From: Liolophura sinensis
Lineage: Eukaryota; Mollusca; Polyplacophora; Chitonida; Chitonidae
Length of the DNA stretch: 64,000 bases
Direction: 5' to 3'
Assembly: GCF_032854445.1 (NCBI RefSeq)
Contig: NC_088301.1
Span: forward strand, 13,202,281 to 13,266,280
The notes beneath the pieces were generated by a model. That model saw only the letters and a list, made by a program, of their open reading frames with translations, made no database searches and was not told where the DNA came from. Shown here one piece after another: positions 1 to 64,000 of the stretch. Every line of letters starts with the position of its first letter. The first letter of the stretch is position 1. The position numbers and the translations under genes are program-made.

Positions 1-652
1 TGATGTTTTTGCGGTGTTATAAATGCTGTGGTATGATATCATAATGCAAAAAGCTATCGTGAGATTGTGACTTGACACAAATTAAACAGTGCAGAAAATG
101 TCATGTCATTGCATATGACTTCAAAATAACCCTCTGGGGCTGACAGAAAAGGTCAGTGGAAAAATGCCAGTTACTATGTCACTGACAAGCTGTATAGTTC
201 TCTGCTTGAGTTTGAATTTGGTCTACTGAGAATTCTCAATCTTAACGTAGGTGTAGTATAGACACATTGTTAAATTTATAATGTTTATTCATCAAGGGAA
301 GATTTTAACCTACACATAAAAAGCATTCAGGTAGCTGGTTATTGTATATGAAGTGTTAGTTTGAACTGAAGCTCAGACGGTCTAATTTGGTTTACTCAGT
401 GCCAAACAAATGTCGTCAACCTACGAGTATGAACTGTTCTGACCATCATGTACATGTAGCGTGGGTGATAATCACAACAACCAGTGTAATACGTAGCAGT
501 AGGCTTATTGAACATTGTGGTTTTACACAGTGCAGGATACATGTGTGAACAACTCTTCATTTCAGCCTGGTTTTGTGGTTTATGTTGTATATATTAAGTT
601 AGCATTGCTACATGTTTATTGGAGTTGTTATTTAAAGCTGTTGTTTTGTGAC
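1..652. other. Non-coding sequence, probably RNF11 intron 1
   Basis: No open reading frame with splice signals or protein similarity is visible. It lies upstream of RNF11 exon 2, and the N-terminal RNF11 exon (which in vertebrates starts MGNCLKS and carries the PPxY motif) is not found here. This is therefore most simply intron sequence, with exon 1 left of the window. Confidence 0.5.
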
Positions 653-884
653 TGGGGGCCTCTATGGCCTAGTGGTTAGCGTGCTAGTGCTGCACAGTGG
701 ATGACTCATCAGTGCAATTGCTGCAAGTTCAAATCCACCTGATGCTGGCTTCCTGTTTCAAGAAATGTACAGATGGTTGTAAGTTTCCCACAGGTTCTGC
801 CTGGCTTCCTCCACCATAATGCTGGCACCATCATATAAGTGAAATATTCTTGAGTACGGCGTAGTCAGTAAATAAATAAATGTT
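653..884 (+). mobile_element. tRNA-derived SINE, nearly full length
   Basis: The head is tRNA-like: TGGCCTAGTGGTTAGCG resembles a pol III A box and AGTTCAAATCC a B box. The body has the shared GATGCTGGCTTCCT and CACCATAATGCTGGC blocks, and the 3' end has ATTCTTGAGTACGGCGTA followed by an AAATA tail. It ends about 30 bp before RNF11 exon 2, so it forms part of the upstream intron close to the acceptor. Confidence 0.85.
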
Positions 885-914
885 TTGCGACTTATGTCTT
901 ATTGTTTTGTCCAG

Positions 915-1063
915 GAGAGTATACCAGTATATCATCCCTCTCCCAATGTTAGCCGACCAGCGAACCTACTTACAGAAGAAGAGCAGATTAAAATTGCCCA
1001 ACGTTTAGGCCTGATACAGCATTTACCCACTGGGGTGTACGATGGAAGTAAAAAGAGCAGAGA
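915..1063 (+). CDS. RNF11: RNF11 exon 2
   Basis: The acceptor TTGTTTTGTCCAG ends at 914, with donor GA|GTAAGC at 1064. The 149 nt hold 49 codons plus two bases of a split Glu codon. The exon contains the EEEQIKIAQR helix and the linker before the RING. Confidence 0.95.
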
Positions 1064-2162
1064 GTAAGCTTTAACATGTTGGAATGATGATGGTACACAT
1101 GTACGTTTTAGATACTTTGCTAAATGTTCCTGTGGACTGGTACGTGGCCATGCTCCTTCATATTCTACTAATAAGGAAGTCATTAAATGTTTATTGAAAG
1201 TATCATATTTATGTAAACAAAGCAAAGTGTTAATTATTTAACCCACATGTGATATGACATGTTTGATGTACTTTATTTACAAATTACACTACTTCAGAGT
1301 AAGGATAAAAGGCTGAATAGATTATATCTTGACATTTTAGATAATGATTTGGTTAAATGAGCTAAAAACTGCACACTTCCCCTGCGTCCACTGTTCAAGA
1401 GAGCTTCATGAAGCTAATACTCATATGGCAGTTTGTGCCGTTTGATGATTCATTTTAGACGGCATGTATTGCACCAATATACCCATATCTCTATATGACA
1501 TGTGGGAAAGTTTGTCTGTAACTTGCCAAAGATCAGTGGTTTATACCGGGCACTTCGGTTTCCTCCACTCATGAACTTGTCTGCCATTGCATAAAAATGT
1601 TTGAGCCTGGTGTTAAACAATCAAGGTAATAAATAAACCAAATAAATAAATAAATGAAGACTGCATACATGTTCATGAGGCGTTGTATAGATTACTTCTC
1701 ACTTCTTCAAGTAAACTATATAAATCACATTTTTTGACTCAGACTCAAGTCGATCCTTTTATTTCTGTTAGTAAAGGTTTGCGAAAGTTTCATGGTTATC
1801 TATTTAAATTCAAACAGAAATAAAACTGTTGGAGTGGAGTCAGAATGTCTGATGTTAAAATGTATATGTATGTATCTTTTGTGTAAATTGTGTTACAGGT
1901 GCTAAACAGTGATACATATATTAATTTTAATGCATGCAACTTTCTGCTTGCTCCCTTAACACTTGTACATCTTTCTTTGTCGTTGCACAGGTGCGTGATA
2001 TGCATGGGTGAGTTCATCATCGGGGACTATTTGCGCTACCTGCCCTGTATGCATACATATCACAGAGAGTGTATTGATGACTGGTTAATGCGATCCTTCA
2101 CCTGTCCATCATGTATGGAGCCTGTGGATGCTGCCTTACTGTCCACCTATGAAGCCAACTGA
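915..2162 (+). CDS. RNF11: RNF11, RING-H2 E3 ubiquitin ligase (last two coding exons; 5' partial)
   Basis: Two exons joined in phase 2 encode the C-terminal 107 residues of RNF11. Exon 915-1063 gives the conserved block PVYHPSPN, TEEEQIKIAQRLGLIQHLP and GVYDG; exon 1991-2162 gives the RING-H2 domain. Visible zinc ligands are CVIC, CMHTYH, C and CPSC (C3H2C3 order), ending in the nearly invariant WLMRSFTCPSCMEPVDAAL and a short tail STYEAN before TGA. RNF11 is a small membrane-associated E3 adaptor that works with NEDD4-family HECT ligases through a PPxY motif and acts in TGF-beta, NF-kB (A20 complex) and endosomal pathways. The PPxY and myristoylation site belong to the missing first exon. 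The gene lies head-to-tail with WDR18 on the same strand. Identity is certain from the sequence; cell role is from the family. Confidence 0.97.
1499..1655 (+). mobile_element. Degenerate SINE-like copy in the RNF11 last intron
   Basis: The sequence TGTGGGAAAGTTTGTCTGTAACTTGCC leads to a GGTTTCCTCC block, a GTGTTAAACAATCAAG segment and an AAATAAATAAATAAATG tail. It is a diverged relative of the main SINE family; the most similar copy is at 30568-30712. Heavy divergence suggests an old insertion. Confidence 0.5.
1991..2162 (+). CDS. RNF11: RNF11 exon 3 (RING domain and stop)
   Basis: The acceptor CTTTGTCGTTGCACAG ends at 1990. One base completes the split Glu codon, followed by 56 codons and TGA at 2160-2162. 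It contains the whole RING-H2 finger (CVIC, CMHTYH, CIDDW, CPSC). Confidence 0.97.
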
Positions 2163-5100
2163 CCACATCACTTCATGTCGTAGCCAAATTACACCCACCT
2201 GCCACATGCCATGTGAAGTACTCCTTACACTGTACCTCAGCCTGAGGATGGAGGCGGCATGGTGGGGAGGATACGACAGCTGCATGGACAGCACACTATA
2301 CATGTGACATAGCTCCAGGAAAAAGGGATCTGCTACAATTAAATACAAATGTGAATAAGCCATAAGGTTTGTGATATCAACTGTGCTTCAGAGACTGTGC
2401 TTTTATGGCTGAACTATACAGAACATTGTGTATCAGATCTACTTTCAATTATGTTATCATTTGGTGGGGATGGTTGATTGGATCACCTGTCTTGTTAAGG
2501 ACATATTTCACACCTGCGCACTTTTCCTTTACTCAGTCACACCTGTTAAAATGTCCCTCTTCTCGCGTACACATCATGTCGGCTGACAGGAGTTTTAGTC
2601 AGGATGTCTCCTTTGTCAGCTTTAACCTTACACTGCAGTACTTACATGTAGGTGCCTTCACTGTAGCATCACTCTTTTGATACAATGTGTGTTGTTTATT
2701 GATACATGTGAGTGTTTGCATACAGAACTACATGTGCATGTAAGTGTTACACTTGACGTTGGGTCAAAACTTTGTAATATTTCAGAATTAGTTCATAGAT
2801 GTTTATATACATGCATTTTACCTGTATCTTAATTAAGATATAGATATAATTAATTAGATATAATTAAGATATAATTCTAGACAGGTTTCTAACAGAGTTA
2901 CATTTATAATCCTGTGTAGTGCTTATTCACTAGTGCTTCAGCAATGACAGGCTGCATGTCTCTTGAGTTGAATTGCATTTCACCAGCGACAGTTGAGTAA
3001 GGATACAAAAATGCAAGTTTTACATCATTTCACTGTCCTCCACAAATATCTCATTTGACTTGCTTCTTGGACTTCACATACATAATTAGAATATTTGATA
3101 CTAAGACCTAATTGTTCACATCCATGTGACAAATTGAATCTATGTCCAGGAATGAATGTGACTTTTCCCAAGGTAGGTTTATCATTGCAGTTGTTCTCAC
3201 CTTTCTAAAGCCACACATGCATTTACTTGTAGAGCAGTCTAAAAGTGTCTCTAATTGGTAGGATTGGGTGTGACCAAAAGGTTATTAATGTAAAACCTTC
3301 TGCTGTCAATACACTCAAGGATAATGGCCATGCGACAGTCAGGAGACAAGTAGTATGTGCAAATCTGTGTGAATACACCCTTGATGAACTGAATGAGTAG
3401 GATTACATTCTACACAAATGTTATTGAAGCTCATTCATAATTCTTTTGACCTGGAAAACAAGGCAATTTCATTGGCTCAAGGCTTTTTTCAGTCCTAGAA
3501 AGTGGAGGAATTTGGTTCATGACTTTCTTTTAGACTGGAAAGCCATGATTTGATATTCATCCCCAAGATGGTGTCTTCAGGTGGTTTTATGATATGTGTT
3601 TTCATGTTGAACTTAGAAAAGCATTTTAAATTGTACCAAATCACCTGTGTTTGTTTGTACTTGTGAAAACAGACAAGTACCCCCCCCTCTTTATTAATAG
3701 AATAGTGTGTTCCCTAACACATGTAAATCTACATACATGTGTTATTCTCAATGCTCATGTATTTGTGTTAACTATAAATATGTCAGTTTAGATAACATTA
3801 TGAAATATGTGATGTCACAACATGCCAAAACTTTGCATTTATTGAAAACCAAATCAGGACTCCTATATATGGAAAAGTCTATGTGAAATGTAATGGAAGT
3901 TCAGAAGTATTTATAGCTAAAATAGTTGATACAATTTTGTGCCATATGATTCTGGCTGGCATTTGTGGTATTTGGATGACTGCAAAGCTTCACACACCTA
4001 CCCTCCTCTAAAGTAAAGGTGAAAATGTAATGTCTACCTGTAAATTAACTAAACACAAACATTAACTCTATGCTTCTGGTATTATAATTGCAAGTATCGG
4101 TAATTATCAATATGGATGTTCCAGAATTAATAGAAGCATGTGTTCAGGGCACCATTCTGTTATGGGTGAAGATAACAGTGTAGGTACAACTAGGCTCATG
4201 ACTTGTTTTGGAGAATTGTGAAATGATACATGTATTAGCTTAGCAATTCAAATAGATTTGTTGAAAGATTAGGGGATTGTTCAAAAGGAGGAAGGAAAAA
4301 ACATGCAGTGATAAATGGGCGAATGTTGAAATTCCCAGCCATTTTTATCAACAATCCAAATACTAATGTGCTTTCTGAAATTCATAATGCTCTAGTACTA
4401 AGCAGTATCTACATGTAAGTTATGGTGTATTTATAAACATAGGTTTAATATAAGCTATTTAAACAGAATTGTCCATATTTGATATAAAGAGTAGAAGTTT
4501 ACCCTGGTGAAAAGTACTCTGTGCTTAATTTAATACATGTAGCTTTTGTTATTATTCCTGTGTTCAGAGTACTGATATTGAATGCAGAAAATGTACCATT
4601 TTCTGTTTCCATGTACATTATATTTATTCAACATTGTATGTAAAAAAAAAAAATGTATTCAAGGAAGTATGTGATATAAATGAGCCCAGGTAATTGAGCA
4701 GGAAGCTGAGTTTTTACACATCTGTTTCCTGGTTCATAAATGGATATTTACAGTTCCTGCAGGCTAAATCACTTCTGTATAGTAAAATCTGATAGACTGT
4801 ATTTTCCCTAAAGTTTAGAATGTAAAAATGCACTTCCAGAAGCGCATGAAGACATAAAAATGATACAAAACTTTAAGTTTTTGTGATGAGCAAATTAATC
4901 AGCCTTCACACAAAAAAAAATAATAAGTGGCCCTAGATTTGTCACTTGAGAACAGCTAAACTTTAGGTGAAAGACAATATCTACAGACCGTGCTATCCTA
5001 GCTCCAGGCTTGTCATATTACACATGTGGTATTGGGGATTCTGCATTGTATATAGTGTATATAAATGTAAATGAATGTGTCATGTGATGTGAAATGCTTT

Positions 5101-5271
5101 AAACTCACAGATCCTTAGTTTACAGGAGTGTAGCAAGACCATGAGCTTGGATGTGATAAAGTGTACAAATTATCTCCCCTGATTTATGTTTATTCGATTT
5201 ACATTCAAGCTTTTATGCCATTTACTACTCTTTTTTTTGTTGTTACCAGTGCTCTCACCGTGGTGTAGTTG

Positions 5272-5277
5272 AATAAA
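5272..5277 (+). terminator. Candidate RNF11 poly(A) signal
   Basis: Canonical AATAAA in GTTGAATAAACAC, 3.1 kb after the stop codon, with GT- and T-rich sequence just downstream. The site actually used cannot be told from DNA alone. Confidence 0.3.
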
Positions 5278-7964
5278 CACACTCACAGCCAAATTGAAGT
5301 TGTATTGGTTAAAAAGTCATTCTTAGTTTGCTAATTATTTAAGGTTAAATTTTGGTTGTATTCTCAGCTATACGTACATGTACCTAAAAAATTCATTGTT
5401 GGGTGTAACATTCCTGATCAAGCCAGTAAAACTAGACTAGGTTGGCGGGAACATTTTTTTTGGTATTACGGTGAAAAATATTCAGACTTAAAAAAGATTA
5501 ACATTGCGATATGATTAAAAAAGGATAATAGAAAAAATCCAGTAGAAACTTGGAACCTTGTTTAGACGGTTTCGGACCGAGAAGCATATATATATTTTTT
5601 TTAATGATGGCCCAAGTTGATCTGTAACTCTGGGTTGTCCAATAGAATCAGGCCAGATTTTTGAATCATAGTCCTATAACTGATGTAAAAACCCCTAACA
5701 TACATGCATTGACATTTGTGAAACCTGTATGTCTCCTGTCCTATATGTCAGGTGCGTCTTCATCTGAGGTGTGTATCTACCTGTGCGTGTTTTGTGTGAC
5801 ATCTGTGAACAGTTTCTGGAGTGTGTACAGGATGACCTGGTCACATGGTACAAGCACTGTGTGGTCACCTGGCTGGTTCACGCCATCCCCTGTCTGTCAG
5901 CCCATGGCCATGCACCAGGAAGTTCTCTCTTAACCACATTATGTGTGTCAGTCATGAGATTATAGCCCGGGAAAAGCTGCTTTGTTCATTTGCTGCAACA
6001 GGTTAAAATAGACATAGCAGTTGCCATGGTGACCTAATCTGTTTTGTCTCATTGGGTTTGTTTTAGGGTCTGTTAACTGAACTAGATCTCTTACATGTAT
6101 CTCAACTGCATGACTTTAAAGCATGATAAGGCAGTTTTCGTGTTTTGTCATGGACACAATACATCGGCGATTGTAGGCTTCCTGATCATGTGTCATTTTC
6201 AAGGTAGATGTGTAATAAGTGTGGAGAATGTCTTTAGATGATGATTATGGCACATTTTAAGTAAGTTACCCATGCATGCAAAGTCAGCCGTGCTTTGTAC
6301 AGGTGTAATATGTTAACCCTACTCTTTAATATTAATATATGGATCATAACATGTTTTAGGCATTGTTGTTGAACACCACACAGTCAGGTAGACTTCAGTT
6401 TTCATCTTGTTCCCCATTTTCCTGTTGACGAGTGCCACACAATTTGTCCAAGTAACAGCCAGTTACAGCGGACTCAAGTAGCCCTAAAGTGTTTCAGAAT
6501 GCTTTCACTTCCATTTTAAGCTTTTACATACATTCACAAAAACCCAAACAATTACACATAAAATGTGTAGAAACCATGCAATAATCAGATAGATATGTGT
6601 CACAGTATTAATGTCTTTGCCAAGAACAGACTATGGACAAGCGCATAGTCTTATAATCACTGGGTCACACAAAGTGCGGGTTTAAATATAGCTGTGGGCA
6701 GGGAATTCGTAAATTTCCCACTCTCACTGCTTGTGAGGCTTTGGCAACAGTAAGTGGTCAAAGATGCTCATGTGGGCATGTGCACTGTCTAACGATCATT
6801 GAGACTATTTGCCTGTCAACAGCATGGTGTGCATATTTGTACCTCGCATGCAGGGAAGTTTGTCAGTATCAGGCCTACAGTGGGTTTTCGCCAGACACTC
6901 TTTAATCCTTCACCCTTAAAACTGACCACCATTCTGCTTGTGAAAAATTGAGTATGTAGGTATCCATTTGTTAATTTGCTGTCCTGAAGTTTATGTTAAT
7001 AAGGTTACTTTAACACATTATGAAACCTTAAGCCATCCACATGTTCAAGATCTCCACCAATATTTTGTTGTTTCTTTTTGTAAACATTTATATGATGTAT
7101 TGAAATAGTTAGGAGTCAACAGCTTTAGAATATATTTATGATTTTTGCTTTGTCATTTTTTTCGTCTTTGTTATTTAATTCTTTTTTTTTTTACAATTAT
7201 TCAGACATTTTGTTCTACAGTGCTGTTACATGAATGTGACTCAATAGTTATGAGAAAGAGAAAGCAAGAGTGGCTTGTGGAGATTCAGGCGTGCTTTTGG
7301 GGGAGTATTCGTATTGTGGTGTACATACAGTGTGTTCGAATGAAAATAACTGGATCAAGGCGAGACATGTATATATACTTATGATTGTAAATATATATGT
7401 GTATATATATCTACCACACTGCGTATGGTGTGTTTACACGCAAGACAGTCAGGCACTGGATACTGGCTGAAAAGGAAATGTTTTTGTGTCACTTGATTTC
7501 TATTTGTGCTAACTACATTAACTGTGTAAAGATTTATCAAGTATAAACTCTTTAATCTATCGAATTTGTCAAATTTTTTATGCATGAAAGAACCACTTAT
7601 TACGCCCTGTCAACAAGTCATTTTCCAGCTTTTGACAAGTACATGTAGAGTTATGTGCACATGTTCCCTGGTGACCAGTACTTTAGATATTACTTCACAA
7701 AGCACACATAGCACTACATGTGCTATGTAAAACGGGTCTTAGAGAGTTAGATAGTTGCTAACATGATGCCTGTCATTGTTATCTTGCAACAAAAGTAGGT
7801 TGAATATTTCCTGTATGCAGTCAGGCCTTTTCCTCAGGCAAATGATAATCTGTACAATTTTTGATGTTACATATCAAAAGAATAAAAAAAATGTCTATTA
7901 AAATATGTTACAAGGAACTGTGGAGTGTAATAAGGTGCCTGGGGAAGGGCATTGTTTGTTTATT

Positions 7965-8085
7965 TGTTTGGGTTTTTTTTTTTCACTTAATTGGTTTTCT
8001 CTGCCCATAAACCTGACTATGTTGCCATACAAGTCAAATCTTCTTGAGGATGGGATTAAACATCAAGTCAAGTAAATAAGAGCCT
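7965..8085 (+). mobile_element. Very diverged SINE-like remnant
   Basis: A GGTTTTCTCTGCCCATAA block is followed by CTTCTTGAGGATGGGATTAAAC and AAGTAAATAAG. This order matches the 3' half of the main SINE (GGTTTCCTCC, TTGAGTACGGCGTAAAAC, AAATAAATA) with many changes. Confidence 0.35.
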
Positions 8086-8800
8086 TTCGTTTAAACTTAG
8101 GTAAGCAATTTTAATAAAGGACAGAAAATATCTGGAGGACCATTTCATATGCGTAATATGTGGTGTAAGAATATCATGGTAAATTTACATTACGTTACTT
8201 GGTGTAAGTGTGAGAACTCTAATAGCTATGTAGACCTAAGTAATAAACAAACTTATAAGTAACAGCCAGTGAATTATTTTGTTTAATTAGATGAGCAGTT
8301 ATTTCCAGTTTCAGTTCTGTTAAATCACACCAAAGATTAATACATATGTATCTGCTGTGTGTAATATCAGAAGGCCTTAGTGTGCTAATTGTTTTCATGC
8401 ATTCAGTAATGTCACTCACTACTTTGGCTCTGTCTCTTCATTTTGCTCACATCCTGTCTGTTACCACTTTGCTAATGTGTGTGTGTCTTTGAGATAAAGT
8501 TTGAGGAAATGCTGTTACATGCTTGTCATCGTCCTTTGTGGTATATTTATGTACATACATGTATAGCTCACAGTCAGAGGGGAATAATCACATCATTGAG
8601 TGATACAGGATATACAAGTGTAAAACAATATATTAACATGTTCTGAGAGAAATAAACATGTCATTTATACATAATTATATATGGCTTCTTTTTTAGTATT
8701 TGTGATTCTAACACTGGCAGATATTATACTCAAATACGATATCAGCTGACATAGTTGTGGTTAGTTTGTATCGTTATTATCATAGGTTGGTGGCTAGCGC

Positions 8801-8806
8801 AATAAA
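8801..8806 (+). terminator. Candidate distal poly(A) signal
   Basis: AATAAAG at the end of the AT-rich tract, about 250 bp before the 9-kb minisatellite. It would be the last plausible 3' end for RNF11 before the array. Confidence 0.25.
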
Positions 8807-8955
8807 GTTTCAATCTAAGACGGTCGTGTAATGTGTGGAGGAAGCCAAACTATCGTCCTTGATCAAACTGGTGATTACCAGAGGACTTCACAAAGAGGTG
8901 CATTATACTTGGATAACATTGTTTTCAAGCAAGCAGTCATTAATAACACAGAGCC

Positions 8956-9020
8956 TGTGTATGCATGTTTGGGGTTTAACACCGTACTTAACAATTTTTA
9001 AGTCCTTTGATGACAGTGAG
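8956..9020 (+). mobile_element. Fragment of a second dispersed repeat family
   Basis: It contains GTTTGGGGTTTAACACCGTACTTAACAATTTTT, whose parts recur at 13404-13460 (GCTTGGGGTTTAACGTCATACTTAAC), in reverse at about 33735-33780, and weakly at 54325-54355. This GGTTTAACGTCGTACTTAAC signature is, from memory, common in molluscan genomes. Confidence 0.5.
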
Positions 9021-9049
9021 TCACTATGGTCAGTGTGCATACATACACT

Positions 9050-10620
9050 GTGCTGTCGGCATACTTTAACTCGATGGAGCCTCGTGGCTGGTGTCAGTAT
9101 TCTGACTCGATGTGGCCTCATGCTTGATGTCAGTATACTGTGACAGGATGGGGCATCGTGACAGGCCTCAGCATACTGTGACAGGATGGGGCATCATGAC
9201 AGGCGTCAGTATACTTTGAGTGGATGGAGCCTCGTGTCTGGTGTCAGTATTCTGACTCGATGTAGCCTCATGCTTGGTGTCAGTATACTCTGACAGGATG
9301 GGGCATCGTGACAGGCGTCAGTATACTGTGACAGGATGGGGCATCATGACAGGCGTCAGTATACTTTGAGTGGATGGAGCCTTGTGTCTGGTGTCAGTAT
9401 TCTGACTCGATGTAGCCTCATAATTGGTGTCAGTATACTGTGACAGGGTGGGGCATCGTGACAGGCGTCAGTATACTTTGAGTGGATGGAGCCTCATGCC
9501 TGGTGTCAGTATTCTGACTCGATGTAGCCTCATAATTGGTGTCAGTATACTGTGACAGGATGGGGCATCGTGACAGGCGTCATTATACTGTGACAGGATG
9601 GAGCCTTGTGTCTGGTGTCAGTATTCTGACTCGATGTAGCCTCATGCTTGGTGTCAGTATACTGTGACAGGATGGGGCATCATGACAGGCCTCATTATAT
9701 CGTGACTGGATGGAGCCTTGTGTCTGGTGTCAGTATTCTGACTCGATGAGGCCTCATGCTTGGTGTCAGTATAATGTGACAGGATGAGGCATCATGACAG
9801 GCCTCAGTATACTTTGACTGGATGGAGCCTTGTGTCTGGTGTCAGTATTCTGACTCGATGTAGCCTCATAATTGGTGTCAGTATACTGTGACAGGATGGG
9901 GCATCGTGACAGGCGTCATTATACTGTGACTGGATGGAGCCTTGTGTCTGGTGTCAGTATTCTGACTCGATGTAGCCTCATAATTGGTGTCAGTATACTG
10001 TGACAGGATGGAGCATCGTGACAGGCATCATTATACTGTGACAGGATGGGGCATCGTGACAGGCGTCAGTATACTGTGACTGGATGGAGCCTCGTGTCTG
10101 GTGTCAGTATTCTGACTCGATGTGGCCTCATGCTTGGTGTCAGTATACTCTGACAGGATGGAGCATCGTGACAGGCGTCAGTATACTGTGACAGGATGGG
10201 GCATCATGACAGGCGTCAGTATACTTTGAGTGGATGGAGCCTTGTGTCTGGTGTCAGTATTCTGACTCGATGTAGCCTCATGCTTGGTGTCAGTATACTG
10301 TGACAGGATGGGGCATCGTGACAGGCCTCAGTATACTTTGACTGGATGGAGCCTCGTGCCTGGTGCCAGTATTCTGACTCGATGTAGCCTCATAATTGGT
10401 GTCAGTATACTCTGACAGGATGGAGCATCATGACAGGCCTCAGTATACTGTGACTGGGTGGGGTTTCATGTCTTATGTGAGTATTCTGTGATTGGGTGGG
10501 GTCTCTTTTGTCTGGTATCAGTATAATGTGACGGGGTGGGCCATCATGTCCAGTGTCAGTGTACTGTGACTGGGTGGGTCTCCATGCCTGAGTATACTAT
10601 GTCTGGCTGGAGTGTCGCAT
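9050..10620. repeat. Minisatellite of 36-38-bp monomers in a higher-order pattern
   Basis: Roughly forty monomers end in GTGTCAGTAT(A/T)C. Three monomer types alternate: one starting CTGACTCGATGTAGCCTCAT (36 bp), one CTGTGACAGGATGGGGCATC (38 bp) and one CTTTGAGTGGATGGAGCCT (38 bp). The usual order is the GAGCCT type, then the CTCGATG type, then one or two GGGGCATC types, so the real period is about 112 or 150 bp. The last three or four units are degenerate. The array fills the space between the RNF11 end and the WDR18 promoter. Confidence 0.92.
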
Positions 10621-11006
10621 CTAGTGTTCTAGTGAAGCAGCAGTGTAAGCCTTTTTACACTGGAACAGGCCTGAAAGTACCATGTCGAAAGATATGACTG
10701 AAATGCTATGAGCAAAGATTTGAATCGCCATACAAGCAGAAAATCTATCATTCATTTAACTACAAGTTATCAGGAAACTAAATATATTAATTGTAGTGCC
10801 TATTCTGCAGCTTTCAATCCAACTGTTAACCTTGCTGTTAATTGAAAATTTTAACTTTTCCGTTCTATAATTTAGAAATCCGAGGCCAAATACAGTCCAC
10901 TACAAGGTCTATCCTTGTAACAAGAGAAAACGACGCGGATGCGGATCAAGGGAAATAATTTTGGTTACGCTATAAGGTTATTCCCCTTTAATTTGACAGA
11001 TGCAAG
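10621..11006 (+). promoter_or_regulatory. WDR18 promoter region and 5'UTR
   Basis: About 390 bp of unique sequence lie between the minisatellite and the WDR18 start codon. No TATA box is evident near the start. The 3' part is locally GC-richer and runs into CAAGATGGCGGCGCC at the ATG. The short space makes this the likely core promoter. Confidence 0.5.
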
Positions 11007-11015
11007 ATGGCGGCG
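11003..11015 (+). promoter_or_regulatory. YY1-type motif on the start codon
   Basis: CAAGATGGCGGCG matches the well-known YY1 consensus (AAnATGGCGGC). In many housekeeping and ribosome-biogenesis genes this motif sits just downstream of the transcription start and often includes the initiator ATG, as here. Use as a YY1 site is inferred. Confidence 0.6.
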
Positions 11016-11024
11016 CCCACGGAG
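11007..11024 (+). CDS. WDR18: WDR18 exon 1 (six codons)
   Basis: MAAPTE, then donor GAG|GTGAAA. The human protein also starts MAAP and then a Glu-Val, and exon 2 starts with Val in phase 0. That is why I chose this very short first coding exon. Confidence 0.85.
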
Positions 11025-14000
11025 GTGAAACGTGGTTTGACACAAAATTGTGACTGTCTTTAAAAAGATCACATTTAGACGGTTAAAAGTCGGCTATTTA
11101 TGTCTCCTAGTTGTTGTTACAGTTTTACCCAGATTATAGTGCCAGTTCCACCTTATAAGACGTCTTGTTTGTGAAGTGTATCGTTGGTAATGTGATCAGA
11201 AGTTTAGGCCTAACAACACTTAACCAGAAATTTGAAACGCGAAAAGTTTGTCTGCTCAACAGCTGCTTCATAATTTACATTTTTAGAGTACGCTGCAAAC
11301 TGCATTTGCTGGTAGATGGTACAATAAAGATAGTCTTTTGGAAGATCGATTTTGGACATTGTCAAATCCACGTCGTAACATCTCCCCTTCCAGTCGCCAC
11401 ACAATGTTTTTAAATGGTAATTCAATAAAGTATCATTATCACATTTCATATGTAAAATGCCTCCAGACCATGACCCACCGTCCTGTCTTCAAGACGGCCG
11501 CCATGTATTTAAAATGGGTGAATACAGTTTTGGGGCTTTTTATTACTTTCTCTTTTCTAACAGTGATAATGGTAGACTGGCTGATTATTTTTGCAGGTCA
11601 GTTTTTAATATTGTTGACTTGGGTTATTTATAGTATAATAATTTTGCAACATGTTAAATGAAGTCAACTATGAATAATAGAGTCCAGGAGATCGACTGTT
11701 GTTGGCGATTCAAGTGTTCATGTGACCCTGTCAAACCATGAGGCAAATTGTGCCCTCTTGAAAACATTACGATAGGTCATGGCCTGTAGATATTTTACGT
11801 GTGAAACGATACTGCATTGAATTGTCATTAAAAAATTTGTGTGGCGAAAGAAGAGGAGATGTTATGGGGTGGATTTAAGCTGCTAGAGGTAGGTGGAGTG
11901 GTGATTGGGGCAGCTACCCGTGTCACACCATTGAGACAAACTTGCTTGACTCTGACTGTGGTTGAGCAGCAGTGAATATGGCGTGTCTAAATATATCTCA
12001 TAGGCGAGTGATGCTGTAACGTCATCATTGGCTGCAGTAAATAATCTGCAGACATCTACATGTATATAGTTACATTGTTGTAGACACTGACTCATCCAAA
12101 GAATATACTGGTGCAGTGGTTATGTTCATGCCGTAAAGTAATGCGCCGCAGAATATCGTAAAATGATTCTCGGGTTGTCCGGGCATGATGGTTCCATGTT
12201 GACGCCATGATAGGCGAATTCTCATCCGTTTGTACGCCCATCATGCACATACAAGGAACATGATTCGACCGTAATAGGCCCACCATACACTGACTGTGGA
12301 GCCGTGATAGCTGAAGGATATTTGGCTGGAATGCGGCTGTTCTGTACATGCATATTGCTCTTACTTTATGTTTGGCAAAATTTTGTTCAATCAAACATGG
12401 TTTCAAAACAATGAGAAAGCATGCTCCATTAAAAAACCTGATGCAGTTTGCAACAAACACTGATAGACCATTCAAAACAGCTCTCTGGCATATAGATAGC
12501 TTATATATAAATAAAACAGTTTACCATCATAACTTTCAGAGTCGTGGGTCATGCCATAATTTCATTTTTTTATGAAAATTCTTGCATCAAAAACCTGTGT
12601 GACTGAAGTGGTTAGCTTGCCAGCATGGCACAGTGACACAGGAGCCTCTCACAAATGCTGTACGGCTGAGTCCAGCACATGATGGCTTTCTCTCCAGCTG
12701 TATTTGAGGTCATCTTGCAACCTGCAGATGGTTGTGAGCTCCCCCGGGCTCTGCTCGGTTTCCGCCATCATAATGCTGGTTGTAGTCATATGAGTGAAAT
12801 ATTCTTGAGTACGGCATAAAACACCAAAAAAATAAATAAATAAATAAAATGAAAGACATAAGTGCAATATATTGAAATATTTTTAGGTCCTGATAACCAC
12901 TGACAGTTCAGGCCAGTTGTGGAATGCCTGTGTCTGGGACCCCCATTCTGGAACCTCATTGTTAACCTACAAAGGGGGCAGCACTGGTTCCCGATCCCTC
13001 TGTGTTCTGGGCAAGGATTACTTGTTAGGGGCTGTATGCAATAAACCATTATTACATATATGGCCACTTCAGAGAAAGGTAAGCCATGCTGTATTTGCAC
13101 GTCCTACCATTGTGGTTGTATTCATAAACAAATTTGGCGTACCATGATGTCTGAGAAAAACTTTGACATAATTTTATTGCAAGTAACAACATTTTAGCCT
13201 TACTATTATTGTCAACAAGTGTAGAGATGTTCACACAGAGGTTCACAACAAGAGTGTAAAATTCTCATTTATACATGTCAGGAAATATAACTTTCCTGTC
13301 GCTTTCAGTTTCAGTTTGTTAGCAGCCAGTGTGCTGTTGATGAAGATTACCATATTTCACTTAAAGTTTAGCCTCTATTAAGTGACATATTTTGCTTGAT
13401 TCTGATTGAGTGAGTGAGGGAGTGAGTGCTTGGGGTTTAACGTCATACTTAACAATTTGATTCTGATTGATACATCCACCTTATAATGCCACTGAAGAGT
13501 GAAGAGCTTTTTGCGAAGTTTCATTGCTTTTTTACCAGAAAAGCTGATGCTTCTGAAATAGAATTTGTACAAGCCAAACTTAAGGTAAAATACAGTACTT
13601 GCCTTTCACCAAAGATTGACTGTCCTGATAAAAATGTTTACAAGTTCATCAAGCGTCATACAATTTGTTGATTTCATGCAACAGACTGGCTGTGAAACTG
13701 ATGTTATACAAGTGAAATGTTTTTTGAGAACAGCTTCAAACAGTAAGCAGTCAATCTATCCTAGTTCCTCAACATCTTCCCATTTGAAAGATCAACTTTC
13801 AGTTCAACTTATGCACTTTTCTAATTTGATTTTGTAGACAAAATTGCAGTGGTTGGGATGGCCAATTTTAGGGCTTCATGAAAAGCATAATTTCTGTGCA
13901 CAGAATAATGCCCTGCGAATATGCTTGAATAAATATTGTGCAAACACGTGAAACAGTTGAATAATTACAGTAGTGCTTGGTGCCTAATCGAGCAGACTGT

Positions 14001-17000
14001 GTTGTGAAACTTGGCAGAAAATCATCTGTATCTTGACCGATTTATCGTATTAATGTAACAGATTTCAATGTCCTGAATGACTGTGTATAAATTAGCTTGG
14101 CTAAAATCATAAGTTTGAAGGGTTACTGGTCTGATTTTCAAGTCACATTAAATAAATAAAAGAATAAGTAAGTGCTGCTATTGCTGTAGCATGAACATGT
14201 GCTTTCTGCCCAATATAAAGCATTATTATTGTTATTGTTATTAATGTTAATATTGTTGTTATTCTTATTATTACAGTTGTTGTTATTGTTGGTATTGTTG
14301 TTATTCTTCTTATTATTATTATTCGCCGCCAGCACCAAATGTGCTAAAAGGTGGGGCACCAACAAACTTTGTGAAATACATGTATCTGACCGGGTTTTAT
14401 CAGGCCCCACTTTCACAAAACTGTCTAAATCAATTTTTTGTAACTTTTCTCATAAATCATGTCACCTTATGGTACTATAACTCACACCACAGCATTTACG
14501 AATAAAAAATAAATAAATACACAATACATGTGACCCCACCCTAAGGATGATAGCACCTTGCCTTCAGACTTGTCACCTGTTTACTGATTGTAGGAGCAGA
14601 TACAGATGAAGATGGTATGTGCAGGACCCGTGTCTTGTGTCACTGTCACAGCAGATGGTGCATACTGCATTGCAGGAATAGCTGAGAAGATTCATGTCTG
14701 GCAGGTATGAGGTCAAAATCTGAACTGCTATCATCATGTAAAGGTGTTAGAAAATTCTAGGTTGAGACTCACAACCACCCGCAGGTTACTGCCAGACCTT
14801 CCCATGTAGGGCTGGAGAGGACGCCAGCAGGTCTGAACATGAACCTCAATGGTGAGAGGCTCCTGGGTAATATCACCTTGCTGGCACAGTAATAACCTTG
14901 GCCGCAGAAGCACCTTTAATCCAGTGAAAACAGTTTGTTTTATTTCTTAGTAGTTTAGGATGTGTCTTAGATTTCTTCTTATTTCATAAAAAAAAATGGC
15001 TTTAACTACATTTTTAACCATAGGTAACCTTATGTGTGTCCTCACTCATCATGACTACAACCTTACTTGTCTCTTTTTTTTCTTATTCTGGTGGCCACAG
15101 GTAACCCTCTATGTGTCCTCACTTGTCAGTACCAGAAGCTTACCTGTCTTTGTTTTCACATTCAGGTAGCCACAGGTAACTTTCTTTGTGCCTCACTCAT
15201 CATTACCAGAACCTTACCTGTCTCTGTTTTCACATCCAGGTAGCCACAGGTAACCTTTTGTCTCTCCTTACTCATCAGTACCAGAACCTTACCTGTCTCT
15301 GTTTTCACACCGAGGTAGCCACAGGTAACCTTCTGTGTGTCCTCACTCATCAGTACCAGAACCTTACCTGTCTCTGTTTTCACATCCAGGTAGCCATAGG
15401 TAACCTTTTGTCTATCCTCACTCATCAGTACCAGAACCTTACCTGTCTCTGTTTTCACATCCAGGTAGCCACAGGTAACCTTCTATGTGTCCTCACTCGT
15501 CAGTACCAGAACCTTACCTGTCTCTGTTTCCACATCCAGGTAGCTACAGGTAGTAGCCTTCTGTATGTCCTCACTCGTCAGTACCAGAACCTTACCTGTC
15601 TCTGTTTTCACATCTAGGTAGCCACAGGTAACCTTCTATGTGTCCTCACTCATCAGTACCAGAACCTTACCTGTCTTTGTTTTCACATCCAGGTAGCCAC
15701 AGGTAACCTTTTGTCTATCCTCACTCATCAGTACCAGAACCTTACCTGTCTTTGTTTTCACATCCAGGTAGCCACAGGTAACCTTCTGTGTCCTCACTCA
15801 TCATTACCAGAACCTTACCTGTCTCTGTTTTCACATCTAGGTAGCCACAGGTAACCCTCTTTGTGTCCTCACTCATCAGTACCAGAACCTTACCAGTCTC
15901 TATTTTCACATCCAGGTAGCCACAGGTAACCTTCTGTGTGCCCTTACTCATTATGACCAGAACCTTAGCTGTCTCTGTTTTTACCTTCTAGTAGCCAAAG
16001 GTAACCTTCTATGTGTCCTCACTCGTCATTACCAGAACCTTACCTGTCTCTGTTTTCACATTCAGGTAGCCACAGGTAACCTTCTATGTGTCCTCACTCG
16101 TCATTACCAGAACCTTACCTGTCTCTGTTTTCACATTCAGGTAGCCAAAGGTAACCTTCTATGTGTCCGAACTCATCATGACCAGAACCTTACCTGTCTC
16201 TGTTTTCACATTCAGGTAGCCACAGGTAACCTTCTGTGTGTCCTCACTCGTCATTACCAGCACCTTACCTGTCTCTGTTTTCACATTCAGGTAGCCACAG
16301 GTAACCTTCTGTGTGTCCGGACTCATCATGACCAGAACCTTACCTGTCTCTGTTTTCACATTCAGGTAGCCACAGGTAATCTTCTATGTGTCCTCACTCA
16401 TCATTACCAGAACCTTACCTGTCTCAGGTGCACAGATGACGATAGCTGCGTGGTGTCAGGTGGAGAGGATAGCCTCGTCGTTGTTTGGTCATTGCTGAGG
16501 TGAGTGGGTTTGAAGTGGAATGCAGACAGTATGAAAATGGGGCTCTCTCTGGCAGAGCAGTTGTTAAACAATGAGATTGCGTGTTTGAATCCAACCCTAA
16601 TAGGTCAGTTTTGACTTACTGTTTTGAAAGTCCTACTGTATCATGTGACCTGTCAAAAATGTCCGGCAATTATTATTGATCACGTAACATGGGAGTCTGA
16701 AAAAGTTTCGCAGAAAGTTAGAGTAGATGAATACTGGAGAACATTGAGGTGTTGAACGTTTGTGAACTAGAGACTACCCTTATTCCTCAACCTCTTCGCA
16801 TGTGAAAGAACAACTTTCAGTGCAATTTATGCACATTTTTAAGCTGATTTTCGAGACAAAACTAATTGGTTGGATTGGCCAGGTTCAGAACTTAGCCAAA
16901 AAGTATAATTTTATCGGTCAACACGTAATAATTCCTTCAGAATATGTGTGAATAATTACCTTGCAAACATGCCGAAAGGTTGAAGAATTACAGTAGAAAG

Positions 17001-17968
17001 TTAGCATGTAATGACTAATTCTACAGTGGTGAACATGTTTATTTAATATTTTCCCTATCCGGACATACGTGGAAAGGTCTGTCCAGCAACCTGCGGATGG
17101 TCAAGAGTTTCTCATTTGCTCTGCTCGTTTTTTTTCCCACTGTAATGCAGGCCGCCGTCATATATGTGAAATATTTTTAAGTACGACACAAAACACCAAT
17201 CAAATAAATAAATAAAATAAAGCCAATGTCATGTTATCCAACAGGGTTGACGCAGTTCACACTACTAGACTTTTACCACTTCTGGAAGCCTGATGTTTTT
17301 AAAGTTCATGACAGTGGTAAAAAAACACCCCAAAAATGTAAAGCAATGTACTGGATTTGAACCCTATATTGCCTAGCATCAATAACAATTGATCAAGTAC
17401 TGAATACTAGAATAAACATTTGGCGGCTTTGATCTTCTGTTGATACCTGAGGACAAAAGACAGATGGAATATATTGTTATGAAGTTGGTGCTTGAGAGCA
17501 GAAGACAGAAAGGATACATTGTTGCAGAGCTGATGACAGTTCCCACAGTAAAGTGCAGTCAGTGGTTTCATGCAGTCTAGCATGAAGTTCCCGTGTTATT
17601 TACATAGGACAATTTGGTAAATTTTTGTTGGTTTTTGGTCATAACATGAAAACAACACAAAGCACAAAAATCATTGATGTCAAGGGGCACCAGTGAGTGT
17701 GTTTGTTTAATAATTTTTAAGCATTTTTGAAAATTGACCTACTTTTGAACCAAGTTTTGAGATTGGTCAGTTTTGGCCTTATTTGCATACCAATCTGAAA
17801 GTTTTTTTACAATATGGGTTGGGCGATCCACGTAAAAACTACACTTGAAAAGTTTATCTCAATAGGGTTGGCCATTTTGGAGAAGAAGATTTTTATAGCT
17901 TATCAATAAAATTCTAAATGGCCACTAAGTCCAGCCGGCCGGCCGTTAGTCTTTTCATAGCTTTAATT

Positions 17969-18011
<43 letters not shown>

Positions 18012-21000
18012 AGGAAGCTGGTATGTGACATAGGTATTACGGGCTGGTTGCGTATAGCACTGCCTTATACCACTGTAACCTAGACAGTGTCTTTAATGAG
18101 AAAAGTTATGAGAAATATGCCTTACAAAGTTTTGTGAAAGTGGCTCCTGTATGTTACATTTGGCATGCTTGACAGTTTCTTGTCAGAGATTGATGGTTTA
18201 CTCTGGTTTCCTCTACCGAGGAAAGTTGTATAAGTGAAATATCCTTGCTATTTCATTAAAAGACCAATCGTGTAGAAGTGGCAGGTTTGAGTGTACTTAT
18301 GGTAAGACCTAACATTTCTCCCTAAAAATGACAGTTTCAGAGGCAGATAAATGTCATAAAACATTAATTTTGCTGCTAAAATTTGTATTTTGATAGTAAG
18401 ATATCATCCTACCTTCCACACAGATCTCAATTAATATTTCTCAGATCAGTAGGACCCATTGAAATCCGGGCAAAATGAGCAACTCGGCCGTAGACGAAAT
18501 GTAGGGTCATTGCCTGTATCTTTAAACGTTGAGATAGTGAGATTTTCAGTTGTTTGTGAGAGTGTTGTGGTTTTTGCATTTATCACAGCTCAGTTTGCTC
18601 AGCTCAAAAACCTGGCAGACAGCCTGTTGTGTATCAGTAACGTAACAGTTCAATATACTGTCAAATGAAGAAACTAAAATGACTTTTGTTTTCTCCGTTT
18701 AAAGTGTGTTGTCCAGGACGTCTGATCAGACAATGACGCAGGAGCCACTGTATGTGTGGACAGGTCACTCCTTACCCGTGACGGACATCTATGTCGGGGT
18801 TGGGGGACGGAGAGCCAGAGTTGTCTCCTCTTCTCTTGACCAGACATGTAAGGTAAGCGTCCATTTAGTGCATGTCCAGTGTAAGTTTAAAACTGAATCA
18901 GCCTCTTTTCACTAAGATTTGAATCTGGGACTAGGTGCACAAGTCAGCTTCATATCAGCTTACTTTTCTTAAGGCACCAGTCAGCTTCGTATCAGCTTAC
19001 TTTTGTTCAGGCTGGCTGTAGAATTCCTGAAGGCAAACAAAACACTTACCTACGACCAGAGAAAAAAACAGTCACATCACTTCAAAGTTTTTATCTCTTT
19101 TATTGAGATACTTAACTATTTTTTTCATGTCAGCACTGTATGAGAAGACTTGCTTGGTGTAATGGGCACATGAAACATTTGTTTTTTATTTCTTATTAAG
19201 GAGAGTATGATGTGGCCGAACATATAAAAGTACAAAAAAACTCTCAGCTTTCTTCATGGGGCATAAAAATGACCTTAAACTATGAAGACCCCCCCCCCCC
19301 CCCCCCCACTTCCCAGCAGACAGTAGAGAAATTAAGTAGCCTGCTGTAGTGACCTCATCGGTGATAGCTTTGATCTGTTCATTAATAGCATTATTTTCCA
19401 ATAGTTCCAACCACTGACAGGAAATAAGTATAAAATAGAGGGGTTATTAAAAAAAATATAAAATATTCGTCAATAACTTCAAATTTTCTATTTTTTCTTT
19501 GTCATATCTTTCTTCATTTTCCTTAAAAGCATACTCTTCGCTTTATAGTACCTTATCATGTATCTTTGAATAGTTTGAAGTAAGAATAATCTGTGCACTG
19601 CCATCATCAACACCAAACCTCATGCCATTGTCTATTATGTATTTTATTTTATTTATTGTGATTGTCTTGAAGTTTCTTTCTTACCATTTTTGTTTCACAA
19701 CAAAACAGAAACAGAATAAAATGTGGCCACATTGAGCGACTAAATTTCCAATGTTTCAGGAAACTTACAATATATGCAATCTGTAAATACTGGGTCGCTG
19801 TGAGTTCAAGTCCAGCTGATGCTGGCTTCCTCTCCGGCGGTACGTGGGAAGGTCTGCAAACAACCTGTGGATGGTCGTGGGTTTCCCCCGGGCTCTGCCC
19901 GGTTTCCTCCCACCATATAAATGAAATATTCTTGAGTACGGCGTAAAACACCAATCAAATAAATAACTGTAAATACTGATCCAGTGCCTACAAAGATCCT
20001 TGCTTGTGTGTGTGGAGTTGAAATATTCTTGAGTATGGCGTAAAATACCAATCAGATAAATGAATACGTGTACAGATGACTTGGTTTTTGAGACTGACTT
20101 GTTCTCAGTTAGGACAAGGATCATGTTATTGTATACATTTATATGAGGCTTGATATGTTATGAAGATGTGTGTTCATACCTCAAGTACTCATTGCTTAAA
20201 CGAGAAAAAATGTGAATATCAACCAAATACCAATGAAAAGAGTGCTTTTCCTCACAGGTGCATGCCATAAAAAATTCTAACATATACCTCAAGTTGACAA
20301 ATCATAAATAAAATCAGTGCCAAAAGTCGTCGTGGGAAGGTCTACCATCAACCTGCGAATGGTTGTGGGTTTCCCCCACCGTCATCCTGGCAGTCATCAT
20401 ATAAGTGAAGGATTCTTCAGTACAACTTAAAACACCAATCAGATAAATAAATAAATTGCTTAACCACCATATTTTATGTTTTCAGCTCTGGGACTTGAGT
20501 TCAGGGTCGTTGTTGTTGACAGTGATGTTTGATAGCAGTATTACATCAGTTGCCATGGATACTCCCGAGTACAGACTATTTGCAGGCTCTAATAGTGGGA
20601 CTGTTTATTCAGTCAATCTCTTCTCACAGGTAAGTGTGAGCGCATGTGACTCTTTAACGCCTGTAAAGGGCATTGTTGAATAAAAGAATAATGTATTTTC
20701 TGCCCTGTCCAATTTTTCTCTGAAGATTGACAGTACAATAACACAAGGTTGTTCTGTGCCAGAGATTTGCCTGTAAACACATTGTCTTGCAGTATATAGT
20801 TTTAACCATGGTCCTGAAACCTGAGCGAATGAGTAATTTTTAAAGATGTTTATTTTTGTTTTTTTTTTTACCAAAGCTGACCAAGGCGTAAGTGGTTGAG
20901 ATGTACATATCACAGTAGTTATTTTTGTGTTCTTTAAAAGGAGTTTATTCAAGACCAGGAACTTAGCAGGTTTACTCAGAACTGTTGTCTAAATAACTTG

Positions 21001-24000
21001 TGTCTCAATATTAAACTTCATGGCAACATAAGTCTGAAAGCATGGTGTGTTGACGTCCACAATTTACACCTGCTTTGCACATTGATCTGTTGTCCTATGT
21101 ACTCTTATTCTTCATTCTTTTTTTGTGTTATGTCTTTGCAAACATATTCCTATGGTATTATTCTGTGCTGACTGTTAAGATCAAACTTTCTGTGACGTCC
21201 TAAAATGTGACCAGCCCAACTAATGTAGTTTTGCCTTCAAAATCTAATTGAAAAGATGTATGAATTCCACTGGAATTGGCTCTTTCATGTGTGAAAAGAT
21301 GTATGAATTCCACTGGAATTGGCTCTTTCATGTGTGAAAAGATGTATGAATTCCACTGGAATTGGCTCTTTCATGTGTGAAAAGATGTATGAATTCCACT
21401 GGAATTGGCTCTTTCATGTGTGAAAAGATGTATGAATTCCACTGGAATTGGCTCTTTCATGTGTGAAAAGATGTATGAATTCCACTGGAATTGGCTCTTT
21501 CATGTGTGAAAAGATGTATGAATTCCACTGGAATTGGCTCTTTCATGTGTGAAAAGATGTATGAATTCCACTGGAATTGGCTCTTTCATGTGTGAAAAGA
21601 TGTATGAATTCCACTGGAATTGGCTCTTTCATGTGTGAAAAGATGTATGAATTCCACTGGAATTGGCTCTTTCATGTGTGAAAAGATTTAGGAATTAGGA
21701 TACTAAAATTTCCGTGTATTATCAGGTTATTTATTTATCTAATTGCTGTTTTACACCATACTTAAGAATATTTCACTTACATGAGGGTGACCAGCATTAT
21801 GTTGGGAGGAAACTGGACACAACCCAGGGGGAACCCACAACCATCCGAAGGTTGCTGGTAGACCTTCCCACTTAAGGCTGGAGAGGAAGACAGCATGAGC
21901 TGGACCCACAGTGACCACATTGGTGAGAGTTTCCAGGGTCATTGCCCCACTCTGGTGTTCTAACCCCCTGGGCCACAGAGGCCTCCTCATTATCAGGTAT
22001 AGTTTGTTCCCATGCATTTGTTCATCTCGGCATCTGCTACCAACTCTAATAGGCTGGTGTACGGGGCCTGCGTGGCCAAGACGGTTAGCACACCAGTACG
22101 GCACTGACGTAGGAGCCTCCCACCAATGCGGTTGCTGTGAGTTTGTCCAGCTCATGCTGGATTCCACTCTGGCCGTATGTGGGAAGGTCTTCCAACAGCC
22201 TGCAGATGGCCATGGGTTTTCCCTGGGCCCTGCCCGGTTTCCTCCCAATGTAATTTTGGCCGTCGTCATATAAGTGAAATATTATTGAGTACGGCAATAA
22301 ATTTGCACATTTACTTTTTTCTTTTGTGTTTCTGTTTTTATTTTGTGTATATTTTCCCACTATTTCTAGCCAGTAAAAACAGAGCGTCATATATCATCTT
22401 CAGAAGTGGACAAGAATGTTACGCAGTTTCAAGGGCATAGGTAAATATAAGTTCTTGGAAGGAATTTACAAAACACATGTCGAGTTTGAAAACACATGTT
22501 TAACTCCTTTGTTGCTGCATGCATGTCAGTTCAGTGAATTCCTGAAATTTCAACCATAGATGTATGCGTAATATTTACCTTATGTATCAGTTTTAAAAGT
22601 GTACTGTCGAGCCAGAGGGTGAGAATGTTTGGGGCTTTTTAATGAGGAAAAATAGAATTGATTATTGAGTTTAAGTACAGAAACTTTAAGCTTTTGAGCA
22701 CTATTTATCTGACTTGGCAGATTGTAATTGCCTATCTAACCATGTATCCATTGAATGTTTAATTTCATTAGACTTAAAGTGAAGAAATCCAAAATTCTAC
22801 TCAACAATGCTCATCAGCCATTTTCCACAGACATACTTTCTGTGAAGACCACTTGTCTTCTGTTATGTCTGTATGCACCTGAATGGCGTGCAAGTCAATG
22901 TTGCACATAGGCAAGTTTGACTGTAACTTGTCTGGGCTGTTTACCCTGAGAACTGCCAGTTTCCTCCAACCGAAGATGCTTCAAAGTTTACCCCCAAAGA
23001 AGCCCTAAACTTTTTGCTGAAAGCCTGTTGAATTTCAGCTTTTAAGGTTTTGTGCTGTTTTTTCCTCTCTCAGTAAACAAGTCACCTGTCTGGCTGTCTC
23101 ATTGGATGGTAGTTTATTGTTCTCGGGTTCACATGACACCAAAGTCAAAGTGTGGGATATCTCCAGTGGTCAGTGCTTGAGGTCCATAGATCACAAAGGT
23201 AGGTAACTCTTACAGAAAGTATCATCACCAGATTGGGCTACTCTCTGGTCAGAGAGCTCAAAATGAGCTGGAAATTATGTGTCGTGACAGGTTTTGATTT
23301 TGGTTACATAACATGATTCACATGATCAGATTACTGCAATCTGAATGGATGATTTGGAAAAAGCAGGATGAAAACTCTTTTGATTGATGGAAACAGGAGG
23401 TGTGGCTCATGAATGTATTAATACACAGAAAGTATATTTGACTCTAGACGGCTGAGTGAAGAGGGACGTAGAGGGCAAATTATCTCAGATCCCTTCCCTT
23501 GGATTAGGTTTTGAACACAGGGGCTTATAAATATTTCTTTTCATCCATAAAACTTATATTCTTCTGTTCTAGGCGCTGTGACAAACATAATTTCAATGCT
23601 TGCACCCAATACTATGTTCACTCACAACCACAAGCCCAGTCTTCCCATACAACCATTTAAACGACATCTGTACACGGAGGAGACCAGGGGAGAGAACTCT
23701 GATGGAACTGTTGGCATGGACACAGTGGATGTGAGGATATCACACACAGCCCAGGTACATTCCCTTCTTTACAACAAATGTTCCGCAGATATCCATAAAC
23801 CAGACAGTCACATTGTCCCATTGAGCTGGATGTCATATTTTGGACAATGTCATTTGTGTATGTAAAAAAAGTTGTACTGGAAGTGGTATATTCAAAGTGT
23901 AAGAAAAGAGTTTCTTTTGGTTTTTAGCTGACATTACAATAGCATTGCATTAACCTTTTGAAATGCTTATTTATTGCTGACAGGGGAAATAGGGAATGCT

Positions 24001-27000
24001 GAGCGAAGGTGTCTAACCTTGAACATACATTGTACTGGAGTACAGTCAAAGAAAACAATACACCATGGCCAGCTTGCACAAAGAGATTGTAGCTAAAATT
24101 GATTGTAGACCCTACAGTTGAGTTTAAAATTGATTGTAAAAAAAAGTTGCATCACTTGCACAAAGAAATTGTTAGGCGATTGTAAATTTTTAAACAATGG
24201 TGATCGCGTAGGCCAAATTTGACTTGTACATATTAAGGTGACTAGTAAATGGACAGTGTACAGGACCCGCTTGCACAAAACAGTTTTGGCTACAGTCAGT
24301 TGTAGACCCTACAGTTGAGTTTACAGTTGATTGTGAAAATAATTGTACAAAGGAGTTGTAAGCCAGTTGTAATGTATTGAAGTTACAGTCACGATCACAG
24401 ATCAGATTTGACTTGTACACGAAGGTGGCCAGGTTACTGGACAATGTACCAGTCAGTAACTTTTCTTGCCTTCATTTTCAAATGAGCTAGCAACAGCAAC
24501 ATGTGAAAAAAATCTTTGTAACATCTTTTTAAGATAATTACATTGCACATTTTTGCAAACCAGTATTAACTAACAGTCTGTCTAAGGCAAGTATTTGTGC
24601 TGAACATTAATTCTGGGACTATAGTAAACATTTACATCAGGCTTGACGCGATTGTAATTTTTGATTGTAACTTACAACTATCGTAGCTTACAATCCCTTC
24701 GTGCGAGAGGATGTCAGTTATAAGCTTTGGCTATGATCAAGGTCTTAATGATTTACATTCATCTCAGGCTTACGATTCTTTTGTGCAAGCGGCTCCCAGT
24801 CAATAACTTTGCTTGCCTTCGTTTTCAGCCTAGTTCTACATGATAGTGATTCAGCAGATAACAACAACAACATGTGAAGAAATACTCAAAATGTCTCCTG
24901 GAGACAATGCATAGCACTTCTTTGCAAATCAAGTGAAAAAGTACTAATAGTCTACCTAAGGCAAATATTTGCACTTAGCATTAATTTTGGGGCGACTGTC
25001 AATACTTAGAGCAAGGTCGACACAATTGTAATTTATGATTGTAAGTTACAACTATCATAGCTTACAATTCCTTCATTACAAGAGGGTGTCAAATGTAAGC
25101 TTAGGAACAATCGATCTTAGTGATTTACTATCAACATAGATTTTCAATCGATTTGTGCAAGCGACCCCAGGGTTGCACATTCAACAAGAATCTGGGAATC
25201 CAGTTCTCAAAATGACTCCTTTAAACCAAAACTACAGCAGATTCCTGTAAAGTCACAAAATTAACTTTCAAAATGTTCTCTAATTTCCAGTGCCTATTTT
25301 TATGCTGCCTTTAGATAAGTAGACATGAAAGTTTCACATTATTAAACTGATTAATAATAATAATAATAATAATAATACTTTATTTTCTGAGGGAGATCAA
25401 TAAGTTGGAAAACCAGTTTTCCTTGAGTTCCACATGCATACACACGTTTACACAATAAGTTATGCGCCGTACAAAGTCTATACAATATATATAAAATATA
25501 GATGAACCTGATATGAGATGATCACTGACTGTATAGAATGTAGTGTATCATAGACAGTTTCACATTAAATCAACAGATTAACATGGAATTTACAGGTTCA
25601 TATGCATTAAAACCTTTGCTTGGAGTGAAAGCTTTGTGGCACTAGAATTTGGCTAGATTCTGATGGATTGCTGTGAATCAAATCTATTCCTCTTTAGATT
25701 CTGGAAAAAATAATAACAATAAAAGCCTGCAGACAGTACCTAACATTTCACTTAGTCTAGGCCTGCTTATCCGTCAGTAGCAAAAAAGTAGTTTTATGTG
25801 TATAATGGGTGTGGAGTTGTCTGGTGTCTTCTTCATGGCATTCCAGTGAGGCAGCACTATAAATTTTTGTCAGCATTGGGTCTGGCCTCCTACAACAAGA
25901 CAAAATTGTGGTGTGACCAGAATAATGTTACAAGAGATATTATAAGGCCCCTATGAAAACAGCAAAAAAACCACAGTACTAAGTATTTAATTTTACATAC
26001 ACATGTTTTTGTTTGTGACAGCTTGAGGACCGAGTTAGAGTGACAAGTGAGGAATGGAAACAGTTGCTTGCAGAGGAAAAGGTACAATTGCTCATGTATC
26101 AGTTATCAGACATATTTATATTTATATTAATTTATTTATATATATTATTTATTTATATATATTATTTATTTATATATATTATTTATTTATCACATTATAT
26201 ATTTTATTTGCATTTATATTCTATATGTTGCATATTTCTGTCATATGACAACTATTAATGGAGAATATGTAATAGAACGTTGTTACCTTTGACATCAAAC
26301 TCATGAACATTGACCTCAAGATGCTTTATACATGTTACAACCTGAAATCCTCTGTGTGCAAAGCTGACCTTGTTTAAGACAGGGCTTAGTATCTTAAAAG
26401 CTTAACTAGAACAACTGTTTGATCATTCTGTTCCTAAGAATGAAAACTAAAAATACGAACTTGAATATGGTGTTGAACAGTTAAATAAATAAAATAAAAT
26501 ATGAAGGTTTTACCTCTCTGTTAGATAGACTGACAAAACTGAAAAAGAAATTCATCCGTGATACAAAAGCTTTTTAAGCCAGTACCCTAAGTCCTTCAGC
26601 CTTTCTCATGTGACAAAGCAACTTGCAATGCAATGTAAGCACCTTTTTGATGTGACATTGAAGACAAGAAGTACAAGATTCATGGCTTCACAAAGATTTT
26701 GATTTTGCCAGTCTACACAGAACACTATTTTCAGAATATGCTTGAATAAACGCTTTGAAAACAAGTATATTAATTCTCCTTTTCCCTGTTAATGTTGATA
26801 TGTTTTATACACTTTTAAAAAAATCTTTTTTTATATGAACATTTAGCTTTACAATTTCTGCTTTATTTACAAGATTATTAAGGTTTTGTTTAGATGACAA
26901 GGTTTGTTATTCAACTGGTGGGGATTGTGGTAAATGCCAGTGGTATGACATAAAAATAGAGAACATTCATGTGTGAAATGATTGTAATAATATCAGAGAG

Positions 27001-27536
27001 ATAATGAGCATATGATTGTAATAATATCAGTGAGATAATGAGCATATGATTGTAATAATATCAGTGAGATAATGAGCATATGATTGTAATAATATCAGTG
27101 AGATAATGAGCATATGATTGTAATAATATCAGAGATAATGAGCATATGATTGTAATAATATCAGTGAGATAATGAGCATATGATTGTAATAATATCAGTG
27201 AGATAATGAGCATATGATTGTAATAATATCAGAGATAATGAGCAGTGAGATAATGAGCATATGATTGTAATAATATCAGTGAGATAATGAGCATATGATT
27301 GTAATAATATCAGAGACATAATGAGCATATGATTGTAATAATATCAGAGAGATGATGGACATTATTGCAGTGTATGACAAGGCTCTGTATTGCCTTTGCA
27401 GATGAACACTGGGGATGAAATAAATTTAGAGGAGAAAGTTTCATTACTCAAGCAGGAAGTAGCCAAGTTGCAGAAAGTGAACAGAGAGCTTTATGACTTC
27501 ACCCTGAGTCATCTGAAGAAGTCAAGTGTTACGTGA
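11007..27536 (+). CDS. WDR18: WDR18, WD40 subunit of the rixosome / 60S maturation complex (complete, 11 exons)
   Basis: Exons: 11007-11024, 12887-13078, 14594-14704, 16366-16499, 18705-18852, 20486-20629, 22370-22440, 23074-23198, 23573-23754, 26022-26081, 27402-27536. They join without a phase conflict into 1320 nt, 439 residues (human about 432). Order along the protein: MAAPTE start; WD propeller with [64 protein letters not shown] and [17 protein letters not shown]; an extension with KPSLP; then a C-terminal coiled-coil helix with [22 protein letters not shown]18 (yeast Ipi3) acts with PELP1, TEX10, LAS1L, NOL9 and SENP3 in ITS2 processing and 60S release in the nucleolus, and with the AAA ATPase MDN1. 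Introns are 0.37-2.3 kb and heavy in repeats, and exon 4 is preceded by copies of its own 5' end. Identity is sure; function is from the family. Confidence 0.96.
12604..12849 (+). mobile_element. Full-length SINE at the end of WDR18 intron 1
   Basis: GTGGTTAGCTTGCCAGCATGGCACAG is the tRNA-like head. GAGCCTCTCACAAATGC, GCTTTCTCTCC, GGTTTCCGCCATCATAATGCTGG, ATTCTTGAGTACGGCATAAAACACC and AAATAAATAAATAAATAAAATG follow in family order. The tail ends 37 bp before exon 2, so it lies in the branch-point region. Confidence 0.9.
12887..13078 (+). CDS. WDR18: WDR18 exon 2
   Basis: The acceptor AATATTTTTAG ends at 12886; donor AAAG|GTAAGC. The 64 codons run from [19 protein letters not shown] to LHIWPLQRK, and form the first propeller blade. 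Confidence 0.95.
13404..13460 (+). mobile_element. Fragment of the second dispersed repeat family, WDR18 intron 2
   Basis: GAGTGAGTGAGGGAGTGAGTGCTTGGGG is followed by TTTAACGTCATACTTAACAATTT. It matches the copy at 8956. Only the 5' part is recognisable. Confidence 0.5.
13757..13975 (+). repeat. Dispersed repeat, copy 1 of 3 in WDR18 introns
   Basis: Shared landmarks with 16776-17000 and 26577-26775: CCTAGTTCCTCAACATCTTC, TGAAAGATCAACTTTCAGTTC, TTATGCACTTTTCTAATTTG, GACAAAATTGCAGTGGTTGG and GAATATGCTTGAATAAATATT. The three copies are far apart in sequence but collinear. No coding capacity is seen, and the family is not recognised. Confidence 0.6.
14218..14330. repeat. Interrupted TTG/TTA trinucleotide tract
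   Basis: About 110 bp of mixed TTATTGTTATT units lie in WDR18 intron 2. Open frames across it (poly-Leu, poly-Asn) are artefacts. Confidence 0.85.
14594..14704 (+). CDS. WDR18: WDR18 exon 3
   Basis: Acceptor TTTACTGATTGTAG; donor CAG|GTATGA. The 37 codons run from [16 protein letters not shown] to [10 protein letters not shown]. The exon ends in the WD-type tryptophan and joins exon 4 (VATGNLL), just as human IHLWEVSTGNLL is continuous. Confidence 0.95.
14760..14912 (-). mobile_element. Partial SINE, WDR18 intron 3
   Basis: Reverse orientation: CACAACCACCCGCAGGTTACTGCCAGACC, GGAGAGGACGCCAGCA, GAGAGGCTCCTGGGT and GCTGGCACAG are the inverse of family blocks. The 3' tail part is absent. Confidence 0.8.
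15022..16365. repeat. 75-bp minisatellite made of the WDR18 intron 3 / exon 4 junction
   Basis: Units start at 15091, 15166, 15240, 15315, 15390, 15465, 15540, 15618, 15693, 15768, 15841, 15916, 15991, 16066, 16141, 16216 and 16291. The next start, 16366, is the real exon 4. A more degenerate unit precedes them near 15022. Spacing is exactly 75 bp in 14 of 17 steps; the others are 74, 78 and 73. Each unit has about 60 bases equal to the start of exon 4 (GTAGCCACAGGTAACCTTCT through CTTACCTGTCTC) and then TGTTTTCACATTCAG, a polypyrimidine tract with AG. As protein, each reads [20 protein letters not shown] plus CFHIQ. Stops (TAG) occur at the 15618 and 15841 boundaries; from 15841 to the exon the frame is fully open. 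Confidence 0.95.
16366..16499 (+). CDS. WDR18: WDR18 exon 4 (end unit of the 75-bp array)
   Basis: Acceptor TGTTTTCACATTCAG ends at 16365; donor CTGAG|GTGAGT. The 44 codons plus two bases run from [20 protein letters not shown] to [20 protein letters not shown] and WSLL. The first 60 bases are the last copy of the array; from 16426 the sequence is unique. This acceptor is chosen because it gives a gap-free match to human WDR18. Upstream acceptors from 15841 on would give in-frame extensions. Confidence 0.92.
16776..17000 (+). repeat. Dispersed repeat, copy 2 of 3 in WDR18 introns
   Basis: CTTATTCCTCAACCTCTTCGC, GTGAAAGAACAACTTTCAGTGC, TTATGCACATTTTTAAGC, GTTGGATTGGCCAG and CAGAATATGTGTGAATAAT follow the same order as the 13757 copy. 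Confidence 0.6.
17055..17222 (+). mobile_element. 5'-truncated SINE, WDR18 intron 4
   Basis: It begins in the middle block (CATACGTGGAAAGGTCTG), continues with CAACCTGCGGATGGTC and TTTTAAGTACGACACAAAACACC, and ends in AAATAAATAAATAAAATAAAG. Confidence 0.85.
17971..18007. repeat. (TA)n microsatellite
   Basis: About 18 uninterrupted TA units in WDR18 intron 4. Confidence 0.95.
18705..18852 (+). CDS. WDR18: WDR18 exon 5
   Basis: Acceptor TTCTCCGTTTAAAG; donor AAG|GTAAGC. It completes the split Ser codon (AG|T) and reads [18 protein letters not shown] to [11 protein letters not shown]. Residues 152-201 form a blade with the SSLDQT motif that is identical in vertebrates. Confidence 0.95.
19289..19307. 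repeat. C homopolymer
   Basis: Nineteen consecutive C bases in WDR18 intron 5. Length is probably unreliable in the assembly. Confidence 0.9.
19790..19967 (+). mobile_element. SINE, 5'-truncated, WDR18 intron 5, followed by a tail duplicate
   Basis: It starts at GGGTCGCTGTGAGTTCAAGTCC and runs in family order to TTGAGTACGGCGTAAAACACC and AAATAAATAA. This is one of the best-preserved 3' halves. A second 3' end only (TTGAGTATGGCGTAAAATACC) follows at about 20010-20070. Confidence 0.9.
20327..20456 (+). mobile_element. SINE 3' half, end of WDR18 intron 5
   Basis: GTGGGAAGGTCTACCATCAACCTGCG through GTACAACTTAAAACACC and AGATAAATAAATAAATTG. It ends 29 bp before exon 6. Confidence 0.85.
20486..20629 (+). 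CDS. WDR18: WDR18 exon 6
   Basis: Acceptor TTTATGTTTTCAG; donor CACAG|GTAAGT. The 48 codons run from [20 protein letters not shown] to [11 protein letters not shown], residues 202-249. The LWDLSSG completes the SLDQT blade. Confidence 0.95.
21250..21689. repeat. Perfect 43-bp tandem array in WDR18 intron 6
   Basis: Ten identical copies plus a short partial one of a unit starting GAAAAGATGTATGAATTCC. Each unit contains the inverted repeat AATTCCA-C-TGGAATT and an EcoRI site. I see no base difference between copies, which implies very recent expansion or homogenisation. Confidence 0.97.
21728..21987 (-). mobile_element. Full-length SINE (reverse), WDR18 intron 6
   Basis: It opens with TTATTTATTTATCTAATTGCTG (inverse tail), then CCATACTTAAGAATATTTCAC, AACCATCCGAAGGTTGCTGG and GGAGAGGAAGACAGCATGAG, and ends with the inverse tRNA head GGGCCACAGAGGCC. 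It faces the copy at 22062-22305. Confidence 0.9.
22062..22305 (+). mobile_element. Full-length SINE, WDR18 intron 6
   Basis: Head GGGGCCTGCGTGGCCAAGAC with GGTTAGCACACCAG, then GAGCCTCCCACCAATGCGG, GATTCCACTCTGGCCG, GGTTTCCTCCCAATG and TATTGAGTACGGCAATAAA. The usual AAATA tail is short. It ends 64 bp before exon 7. Confidence 0.9.
22370..22440 (+). CDS. WDR18: WDR18 exon 7
   Basis: Acceptor CCCACTATTTCTAG; donor CATAG|GTAAAT. The 23 codons plus two bases read [16 protein letters not shown] and QFQGH, matching the human loop that ends FKGHRNQVTCL. Confidence 0.93.
22441..23073 (+). other. WDR18 intron 7, no clear element
   Basis: Mostly unique sequence. A weak relative of the 1499-type SINE-like repeat (TTTGACTGTAACTTGTCTGGG, CAGTTTCCTCCAACC) is seen at about 22912-23000. 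Confidence 0.5.
23074..23198 (+). CDS. WDR18: WDR18 exon 8
   Basis: Acceptor TTTTTTCCTCTCTCAG; donor AAAG|GTAGGT. It completes Ser (AG|T), then [35 protein letters not shown] and RSIDHK, ending with one base of a Gly codon. This is the last canonical WD repeat. Confidence 0.95.
23573..23754 (+). CDS. WDR18: WDR18 exon 9
   Basis: Acceptor TTCTTCTGTTCTAG; donor CCCAG|GTACAT. From [12 protein letters not shown] through [17 protein letters not shown] to VRISHTAQ. It aligns with the human GPVTNAAILLAP and RPSLPLPHFNKHLLG region, which closes the propeller. Confidence 0.94.
24070..25168. mobile_element. MITE-like element, interrupted by a second copy
   Basis: The left end GCTTGCACAAAGAGATTGTAG and right end TTTGTGCAAGCGACCCC are inverted repeats. 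Without the insert the element is about 566 bp. Both halves resemble the inner copy, including ATTGTAGACCCTACAGTTGAG on the left and AACTTTGCTTGCCTTC on the right. No open frame of transposase size is present, so it is non-autonomous. It lies in WDR18 intron 9. Confidence 0.8.
24264..24796. mobile_element. Inner MITE copy nested in the same family
   Basis: 533 bp with inverted ends GACCCGCTTGCACAAAACAG and TTTTGTGCAAGCGGCTCC. It is inserted between GGACAGTGTAC and CCAGTCAATAAC of the outer copy; in the inner copy the corresponding site (GGACAATGTACCAGTCAGTAAC) is uninterrupted. Confidence 0.82.
25351..25377. repeat. (TAA)n microsatellite
   Basis: Nine TAA units in WDR18 intron 9. Confidence 0.95.
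26022..26081 (+). CDS. WDR18: WDR18 exon 10
   Basis: Acceptor TTTGTTTGTGACAG; donor AAAAG|GTACAA. The 20 codons [20 protein letters not shown] match the human LDRTEQLQAV region, a helical segment after the propeller. Confidence 0.9.
26105..26235. repeat. AT-rich tandem repeat (TATATATTATTTATT)
   Basis: About 130 bp of 19-20-bp TTATTTATATATA units directly after exon 10. The small membrane-like open frames across it are artefacts. Confidence 0.85.
26577..26775 (+). repeat. Dispersed repeat, copy 3 of 3 in WDR18 introns
   Basis: TACCCTAAGTCCTTCAGCC, GTGACAAAGCAACTTGCAATGC, AAGCACCTTTTTGA and CAGAATATGCTTGAATAAACG keep the order seen at 13757 and 16776. This is the most diverged copy. Confidence 0.5.
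26978..27360. repeat. 34-bp minisatellite in WDR18 intron 10
   Basis: About eleven copies of ATGATTGTAATAATATCAGT plus GAGATAATGAGCAT. Some units are 32 bp (missing GT in AGTGAG), and one has an extra partial piece (AGCAGTGAGATAATGAGC near 27241). The array ends about 40 bp before exon 11. Confidence 0.95.
27402..27536 (+). CDS. WDR18: WDR18 exon 11 (C-terminal coiled coil and stop)
   Basis: Acceptor TGTATTGCCTTTGCAG. The 44 codons run from [20 protein letters not shown] through [20 protein letters not shown] to SSVT, then TGA at 27534-27536. Heptad-like Leu spacing matches the human helix VRNLRKINRDLFDFS, which binds partner subunits. Confidence 0.95.
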   Translation: MNTGDEINLEEKVSLLKQEVAKLQKVNRELYDFTLSHLKKSSVT

Positions 27537-27573
27537 CCTTCACGTGGACATGAAATGACAAATCTAGAGCATG

Positions 27574-27660
27574 TGTGAAGAGAGAGCTTTATGACTTCGC
27601 CCTGGGTCATCTAAAGAAGAATAAATCAAATGTTACATGTGCTTGATCTTCACTCAAACA
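27574..27660 (+). repeat. Duplicate of the WDR18 final coding segment in the 3'UTR
   Basis: GTGAAGAGAGAGCTTTATGAC and CATCTAAAGAAG repeat the end of exon 11 (27478-27536) with few changes and a small insertion. The frame is still open: VKRELYDFALGHLKKNKSNV, TCA, stop. A third, much weaker copy follows at about 27686-27748. Confidence 0.8.
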
Positions 27661-27903
27661 GCAAGTGGTTTTAGTTACTACATAGAGTGAACAGAAAATT
27701 TTACCTGAGTCAATTGAAATTTAAGTCTGATCTCATGTGATCTTCTCTCGGGGCGAAGTTGACAAAGTTACAACTGGTAGGTATGAAAAATGTTCTCAAG
27801 TTACCTGAAGATTAAGTTAAAATGTTTTAATATTTGATCTTCTTCACCTGAAGGAAGCTACCATATTATGTCACCGGAAGAATAAATAAGTAACAGGCCA
27901 TGT

Positions 27904-27909
27904 AATAAA
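27904..27909 (+). terminator. Likely WDR18 poly(A) signal
   Basis: AATAAA about 370 bp after the stop, with T/GT-rich sequence 20-50 bp downstream. A second hexamer lies at 27881. Confidence 0.5.
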
Positions 27910-28059
27910 TCCTCTACATATATTTGTAAATTTCTGTGTCTATATTTTCTGTTAATGAAGAATTAAATGTCTCCAGTGGGCCTTCATTTATTTAGAGATC
28001 TGATCAGCTGTCCTCTATGTCCAAGACTAAAATTTGTAACCTTTGCAAACAAGATGGGT

Positions 28060-28300
28060 GATTTATTTGATTGGTGTTTGACGCGGCACTCAAGAATATT
28101 TCACTTACATTGTGGTAGGAGGAAACCCGGCAGAGCCTGTGAGAAACCCCAAAACAACTGCAGGTTGCTGGCAGACCTTCTCGCGTGGCCAGAGAGGAAG
28201 TCACGGTGATGTTGACTTGAACTCACAACGACAGCATTGGTGAGAGGCTCCTGGATAATTGCGTGCTCTGGTACGCTAAGCACATCAGCCCCGGAAGCAA
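28060..28300 (-). mobile_element. Full-length SINE (reverse) just past WDR18
   Basis: TTATTTGATTGGTGTTTGACGCGGCACTCAAGAATATTTC is the inverse 3' end, followed by GCAGGTTGCTGGCAGACC, GGCCAGAGAGGAAG, GAACTCACAACGAC and the inverse head. The tail is short. Confidence 0.9.
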
Positions 28301-28516
28301 GAGATAGGTGGAGGACTGGTCAACCAAGGGCCTATATACAGTTGCCACCACATCTGATGTCATTGGCATGGTATCCCAGTGAAGTAGGGGTAAAAATACT
28401 GTATTTGCGTGTTTAAGCTGTAGTCTGCATCCAGACTTTACTGTGGCATGTCAAAAAAACAAGATAGTGACTTGACCACAATAATGTCGCCAGTACCATT
28501 AAATCCCAAGCCATAG

Positions 28517-28761
28517 GGCAGCTTTAGTAGTTAAGGTGCTTGTTTTTAAATCGCCAGGCCTGTTGTGACATGGGTTCAAATCCTTTCTTGGACAGGGCAT
28601 TTCCGTAGCCGTCCAGCTCCCATTGATCCTGGGTGGTTGATGGCAAATACGTGGTCGATGAGGCACAAGATTTCTTTCCAGTATACACCTGACTGTTTTG
28701 GCACAAGTGAAACTTCTTGAGCATGGTGTACACCGATCCAGTGAATATATAAATAAATACT
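28517..28761 (+). mobile_element. tRNA-derived SINE of a different subfamily
   Basis: TTTAGTAGTTAAGGTGCTTG and ATGGGTTCAAATCC serve as A- and B-box-like motifs. The body GGACAGGGCATTTCCGTAGCC is unlike the main family. The 3' end CTTGAGCATGGTGTACACCG and AAATAAATAC is related to it. Confidence 0.75.
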
Positions 28762-29200
28762 TTGTCTTGCTATTTAGTGGGATGCTGGTCAACATTTCTT
28801 TCATTTGATTATTCAATATCATTTCTTTAGACTGATCATGCTCGCTAGCTTTGTTCAATATGCAGATCCTATGGGTCGAAATAAAGCAGACTGAACGATG
28901 AACATGTCCTCAGCAACTCCTGGGGGACTATGTGAACTTGGAAAAGTTTCCTTTCATAGATCAACAAGTTTTGCAAGGCTAATAATGTATTCCGAGTGTA
29001 ATCACAGTTGAGCCAAGGGCATTTGGTTTTTACTTAATTCTGAAGTTAAATGGTGTTGTGGGGCTGGGGTTGAGGGGTAACTTGCTAATATTTCAGCATT
29101 TACATGGACAGAATAAAACTCTGAGTTAAATTGACAAATTTGCGGGATTTCAGCTGTTGTGTCTGATCGTATATTTAAAACTGTTATAAAAAGTACCACA

Positions 29201-29265
29201 CTGTCGTCACTGCTCTGGTTTTACTCTCCATGCGGCATTTTATTGTATTGTATTTCCAGCAATAC
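29201..29265 (+). repeat. Diverged duplicate, partner of 37363-37427
   Basis: GTCACTGCTCTGGTTTTAC, CTCCATG and TTTTATTGTATTGTATTTCC align with TCACTGCTCTGCTTTTACACTC, TATGCTG and TTTTATTATATTTCG. Both stay open (LLWFYSPCG / LLCFYTLCC), but no family is recognised. Confidence 0.4.
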
Positions 29266-29712
29266 GCCTAAGACAGTTTCTTCTTCGTTGATGGTCATTT
29301 ACATTGTCAGTCAGTTCACTACCACTGTGTGTGAAAGCCTTCGATACAGTCTGCAGAGGAAGTTACGATGTAGTCAAAGGTACAGGCCTATCTTTTACAG
29401 GCACATGTATCTATTTTGATGGTTTTTACTCGTCTTATCATCTCCGCAGACCTGTTAAGCAAAATTAACTTCTTTACCCATTTACCTATTGATGTAAACT
29501 CACCGACATGTATCGTCAGTTGCGATCTTAGCGCGCTACCCCATGTGTGTCTCCTGGTCAGACTACCCGTTTGGCGATAAAGCAGTTTCGTATTTGTACA
29601 ATCCTGTGCTAGTTTTTTTTTATATGAATAATTTCACAACAGAGTCTTGGTACCATGGAAGACACACACTGCAAACTTTTTACTGGTCTGAAATTCTCGT
29701 CCATGAACTTGA

Positions 29713-30003
29713 ATGGATATACACAGACGACATGCAACCTATGAAGCCGTGCGCTCCAAGAAGGTATATCGCCTTTACTTGGGAATCCAACGCGAGTTCG
29801 AGAACAGACTCAAGCAAACTAAACTGTCTGTGAAACTCCGAACCGCAACCTTTGCTATGAATATGAAGACAATCGCGTGTCGTAAGGAAAAGCTGAACAA
29901 GAGCAGACTGGAACTGAAACGAAGGAAAAAGGCATGTTTAGGTTGGCGCGTTGGATATGTGGACAGTGGCAGTCAAAGCGCAACTGAGATACATACATTA
30001 TAG
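29713..30003 (+). CDS. Hypothetical 96-codon ORF, Lys/Arg-rich
   Basis: ATG at 29713 directly after an in-frame TGA; stop at 30001. The peptide is strongly basic (YEAVRSKKVYRLYLG, EKLNKSRLELKRRKKAC), without signal peptide or membrane segment. There is no splice context and I recognise no family. It may be a chance ORF or a fragment of a mobile element. Confidence 0.2.
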   Translation: MDIHRRHATYEAVRSKKVYRLYLGIQREFENRLKQTKLSVKLRTATFAMNMKTIACRKEKLNKSRLELKRRKKACLGWRVGYVDSGSQSATEIHTL

Positions 30004-30567
30004 ACAACATATAGTGTTTACACCTTATACTAGCATGGTACACGATTTGAATGCTGATTTCACTCGTCCGCCTAGAGCATACCGTGCGTCTTTCCAACAT
30101 CACTGAAAGCTGTTGAGTTTCTCTTTGCATGATTCCGTCCAAAATTTGGTACTTCAAATATTTTCTCAGTTCTGTGGTAGTTGATTAAACGTCGTTTTGC
30201 GAATTGGCCTTGCGATTTTTGGCCTGGGAAGTAAATCTTGGTTGACGGCTGATATACGAATGTCTTTTTCGACGCATAGATGCGAAGAGTTCATTTGTGC
30301 TTTCATTCATTTCTTGCTACGCCAACAATTACTCTTGATATATTAATGAAGAATAAGGTCATATACCCACGCCAGACGCTGGTATACAGGGAGCATGCTT
30401 TGCTTGAGTGCGTTATCGTTGTAGGCCTACCTGTTTTGCGGCGTAACATGTGACGGTGTATTGGCCAATGGAAATCAAGAACCACCGTATGAGGTGTAAT
30501 AACATTTGACCAGTTGTCTTCCACCAGTATAGTAGATGTATGCATATCTGTGAGTAACATTGGAGCA

Positions 30568-30712
30568 GGTTAGTCAGTAACTTGCCGAAGGTTGGTGGTT
30601 TACCCCCACACCACCCCCTCCGTTTCCGGTTTTCTTTACCAATAAAACTGCCCTCCGTATAAATGAAAAATTCATGGGTTTGGCGGGAAAAAAAATGAAA
30701 TCAATAAAACAA
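30568..30712 (+). mobile_element. Degenerate SINE-like copy (1499 type)
   Basis: GTCAGTAACTTGCCGAAGGTTGGTGG, a C-rich block, CCGGTTTTCTTTACC and CATGGGTTTGGCGGG correspond in order to the 1499-1655 copy. It is close to the 3' end of the minus-strand gene model. Confidence 0.5.
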
Positions 30713-30782
30713 TTAGGTGATGTAAAGTTGATACGGATTTGAAAAAAGAGAGAAGGACATATATAATTTTTTTTTTAAAGTG

Positions 30783-30788
30783 TTTATT
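30783..30788 (-). terminator. Poly(A) signal for the minus-strand gene model
   Basis: AATAAA on the minus strand, about 210 bp after the proposed stop codon at 30997-30999. It is read from a T-rich tract into A-rich sequence. Confidence 0.4.
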
Positions 30789-30996
30789 CTTTGACTTGTA
30801 CAGTGGCTTGAAAAATGGCTTGTACAGGTAATTGTGCTTTTAGCCGAAAAGTTCATCAATGGTTAATGACGTAATCCAGCAAGTTCCATGCTACGATGTA
30901 GTTTTCTTGTATTGTTTCACTGGATCGCATGCAGGTGTGACATACATGTAGCAGTAGGATAGTTAACAACTGGCAGAGAAGTCTCGCCTTCTTACT

Positions 30997-31031
30997 TTAT
31001 GACACCCAGGGTGGTCTGTTGGGAATTGGAT
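30997..31031 (-). CDS. Minus-strand gene, terminal exon
   Basis: Acceptor GCGTTATTTTTATTTTCTCAG (very strong tract). AT completes the G from the previous exon (Asp), then PIPNRPPWVS and TAA. Confidence 0.5.
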
Positions 31032-34000
31032 CTGAGAAAATAAAAATAACGCAATCGATAGCAGGTCAATTTATATGGCTACATTAGCAGAAAATGACAA
31101 GCCTTGAATTTGAATTGTTCTTAAGTGTACATACAATCTTGTCAACACAGCTGTGCGCATGTCTTCACGTGGAATCTGTTATCAATTATGCTAAATTATA
31201 TTTCACTGAAAGCGAATAATTGAAAAAAAACCCAAACAAATGATGTGTTGATAAACAGAAAGTCTTTTATCCGAGTGATGCAAGGATGTGTTATGTTATT
31301 TTAACATAAAGCTTGTCATATTCAGTATGCCATGTCTATCTAACACGTGTCTGTGTTGAAGTAATAGAATAAGTGTGCTGTATGTAACAGAATAATCTGC
31401 TGTAGTAACAGAATAATCCCCTGCAGTAACAGAATCACACGCTTTAGTAACAGAATAATCCGCTGTAGTAACAGAATCATCCGCTGTAGTAACAGAATAA
31501 TCCCCTGTAGTAACAGAATCACACGCTTTAGTAACAGAATAATCCCCTGCAGTAACAGAATCACACGCTTTAGTAACAGAATAATCCGCTGTAGTAAGAG
31601 AATCTAGCATTATTCGGACAACAGATTTTCGGTTAAATTTAAAAGATGAATATTTGAGAGTAGTAAAGTATTTTGTACAGTAGATATTTATCTGGAAAAA
31701 AACATTCTAGACAGTAAGACCGTAGTTGGCTTTAGGATTAAATCATTGCTGTCCGCAAAATTATACTGTTCTTCATTGTTTATGAATTAGGTGTATGCAT
31801 GTATTTATGATAGCTCGGTGCCCATGTGGAGCTACAGTGGCCGAGGTGTTTAACGTGCCAGCACAGCGCAATGACCCAGGATCCTCTCAGCGATGCGGTC
31901 GATGTGTGCTCAAGTCCAGCTCATGCTGGCTTCCTCTCCGGCTGTACATGGGAAGATCTGCCGGCAAGCTGCGGACGGTCGTGAATTTCCCCTGAGCTGT
32001 GCCCGGTTTCCACCGACCATAATGCTGGCCTCCGTCGTATAAGTAAAATATTCTTGAGTACGCCGTAAAACACCAATCCAGTGAATGAATAAAAAGGACG
32101 ACAATGCCGTCATAAATATGCCGCCATGTACGACACAGGAACGCCATGCCGAAGACACCAGACGTGGCACCCAGTCGGTCACAATATAAATGCGCGGGGG
32201 ACACACCTCTGTCCTGTACCATTAAGTAAACTATCAAGCCAGGAAGTTCCAAGTTTTCAACATGATTCCCCTCGTATTTTTACCCGGATGTTATATTCCG
32301 CAAACCCTACCTTTCTGCGATCATACAGCTGAGAGTTACTCACGACCCCTTTTTAAATCTGAATATATTTACCTTCGGAGCAGACTTTTATGTCTTTAAG
32401 GGACTTGGCCAAGGCTTTTCTCCGTAGACTTGACACGGTTTCGTGCGGACAGGACACTTTTTGCCTTTGTCGAACTGGAACAGACATTGCAATAAGTCTA
32501 TAATCTATAATTGTTCATCTCATGAAATTACAAGAATTGTTCTCTTTAGCGCTGAAGTTGGTCCATACGTTTAATAGCCTATACAAGACTTTGTTACAGT
32601 GTCACGGATTGGCTAATGCTCGTGATTCATTCCGTGTAATTCAACCAATCAGTGCGTACAAGATATACTTTGAGCCAGTTATAGATGATGTGTAGTAAAC
32701 TGTTGGAAATATAGAGTGTATATAATGTCAAAATGTGTTCCTCAAATCAAATATATCACAGAATTAACTGTGTCCAGACATAACCTTAAATTATAATTGT
32801 TTTTTACAATTGTTTGTCATATGAAGAAATTCCACATAAGCAATTGTTTTCTAAGGTGAGGTTTTTAAACAGTATTTTCAAAACGTTTTCCATATTACTG
32901 CGGCCTCCTAAAATTCATTAAATTGTTAGAATGAACCTACGGTACTTACAGGAATAGCTACATGTATTTTCAAAATGTTCCGGAGACGAATGAAAAAAAT
33001 TCGTGCGAAGAAAATCATATGACGAAGATGTGGTCCGAAAAGGTCACAATATTTTATCCTATTTTAAATTGTTTTTATTGTGCATCAAAAATTCTCAACA
33101 AAAATAAACAAATAAATAAATAAATAAATAAATGTAAATAGTTTTGGATACAATTTTGACCGGCACTCTCTATGTCCTGTCGTTTATGTCCACTTCAAGC
33201 ACTGATATTTTGCTGATCATGATGTCGCGTAAGTATAATATACCTGTGCTCTCACCTGAGCTCTTCCTGGCTGCTTGCCCCATGGTGCTGATCACCAATC
33301 TCCCGGACTTCCTCCGTCTTTTCGTGGTCGGTACGGCCTCCTCTACAAATGAAGTAGATGACCCTGAAGAGGAATACCACGTGATTATTCACTGATTCGC
33401 CCAATATGATGATCACTGACACCATTTATTTTGCGTATCCTATCACCGAGTCACCATGTAACGAATTTATCCTGCAAAGACCCATCCATTCAGCGCAGAA
33501 GACCGATGTACTGTTGAATCGCTTCAGCAATGTTGGACCCGACAAAGCGAGATAACCTGCTCAGCAGACACATTTGACGTCGTCTGCAGGATTCGCGAAT
33601 ATATCTGTACCCCACGTGACCGTTGTTGTCCAATGAAAAGCGGAGTATTTTGTCTGATGCAGGATAAATATATTTTCGTATCCTATTAGTGGGTAACCAT
33701 ATAACTAATAACATATATACACACAACTAACGACTCCTTGTCGTTAAGTACGACGTAAAACCGCAAGCATACACACGTTCATGATTTCAGACTGAGTAAT
33801 CCAGATTAAAAATTAACGGGGGGGGGGGGGGGGTGGGCGGGGATAACGATGTAGAGGTTAACCTATATGACAGGTAACATTATGATCAATTCTACTCACG
33901 TCGCTGCAGATTGCTAACGGTTTTGCTTGATGTGCAATCACTCATCCCAGGTTCTATGTCGGCATCAGCTGAAGTCCCACCTGTGAGAAACGAGAAACGT

Positions 34001-37000
34001 GCATTCCGTTACGGGACAATTCTTGGATACAGATGATACAGTATATTTTCATTTCTCAGGTGAAACACAGAGCGTATCCCTGTACCAGGATATAGTCAAT
34101 GCGTCATGGTGGATGATACCGCTAAAGTGTAAAGCTATCAAAGTACAAGAAAGACAGGAATTAAGACAGTTCACTTAAAGTAAATCAGCTTCGTGGAAAT
34201 CGGATACATGCAGGCGATCTGGATTTGCCATTTTGCACATAAACGCGCTCGATAAAGAATACCAGAATGGTGCCTAACCACAATTGAACTTAATTCCATT
34301 TTTTTACAGAAAGACAATTGCTCTTCACTGTTTTTTCATCTTGGAGATGATTCCAATACGAGGACATGACCGTCATCACTGATAGCGTGGATAAATTACA
34401 CTAATGTAGACGGGGTTATCTCCCCTTAATTCACTATGTTGTAGCAAGACTCGCCCAGAGGATTCCGCTCAAGACGCTGATGCGTAGCTCTGAGATCCGT
34501 TGGCCATGTCCCCAGTTTAGTTTAAACATTAACCGCTCTGAATCATCTCACTCACTAACCTGGAACTCAGTCCTGTCGCCTGCGCTATTCTCAAGGTGTC
34601 ACCGCTGTACGAAATGAAAACTGGTTTCCCGTGACCTTAGAGTAATTCTGAATTCATTTCACCACATTATGCGAGAATAGCCTAATAAAAACCATAATGT
34701 CGCAATTAGCACAAATGTAATTAGTTTCGAATCACGTGACCCCGTTTCTAGGGTAGACTCGGCCCCTCTTCCGGAAATTAAGACCATCTTTTTTCACAAT
34801 AGTTACCTCTAGTTCCCTCTATCTGTTCATTATTAAAACACAAATTATAGTTAAGGTTCCTCAGCATGATGTCTATGGCCATTTTAACGGTGTAGGCCTA
34901 CATCATCTTAATTTCAGGCTAAACCACCCACGGGTTTATCTTTTCCGGGTGATACCGAGTATGGCGTACTCAAATCGAAAATGGCGATTAACGAAGACTG
35001 ATCTGCCGTCAATGCGCCAGGTACACCTGTGTTAATTGTGCCGTTATGGTTCTGTATTATCGATGAAAAAGTAGGTGATGGAAGTCCGAATTACCTTAGG
35101 ATTAAAGGAATGTTTTTGTAGGTACCGTATAGCTTTGAAATGCTGAGGGCACCATATAGGCCTACTCCAAAAGACCGAGTTCCAAATTAGTGAATGGAAG
35201 AGTACAGATCTGTAAGCCTATTTCTGAGAGCTGAGCTAGAGAGAATGGGACAGATCTTAGATCTATAAGCTGATGAGGTACTGATGAGGTATATGAAGGC
35301 AATGCCTGCTGGCGTTCTGTGGAAAGGGATATTTAAATCCTAACCTACACCCTGCCCACATTGCCCATAACCCTTACCCCCTAAGTGATGACAGCTGCTG
35401 CCTGCTGATACATTTTTAATAACCTTTTCAAAACGTAACTTTGCAGACATATTACCTTTTTCTACATTACTAAATTAAAAGGTAGAACTGTGTGATTCAA
35501 AAAAAATAATGGTGACATTCCTTCTGGCAATAAACTGTTCAATCTGCTCTTGACATACAGCTGTAATCAAATAACTATATTCAGAAGTAATGTAATTCTG
35601 GATGGATTTTATAGGTAATAGTGTAATAAGTATACATATCATCAAAACAATATTTTCTGTTAAGTAATTTCAAATTAACTAAGCGATATTCTAGTTTTTG
35701 TTTGCATGTTATTTTTCTTATATGAATAATATGGAGTAAAGCCTGTGTTAAAGGTCATACTAGCAACAATTGCCAACTGACAAGTGCGAAGGCGTATATA
35801 TTACAGAGCACAAAATGTATACGTTCATATCTTTGAAAAATATCCTGATATTTAATATTTATAGGAATGACGAAACTGGATTAAACAATGTCAGATTAGG
35901 TCATTATCCGCGTGTTCTACTCACTTGTGCTACTCCAGCTGTTGGAGATATGAACTTGTAATGATGGAAACCCAACAAAAGTGTAAACCGCCCAAACCAG
36001 CGGCTGCAGGAATATCATCCTTAACTCCGGGGGGGTCCAGCAAAACCCTGAAAACGTGACACCAAAAAAAACGGGTTACACTGGTGATTGGTGTATAATC
36101 TCACGTGCCCGCAGCTAAGCATACAGCCCATGTTACTCAGTACGAACACCTGTAAACTTTATGACCGAACTGTGTACAATGTAATGTAATGTAATATGCG
36201 AAGTGTTTTAATGACATTTACCAGTTTTAAACTCCCACCCAGTGTGCAAAACGGGCAAGTGAACTTAATCTTTTCCTTAAAATACAGTTGTGTACGAGTG
36301 CATGTGGATAAATACAAGGTGTGGGAAAATACACTTCTGTGAAATATAATCGTGCATAAGGTGTGGGAAAATATAGTTCTGTGAAATATAATCGTGCATA
36401 AGGCGTAGAAAAATATAGTTCTGTGAAATATAATCGTGCATAAGGTGTGAGAAAATATAGTTCTGTGAAATATAATCGTGCACAAGGTATAGGAAAATAT
36501 AGTTTTGTGAACTACAATCGTGTATAAGGTGTGGGAAAATACAGCTCTGTGAACTATAATCGTGTGTCAGGTGTGGGAAAATACAGCTCTATGAACGATA
36601 ATCGTGTATAAGGTATGGGAAAATAAAGTTCTGTGAAATAAAATCGTGTATAAGGTGTGTGAAAATACAGTTCTGTGAAATATAATTGTGTACAAGATAT
36701 GGGAAAATACAGCTAAGTGAAATATAATCGTGTATAAGGTGTGTGGAAATACAGTTCTGTTAATATAATCGTGTATAACGTATGGGAAAATACAGCTCTT
36801 TGAAATATAATCTTGCACAAGGTAAGGGAAAATACAGTTCTGTGAAATATAATCATGTATACTGTGTGGGAAAGTACACTTCTGTGAACTACAAACCTGT
36901 ATAAGGTGTGGGAAAATAAAGTTCTGTCAAATATGATCGTGTATAAGGTATGGGAAAATACAGTCCTCTGAAATATAATTATGTATAAGGTGTGAGAAAA

Positions 37001-38853
37001 TACAGTTGTGCTTTGTGTGGAGAATTACAGTTCTGTGCTAGTCTGAGATAATGCAGTTGTATACGTTTGTGGAAAAAATTCATGTGTGTGCAAGTATGGG
37101 AAAATACAGTCGTGTACAAGTGTGGAAAAACAATCTATAAATGTAGGAAGAACGGCCGTTTTAACACATTTTTTGAGAATATAATACTTTGACAGAAGGC
37201 CGTATTTCATCGGTTACGTGTAACCAATTGCCAAGTACCACAATAAAGACCTTTTATTTAGTTAGAAGTTACAAGTTCAACTTAACTTGTAAGGTCGAAC
37301 TAGAATAGGTTGTTTGAAGTTAGAATTTACAACTTGTAACTTCTAACTAAAGATCTCTATTGTCATCACTGCTCTGCTTTTACACTCTATGCTGTGAGTC
37401 TTTTTATTATATTTCGTGGAATAATATTCAGCCCGGTACACAATCTCTCCTGTACAATAAATTCTTCATATGTCTGAGGGAGAGGTACCGTTATATAATT
37501 GCCCAAGACTTACTTGCTGCCCCTGCCCAAGCTTTGCCGAATTCGACCCCGTCAAAACTGTTGCAGGACAAAGGTAATTTACCAGCCCCGGAAGATATGA
37601 TGGAGGCAACATGGGACACAGAACAATGAACGTGACGTAACAAACGTTTCCATTATGACGTCACTGCAACAAGCTCCGTGTCACACCTGTAGCTCCGTCG
37701 ACGGGAAGCAACAGCTTGCACGCCGTCAGACATGGCTGTTGTCACGTTATGATTAGTCGGATACTGTTACAAACTCCTTACAGCGAATATGCCGTACTCT
37801 GCGCTCACTTTCACATCACTTCCACCAGTATTCATACTCGACCTTTGGAGCTTTTAGGCTTGTTCAGGTTTAACCTCTCCACTGGTGTCCTCGCTCGAAA
37901 CTATTTAATCATTAGTTAGTAATAAAATTGTTTCACGTCTTGGTTAGAATCATGTGCATATAACCGGTACTTACAGTGCTACTGTACTCCCTAGAGAGAC
38001 CGGGCGGAAATTATAAACTGATATAAAAGATACCATATGGAATATAGCTAGCACCGCCGTTCAATAAAATTTACGATGAATAACACTATTTAACCCTTAT
38101 GTATGAAGAGTCCTCAAAAGCAAACTTCTCGGTAGTTCCGTAAAATTTTCCTGATGTGATGTGATAATATTACTTATCTGACGTTGAATCAAGCAGATAT
38201 GACGTCGAGTAAAGCGGTTATACTGGAATGACATCATGAGCGTTTGAAAGTGCGATGTCCTTTGTGGCTATAGGTCAGTGATGGGTGATGTCAAGTGTTC
38301 TTGCATGACGTCACACCAGGCAAAACTGAAAATGAAAGAAAACTTCTTTCCGTATTATCCTACCAAGCTAACAACAACAGCCTTAATACAATGCTTTTTC
38401 TATACAATTTAAGAAAGCAATTCAATGCTATCTCGATCCTTATCATTTAACCTTACTTTTAAGACATAAAGGTTTTGACACTAAAGTAGCTCTTTAAGAT
38501 AAAGAGAATGCATGTGTGTAAAGTGCTATTAGATACACAAATTGAAACAGAATGTTTGTGTTTTCTGACATCACTTCCTGTCTCATCACCATGACCAATC
38601 CGCAACAAGCAATAAATTCCGCAGCAAGCAATAAAATCCACAACAAGCAATAAAATCCACAACAAGCAATATTTGTGATTTTTGTACGCGTACCGTATTT
38701 ATTTAGATTCAAATCAGAATCTAAGCGTCTGGCGAGCTGGATTGTGGCTTCTGTTTTTACACGTCATATGAGCGAACAAATCATTTTATCCAGTAATGAG
38801 AGTCGCAGTGCTTACCTGCTCCACGATAGACCATTCACGTCATGTGATTCCAT
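30997..38853 (-). CDS. Unnamed minus-strand gene model encoding a small basic protein
   Basis: Exons on the minus strand: 38853-38816 (ATG), 35938-35925 (micro-exon, doubtful), 33980-33900, 33363-33256, 32474-32373, 31031-30997 (stop). The last four all join in phase 1 with good GT-AG sites and no internal stop. With the first two, the total is 378 nt, 125 residues. Readable parts: GTSADADIEPGMSDCTSSK, TVSNLQRRSSTSFVEEA, PTTKRRRKSGRLVIS, QRQKVSCPHETVSSLRRKA, LAKSLKDIKVCSEDPIPN, RPPWVS. KRRRK could be a nuclear signal. Ser/Thr- and Arg/Lys-rich, no recognised domain, no membrane segment. I do not recognise the family. Phase agreement across three introns is the main support; the 5' part is weaker. 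Confidence 0.55.
31250..31640. mobile_element. MITE with long inverted ends and an expanded core
   Basis: Left AGTCTTTTATCCGAGTGATGC and right (inverse) AATCTGTTGTCCGAATAATGC are terminal inverted repeats. The element is homologous to 51222-51448. Its core carries the 21-bp array listed separately. It lies just upstream (minus strand) of the terminal exon of the gene model, inside its last intron. Confidence 0.75.
31385..31601. repeat. 21-bp tandem array inside the MITE
   Basis: Ten units of GTAACAGAATAATCCGCTGTA alternate with GTAACAGAATCACACGCTTTA variants. The related MITE at 51 kb has only one or two such units, so the array grew inside this copy. Confidence 0.93.
31829..32092 (+). mobile_element. 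Full-length SINE
   Basis: Head GAGCTACAGTGGCCGAGGTG, then GATCCTCTCAGCGATGCGG, GCTTCCTCTCCGGCTG, GGTTTCCACCGACCATAATGC, TTGAGTACGCCGTAAAACACC, AATGAATAAA. Like the 28517 copy, it ends CCAATCCAGTGAATGAAT rather than CAAATAAATA. Confidence 0.9.
32373..32474 (-). CDS. Minus-strand gene, exon C
   Basis: Acceptor TTGCAATGTCTGTTCCAG; donor CCGAAG|GTAAAT. TT completes a Val codon, then 33 codons from RQRQKVSCPHETVSSL to KSLKDIKVCSE, ending with one base. Confidence 0.55.
33256..33363 (-). CDS. Minus-strand gene, exon B
   Basis: Acceptor CTCTTCAG; donor CTCAG|GTGAGA. GG completes an Arg codon, then 35 codons SSTSFVEEAVPTTKRRRK to AARKSS, ending with one base. The other strand also has an open frame, but without splice sites. 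Confidence 0.55.
33735..33780 (-). mobile_element. Reverse fragment of the second repeat family
   Basis: CGTTAAGTACGACGTAAAACCGCAAGC is the inverse of the GGTTTAACGTCGTACTTAAC signature seen at 8956 and 13404. Confidence 0.45.
33818..33833. repeat. G homopolymer
   Basis: Sixteen G bases, just downstream (minus strand) of exon A. Confidence 0.9.
33900..33980 (-). CDS. Minus-strand gene, exon A
   Basis: Acceptor GTTTCTCGTTTCTCACAG; donor CGAC|GTGAGT, both strong. Only the frame with two leading bases is open: 26 codons GTSADADIEPGMSDCTSSK to NLQR plus one base. The other two frames stop quickly. Confidence 0.6.
34560..34604 (-). other. Possible extra exon of the minus-strand gene
   Basis: 45 nt between CATTTCGTACAG and CCAG|GTTAGT. 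The open frame GDTLRIAQATGLSS resembles the start of a LysM motif. It fits the phase of the ATG exon (phase 2) but not that of exon A, so it may be an alternative exon or a chance match. Confidence 0.2.
34605..36300. other. Unique sequence, little recognised
   Basis: No repeat of the main families is seen. The only exon-like signal is the 14-nt micro-exon at 35925-35938 (minus): acceptor ATATCTCCAACAG, donor ACAA|GTGAGT, reading WSST. It has the exact phase needed to link the ATG exon to exon A. Confidence 0.3.
36305..37000. repeat. 42-bp minisatellite
   Basis: About seventeen units of GTGTGGGAAAATACAGTTCT and GTGAAATATAATCGTGTATAAG with 5-15 percent divergence, decaying toward 37150. The unit length is divisible by three, which explains the long repetitive open frames on the minus strand. 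Confidence 0.95.
37241..37362. mobile_element. Short palindromic element (about 122 bp)
   Basis: Left CAATAAAGACCTTTTATTTAG and TTAGAAGTTACAAGTT; the inverse right end reads CAATAGAGATCTTTAG and TTAGAAGTTACAAGTT. It is nearly all inverted repeat, like a minimal foldback or MITE. Confidence 0.75.
37363..37629 (+). other. Open segment next to the palindrome, function unknown
   Basis: An open frame to TGA at 37629 reads SSLLCFYTLCCESFYYIS, FFICLRERYRYIIAQDL and LLQDKGNLPAPEDMMEATW. The first 65 bp match 29201-29265. There is no ATG near the start and no strong acceptor, so it may be an old exon fragment or chance. Confidence 0.2.
38597..38672. repeat. 19-bp tandem repeat, four units
   Basis: CCACAACAAGCAATAAAAT units with small differences, about 140 bp inside the first intron of the minus-strand gene model. 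Confidence 0.85.
38816..38853 (-). CDS. Minus-strand gene, candidate first coding exon
   Basis: GAGCATGG gives a good start context (A at -3, G at +4). Twelve codons MESHDVNGLSWS plus two bases end at the strong donor GAGCAG|GTAAGC. Its link to exon A depends on the 14-nt micro-exon. Confidence 0.35.
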
Positions 38854-40489
38854 GCTCAGTCGAAAGACATCTGCCTTTCTGATACGAATGAAATGTGACC
38901 TTGAGCTCTCCGAACGAGCAAAATACCTTAGCAAATGAGTACAAATTTCCATCGGTCGATGTGTCTTCATTAATATTCACATAACTTATATGACGCGAGG
39001 TGTGGAATAAATCTACCGAGTCTCGCATTTCCAACAAGAAAAGAAATACTTTAATAATACAGGGCGTCAATAAGCCACATATAGTCTTAACACTTAAAAC
39101 CCGATCTCCATCAACGAATTTTGTAAAGTCTGGCCCTTATTCAGTCAGACTAACTTTACCACAAAACATGTAACAGCTTACGACGGCACGGTAGTTTCCA
39201 TTGGTCATCTGGGTTATGTTATTCAGATTTGTGACTTCCTTCAGCAGAGGTACGAAACGGAAGGCCACATGCCTCTGCATGACGAGAGTACCGAGCGCTT
39301 TGCCCCTTCTTGTACGCGTTCATTTTTAGTTAGAAGAGTTAATTTAGTTAGACGGCGGTATTCCATGGTATTCCATTAGTTCGAGCTTGAATCCATTATG
39401 TAAATCACATCATTTCAATCCCTGTATCTTGTTCTAATCAGTACTATTAATTAAGCTCGTAATTTCACGTCAGAAACAGTAACGAAAGGCTTAATTGTAT
39501 ACTAAATAACTATACAACACAGCGTATTGGTTAACAAATCCGCCAATGGTCATCAGAGCCATTTATTTTTATTCATATACATGTATAGGCCTACACAGTG
39601 CCGCAATATGCTTTAATCCTCAAGGGCAAACTTGGAAAGGTTATTGCATGTTAATTACAGATTGACAGACACGGTTAAATCTAACGGTCAGTAAAGGGTG
39701 GGCGATAACGAGGTTATAGAGTTTGATCGTCCGCTAAACCATTATTGATCGGTTTATTAAAAGGAAGGGCTTGTTATATAGTAACAACCCCTTTGGTGAT
39801 CACACCTGGAATAAATGCGTCAGATTTAGCTTAGAGTGGAGGTCTTAGTTTCCTTCACGCCTACTGTAGTACAACAGTTGTAAGGAGTGGCATACAGACC
39901 TGCGCACTTGAGGATATCTAGTGGTTCATAAACGTTCTATGTGGGCTACGTCATCCTACGCTATTCAGCTAAAATGCCGAGAACGCTTTGGACAACTCAT
40001 TAACAATAGATTGTCAATAGAGAAACAGTTAAGGAATAGAAAATGGAACTATACTCTATAACATTGATATGGTGACCTAAGCAGATCAATATCTACATCG
40101 CAAAGTGAACAGAGCTAGTGAAATTCGCTTATGTGTCAGCTAATAAGGCCTATTATATTGAAGGCTAATTGTCAGAAAAACGATGCACACACAATTAGGA
40201 ACCCAGTGTTTTACATTTTAGCCATTAAATATTGAACCAATTCTAAATCTTTCTGTTCAAGTGAATTTCTAAAAAAAACTGAGTGAGCAGACCTGAGTCA
40301 TTAATTCCCCTCCATAAAGAAAGAATGCCGTCCTTTCTACGATAACCCATGCATGCACTGACGAAATAGCATTTATTTCGTTAATGGCGTGCATTTGGTT
40401 GAGATTTTATAACGTGTCATGTCATTTGTTTAAAGGACGCTGTATTTATCCCTTCCTCTTACTTTAACACATAATTATGGTATACTGCT
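38854..40489. other. Unique sequence, no gene seen
   Basis: The first 200 bp could hold the promoter of the minus-strand gene. The rest shows no convincing exon or repeat. Confidence 0.4.
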
Positions 40490-40727
40490 GTAGTGAGTTT
40501 AGTAGCACACCAGCGCGACGCAATGACCCAGGAGACTGTCACCAATGCGGTCGCTGTGAGTTCAAATCCAGCTCATGCTGGCTTCCTCCGCGGCGGTATG
40601 ATTAGAAGGTCTGCATCAACCTGTGGATTGTCGTGGGTTTCCCGGTTTCCTCCCACCATAATGTTGGCAGCCGTCGTATATGTGAAATATTTTTGAGAAC
40701 GGCATAAAACCCCAATCAAATAAAATC
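40490..40727 (+). mobile_element. SINE, nearly full length
   Basis: AGTTTAGTAGCACACCAGCG, CACCAATGCGGTCGCTGTGAG, TTCAAATCCAGC, GGTTTCCTCCCACCATAATG, TTTTGAGAACGGCATAAAACCCC, AAATAAAATC. Confidence 0.9.
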
Positions 40728-41072
40728 AAGGTATAGATTTCGTTTAGAAAGTGGATTAAGTAACAGGATTATCGTTAATATTCAGAAAGTGTAATCCCTT
40801 TTAACGATAATACTGTTAAATAAAATCACGTCAGTTTAAAATTAATCTAGACGTAGAAGCAAACATACCTTTACCAGTTGTTAACCACAAGGCTGTTTCG
40901 GTCAATGATTGCAAGACCAATTCCCCAAAACAACTTTCAACACAACCCATCAAAAAACTGAGAAAGTATTTAAAGCAGCGAAGACTTTCCGCCTCCTATT
41001 TAAGCATTTTAATGTAGCTTTAGCGTATATAAAGTTTGTGCCTATACATTTTTGGTGTCATTTTTATTACAT

Positions 41073-41169
41073 TTTTGGTTTCCTCCCAGCATAATGATAA
41101 CCGCATCAAAAAACAGAAATATTCTTGAGTAGGGCGTAAAACTCCAATCAAATAAATAAATAAATAATT
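41073..41169 (+). mobile_element. SINE 3' end
   Basis: GGTTTCCTCCCAGCATAATGATAACC, TTGAGTAGGGCGTAAAACTCC and an AAATA tail. Confidence 0.85.
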
Positions 41170-42295
41170 ATGTATTTTGGTACTTGGATGCATATAAAAA
41201 AACGAGGAGCGTTTTAATACATTAAGATATACTCAACGTCTTTGTAACCATGCATGCATGCAAGCATTATTCACTGAAATGTTTAAATTTATGACCTTAT
41301 TTCATCACAATGTTCATTACTCACATTGCACATTTATTTGATTGCTTTGGGTTTAACGGCTCTTTCAGCATTATTTCCGTGATTTAAGAATGGGTGTCTG
41401 CTTGGAAACTGATCATTTCAATGTCGACGTATTGATAGTGCTGCCTAATTGGCACGCCATTCAGAAGACACTAGCTACATAACGCTTTACCGGATCAGTA
41501 CAATGGCACAGAGACAACCAGTTCGATTGGGTATGTTTATTTAAAGTCAGCCTCAGGAAAAATAAATTTAAAAAAAAAAATGGGAGGAAAATATGAAAAC
41601 GGATATATTTAACTATATACATGAATTAGACAGTTCATTTATAAGTAGTCATTTTACCATCCATCAAATTGTCGGAACAACATCTAATTGCGTCCATAAA
41701 TTTTACAGAAATGCTATACAACATTCGCTTGTCACCATGGTATTTAGAAGAAATCCATGAAATTGTCTGCCAAAGAAGTGAGAAATAATGTATGGATTAA
41801 TCAGCTTTTCACGTAGGTTTATTCTCGTGAAAGGTCATTTCAGTAAGGTAAAAAACTCAAATGATTATGCTTATTCTAGTTAATCCAGTGAGCCTGTGCA
41901 TGCCGATCCCGTAGTTAGTGTGATCCGTAGGCGATAGGTGGCGTAATATGGAAATGATGTGTCATTACCACTAAGGTATTTGTGTGTACAGGACTAATGT
42001 CATGTCATAAGTCATCTAGAGGTCTCATCCGAAAATGACATAAATACACATGGCATTGTCGTCCAATTACTTAACCAAGCTTGAGCAGAAGTCCGCCATA
42101 ATCAAGCTACTGTCTGTTTACCTGATTAGGCATTAGGTAAGACTTGGTGTCGAATAACTGATTCATATCCACATATACGCCTACTTGGGCATCAGTGACC
42201 GCTCCCATGTAAATGTAGATAAACTACAGTTCTCCTGAACGAACGAAAGTGCCTTCCATATTTAAGCTGTTAAATTTGCTAGTTTGCTAACCAAA
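41170..42295. other. Unique AT-rich sequence, no gene seen
   Basis: No exon with splice signals and no known repeat was recognised. Confidence 0.4.
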
Positions 42296-43560
42296 ACACA
42301 GTTATCACACATTTATCACACAGTGTATTGGTGTGTCCATATACCAGTTATCACACAGTGTATAGGTGTGTCCATATACCAGTTATCATACAGTGTATAG
42401 GTGTTTCCATATACCAGTTATCACACAGTGTATAGGTGTGTCTATATACCAGTTATTACACAGTGCATAGGTGTGTCCATACCCCAGTTATCACACAGTG
42501 TATACATGTGCAAAGATATCAATTATCACACTGTGTATACATGTGTCCATATACCAGTTATCACACAGTGTATAGGTGTGTTCATATACCAGTTATCACA
42601 CAGTTTATACCTGTGCACAGATATCAGTTATCACACAGTGTATATGTGTGTCCATATACCAGTTATCATGCTGTGTATACGTGTGCACAGATATCAGTTA
42701 TCACACATCGAATACTTTTGTCCATACATCAGTTATCACACAGTGTATACTTGCGTTCATATACCACTTCTCAGACAGTGTATATGTGTGTCCATATACC
42801 AGTTATCACACTCTGTATGCATGTGTCCATATATCACTTATCACACAGCGTATACTTGTGTCCATATATCAGTTATCACACAGTGTATACGTGTGCACAG
42901 ATACCAGTTATCACACTGTGTATACGTGTGTCCATATACCAGTTATCATATTGTGTATATGTGTGTCTATATACCAGTCATCACACTGTGTATACGTGTG
43001 TCCATATACCATTTATCCCTCTGTGCACGGGTATGTGTGACCAGGAACCAAAAACACTGAGCATGTGTGTACCGATATAAATGATCACACAGTGTATGCA
43101 TATGTCCATATACCAGTTATCACACTGTGTATACGTGTTTCCATACATGTATATCAGTTATTACACACTGTATTTGTCTATCCGTGTACCATTTATCACA
43201 CAGTGTATACCTGTATCACACTGTGCACGAGTATATGTGACCAGGAACCAAAAGTCACACGGTCGGAATGTGTGATAAGACACCAATTTTCACACTGTAG
43301 GTATGTATTACAAGACACCAATTATCACACTGTGAGTATGTATCACCAGATACCAATTATCACACTGTGGGTATGTATGGCCAGTTATCAATTATCACAC
43401 GGTGGATATGTGTGTCCAGTTACCAGTCATCAGACTGTGGGTATGTGTGACCAGATACCAATAATCACCTTTTGTTAGTATGTGTGACCCGAAACTAATT
43501 ATCACGTTATATATGGGTATGTGTGAACAATTATCTCACCGCGGATATTTGTAACAGTTA
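42296..43560. repeat. 35-bp minisatellite
   Basis: About thirty-five units of GTTATCACACAGTGTATACG and TGTGTCCATATACCA. Because 35 is not a multiple of three, all three frames stay open in turn and give long Tyr/His/Cys-rich ORFs that are not genes. Units after 43230 are more diverged (ATTATCACACTGTGGGTATG). Confidence 0.95.
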
Positions 43561-43639
43561 TCACACACTTTCCCACTGCTTTACTTTTGTGTTATTTTAT
43601 TTTCTTTTTATGCCTTTCTGTCGAGGAGGTAGGTTCCTC

Positions 43640-43690
43640 CAGAAGGCTGAATCCCCCTCCCCCCCCCCCCCCCTCCCCATCCGGACAATT
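43640..43690. repeat. C-rich homopolymer tract
   Basis: CCCCCTCCCCCCCCCCCCCC and TCCCC, partly interrupted by T. Confidence 0.85.
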
Positions 43691-43779
43691 GAGGTGGCTC
43701 GTTCCAGTCCTGCTCTCGTCATTCATGTGTAGCTTTTACTGATTTGGGTTCTCTGCTGAAGACTTCTGATCGCCAGCTG

Positions 43780-43872
43780 TTGGTTATCAGAAGGATCTGT
43801 CTGGTTTCCATCACCAATAAAACATATTCTCTCAATACAATACTCTCGCATACGGTGAAAAGATAAATACGT
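43780..43872 (+). mobile_element. Degenerate SINE 3' fragment
   Basis: CTGGTTTCCATCACCAATAAAAC, CTCGCATACGGTGAAAAG and ATAAATACG keep the order of the SINE 3' end. Confidence 0.4.
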
Positions 43873-44877
43873 AATAGATAGCAAACAAAAAAATGAAACA
43901 AATGACTTTTTGTTTTCAATACTCCTCCAAATAAAACTTTAGAACCCTGAGAAGAACGGCTGCATTTTGCCGGCGCTTTTGTAACATTATCAAAATTCAC
44001 CGGTGCATGAATACGGTGTTGGTTATAATTATGTTATTTTATACAGGGCCTATAAGATTGAATCAAGGAGACTGTTGTGGATGCTGAAATGTATTTTTTC
44101 ATCAAAGCCCTTGATCTGTTAAGGATCTAAATATATGAGCGTTGTTTATCACAGTCTAGTGACGTGAGAAAAATAAATAACTCTGTTACCAAGTACGATC
44201 ACTGATATTTTTCGACTGAAACGAATATGAACCGCATTCCGATAGATCAATGTATCATCAACACAACATACACTGCGGACAAAAAACTTGTGAACATAAA
44301 TGCTCTCTTTGCAAACAGAGTATAAACGATACTTATTATATATAATTTTCTTCAACGTATAATGGGTGCATGTGACTGACACCGTCTGTTTTCTCATTGA
44401 TAAGACTACATCCAGCTACTGAGGGACACGCACTCCTTGGAGGGTTGGCTGATAAATACTGCCTACATGAAACCATTTGACCTTTCATCTCAGATGGCCT
44501 GCAATAATATAAGCTCGGCATCCACCCACCAGAAACACAAAATGTCAACCGACATTTCCCAGTGTCCGTTATCTTCAGGAAGGCAAATTTATCGAGGACA
44601 AAAGGTAATTTTTTATCGAGAAAAAGAGCAAATAGAAAATGGGCCAGGCAGTCTGTGGGGATTAGGTCTCTACTGATTATCCAAGTGTTAAATCTCCCAA
44701 GTGCCCAACCATGGGCATGTAATTGTTACAATCAAATATGGAAGATATTAACAAAAACAAATTATCTGAAGCACCATACTTTGCAGCCCACATGCCATCT
44801 GAGACTGGGATAGAAATTTATGTTTTATAACCGATCTGAAATCCAGGCATTAATCTGTTCGAATTTTGTCTTCCGCA

Positions 44878-45090
44878 GTACACAGTATTATTTCACTTAT
44901 ACGACGGCGGTCAGCATTATTATATTTGGCTTATACGACTACGCAGTGCCCTGGCAAAACCCAAAACCATCCGTAGCTTTATCAACCAGACATTCCTATG
45001 TACGACCGGAGAGGAATCCTTCATGAACTGTACTTGAACCCAAAGGGTTCGCATTAGTGACAGCACGCTAACCCCTCAGCTGCGAAGGTC
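44878..45090 (-). mobile_element. Diverged SINE (reverse)
   Basis: CAGTATTATTTCACTTATACGACG, AAAACCATCCGTAGC, GTACGACCGGAGAGGAATCC, TTGAACCCAAAGGG, CACGCTAACCCCTCAGCTGCG: inverse family blocks from 3' to 5', ending in the tRNA-like head. Confidence 0.75.
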
Positions 45091-45104
45091 CAGGTGAAAT
45101 CCAC

Positions 45105-46300
45105 AACGACATTTTGAATTGCTCCTGTCACTTAATGGCATTTTCTATTTGCTCTTGTCACACAATGACGTTTTGATTTGCTTTTGTCACTCAATGACAT
45201 TTGGATTTTCTCCTGTCACATAATGCCATTTTGATCTGCTCCTGTTGCTCCTGTCACACACTGACGTTTTGATTTACCCCTGTCACACCGTGACGTTTTG
45301 ATTTGCTCTTGTCACACAATGATGTTTTGATTTACTCCTGTCATGCACTGACGTATTCATTTGCTCTTGTCAACCAAAGGCCTTTTTGATTTCTTCCTAT
45401 CATGAGTTGACGTTCTGACCTCTTTCTGTATGCATTGGTGTTTTATTTGCTCCTGTCACGCATTGCGATTTTGACTTGCTCCTGTTTTGAGGTTTTGACA
45501 TTTCTTTCATGCATCTTTTATGAATTGTTTCCTCCTGACACGTAAAAAGGCGTTATGGCTTGTCCCACCCATGCATCTCACCTCCGCTGGACCTCCGCGG
45601 AGGTGAGTGGTTTTCGGGCATTGACATTCTGACTTGTTCCCGTCGTGCATTTGCATTTGATTTGCTCCCATCACACAATGACGTTTTGATTTGTTCCCAT
45701 CACACATTGACATTTTGATTTGCTCATGTCACATAATGACATTTTGATCTGCTCCTGTTGCACAATAACGTTTTGATTTGTTCCCATCACACACTGAATT
45801 TCTGACTTGGTCCTTTCATGCATTGGCGTTCGATTTGTTCCTGTCACGCATAGACTCTCTGACTTGTTCCTTACATGCATTGGCGTTTGACTTGGTCCTG
45901 TCACACACTGACTTCCTGACTTGTTCCTCGCAGGCATTGGCGCTTGATTTGCCCTTGTCACATATTCACATTCTGATTTGTTCCTCGCATGTACTGGCGT
46001 TTGACTTGCTCATGTCACGCATTGAGGTTTTGAGTTGTTCCCTTCATGCTTTGGAGCTTTATTTGCTCCCGCCACAATGAACGGTCAGGCACTGACGTCC
46101 TGAGTTATTTCTTTTATGCATTGGTGCTTCATTTGCTCCTGTTACGCATTGAGATTTTGAATTACTCCTGCCACACTTTGGCATTTTGACTGGCTCCTGT
46201 CAGGCATTTATTTTTGACTTGTTCCCTACATGAACATGGCGTTCCGACCTGTTTCTGCAGAGTATGTGCTTCGTAGATGTTACTTAGATGTACATCTATT
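45105..46300. repeat. Degenerate 33-36-bp minisatellite
   Basis: Units resemble TGACGTTTTGATTTGCTCCT and GTCACACAA. About thirty-four units, strongly diverged in sequence and length. Confidence 0.85.
45577..45607. other. Perfect 11-bp hairpin in the array
   Basis: CTCACCTCCGC, loop TGGACCTCC, then GCGGAGGTGAG. GC-rich and quite unlike the AT-rich repeat around it. Confidence 0.8.
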
Positions 46301-46479
46301 GAGCTATTACCAGCCTCATCCATGATAGCCGTTGCCATAATTGCACTTGCTTAAGTTCGAAGCATTATTTTCTTTTCTGCCAGTCTTTAGTACCCAACAA
46401 AAAGAATTCCCTATCAGTGTTGCCTTAGTTCTCTCTCTAAACTTACATCATCCAATGTTAATTTATTTCGCGTTATATT

Positions 46480-46800
46480 CTGGAATGTTCAAGTCAAGTA
46501 CTGGCGCTCTCAATTATTCATGTCATGTATTGACGTATTCTGAATTATTCATGTCTAGTTTTGACGTATTCTGAATTGTTCATGTCCTGTGTTGACGTAT
46601 TCTTGTCTTGTATTGACGTATTTCGAATTGTTCTTGTCTTGTATTAACGTATTTCGAAATGTTCATGTCCTGCATTGACGTATTCCGAATTGTCCATGTC
46701 TTGTATTGACGTATTCCGAATTGTTTATGTCTTGTACTGACGTATCCTGAATTGTTCATGTCTTGCATTGACGTATTCTAAATTGTTCACGTAATGCAGA
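46480..46800. repeat. 31-bp minisatellite
   Basis: About ten units of TGACGTATTCCGAATTGTTC and ATGTCTTGTAT. It shares ATTGACGT-type cores with the neighbouring 45-46 kb array. Confidence 0.92.
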
Positions 46801-47024
46801 TACAGTTTCGGATGTGTTAAACTGCATTAGAGCGGTTCTATCACACAGGTGGACTAGTTTGTTGCCCAAGTGTTCAGATCAGGCAAAAATATGGTGAGTC
46901 ACCCTATTAGCATTTTCTAACTCGTTTGCAGTAGTTTGCAGCTGCGGCGGCTACTGGAAGTCGGCCTTAACATTGAATTAGTCTGAGATTTTTCTTGACA
47001 TTCTTAGGCAAAACTGTAGACTAC

Positions 47025-47640
47025 ACACGTACTGACGTTCTGAAATGTCCATGTCGTTCAATAGCGTTCCGAATTGTTCATGTCATAGAATGATATTCTG
47101 AATAGTTCATGTCATGCAATGACTTTCAGAATCAGTCTGTTATGTAATGGGTTTCTGAATTGTTCAATGTGGTGTATTAGTGATCTGGATTGTTCATGTC
47201 ATGATTTGCCGTTCCTACTTTACCCATCGTGTACTGACGTTCTGGAATGATTTGGCATATATTCGTCTTCTGAATTGCTTTGTTGTACATTCGCTTTCTG
47301 AATTGTTCTTGTCATGTACTCACGTTCAGAATTGTTTTGTCATGTATTCACTTTCTGAAATTTTCTTTTCGTGCGTTCTCCTTCAGAACTGCTTTGTCGT
47401 GTATTCACGTTCAGAATTGTTTGTCATGTATTCACGTTCAGAATTGTTTTGTCATGTATTCACACTCTGAAATTTTCTTCTCGTGCATTCCCCTTCAGAA
47501 CTGCTTTGTCGTGTATTCACGTTCAGAATTGTTTGTCACGTATTCACGTTCAGAATTGTTTTGTCATGTATTCACGTCTACAATTGTTTTGTCATGTATT
47601 CACGTTCTGAATTGTTCTGTACATGTTTTCACGTCATCTC
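47025..47640. repeat. 28-29-bp minisatellite
   Basis: About twenty units of GTCATGTATTCACGTTCAGA and ATTGTTTT. The core GAATTGTTCATGTC links it to the 46.5-kb array. Within it, a block of about 112 bp (CTCCTTCAGAACTGCTTTGTCG on) is itself repeated at 47388 and 47500. Confidence 0.92.
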
Positions 47641-48250
47641 TATATCACTGCCACCACTAGCAAATTTTGAACAGAAATTTTGAACTACAAAAGGTCATAC
47701 GTGTCACCGTGATGACGCAGGAAAAGCACAAGAACTCAACCTTTGTTTTTATTAATAATAAATATCCATGCATTGTCTTTATCTAAAGCATGCAAATCAT
47801 GACACACGAAACAATCTGACTAATAAATGGGGATTATAGTTCTGCGCAAGGACATAAGTGATGAGGCTACGTCTACACAAACCAATGGGTGTCACACAGT
47901 GTCCAAAAGTCACGCTTGTCTAGTGGTCATAATGATGTAAAGAGGACTCTTTATTGTATGCCATGTCCACGCACTGACGGAGGCAAGATCATAAGTGTAG
48001 AGAAAAGCTTCCATGGTCTGTTTTCTGTGACGCCTAACCGAAATTTGCATAATGTTTTCATCAGCCCTCATCACGCCACTTGTGGAACACAAGTGCAGGC
48101 AAGATTTGCAGATTTGTCATTCCTACGACCGCAATAACCCCACATCACAGTGGGCATAAAAGTACGATCTATGGAGGGAGTACATTCATTTTTGAGAAAA
48201 CTGGACGAATTTATTATTATGACTTAAGACGGACGTAGTTCTAAGACCGT
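47641..48250. other. Unique gap between arrays
   Basis: An 82-codon open frame (47889-48137, with HNDVKRTLYCMPCPR and HATCGTQVQARFADL) is present without splice sites or recognised family. I do not call it a gene. Confidence 0.3.
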
Positions 48251-48639
48251 CGTGATAACCCTTTGAAAAACAACCCTCAGAATTGTTATGTATGAACGTT
48301 CCCCCTGGCTCCTGTCATATTTTGACGCGTGGGATTCTGTCTGGTATATGTATGGGATCCTTGCATGTTCTGGATCGTTCCTTTTATATATTGCCGTCCC
48401 ACGTTCCTTGTCCGTTCAGCATTGTTTATTTTATATGTTTCCTTGTCGATTTATTCCTTCTATGCTCAAACATTCTAGCCTCTTCTTGCAGTCTGTATTA
48501 TTTTGTCGGAATAGTTTCTTTTATGACGTTCTGGATGTTTTTCTTTTAATCATTGCCCTCTGAACTTGAATTCCTGTCATGGACCGATGTTTTGGTTTGT
48601 TCATGCAATTTGTTGACGTGTTTCTCCCGTGTTTCTGTT

Positions 48640-49510
48640 CTGATCTGTGTCTGCCTAAATACTGTACTTTTTGCTTTGTCCGAGATATGTGCTAATGTTG
48701 TGCTTTGTCCCAGCAACATGCTATTGCGCGCTCTGTCCTAGTAACATGCTAGGACGGTGTAAATCATAATTATGTGTCTATGTTGTGTCTTGTAACAGAG
48801 ATGTGCTAATGTTGTGCTTTGTCACAGTCATGTAATCGTATTATACGACACAGTTATGTAGCAGTGTTGTGCTTTGTCATAGTTATATACTAATGTTGTG
48901 CTTTGTCAAAATTATGTGCTAAGGCTGTGTTTCGTTACAGTTATGAGCGAATGTTGTGCTTCGTCACAGTTGTGTAATTTATCTATTTATTTATTTATTT
49001 GATTGGTGTTTTACACTGTACTCAAGAATACAGAGCCGGGGGGAACCCACGGCCACCGCAAGTTGCTGACAGACCTTCCCACGTACGGCCGGAGAGGAAG
49101 CCAGCATGAGCTGGACTTGAACCAGTTGTGTAATAATGTTGTGCCTTGTCACGGATAATGTGCGAAGGTTGTGCCTTGTCCAAATTATGTAATAACATTG
49201 CGCTTTGTCAGAGTTACATGCGAATGTTGTGCTTCGACATAGTTATTTAATGATCTTGTGCTTTGTCATAGCTATGTGCTAATGTTGTGCTTTGTCACAG
49301 TTGCGTGATAATGGTGTGCTTCGTCACAGCTATGCAATAGTGTTGTGCCTTGTTCCAGTTATGTGCTAATGTTGTGCCTTGTCCCAGTTATGTGCTAATG
49401 TTGTGCTTTGTCACAGTTATGTATGTGCTGATGTTGTGCTTTGTCAAAGTTGTATGATAATGTCGTCCTTTGTCACAATTATGTGAGAAGGTTCCGTCTT
49501 GTTGCTGTGA
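48640..49510. repeat. 29-bp minisatellite split by a SINE
   Basis: About twenty-five units of TGCTAATGTTGTGCTTTGTC and ACAGTTATG. The SINE at 48979-49122 interrupts it; the units on both sides are alike, so the SINE came later. Confidence 0.93.
48979..49122 (-). mobile_element. SINE (reverse) inserted in the 29-bp array
   Basis: TTATTTATTTATTTGATTGGTG, TACACTGTACTCAAGAAT, CACGTACGGCCGGAGAGG, GCCAGCATGAGCTGG. It lacks the tRNA head, and its middle carries a deletion removing the ATTTCACTTATA and ATAATGCTGG blocks. Confidence 0.9.
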
Positions 49511-50950
49511 AGTATTCGTGATATGGCATCCTCCTTGATGTTGGCCCATCATCCTGTCTCTATAGCAGCAGCCTTCACAATCCAGCCAATCTATGAACGG
49601 CGAGGGAGGCGCTGTAGGCAAGGATTCATTCAGAACTAGCCCATATGTGCCCGGAGAATATCATATCAGTGAGAAGACAGTGATAAATCAATAGATATTA
49701 CCAAGTAATTGTTACTGGTGGATCGATTATCATGGCCACTGCCGATATTAAAACACATCGCAAAGAGAACACATACACAAATACGCACACATATACGACA
49801 AATGGGACACAATAGTACAACAGACGCCTGTTGAACTACTGCAGACCAGGTTGTCATGATGGAAGATTCTGTATGATAGCCAGATTTAGGCCAGGGAAGG
49901 AAGCAGAACAGATTGTTACAGCTGGTTAAGGTCCATCGTCCAGGGAATCGTCTCCGAAGACTGGCTAGCCCGTAGGGTGTGTATGGCAGTGCTACCATTG
50001 ATCGGACCCCCCGCGACGACAAGCCAGTGAGTGCCAGCCCCGGCTGCTGTAACTGTTCTGTTGGATACATATTGCCCCCGCTTAAACGTGTTTTCATTCA
50101 TGTATCCGTAGCCTCGCTCTAGCCAGCCGTGGTCCTTCTCCAAAGCATAAAATATTCACATGAGCCTGGCACGAGCTGATGTAGCATTACGTGGGAAGGC
50201 TGCCGTTTATTTTGCATTAGAACTGTATGACAGCCAGTCGGCCTTGAAACACAACCATTCTGGCGGCAAGAAGTCAAGATGGAGGCACGGCTTCAGTAGC
50301 CATATCGCGTGCAGTCCGTTAAACAGCTTGTTGAGTGGGGGATATAGACAATGACCCCGTGTTGTACAATCTCTGTTCTGGCCAGTAAGGACAACCCGGT
50401 TCAACGAGAATTTAGCCTGAACGATCGCCTGTCTATCCTGTCTGACGGAACGGTCTGAGGGCGGGAATTCGTTGCAGGTAGGCATGCGTTCAGGTGGGCA
50501 GCGAGGTGAATGCCATGGGAATGTTTGGTTGTGAGAAACGCTATAGAACGACAGCTTGACTGTTTGCTGAGACCGAAACCCGACAGTCGCTACAGGCAGC
50601 TGCTTCGGATCTCTCTGTCACAACGCGCTCCAAGACGACGTGGAACACAACAAGCCAAGATGGCCAGAAAGCGAAACTTCGCATTCCATCACACAGGCCA
50701 CCGGTTTTTGGTGGTCGTATCTTGATCGGGGAGCCCCCAAAATGGATGATAAATGATCGTCTACATCTCCGTGTATTCTCGCCCCAACGGATTTCTGTAA
50801 TGTATGCTTGTGTTGCAATACTTCCTACGTGAGCGTCAAATTGGTTGTGAAATACCAGTTGGCACCGTTGATGTCCAAGTCTTTCTAGATTAGCACGGGA
50901 AGCTGGTAGGAGGGATGGAAACTATACCAAAGGTATCACCTTGTCCATTC
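49511..50950. other. GC-richer unique block, no confirmed gene
   Basis: Composition is higher in GC than the arrays on each side. The minus strand has a 75-codon open frame 50143-49916 (YGYMNENTFKRGQYVSN, GTHWLVVAGGPINGS) after a weak AG, and an overlapping one in another frame. Neither has a clear donor or known domain. This block is the best place on the right half to look for an unseen exon. Confidence 0.3.
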
Positions 50951-51221
50951 AACAGAGGTACGTATCTGCATATATACATGTATATCTACACAGTCAAATT
51001 AACACGCTAGTCAACCTGTTAATTAATGAGTAATCTCACCAATACTATAACGAGGGGTCATTGATTAGCTGGATAGGTCTATTTATGGTACCCTACCAGA
51101 CGATTTCTGTATGATAAACGAAGCAGTTCGTAGTGCAAGTAATGCCAGTAATCTTCATTATATGTCTATTACGTTATACAAGGCACTTAACAGGTTCCCT
51201 ATCACTGACGAAGCAGAAAGA

Positions 51222-51448
51222 ACACTCTAAAAATTAATCTATTGATTTTAACAAAAAGTCTGTTGTCTGAGTGATGCTAAGATGTATTCTGTTACTATAA
51301 CAATATTCTCTCATATCTTGTTAGTCTGATAGGATCTTTATGTTGAATTAATAGAATGCATGTGATATATTTAACAGAATAATCCGCTGCAATAGCAGAA
51401 TACATTCTAGCATCACTCAGATAACAGACTTTAAAATTTTTTGAGTGT
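51222..51448. mobile_element. MITE, 227 bp, unexpanded form
   Basis: Ends ACACTCTAAAAA and TTTTTTGAGTGT are inverted, and the inner arms AAGTCTGTTGTCTGAGTGATGC and (inverse) AAGTCTGTTATCTGAGTGATGC extend about 45 bp. The core has TTAACAGAATAATCCGCTGC. It is homologous to 31250-31640. Confidence 0.85.
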
Positions 51449-51702
51449 ATAATATAATCTGTCTTGTTACCTCAGATTGCATGAATACGAACCATACGTT
51501 CTTTGGCATAATATACCAATGGCATAATATTTATGTCAGTGTCTATGTTTGTATGGAAAATAACAGAAGTATCATCAAGTTCCTTGTGTGATCATGCATG
51601 ATTTAGTATGATATTAATGGCATCTATAGAATAATAAATACATTTTGAAGACATTGCTTATTCCGTACAGTATACTTTTACAAGCCTTGCGTTGAGGTTG
51701 GT

Positions 51703-51815
51703 AGCAGTATTGAATGCCATCAAATAAAACGAATCAAATCAATGGATACAGTGCTTCGCGAAAATAGAATACGCAAGATGGAACAAACACACTCTTGTCA
51801 GAAATAAAAATCGGC
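51703..51815 (+). repeat. Direct duplicate, copy 1
   Basis: 113 bp (AGCAGTATTGAATGCCATC to AAAAATCGGC), repeated almost unchanged at 52064-52176. Confidence 0.95.
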
Positions 51816-52063
51816 AGACATTCCAGTATTATGTTTGTTCTTATGTATTTGAGCCTTCGGTCATTTGACAACCTTACCAGTCGTTTATCTTTGAACCCAG
51901 AATGTGTACGAGAACAGTTTCAGCTTTTTGCTATCGTTTTACCATTGTTTCTGGACAAACGACTTGGCTATATAGTCCTTATCTTTGCCGACCTGAATAG
52001 GTCGCTATAAATAGGTCACCATCGTCATAATTACCTAGATTAATCGATACAAATGTATACAAG

Positions 52064-52176
52064 AGCAGTATTGAATGCCATCAAATAAAACGAATCAAAT
52101 CAATAGATACAGTGCTTCGCGAAAATAAAATACGCAAGATGGAACAAACACACTCTCGTCAGAAATAAAAATCGGC
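52064..52176 (+). repeat. Direct duplicate, copy 2
   Basis: Offset 361 bp from copy 1, with only three or four base differences. The 248 bp between the copies are not repeated. Confidence 0.95.
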
Positions 52177-52649
52177 TTTAAATGAACATATTTTAACGAA
52201 AAAAAAAGAAATGGAAAGAATTGCCATGGGTTAAAGCAACTTATACAGGCCCCTAGGTCGTTAAAATGTTAATGATGAACTCCAGGTTAGCAGAATATGT
52301 GAGTTTGGGATCCTATGTTGTAGTTCGACTTTCGTCATATATTATAACATATCGCTCCATTGAAAATGTCATAAGGGGGTAATACAGAGCCGGCTGACAA
52401 CCTGTAAAACTTCAAGTACATTAAAACTTCGCGTGTTCTAGATAAAATGAGCCGTACTAAACAACCTGTGGACTGCTTGAATCAGCTGTCGCTATAAAAT
52501 CCTAAATATCTGCCAAAAAAAAATACAAAATCAATAGAATCCTTTGTGTGTGTTCATCCAATATCAGTCATTTACGAATATCCTTATGGCATTTGATATT
52601 TTCATGAGATGTTGAACTACATCAAGGTCTAATGGCTTGGCAAATTCTG

Positions 52650-53010
52650 AAAGAAATAGGTATATCCAGAACAAATTCTGAAACAAATCATTATATCCAG
52701 AACAAATTCTGAAACAAATCAGTATATCCAGAACAAATTCTGAAACAAATCGGTAGATCCAGAACACATTCTGAAACGAAACGGTATATCCAGAACACAT
52801 TCTGAAACAAATCGGTATATTCAGAACACATTCTGAAACAAATCATTATATCCAGAATACATTCTGAAACAAACGGTATATTCAGAATAAATTCTGAAAC
52901 AAATCAATATATCCAGAATACATTCTGAAACAAAACGGTACATCCAGAACACATTCTGAAACAAAATGGTATATCCAGAACAAATTCTGAAACAAATCAG
53001 TATATCCAGA
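52650..53010. repeat. 31-bp minisatellite
   Basis: About eleven units of AGAACAAATTCTGAAACAAA and TCAGTATATCC. The minus-strand ORFs (FQNVFWIYRFVSE type) are its translation and not genes. Confidence 0.95.
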
Positions 53011-54080
53011 ATATAATAGATATATACCAGGACGAAGTACAGCTGAGAATCCAGCGAGATGACCACCGACTCATCGGTATAGTGTAAGATGTTGGGTCTA
53101 GGGCTGGGATCATATCGAGTCAGTACTCTGCCATTGCTCGGCCCAGTATTTGGCCGTCTGGCTCCCACATAATCGATGCCAGCTGAGTGTTCATGCACTT
53201 CGATAGAAGCATGGCTCCATTCACAACACTGACACCTTCTCCTGTAGAATTCTGGCCCAGAGCGAAAACCGTTGTTTTATTTTATGTGTGTGTGTGTGTG
53301 TTTTTTTTTAAGCTATATTGTTTTTCATGTCGCGGAGTACTTGATCTCAAAACTAATGGTTGCTGAATAAAATAAGGTGATGATTCATGCTTTATGATCC
53401 CAAAACAACTACACGCGGAATACTCTTGGGCTGACTGTATACATATAGGGGTCCATACTTTACACAGCTATCGCCTTAGTATTTATGTCGTTCTACGTCA
53501 TTTGGCCAGGACCATCCTTCAAAAACTACATTCTGTAACATTCGTTGACCGGTATGACAAATACTGTCAAAAAGCGTTACAAGATGCTTGCCATTTTCTC
53601 TAGACAGATAACCTGAGATCCAGGGTCATGTACTCGGGTACAGTAACGGGAGAAACAGTGAACAGAGGTCACTTGATGATCAGATAATAAAATTCCACAA
53701 ACATTATACTGTCACCAAGCAACTAACATTTATCTAATCATTATTTTAGTTATATTAGCGGTAGTAAGGAAGTCCACACTGCTCCTTATGAAATAACCAC
53801 AGAAAATCCTCTCCACATTTTGTGCCGAAGATCGCTTTGGATATATTATAAGACACGCTATAACATGGTGGCGAGCAAGCTTGTCGTGCAATCTACAAGT
53901 GCATTATGCCTACTTTGACTTGACACAAACCACGGCATATCTTGAATTTCCCTCATCGAACAGAATGCACCGTGCCGATAACCATAGGTTTGGACCACCT
54001 GTCCCGATATACTAGCACATGTAGGATTTCTTGAACATATTTTACCTAGATATCGCCATGTATCAAACAAACTGCAGTTT
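53011..54080. other. Unique sequence, no gene seen
   Basis: A (TG)n tract lies at 53285-53302. The Cys-containing minus-strand open frame at 53858-54133 runs out of a SINE and has no splice site, so I do not call it. Confidence 0.35.
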
Positions 54081-54084
54081 TGCA

Positions 54085-54215
54085 ATTGTAATGGTTGGGG
54101 CGTTCGCCATGAAGTCGGGAGACCTGGTATCAAACTCCAGATTGGTCATACCAAAACACTTGATACTTGTTGCTGCCTCGTGGTGGACGGCACTGATATT
54201 TTAGAGTAAGGAAAC
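54085..54215 (+). mobile_element. tRNA-derived SINE of another family
   Basis: GGGGCGTTCGCCATGAAGTC with CGGGAGACCTGGTATCAAAC matches a tRNA-like A/B box pair. GGTCATACCAAAACACTTGA and TACTTGTTGCTGCCTCG form a body that, from memory, is shared by a common molluscan SINE. Confidence 0.65.
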
Positions 54216-55237
54216 AGTTGCCCATTCCTCTAAGCCATTTTTGACTTAAGGTCAACATTTGAAATGCAATGTTAAAGCTCATTTTTTCTGCTTTAAAATT
54301 TTGTCCACCACATATATGTTATCTTAAGACAAATACGACGTACAAACCCAAGCATACATTCATAATAAAACTGTTGTACAGATAGGCGTAAATGATATGG
54401 AACTGAAATGGATACTTATGAATCTACAAATATGGAATTTGTCTAACGGTACTAATCATCTGCATTTATTAACGCAGTAATGTGTTTTGTTGCTAAAGAA
54501 AAGGCAGTAAGATAGTGGAATCGTAAGGCTTTGTATTTAAGAGATGATACTTATAAATGTGTATGACATACAGGCATTTTCTTAAATTTAATAGAAGAAT
54601 ATAAACTTTTCCTTTCGTATGACACATGGAGGCACTCTCATACAGTTATCTGGTCCACGATTTTGGATCACGAAATGACGTTAAAATAGCTATTTGTAAT
54701 GTAACCAGGTGAAAATATTACCTAGCAGGTTAAATTATAGATATGTTATTGTACAACAAATTTCAGCTAAAGAAAACGGAAATGAACATACCAAATTTAA
54801 TTATTAAAATTTTGACTTCAGTCTTAGATCGCTTTGTGATCTCGGGGCCTTAAATACAACGGGAGGGAAACAAAACTAATGTAGCAGAAGACAGGAAGGA
54901 ACCAGTCTGAAGGAAGGAATCAGCTGAGGCGCTGAGCATGTTTGGCCACATAAATCGTTATTGCAAACTTACACAGTTTAAATGCAGGTTTATTTAAAAC
55001 GCCAATCGTTGATTTACGTGTGCATGCGTTGAAGCTTTGGATTTAGGTTTGCAAATAGCTTTATTTCGTGGGGGACATAGGAGTGCCCGAAGTAAAACTC
55101 AGCCCCTCGTCAGGTAACCCACCAAACATCCTGACGTAAAGCCACAGCCTCACCCTACATCACATGTCAACTGCCTGCCAGTGGCGGGGAGCCATCTTTC
55201 TAACTGGCTAAGAAAGCCACAGCCTTTTATAATAAAT
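54216..55237. other. Unique AT-rich sequence, no gene seen
   Basis: Only a weak trace of the second repeat family at about 54325-54355 (TACGACGTACAAACCCAAGC). Confidence 0.4.
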
Positions 55238-55417
55238 TATTATTTATTTATTTATTTGATTGGTGTTTTACGCCGTACTCAAGAATATTTCACTTATACG
55301 ACGTCATTATGGTGGGAGAAAATCAGGCAGAGCCTGGAGGAAACCCACGATCAACCACAGGTTGCATGCTGGCAGAGCTTCCAACATACGGCCGGAGAGT
55401 AAGCTAGCATGAGTGGA
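55238..55417 (-). mobile_element. SINE (reverse), head missing
   Basis: TTTATTTATTTATTTGATTGGTG, TTTTACGCCGTACTCAAG, ATACGACGTCATTATGG, CATACGGCCGGAGAG, GCTAGCATGAG. Confidence 0.9.
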
Positions 55418-55768
55418 TTATTACGTAAAATAAAAGTTAAATAAAATGCTGGGCTGTGAAACATGGGTTTGCATACTAGTGTTTTACCGTAGAGTGATTG
55501 CTGTAAACGTGTCACTGTTTACATCGGAAGCAACCATAATGTTTACGTATGAATTTTTGTCTTCAGTCCGCAGCAGGTGTGTGTGAGTAGCATATAGTGA
55601 GAGTGAACTACAGCATCGGTTGAAAGAAGCAACGTGTGAGCGTACGGCGGCAATGTCCTTTGGCAATGAATGGCGTCATGGCTTGTATTTGGGACATGCT
55701 TCAATCTGGGTTAAATATTGATCCGATTTATTAACATAATAGTACAGCTGTTTATTGCGCTTTTTGTC

Positions 55769-55891
55769 CCTTTGTAGGTCGAAATATAACATCCAAGTCA
55801 AACAATGTTGGAAGGCCAAAAGAAAGGGACAATATGGACAGCGAATACACTGGTCATTATATATTTTCGAGCCGCCGAGCAGGCCTGTGCT
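55769..55891 (+). other. Possible terminal exon of an unknown gene
   Basis: Strong acceptor CGCTTTTTGTCCCTTTGTAG. One frame after it is RNITSKSNNVGRPKERD, NMDSEYTGHYIFSSRRAGL, C, stop; another frame is also open. AATAAA follows at about 55941. No upstream partner exon was found. Confidence 0.25.
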
Positions 55892-56839
55892 AAAAAATCA
55901 TTGTTCAATTTTTTCGCATTACGATTTTATTCTGTTCAAGAATAAATGATCTACTGCAAAATTCCAAGGTAAAATAAACCATGAATCAATCACTTAATCA
56001 AAACCCACGGAAATCGCGGTAGGTATTTTGTCCTGGCACACTGATCTCGTGGCAATATTGGAATGGCCTAGTTATTAGTATTTCCCTCGATCTGAGTCCC
56101 AGTGCCTAGATTCGCGAGGCAGCATGGCGGCCAGCAGAGATAGATACCGGCCTATTAGCCTTCTAAGTAGCCATCAAGCCACAATATCAGGATGCGAGCC
56201 CTGCATAATGCATGTTTGGATTTTCTGATCCCTTTACTCCGAAACGACGGCTTAGCATTCCAGCTCATTGCATGCAAGATTCTTAATACCGTTCTGTTGT
56301 TGCCATGACAACATGCATTTATTGATCTCCAAGCCATGTGCACGAGGGCCTATTTTCTGTTAATACCTGATATGTTCACATTCAAATTTGCATCGTTTAC
56401 CACAGTGACGTTTTACAAATAGCGCTTAAACGTGACGAGGAATATTTCAGTATAAGTCATCAAGAATTTGAACGGTAATTTCCTGAAAACAGTGGGTTTT
56501 CAAAAGGTCAAAGAAAAGGATATGCCCCCAGGAACATCATAGATGCAGCACTGTATCCAGGCTAATTACCATTAGGCATGCTAGAGCGTCAGTGAATGAA
56601 ATACCCGTTATACTTGAATTCATTAAGGTACAATCCGATGCATTCATGCAGACATTTAACGTGCCACTTGAAAGGTATCTAGATTACTTCAGAATTTCAC
56701 CTTTATATAATCAGCGTAAATATCTGACAAATTTTATTTCCCAGATATTGCTAGATAGCTACCATGCCTGTCAAATAGAATCTAACCAAGTCTGTTCATG
56801 GCTGACATCGTTAATAAGTAATATATAATTATTGCATTA

Positions 56840-57050
56840 TTGTGCTCGAGAATATTTCACTTATTTGACGGTGGCTAGCGTTATGGTGGAAGGTAACCTT
56901 CGACCATCCGCAGGTTGATGGTAGGCCCTCTGTACTGCCGGAAAGGAGGCCAGCATGAAATGGACTTGAACCCACAGCGACCGAATTGGTGAGAGATTCC
57001 TGGGTTATTGCGCTGTGCTGCAACACTAACTACCTCGGTAACGGAGGCAT
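56840..57050 (-). mobile_element. SINE (reverse), tail missing
   Basis: GCTCGAGAATATTTCACTTATTTGACG, CGACCATCCGCAGGTTGATGG, GGAAAGGAGGCCAGCATGA, GAACCCACAGCGACCG, GAGAGATTCCTGGGTTATTGCG. Confidence 0.88.
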
Positions 57051-57108
57051 CTATTGCATTAATTGGAGGCATTTATTGCATTAATCGGAGGCATCTATTG
57101 CATGACCT
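57045..57108. repeat. 22-bp tandem repeat, three units
   Basis: GGAGGCATCTATTGCATTAAT units at the head end of the SINE. They begin inside the SINE head (CGGAGGC), so slippage of the insertion edge is likely. Confidence 0.85.
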
Positions 57109-57421
57109 TAGTTGATATTTGTATTAAATAACGTAGCTTAAATAAATCAAGAAAATGGATATCATTGGCTAAGATCGGTGTTAGCTTGGTATATACTGAG
57201 AAGGTAGAGGACACTGATCAAAACTAGCGTGGTATGACATGGTCATATATGTTCTACATTGTTCTACACTTAGGACTTCGGTTCTGTGGGGCAAACTTTG
57301 TGTAGCATGTTACGTGCTTATGTACATCGTGCTTAAGAATGGCTAAAATTTCTAAATCAGATAAGAGGAGTGGCTTGAGGTAGCGTGTGGTAATGATTGA
57401 CACTTTGCAATCTTTGCAATA

Positions 57422-57608
57422 TGCAATGCGGTCGCTGTGAGTTCAAGTCCAGCTAATGCTGGGTTCCCCTGCGGTCGTACGTGGGAAGGTCTTCTAGCAA
57501 CCTGCGGATGCTCATAGGTTTCTCCCGGGCTTTTCCGCCCACCATAATGCTGTCGGATAAGTGCAATATTCTTGAGTACGGCGTAAAACACCTATCAAAT
57601 AAAATAAT
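57422..57608 (+). mobile_element. SINE, 5'-truncated
   Basis: CAATGCGGTCGCTGTGAGTTC, GCGGATGCTCATAGG, CCACCATAATGCTG, TTGAGTACGGCGTAAAACACC, AAATAAAATAATAT. Confidence 0.9.
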
Positions 57609-58071
57609 ATATATGCGAAGCGTGAGATTAGACACGTGTGATTATCCATTTAATATCAGAATGCACATTGGCATGTGCTCGTGTAAAATTTAAGAGAGTA
57701 ATTAAATCCGTTTAGGGCCTAGTATATCATTATAAAGTGGATTTTTAACTTGATTGAATAAGAGTAAGTTACCTAAAGGGTGAATGGTTCCAATGCTTTG
57801 TGATCGTTTTCCGAAGCTTGAAGGAAGGATAGATAATAGTAACAACTATAGCTGAATCGAACATTACTCGTGAATAAAAATAAGACGACGTTTCAAAACT
57901 CAAACAAACGAATATCACAATTAAACCCCATGGAATTCTGTGTCTTGGAAACTTGTAGCAGCATCCATTGTCTATGTGAATAGAGAAGCTTCCAGTTGGA
58001 ATTCTTTTGTGGTTAAAGGTGAAAAAAGTCCTACTGTATCATGTGTTGACATTGATTTGCTGATCACTTAC

Positions 58072-58350
58072 CTCACCGTGTTCCAGAGGCAGAAATGACA
58101 GCTCTTTCCTGTACAAACTTTTGAAGTTTACAAACTTTTGTTTTGTTACTAGGCTATTGATACTAACAAACTCTATTCCATCAGTACTTTGCAATGAAAT
58201 AAGGTTAGAAAGCTGAGCTTTAATCTTTTTAGATCTACATTTATGTGCAAACGGCCAAACTGGCATCGTCGACTGACTGTTGTCACTAAGGTCCCTTGAA
58301 TCAGGAGACAAAAAATCTCCCTTCAATACCGAGATTGAACCCTCCCTTTA
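58072..58350 (-). CDS. Candidate exon of an unknown minus-strand gene
   Basis: Open from a TAA near 58350 down to the strong donor GGTGAG|GTAAGT. In frame: SPDSRDLSDNSQSTMPVW, PFAHKCRSKKIKAQLSN, LISLQSTDGIEFVSINSL, VTKQKFVNFKSLYRKEL, SFLPLEHGE. An ATG lies in STMPVW. Composition looks coding (mixed charged and hydrophobic, no simple repeat). The 5' boundary and partner exons are not identified, and I recognise no family. Confidence 0.35.
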
Positions 58351-58589
58351 TGTACTTTATAGTTGGTATCACGCGTCTTATCACTGAATCACACCCGCCT
58401 TCCCAGAACCTCCCATATAATCATGTCCATGCCTTAACAATATAATTTGCGCTTTTCCAGTTTATGTGCATACAATATATACCCTTTCACGATTAAGGAA
58501 GTGATGATGTTGAGGCATACTGTATGGTGTTGTGATGAATAATGTAGTTGAGAACTCGCTTGTATCACCATAGTAAACAAGTTCACCAA

Positions 58590-59330
58590 GTTTATGCCGT
58601 GCGTTATTGTAGTAAACACGGTTACAAATTTTAGACCGTGGGTGATTTTAGTGAACACATCTACCAAACTTAAGCCATTTATGATCGTAGTAAACTGGTT
58701 TACCAAATTTAGGCCTCGCATGTTCATAGTTGACACGTTTACCAAGCTTAGACCACGAATGGCCATTATAAACACCTTTACCAAGCATAAGCCGTGTGTG
58801 ACTGTACTAAACACGATTACCAAGCTTGCGCCTTGTGTGAGATTAGTAAACAAATTTACCAAACATAGGCTGTGTGTCACCGTTCTAAACACGATAACCA
58901 AGCATAAGCCGTGTGTGACTGTGCTAAACAAGATTACCAGACTTGCGCCTTGTGTGACAGTAGTAAACAAATTTACCAAGCATAGGCTGTGTGTGACCGT
59001 ACTAAACACGATTACCAAGCATAAGCTGCGTGTGACCGGTCTAAACACGTTTACAAAGCTTACGCCGTGTATGACAGTAATAAACACGTTTACAAAGCAC
59101 TGTATGACCGTAAAAAATTAGAACGATTACCAAACATAAGCAGTTTGTGACCGTAAGAAGCACGTTTACCAAATTTAGTCCGTGCAAACATGTTTACCAA
59201 ATTAAGTCCTGGTAAACAAGTTTATCAAATTTAGTCCGTTTAAACAAGTTTACCAAATTTAGTCCGTGTGAACACGCTTACCAATCTTCGGCTGTGTATA
59301 ATTATAGTAAGCACATTTACCACACTTAGT
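58590..59330. repeat. 39-bp minisatellite
   Basis: About nineteen units of CCGTGTGTGACTGTACTAAA and CACGATTACCAAGCATAAG. The length is a multiple of three, giving long open frames (KHKPCVTVLNTIT) on both strands that are not genes. Confidence 0.95.
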
Positions 59331-61045
59331 TTGGTAGTAGCAGTTTAGATAAACCGTGGATAGCACGATTGTCTTTGCGTGCTTCTGGCGTCATGAACCT
59401 CCATGTTGGAAGCTGTTGCAATTGTATAATTGGATTTACGTGAGTTTATAAAAAAATTTTCCTGTTCTGCTGACGTTGGCTGGGCTATTACACAAACATC
59501 TGTCTGTATGTATGTCAGGACATCGATTTATCCAATCGACTTCACACTTTTCGGGTGTACTGCTGAGGTTACAAGGAAGTGTAGCATCGACTATTTGAAC
59601 AAATGCGTATTGCGCATACAAATTGGACAAGGTTGACAACGCAAATTAACACTGTACTGCATGGTTTCATTAATTTTTATTTCAAGAAAAATTACCATAC
59701 TTCCTTTGCGGAAGACGGAGTGACATGACTTTCCATTGAAAACAATGATAAGCCTAGGTGTTCTCCTGAACTTGCGTTTTATTCACCCTTCCTGTCTCGC
59801 CTTGTGTGAGATATATCTAGAAACATGCCGATTTCTACGGAACCTGACTCAAGTAGCCTCTAGACTGTCGATATATAGGTCTTGGTACATGAATCACAGG
59901 TGGTCGGACAAATGGCGGAATACCGTTGATGATATCAAGGCTCAGCATGTTCCTCATGTCTATCGATTAGCGTATCTGTTACCATATTGACTGAGCAGAT
60001 CTGCTAGGTCTATATACAAATACTACAGTCCTATACAAACCCGTCGTCAAGCCTACCTCGGCCGGCCGTTCTCTTCCGATCCGAGAAAAGCGAACCTCGG
60101 GGTTTGTATTACACACAACATTTTTCCTGTATGTTGTTATCTCTACGAATGTAAATGCATATGTTTCAAATGAGTGAATGTAACATTGCACACCTCCCCA
60201 GTTTTTTTACCCTATTATACTAACTCTAGTTTCCTGACACGTCCGTCTGTGCGTATAGTAATGTCGGCAGCCACATGGTGCCGGGTGACGAGTCCGCTAG
60301 TCTTGTAAGGGGAATCCCCGTCGACCGGTACATGTAGCCTATGTCCGTCTGACATTTCCGCAAATACCAGTTAGGTTCGTGTAGTAATTTTTAGGGGGTC
60401 CGTATAATGTCAGCCTCTGATGTTCCAGGTTATACGGAGTAGGTTAGTAGGGTATTAACTTGGAGCAAATGTACCCGAATTTTCTTACAGACATGCATGC
60501 TATAATGGATAAACCTTTCTGGAAGGTAATATATGAAATCAAATTGCTTTAGGTTTCTTAGTAGTATACTGTCTTTGGACGGGTAATTTGATGTCCAAAG
60601 ATTAGCAGCAATAAAAGATGGCCCTTTTACAAGTTTCAGCGGAAATGCTTCCTTATATTAGCAGCAGTGATGTTTTATTTGCAAACGAATGTAATTTTTA
60701 AAAAAATGGCTCATCGGTTACAAGTTGCGACATATGCGCATTTAACAAAAACGCCCTGCTCCTGGTAGCTGTATCTGATTCACATATTCGCAAAAACAAA
60801 TTCCTTCACATGGGGTAAATCAAAATCCAAATATACGTTAGTACCCGGCAGTCCAACTTCACATTCTGTGATGTATTTTAGGCCGATGCGCAAGCCTAGT
60901 TTTCTCGCATTTTCTCGATATATTTTTCTGCGACATTTGGAACTGTAACATATTTAGTTTTGTAAGGAAACATTGCCATGGAAGTCAATGGGTGTATGTA
61001 CTGCCTGTCATTAAATCACCTGGAAATTCAGTCAACTGGAAACAC
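59331..61045. other. Unique sequence, no gene seen
   Basis: Short open frames at 59430-59636 and 59736-59990 have no splice or domain support. Confidence 0.35.
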
Positions 61046-61510
61046 ATTGAGTGTATATACCTTACATTCTAGTATCTCTTATAAAACATTTCAAAATTAA
61101 AAAATTATAAAAATTTTCAAAACAAAAAAAATTTTCAAAAATTTCATTGTATATACCTTACACTTTAGTATCTCACATTTAACATTAGCCAAATTTCCAT
61201 GGTATATACCATACACTTGAGTATCTCACATTTACATTAGCCAAAATTCCATGGTATATACCCTACACTTTAGTATCTCACATTTACATTAACCAAAATT
61301 CCATGGTATATACCCTACGCTTTGGCATCTCACATTTAACATTAGCCAAAGTTCCATTCTATATACCCTACACTTTTGTATGTCACATTTAACATTAGCC
61401 AGAATTCCATGGTATATAAATTCCTCTTTAGTATCTCATATTAAGCATGAACCAACATTCCATGGTATAAACTTTACACTCTAGTATCTCATATTAAACA
61501 TGAACCAAAA
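61046..61510. repeat. 52-60-bp tandem repeat
   Basis: About eight units of TTCCATGGTATATACCCTAC, ACTTTAGTATCTCACATTT and AACATTAGCCAAAA. An A/T-rich degenerate piece (AAAATTTTCAAAA) lies between the first two units. Confidence 0.9.
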
Positions 61511-61994
61511 TGCTACTGCTTACCTTACAAGGATGAATTCGTTAGAAAACCTGTTTTACAAATGATCACAGATATGTGATATGAGCGGGACTGAGAGTCC
61601 ATGAAGAATAGTTTAAGAAAACAGACTGTTTTGTTGAACTGCAACCTGTGTCCACTGAGGTTGTAACAGTTAGATACTTTCGAGTGCAGAAATGAATGGA
61701 ACTAAATAAAGGGTGTATTATATTTTGTCAGTATTACTAGTCTTTGAATATATCGTTTCCATTAGCCCTGGTAGTGACACACAAAGGCGTAGGGTATGGA
61801 AGTAAATATAACTTCACTTGACGGCGTAAAAAAATTATAAATTTTCAAATTGTAAAAGTGTGAAGAAATGTGTGAAAACACATGCCAGTCGATATGAGAC
61901 TAAATTTAACAATTAGTCAGTAAAGTAGTTTATTTATTTATTTATTTAATCGTTATATTACTTTATTCTTACGATCAATTAATCTTTTACTTGT

Positions 61995-62177
61995 ATGGAC
62001 ATGCTGGCTTCCTCTCCGGCCGTATGTGGGAAGCTCTGCAGCAACCTGCGGATGGTCATGGGTTTCCCCCAGGCTCTGCCCGGTTTCCACCCACCATAAT
62101 GCTGGCCTCCGTCGTATAAGTGAAATATTCTTGAGTACGGCGTAAAACTCCAATCAAATAAATAAATAAATAAATAA
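61995..62177 (+). mobile_element. SINE, 5'-truncated, with flanking tail-like sequence
   Basis: GACATGCTGGCTTCCTCTCC, CAACCTGCGGATGGTCATGG, CCACCATAATGCTGGCC, TTGAGTACGGCGTAAAACTCC and five AAATA units. An inverse tail (TTTATTTATTTATTTAATCG) at 61931 may be a remnant of a second copy. Confidence 0.9.
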
Positions 62178-63080
62178 CTTGTACGGAAACAGTAAAGTTT
62201 CGACATCCTCCCTGGCAATGACGGCTGGTATACGAATATCTGTTTTGACGCATAGATAAATGGTGATGTTTATTCGAGACTGCAATCTGTATGTAGTAAG
62301 GTTGTAACAAATTGCCGGAATAGAATGAAACTGAATAAAACAGAACATATATCGTTTACCATTACCCACAATAGTGTGTAGCACACTAAAACTTAATGAT
62401 GTTAGGAAATAGGTATAGCTTCATTGGACGGAGTAAAATATTTGATTAATTTATTAATGTATTGATAACATCAATAATATTTCGCTTATTTGTATGACAA
62501 TACTATCTTTTCGAAATCCTAACTGCACTAATTAGGACGGTTAAGACGCTGGCCCGCTGCGATTGAGGCGCCTGACCGTTAATGAGCTCTCGTATTCGAA
62601 TCTAAGGCCCGTATTTGCCAAGCAACTTAAGTCATAAATTGCAAATCCTAGCCAAACCTAGAACATAACAAACCGAAATTATGGTTAGCACATTGTGTTG
62701 CAGTAAAGAATCGGTGTGCAAATTTTGATCTTCCTAGAGGAAAGCGTTTAATTTACAGCTGCGTTTGAATTTTTGCCTTAAATCTTAAAATGTTTGCTGG
62801 GCCCTAGTGTCTGTGTTTCGTCAACAGCTTTAAGTCAGTATGTTTTAGTATCTGGCGAAGGTAAATATTGCAGGTCATCCTCCTATTTGTCCTCAGTCTT
62901 AACTTCCACGCCCTCTTAGGAGTAATATGAGCTTCAAACACGATGGCCCGGCTATAATTCTGATATCAAGATTCCCCTATCTCATTTAAACATTTTTTTT
63001 TTCAATTTAGTGAACAGGTGTTAAATCGATATAGTAATTAAAGCACTGTCTTACTATTGTTGTGCGTTTTGTTTTGCCAG
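62178..63080. other. Unique sequence; a short repeat shared with 30.24 kb
   Basis: GACGGCTGGTATACGAATATC and TTTTGACGCATAGAT at 62220-62257 match 30245-30282 (GACGGCTGATATACGAATGTC), so it is another dispersed repeat. No gene is seen. Confidence 0.4.
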
Positions 63081-63122
63081 GAAGATCCGAGCCTGTGAGT
63101 TAAAATGTCCAGTCCAGGTCAG
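63081..63122 (+). CDS. Candidate exon running toward the right edge
   Basis: Acceptor GTGCGTTTTGTTTTGCCAG and donor GGTCAG|GTAAGT are both near-consensus. It is either a 5'UTR exon with ATG at 63105 (AAAATGTCC, reading MSSPGQ), or an internal 42-nt exon whose only open frame is KIRACELKCPVQV with phase 2 at both ends. The remaining exons would be outside the window. Confidence 0.35.
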
Positions 63123-63132
63123 GTAAGTTATC

Positions 63133-63480
63133 ATGGTTCACTCAGCTACAGCTGTGGTTCACACAGCTACAGGTGTGGTTCAGTCCGCTACAGGTGTGGT
63201 TGATTTAGCTACAGGAGTGGCTAACTCAGCCATAGGTGTGGGTCACTCACCTACAGGTGTGGTTTACTCACCGTTCACTCACTTTGATGGTGATTCATTC
63301 ACCTGCAGGTGTTGCTTACCCACCTCTGTGATTCGCTCACCTACACGTGTCGTTCACTCACCTGTGTGATAAACTAACCTACAAGTGTGGTTCATTAATC
63401 TACATGTGTGGTTCAAGCGCCTAGGGCTGTGGTTCACTCACCTGTGTTGTTCACTCTCCTGGTGAATTCACCCACATGTG
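63133..63480. repeat. 21-bp minisatellite with E-box-like palindromes
   Basis: GTTCACTCAGCTACAGGTGTG units, perfect in length for the first six and then ragged. Many units hold CACCTACAGGTG-like inverted repeats. The array starts about 10 bp after the donor of the 63081 exon. Confidence 0.92.
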
Positions 63481-63543
63481 TGCATTCGCTCCGAGAGGTC
63501 TGTACTGCTGAATTTAGGTCACACAGTAGCCTATGTAGCCTAG

Positions 63544-63927
63544 GTATCTGGTGTGAGTTTGATATGATGTCCGGTGCACGATATGTGTCCTCTCCTGTAC
63601 TCGTTGGGTATCTAAGATGAGTTTGGTATAGTCTCCGGTTCACGATGTGTGTTTTCTCTTATACTTGTTGGGTATCTAAGCTTAATTTGGTATAGTGTCC
63701 GGTGCACGATGTGTGTCCTCTCCTATACTTGTTGGGTATCTAAGTTGAGTTTGGTATGGTGTCCGGCTCACGATGTGTGTCTTCTCCTATACTTCTTGGG
63801 TATCTAAGTTGAGTTTGGTATGGTGTCCGGCTCACGATGTGTGTCTTCTCCTATACTTGTTGGGTATCTAAGTTGAGTTTGGTATGGTGTCCGGTTCACG
63901 ATATGTGTCCTCTCCTACATTTGTTGG
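63544..63927. repeat. 64-bp tandem repeat, six units
   Basis: GTATCTAAGTTGAGTTTGGT, ATGGTGTCCGGCTCACGATG and TGTGTCTTCTCCTATACTTG units at exactly 64-bp steps (63544, 63608, 63672, 63736, 63800, 63864). Confidence 0.95.
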
Positions 63928-64000
63928 ATATTCGCCTGAATTACTTAGACCAGGTTGAAGAAGCCAAGGTGTTTAGCCTGTTGTATAGTGCGTAGGGGTT

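Follow-up and report, generated by a model that had tools for sequence, protein, structure and literature searches.

What becomes of splicing when the acceptor junction of an exon is repeated many times over in the intron before it, and is such an arrangement confined to one gene? Both questions are raised by intron 3 of WDR18 in a stretch of 64,000 nucleotides (nt) from the Liolophura chiton genome (the whole stretch is termed the window herein). The assembly is reported to be built from PacBio HiFi reads at 14x coverage and Omni-C data (PMC11068029), and its species has been corrected to L. sinensis (PMC12441733). The WDR18 exons, and the units (u1 to u18) of the array between exons 3 and 4, are as follows.

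12887..13078, forward strand: WDR18 exon, probably exon 2, placed by its translation and its match to human WDR18
14594..14704, forward strand: WDR18 exon 3, 111 nt, ending in phase 0 (..AEKIHVWQ), with the donor CAG|GTATGA
15015..15165, forward strand: u1 and u2, the most diverged edge of the array, with no AG at the acceptor position before either
15166..15840, forward strand: u3 to u11, with nine AG decoy acceptors, each leading to a stop codon if joined to exon 3
15841..16365, forward strand: u12 to u18, with seven decoy acceptors, of which those of u12, u13, and u15 to u18 are open in frame and that of u14 is not
16366..16499, forward strand: WDR18 exon 4, 134 nt, whose first 60 nt (16366-16425) are unit 19
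18705..18852, forward strand: WDR18 exon 5, placed by its match to human WDR18

Exon 4 is bounded by the acceptor TTTTCACATTCAG|GTAGCC and the donor CTGAG|GTGAGT. The joined exons matched human WDR18 in the PDB (8fl2) with an E value of 6.9e-66 over residues 2 to 195 of the 195-residue query, and the alignment crosses the exon 3/4 junction gapless and without insertion. Because the protein is uninterrupted across exons 3 and 4, we take the exon to be the ancestral source and the array to be the derived copy.

The initial annotation had described about 17 copies of the exon start with a 15-base tract, and the array proved real: TRF placed it at 15018-16425, with a period of 75 bp, 18.7 copies, and 89% matches, and splitting it in register gave 18 units upstream of the exon, u1 starting at 15015 and u18 ending at 16365. 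Exon 4 is itself the last unit of the repeat, as had been proposed, since its start falls in register as unit 19. Each full unit consists of 60 nt of the exon 4 start followed by a 15-nt polypyrimidine-AG tract, TGTTTTCACATTCAG or a close variant of it; three inner units depart from 75 nt, at 73, 74, and 78 nt. Comparison with exon 4 confirmed that the exon-like part of the units is related to exon 4, with identities to the exon 4 start of 85 to 98% (87 to 98% excluding u1), which is far above chance. Divergence is greatest at the upstream edge (u1, 85%; u2, 87%; u3 to u18, 88 to 98%). A 29-nt junction probe found 18 copies in the WDR18 array at ≤25% mismatch and none in a control of 110 kb of kinase loci, and a DNA search of the 609-Mb genome (632 contigs, 609.46 Mb) returned nine matches among the best candidates scored, all within the WDR18 array. 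A two-unit period is weak, with an identity of 0.922 at lag 2 compared with 0.907 to 0.912 at the other lags up to 8. The exon 4 unit is no outlier, being 95 to 98% identical to several array units, so exchange between exon 4 and the array is conceivable and may have occurred.

It had also been claimed that every unit presents a complete 3' splice site followed by true WD40 coding sequence. The first part holds for 16 of the 18 upstream units: an AG stands before u3 to u18 (offset by 1 nt before u14), but not before u1 and u2, which leaves 16 decoy acceptors upstream of the authentic one. Five of these (u3 and u15 to u18) have a 15-nt tract identical to that of the authentic site, u15 to u18 match the authentic site at 125 to 128 of 135 positions from −75 to +60, and 10 of the 16 score equal to the authentic acceptor on a rough consensus matrix. 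The second part stands as to descent, the sequence being derived from the exon start, but has limits as to coding: the units carry no coding constraint, and only 6 of the 16 decoys (u12, u13, and u15 to u18) keep the protein open when joined to exon 3, giving an in-frame extension of 25 codons per unit, while the other 10 (u3 to u11 and u14) meet a stop. Constraint was assessed in units 2 to 18 from the distinct alleles in each column relative to the consensus. No coding constraint was found in the exon part of these units, where 9 of 29 alleles were synonymous and 8.4 (28.8%) were expected (P = 0.84). Heterozygosity in the same units was 0.111 in the intron part and, for the first, second, and third codon positions, 0.076, 0.101, and 0.112, and unit lengths that break the frame (73 and 74 nt) occur in the array. 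Since no coding constraint is seen, the units behave as intron, with no sign of translation.

The statement that no such minisatellite had been described could not be upheld. Junction minisatellites termed mirages are published for amphioxus, in the globin genes BflGb6 (on the acceptor side, as in WDR18) and BflGb9 (3' boundary of exon 2) and in Adh3 (PMC3087553), with PGBD5 added, and troponin C (TnC) cited, in a later paper (PMC3902484). In BflGb6, the 3' end of the intron and the 5' part of the next exon are repeated, with six and three units in two haplotypes (PMC3087553). According to the same source, the amphioxus units are 150 to 160 bp long and 81 to 100% identical, AG/GT is kept in many but not all of them, and mirages may be a general cephalochordate phenomenon. 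The WDR18 array resembles them in that its tandem units span an exon-intron boundary (60 nt of exon and 15 nt of intron) and in that the splice signal is kept in many units but not in all (AG before 16 of the 18 upstream units, one of them shifted). It differs from the BflGb6 mirage, with its long units and six or three copies, in having 75-bp units in 18 copies and in belonging to a mollusc. Two further comparisons lie in intron gain. Human tandem repeats that overlap exon-intron boundaries are described in segmental duplications, with 27 intron modifications (PMC2812944); in the published account they concern variation between recent paralogs in which new introns form, whereas the WDR18 array is at one locus and its exon still aligns unbroken to the human protein. 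The Rogers model derives introns from tandem duplication of segments containing AGGT (PMC4974935), and as in that model, so far as the source sets it out, the WDR18 unit holds AG|GT and its duplication creates paired splice signals; unlike in the model, there is no sign of a new intron, and the repeats stand before an exon with an unbroken protein alignment. Within the open-licence papers searched, no junction minisatellite was found for a mollusc; an abalone intronic minisatellite with a 27-bp unit appears in the relevant passages of its report without a statement that it spans a junction (PMC6905558), and a passage mentioning tandem sequence in a comparative study of chitons is unrelated (PMC12005716). 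The kind of array is thus already known, and what goes beyond it is its frequency in a mollusc.

We consider it probable that the WDR18 array is a mirage, a near-neutral minisatellite whose copies are treated as intron and whose last acceptor is the one used. Replication slippage or unequal exchange would have tandemly duplicated a segment that by chance spanned the intron 3/exon 4 junction, and the array would then have expanded and been partly homogenized within the intron. The spliceosome would most likely join exon 3 to the last acceptor by exon definition, because a unique exon body follows the last copy alone, with a strong donor 134 nt further on. The ten decoys that equal the authentic acceptor on the rough matrix speak against this reading, and exon length does not obviously exclude the decoys, since the nearest would give an exon of only 209 nt. 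Nor does weakness of the array's donors argue strongly for it, since exon 3's own donor scores only 4.4 on the same matrix, below the best one in the array (4.7). The array would persist because it is close to neutral, splicing ignoring the copies, and it would be one of many in a chiton in which minisatellites are common and, in a small sample, junctions are hit no more than nearby intron.

The alternative that survives best, although we regard it as unlikely, is that decoys are used appreciably, yielding a ladder of WDR18 isoforms with one or more modules of 25 residues added to exon 4, or, from most of the upstream decoys, transcripts with premature stops that serve as an unproductive-splicing control. 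The decoys with the authentic tract and the close resemblance of u15 to u18 to the true site speak for it, as do the six decoys with an open frame (the other ten reach a stop). So does the minisatellite of the human gene 6-16 (IFI6), which, to judge by a title, provides its transcript with multiple splice donor sites; there, too, a minisatellite multiplies a splice site of its gene, with the differences that it is on the donor side and that, per the title, the sites are used. Against a ladder stand the lack of coding constraint in the units and the expectation that a module corresponding to only part of a WD40 blade would disturb the fold. In addition, the amphioxus globin, Adh, and TnC mirages are reported to be without splicing disturbance or aberrant mRNAs (PMC3087553, PMC3902484), and the Adh3 data and globin reverse transcription-PCR suggest no interference with regular splicing (PMC3087553).

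Recursive splicing, in which CAG|GTAGCC or ACAG|GTAACC would act as combined acceptor and donor and the array would be removed unit by unit, is very improbable. Most units do have AG|GT both at the junction and 10 nt farther along, both AGGT motifs lying within the duplicated segment, and on the rough matrix u3 holds the array's best donor, whose 4.7 exceeds the 4.4 of exon 3. However, most of the AG|GT donors are weak, at 0.7 to 2.8 at the junction and 1.1 to 4.7 ten bases on, compared with 7.7 for the exon 4 donor, the only one above 6 bits in 14706-18700 (the same rough matrix throughout), and each step would need an intron of 65 to 75 nt with an exon of 0 to 10 nt. That a single junction was assembled many times is unlikely in the extreme, because the genome is reported as a HiFi assembly (PMC11068029) and because the units carry individual combinations of single nucleotide polymorphisms (SNPs) and indels, which a duplication artefact would not produce, even though tandem arrays are difficult to assemble and the long reads give a depth of just 14x. 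The position at the acceptor of a conserved gene might suggest a selected regulatory element, such as a platform for splicing or RNA binding, but this is just as remote, given that variation is flat between the exon and intron parts of the units and that the same layout recurs with other sequences at eleven other sampled exons.

Those eleven come from a survey of 138 exon matches of two families, helicases and kinases, in which WDR18 was not counted. For the helicases, 76 Helicase_C matches were listed and 68 sampled, as 28 loci and 40 of the remaining 48; for the kinases, 138 matches were listed and 70 sampled, as 30 loci and 40 of the remaining 108, the second kinase set being picked by eye for short spans before the flanks were seen. 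Mirages were called by eye after TRF, and as certain genes contribute several matches, these are not fully independent. A TRF row lay within 200 bp in 32 of the 138 loci, and 11 of the 138 matches were called as mirages, two of them borderline; the WDR18 array is therefore not unique in kind. By set, the 30 long kinase matches gave no mirage, the 28 helicase loci gave 3, and the 40 helicase stretches and the 40 short kinase stretches gave 4 each. The first of these, the long kinase set (L009 to L038), is a weak denominator, with only 13 enclosed 5' boundaries and 21 enclosed 3' boundaries, and was kept in the 138; outside it, the rate is 11 of 108 (95% interval, 5 to 17%). With in-frame stops as the criterion, 228 junctions proved to be enclosed within 200 bp, namely, 97 + 97 in the three other sets and 13 + 21 in the long kinase set, and 9 of the 11 mirages (all except L082 and L087) lie on enclosed sides, corresponding to about 4% of enclosed junctions. 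An in-frame stop also fell within the matched stretch itself in 32 of the 138 matches; there, the edges of a match may extend into intron, or the copy may be broken. Among the other 21 loci with a TRF row, no junction copies were seen in the sequence of L075, L096, L103, L142, and part of L041, nor at a glance in 14 more. L077 was ambiguous and left out of the count, the 1.9 copies at L028 fall within the coding match, and L060 has two off-diagonal self-matches that are not tandem.

Nine of the arrays repeat a donor junction (L052, L053, L059, L082, L083, L087, L094, L123, and L131) and two an acceptor junction (L110 and L112), and the exon portion in the second copies is 11 to 102 nt. The borderline calls are L094, which has 11 nt of exon and whose probe also matches once in the 110-kb kinase control, and L131, where homology was found only with a gap. 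Three arrays in helicase genes were measured in full.

L053, 1643-2501: helicase exon end with GTGAGT, about 22 copies (TRF, 22.1) of a 39-bp unit
L059, 755-1542, gene on the minus strand: helicase exon end with donor, 11.5 copies of a 69-bp unit
L052, 1633-2212: helicase exon end with donor, 26.6 copies of a degenerate 22-bp unit

The junction probe for L053 showed GT kept in all 22 copies found. From their motifs, we take L053 to be DDX41-like, L059 SMARCAD1-like, and L052 DDX52-like, and the other surveyed genes presumably include DDX24-, DICER-, RECQ-, PKN-, PASK-, and GRK-like ones. With its 18 copies, the WDR18 array is one of the longer arrays whose full extent was measured. The other eight, from L082 to L131, are truncated by the limits of the sequence analyzed; their TRF units are 122 bp (L082), 37 bp (L083), 66 bp (L087), 46 bp (L094), 37 bp (L110), 80 bp (L112), 67 bp (L123), and 65 bp (L131). 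Unit length in frame was considered as a sign of selection and rejected, since among the 12 arrays, counting that of WDR18, 4 have a TRF period divisible by 3, which is the chance share; the count would shift slightly with the measured copy spacing, which is 123 for L082 and 95 to 96 for L094.

The genome sequence also contains a 108,685-base contig (C99 of G000) in which cox1 was matched seven times at intervals of about 15.5 kb; the contig seems to carry the mitochondrial genome in tandem and is probably an assembly concatemer. On it, nad5-nad4-nad4L-cob-nad6-nad1 lie on the opposite strand to cox1-cox2-atp6, the Katharina-type order of molluscs, and an ARAGORN run under the bacterial code gave no mitochondrial tRNAs. 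A search for the GFP family, intended to distinguish amphioxus from mollusc, was uninformative, with no match in the genome or in 14 controls.

Why junctions should be repeated at all can be asked of minisatellites in general. Tandem arrays of minisatellite size occupy about 16% of the 64,000-nt window (from a hand-merged TRF list), and the published repeat table for the assembly gives 0.08% for simple repeats, microsatellites, and RNA together and 14.04% for unclassified repeats (PMC11068029). Another array, at 21249-21696 of the window, has a 43-bp unit in 10.4 copies with 99% matches, and it is probably young, since its copies are far more uniform than those of the WDR18 array. Around the sampled exons, with distances taken from the match edges and not from true junctions, array coverage in the three exon-bounded sets was 6 to 13% at 50 to 200 bp outside the matches, 5 to 6% at 0 to 50 bp outside, about 3% in the first 50 bp within the match edge, and 0 to 2% deeper; in the long kinase set, it was zero throughout, within 200 bp of the matches. 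A hotspot at junctions was rejected, as coverage falls toward the exons in a gradient without a peak at the junctions. Because coverage forms such a gradient, the most likely explanation is random birth of minisatellites together with selection against damage to exons, the arrays being tolerated as splicing ignores the copies.

The excess of donor-type over acceptor-type arrays is suggestive only. Nine versus two gives P = 0.065 in a sign test, and seven versus two on enclosed sides gives about 0.18, worked by hand; Fisher's test (P = 0.058 for nine versus two with 97 enclosed junctions each) is too generous, because it took all 11 arrays as enclosed, which does not hold for L082 and L087. A possible reason for such a bias is the order of transcription, donor copies following the real donor and acceptor copies preceding the real acceptor, and if this order matters, WDR18 has the riskier type. 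We advance only tentatively, as a doubtful proposition, that junction minisatellites are a pervasive and continuing source of mutation in chitons, affecting about 5% of the junctions of conserved genes, with selection tolerating donor copies and mostly removing acceptor copies. If that is true, WDR18 with its 16 decoy acceptors would be an extreme natural test of splice-site choice.

The WDR18 array, then, is a real and striking junction minisatellite and most likely a silent one. An 18-copy mirage in a mollusc, together with 11 others at 138 sampled matches, suggests that mirages follow wherever minisatellites are abundant. At such arrays, gene predictors may miscall exons. The SNPs specific to individual units would let RNA sequencing reads be assigned to many of the WDR18 decoys. 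The arrays are natural constructs with many near-identical splice sites in a row, on which the spliceosome's choice of the right one can be studied, and they may provide raw material for exon extension and intron gain.
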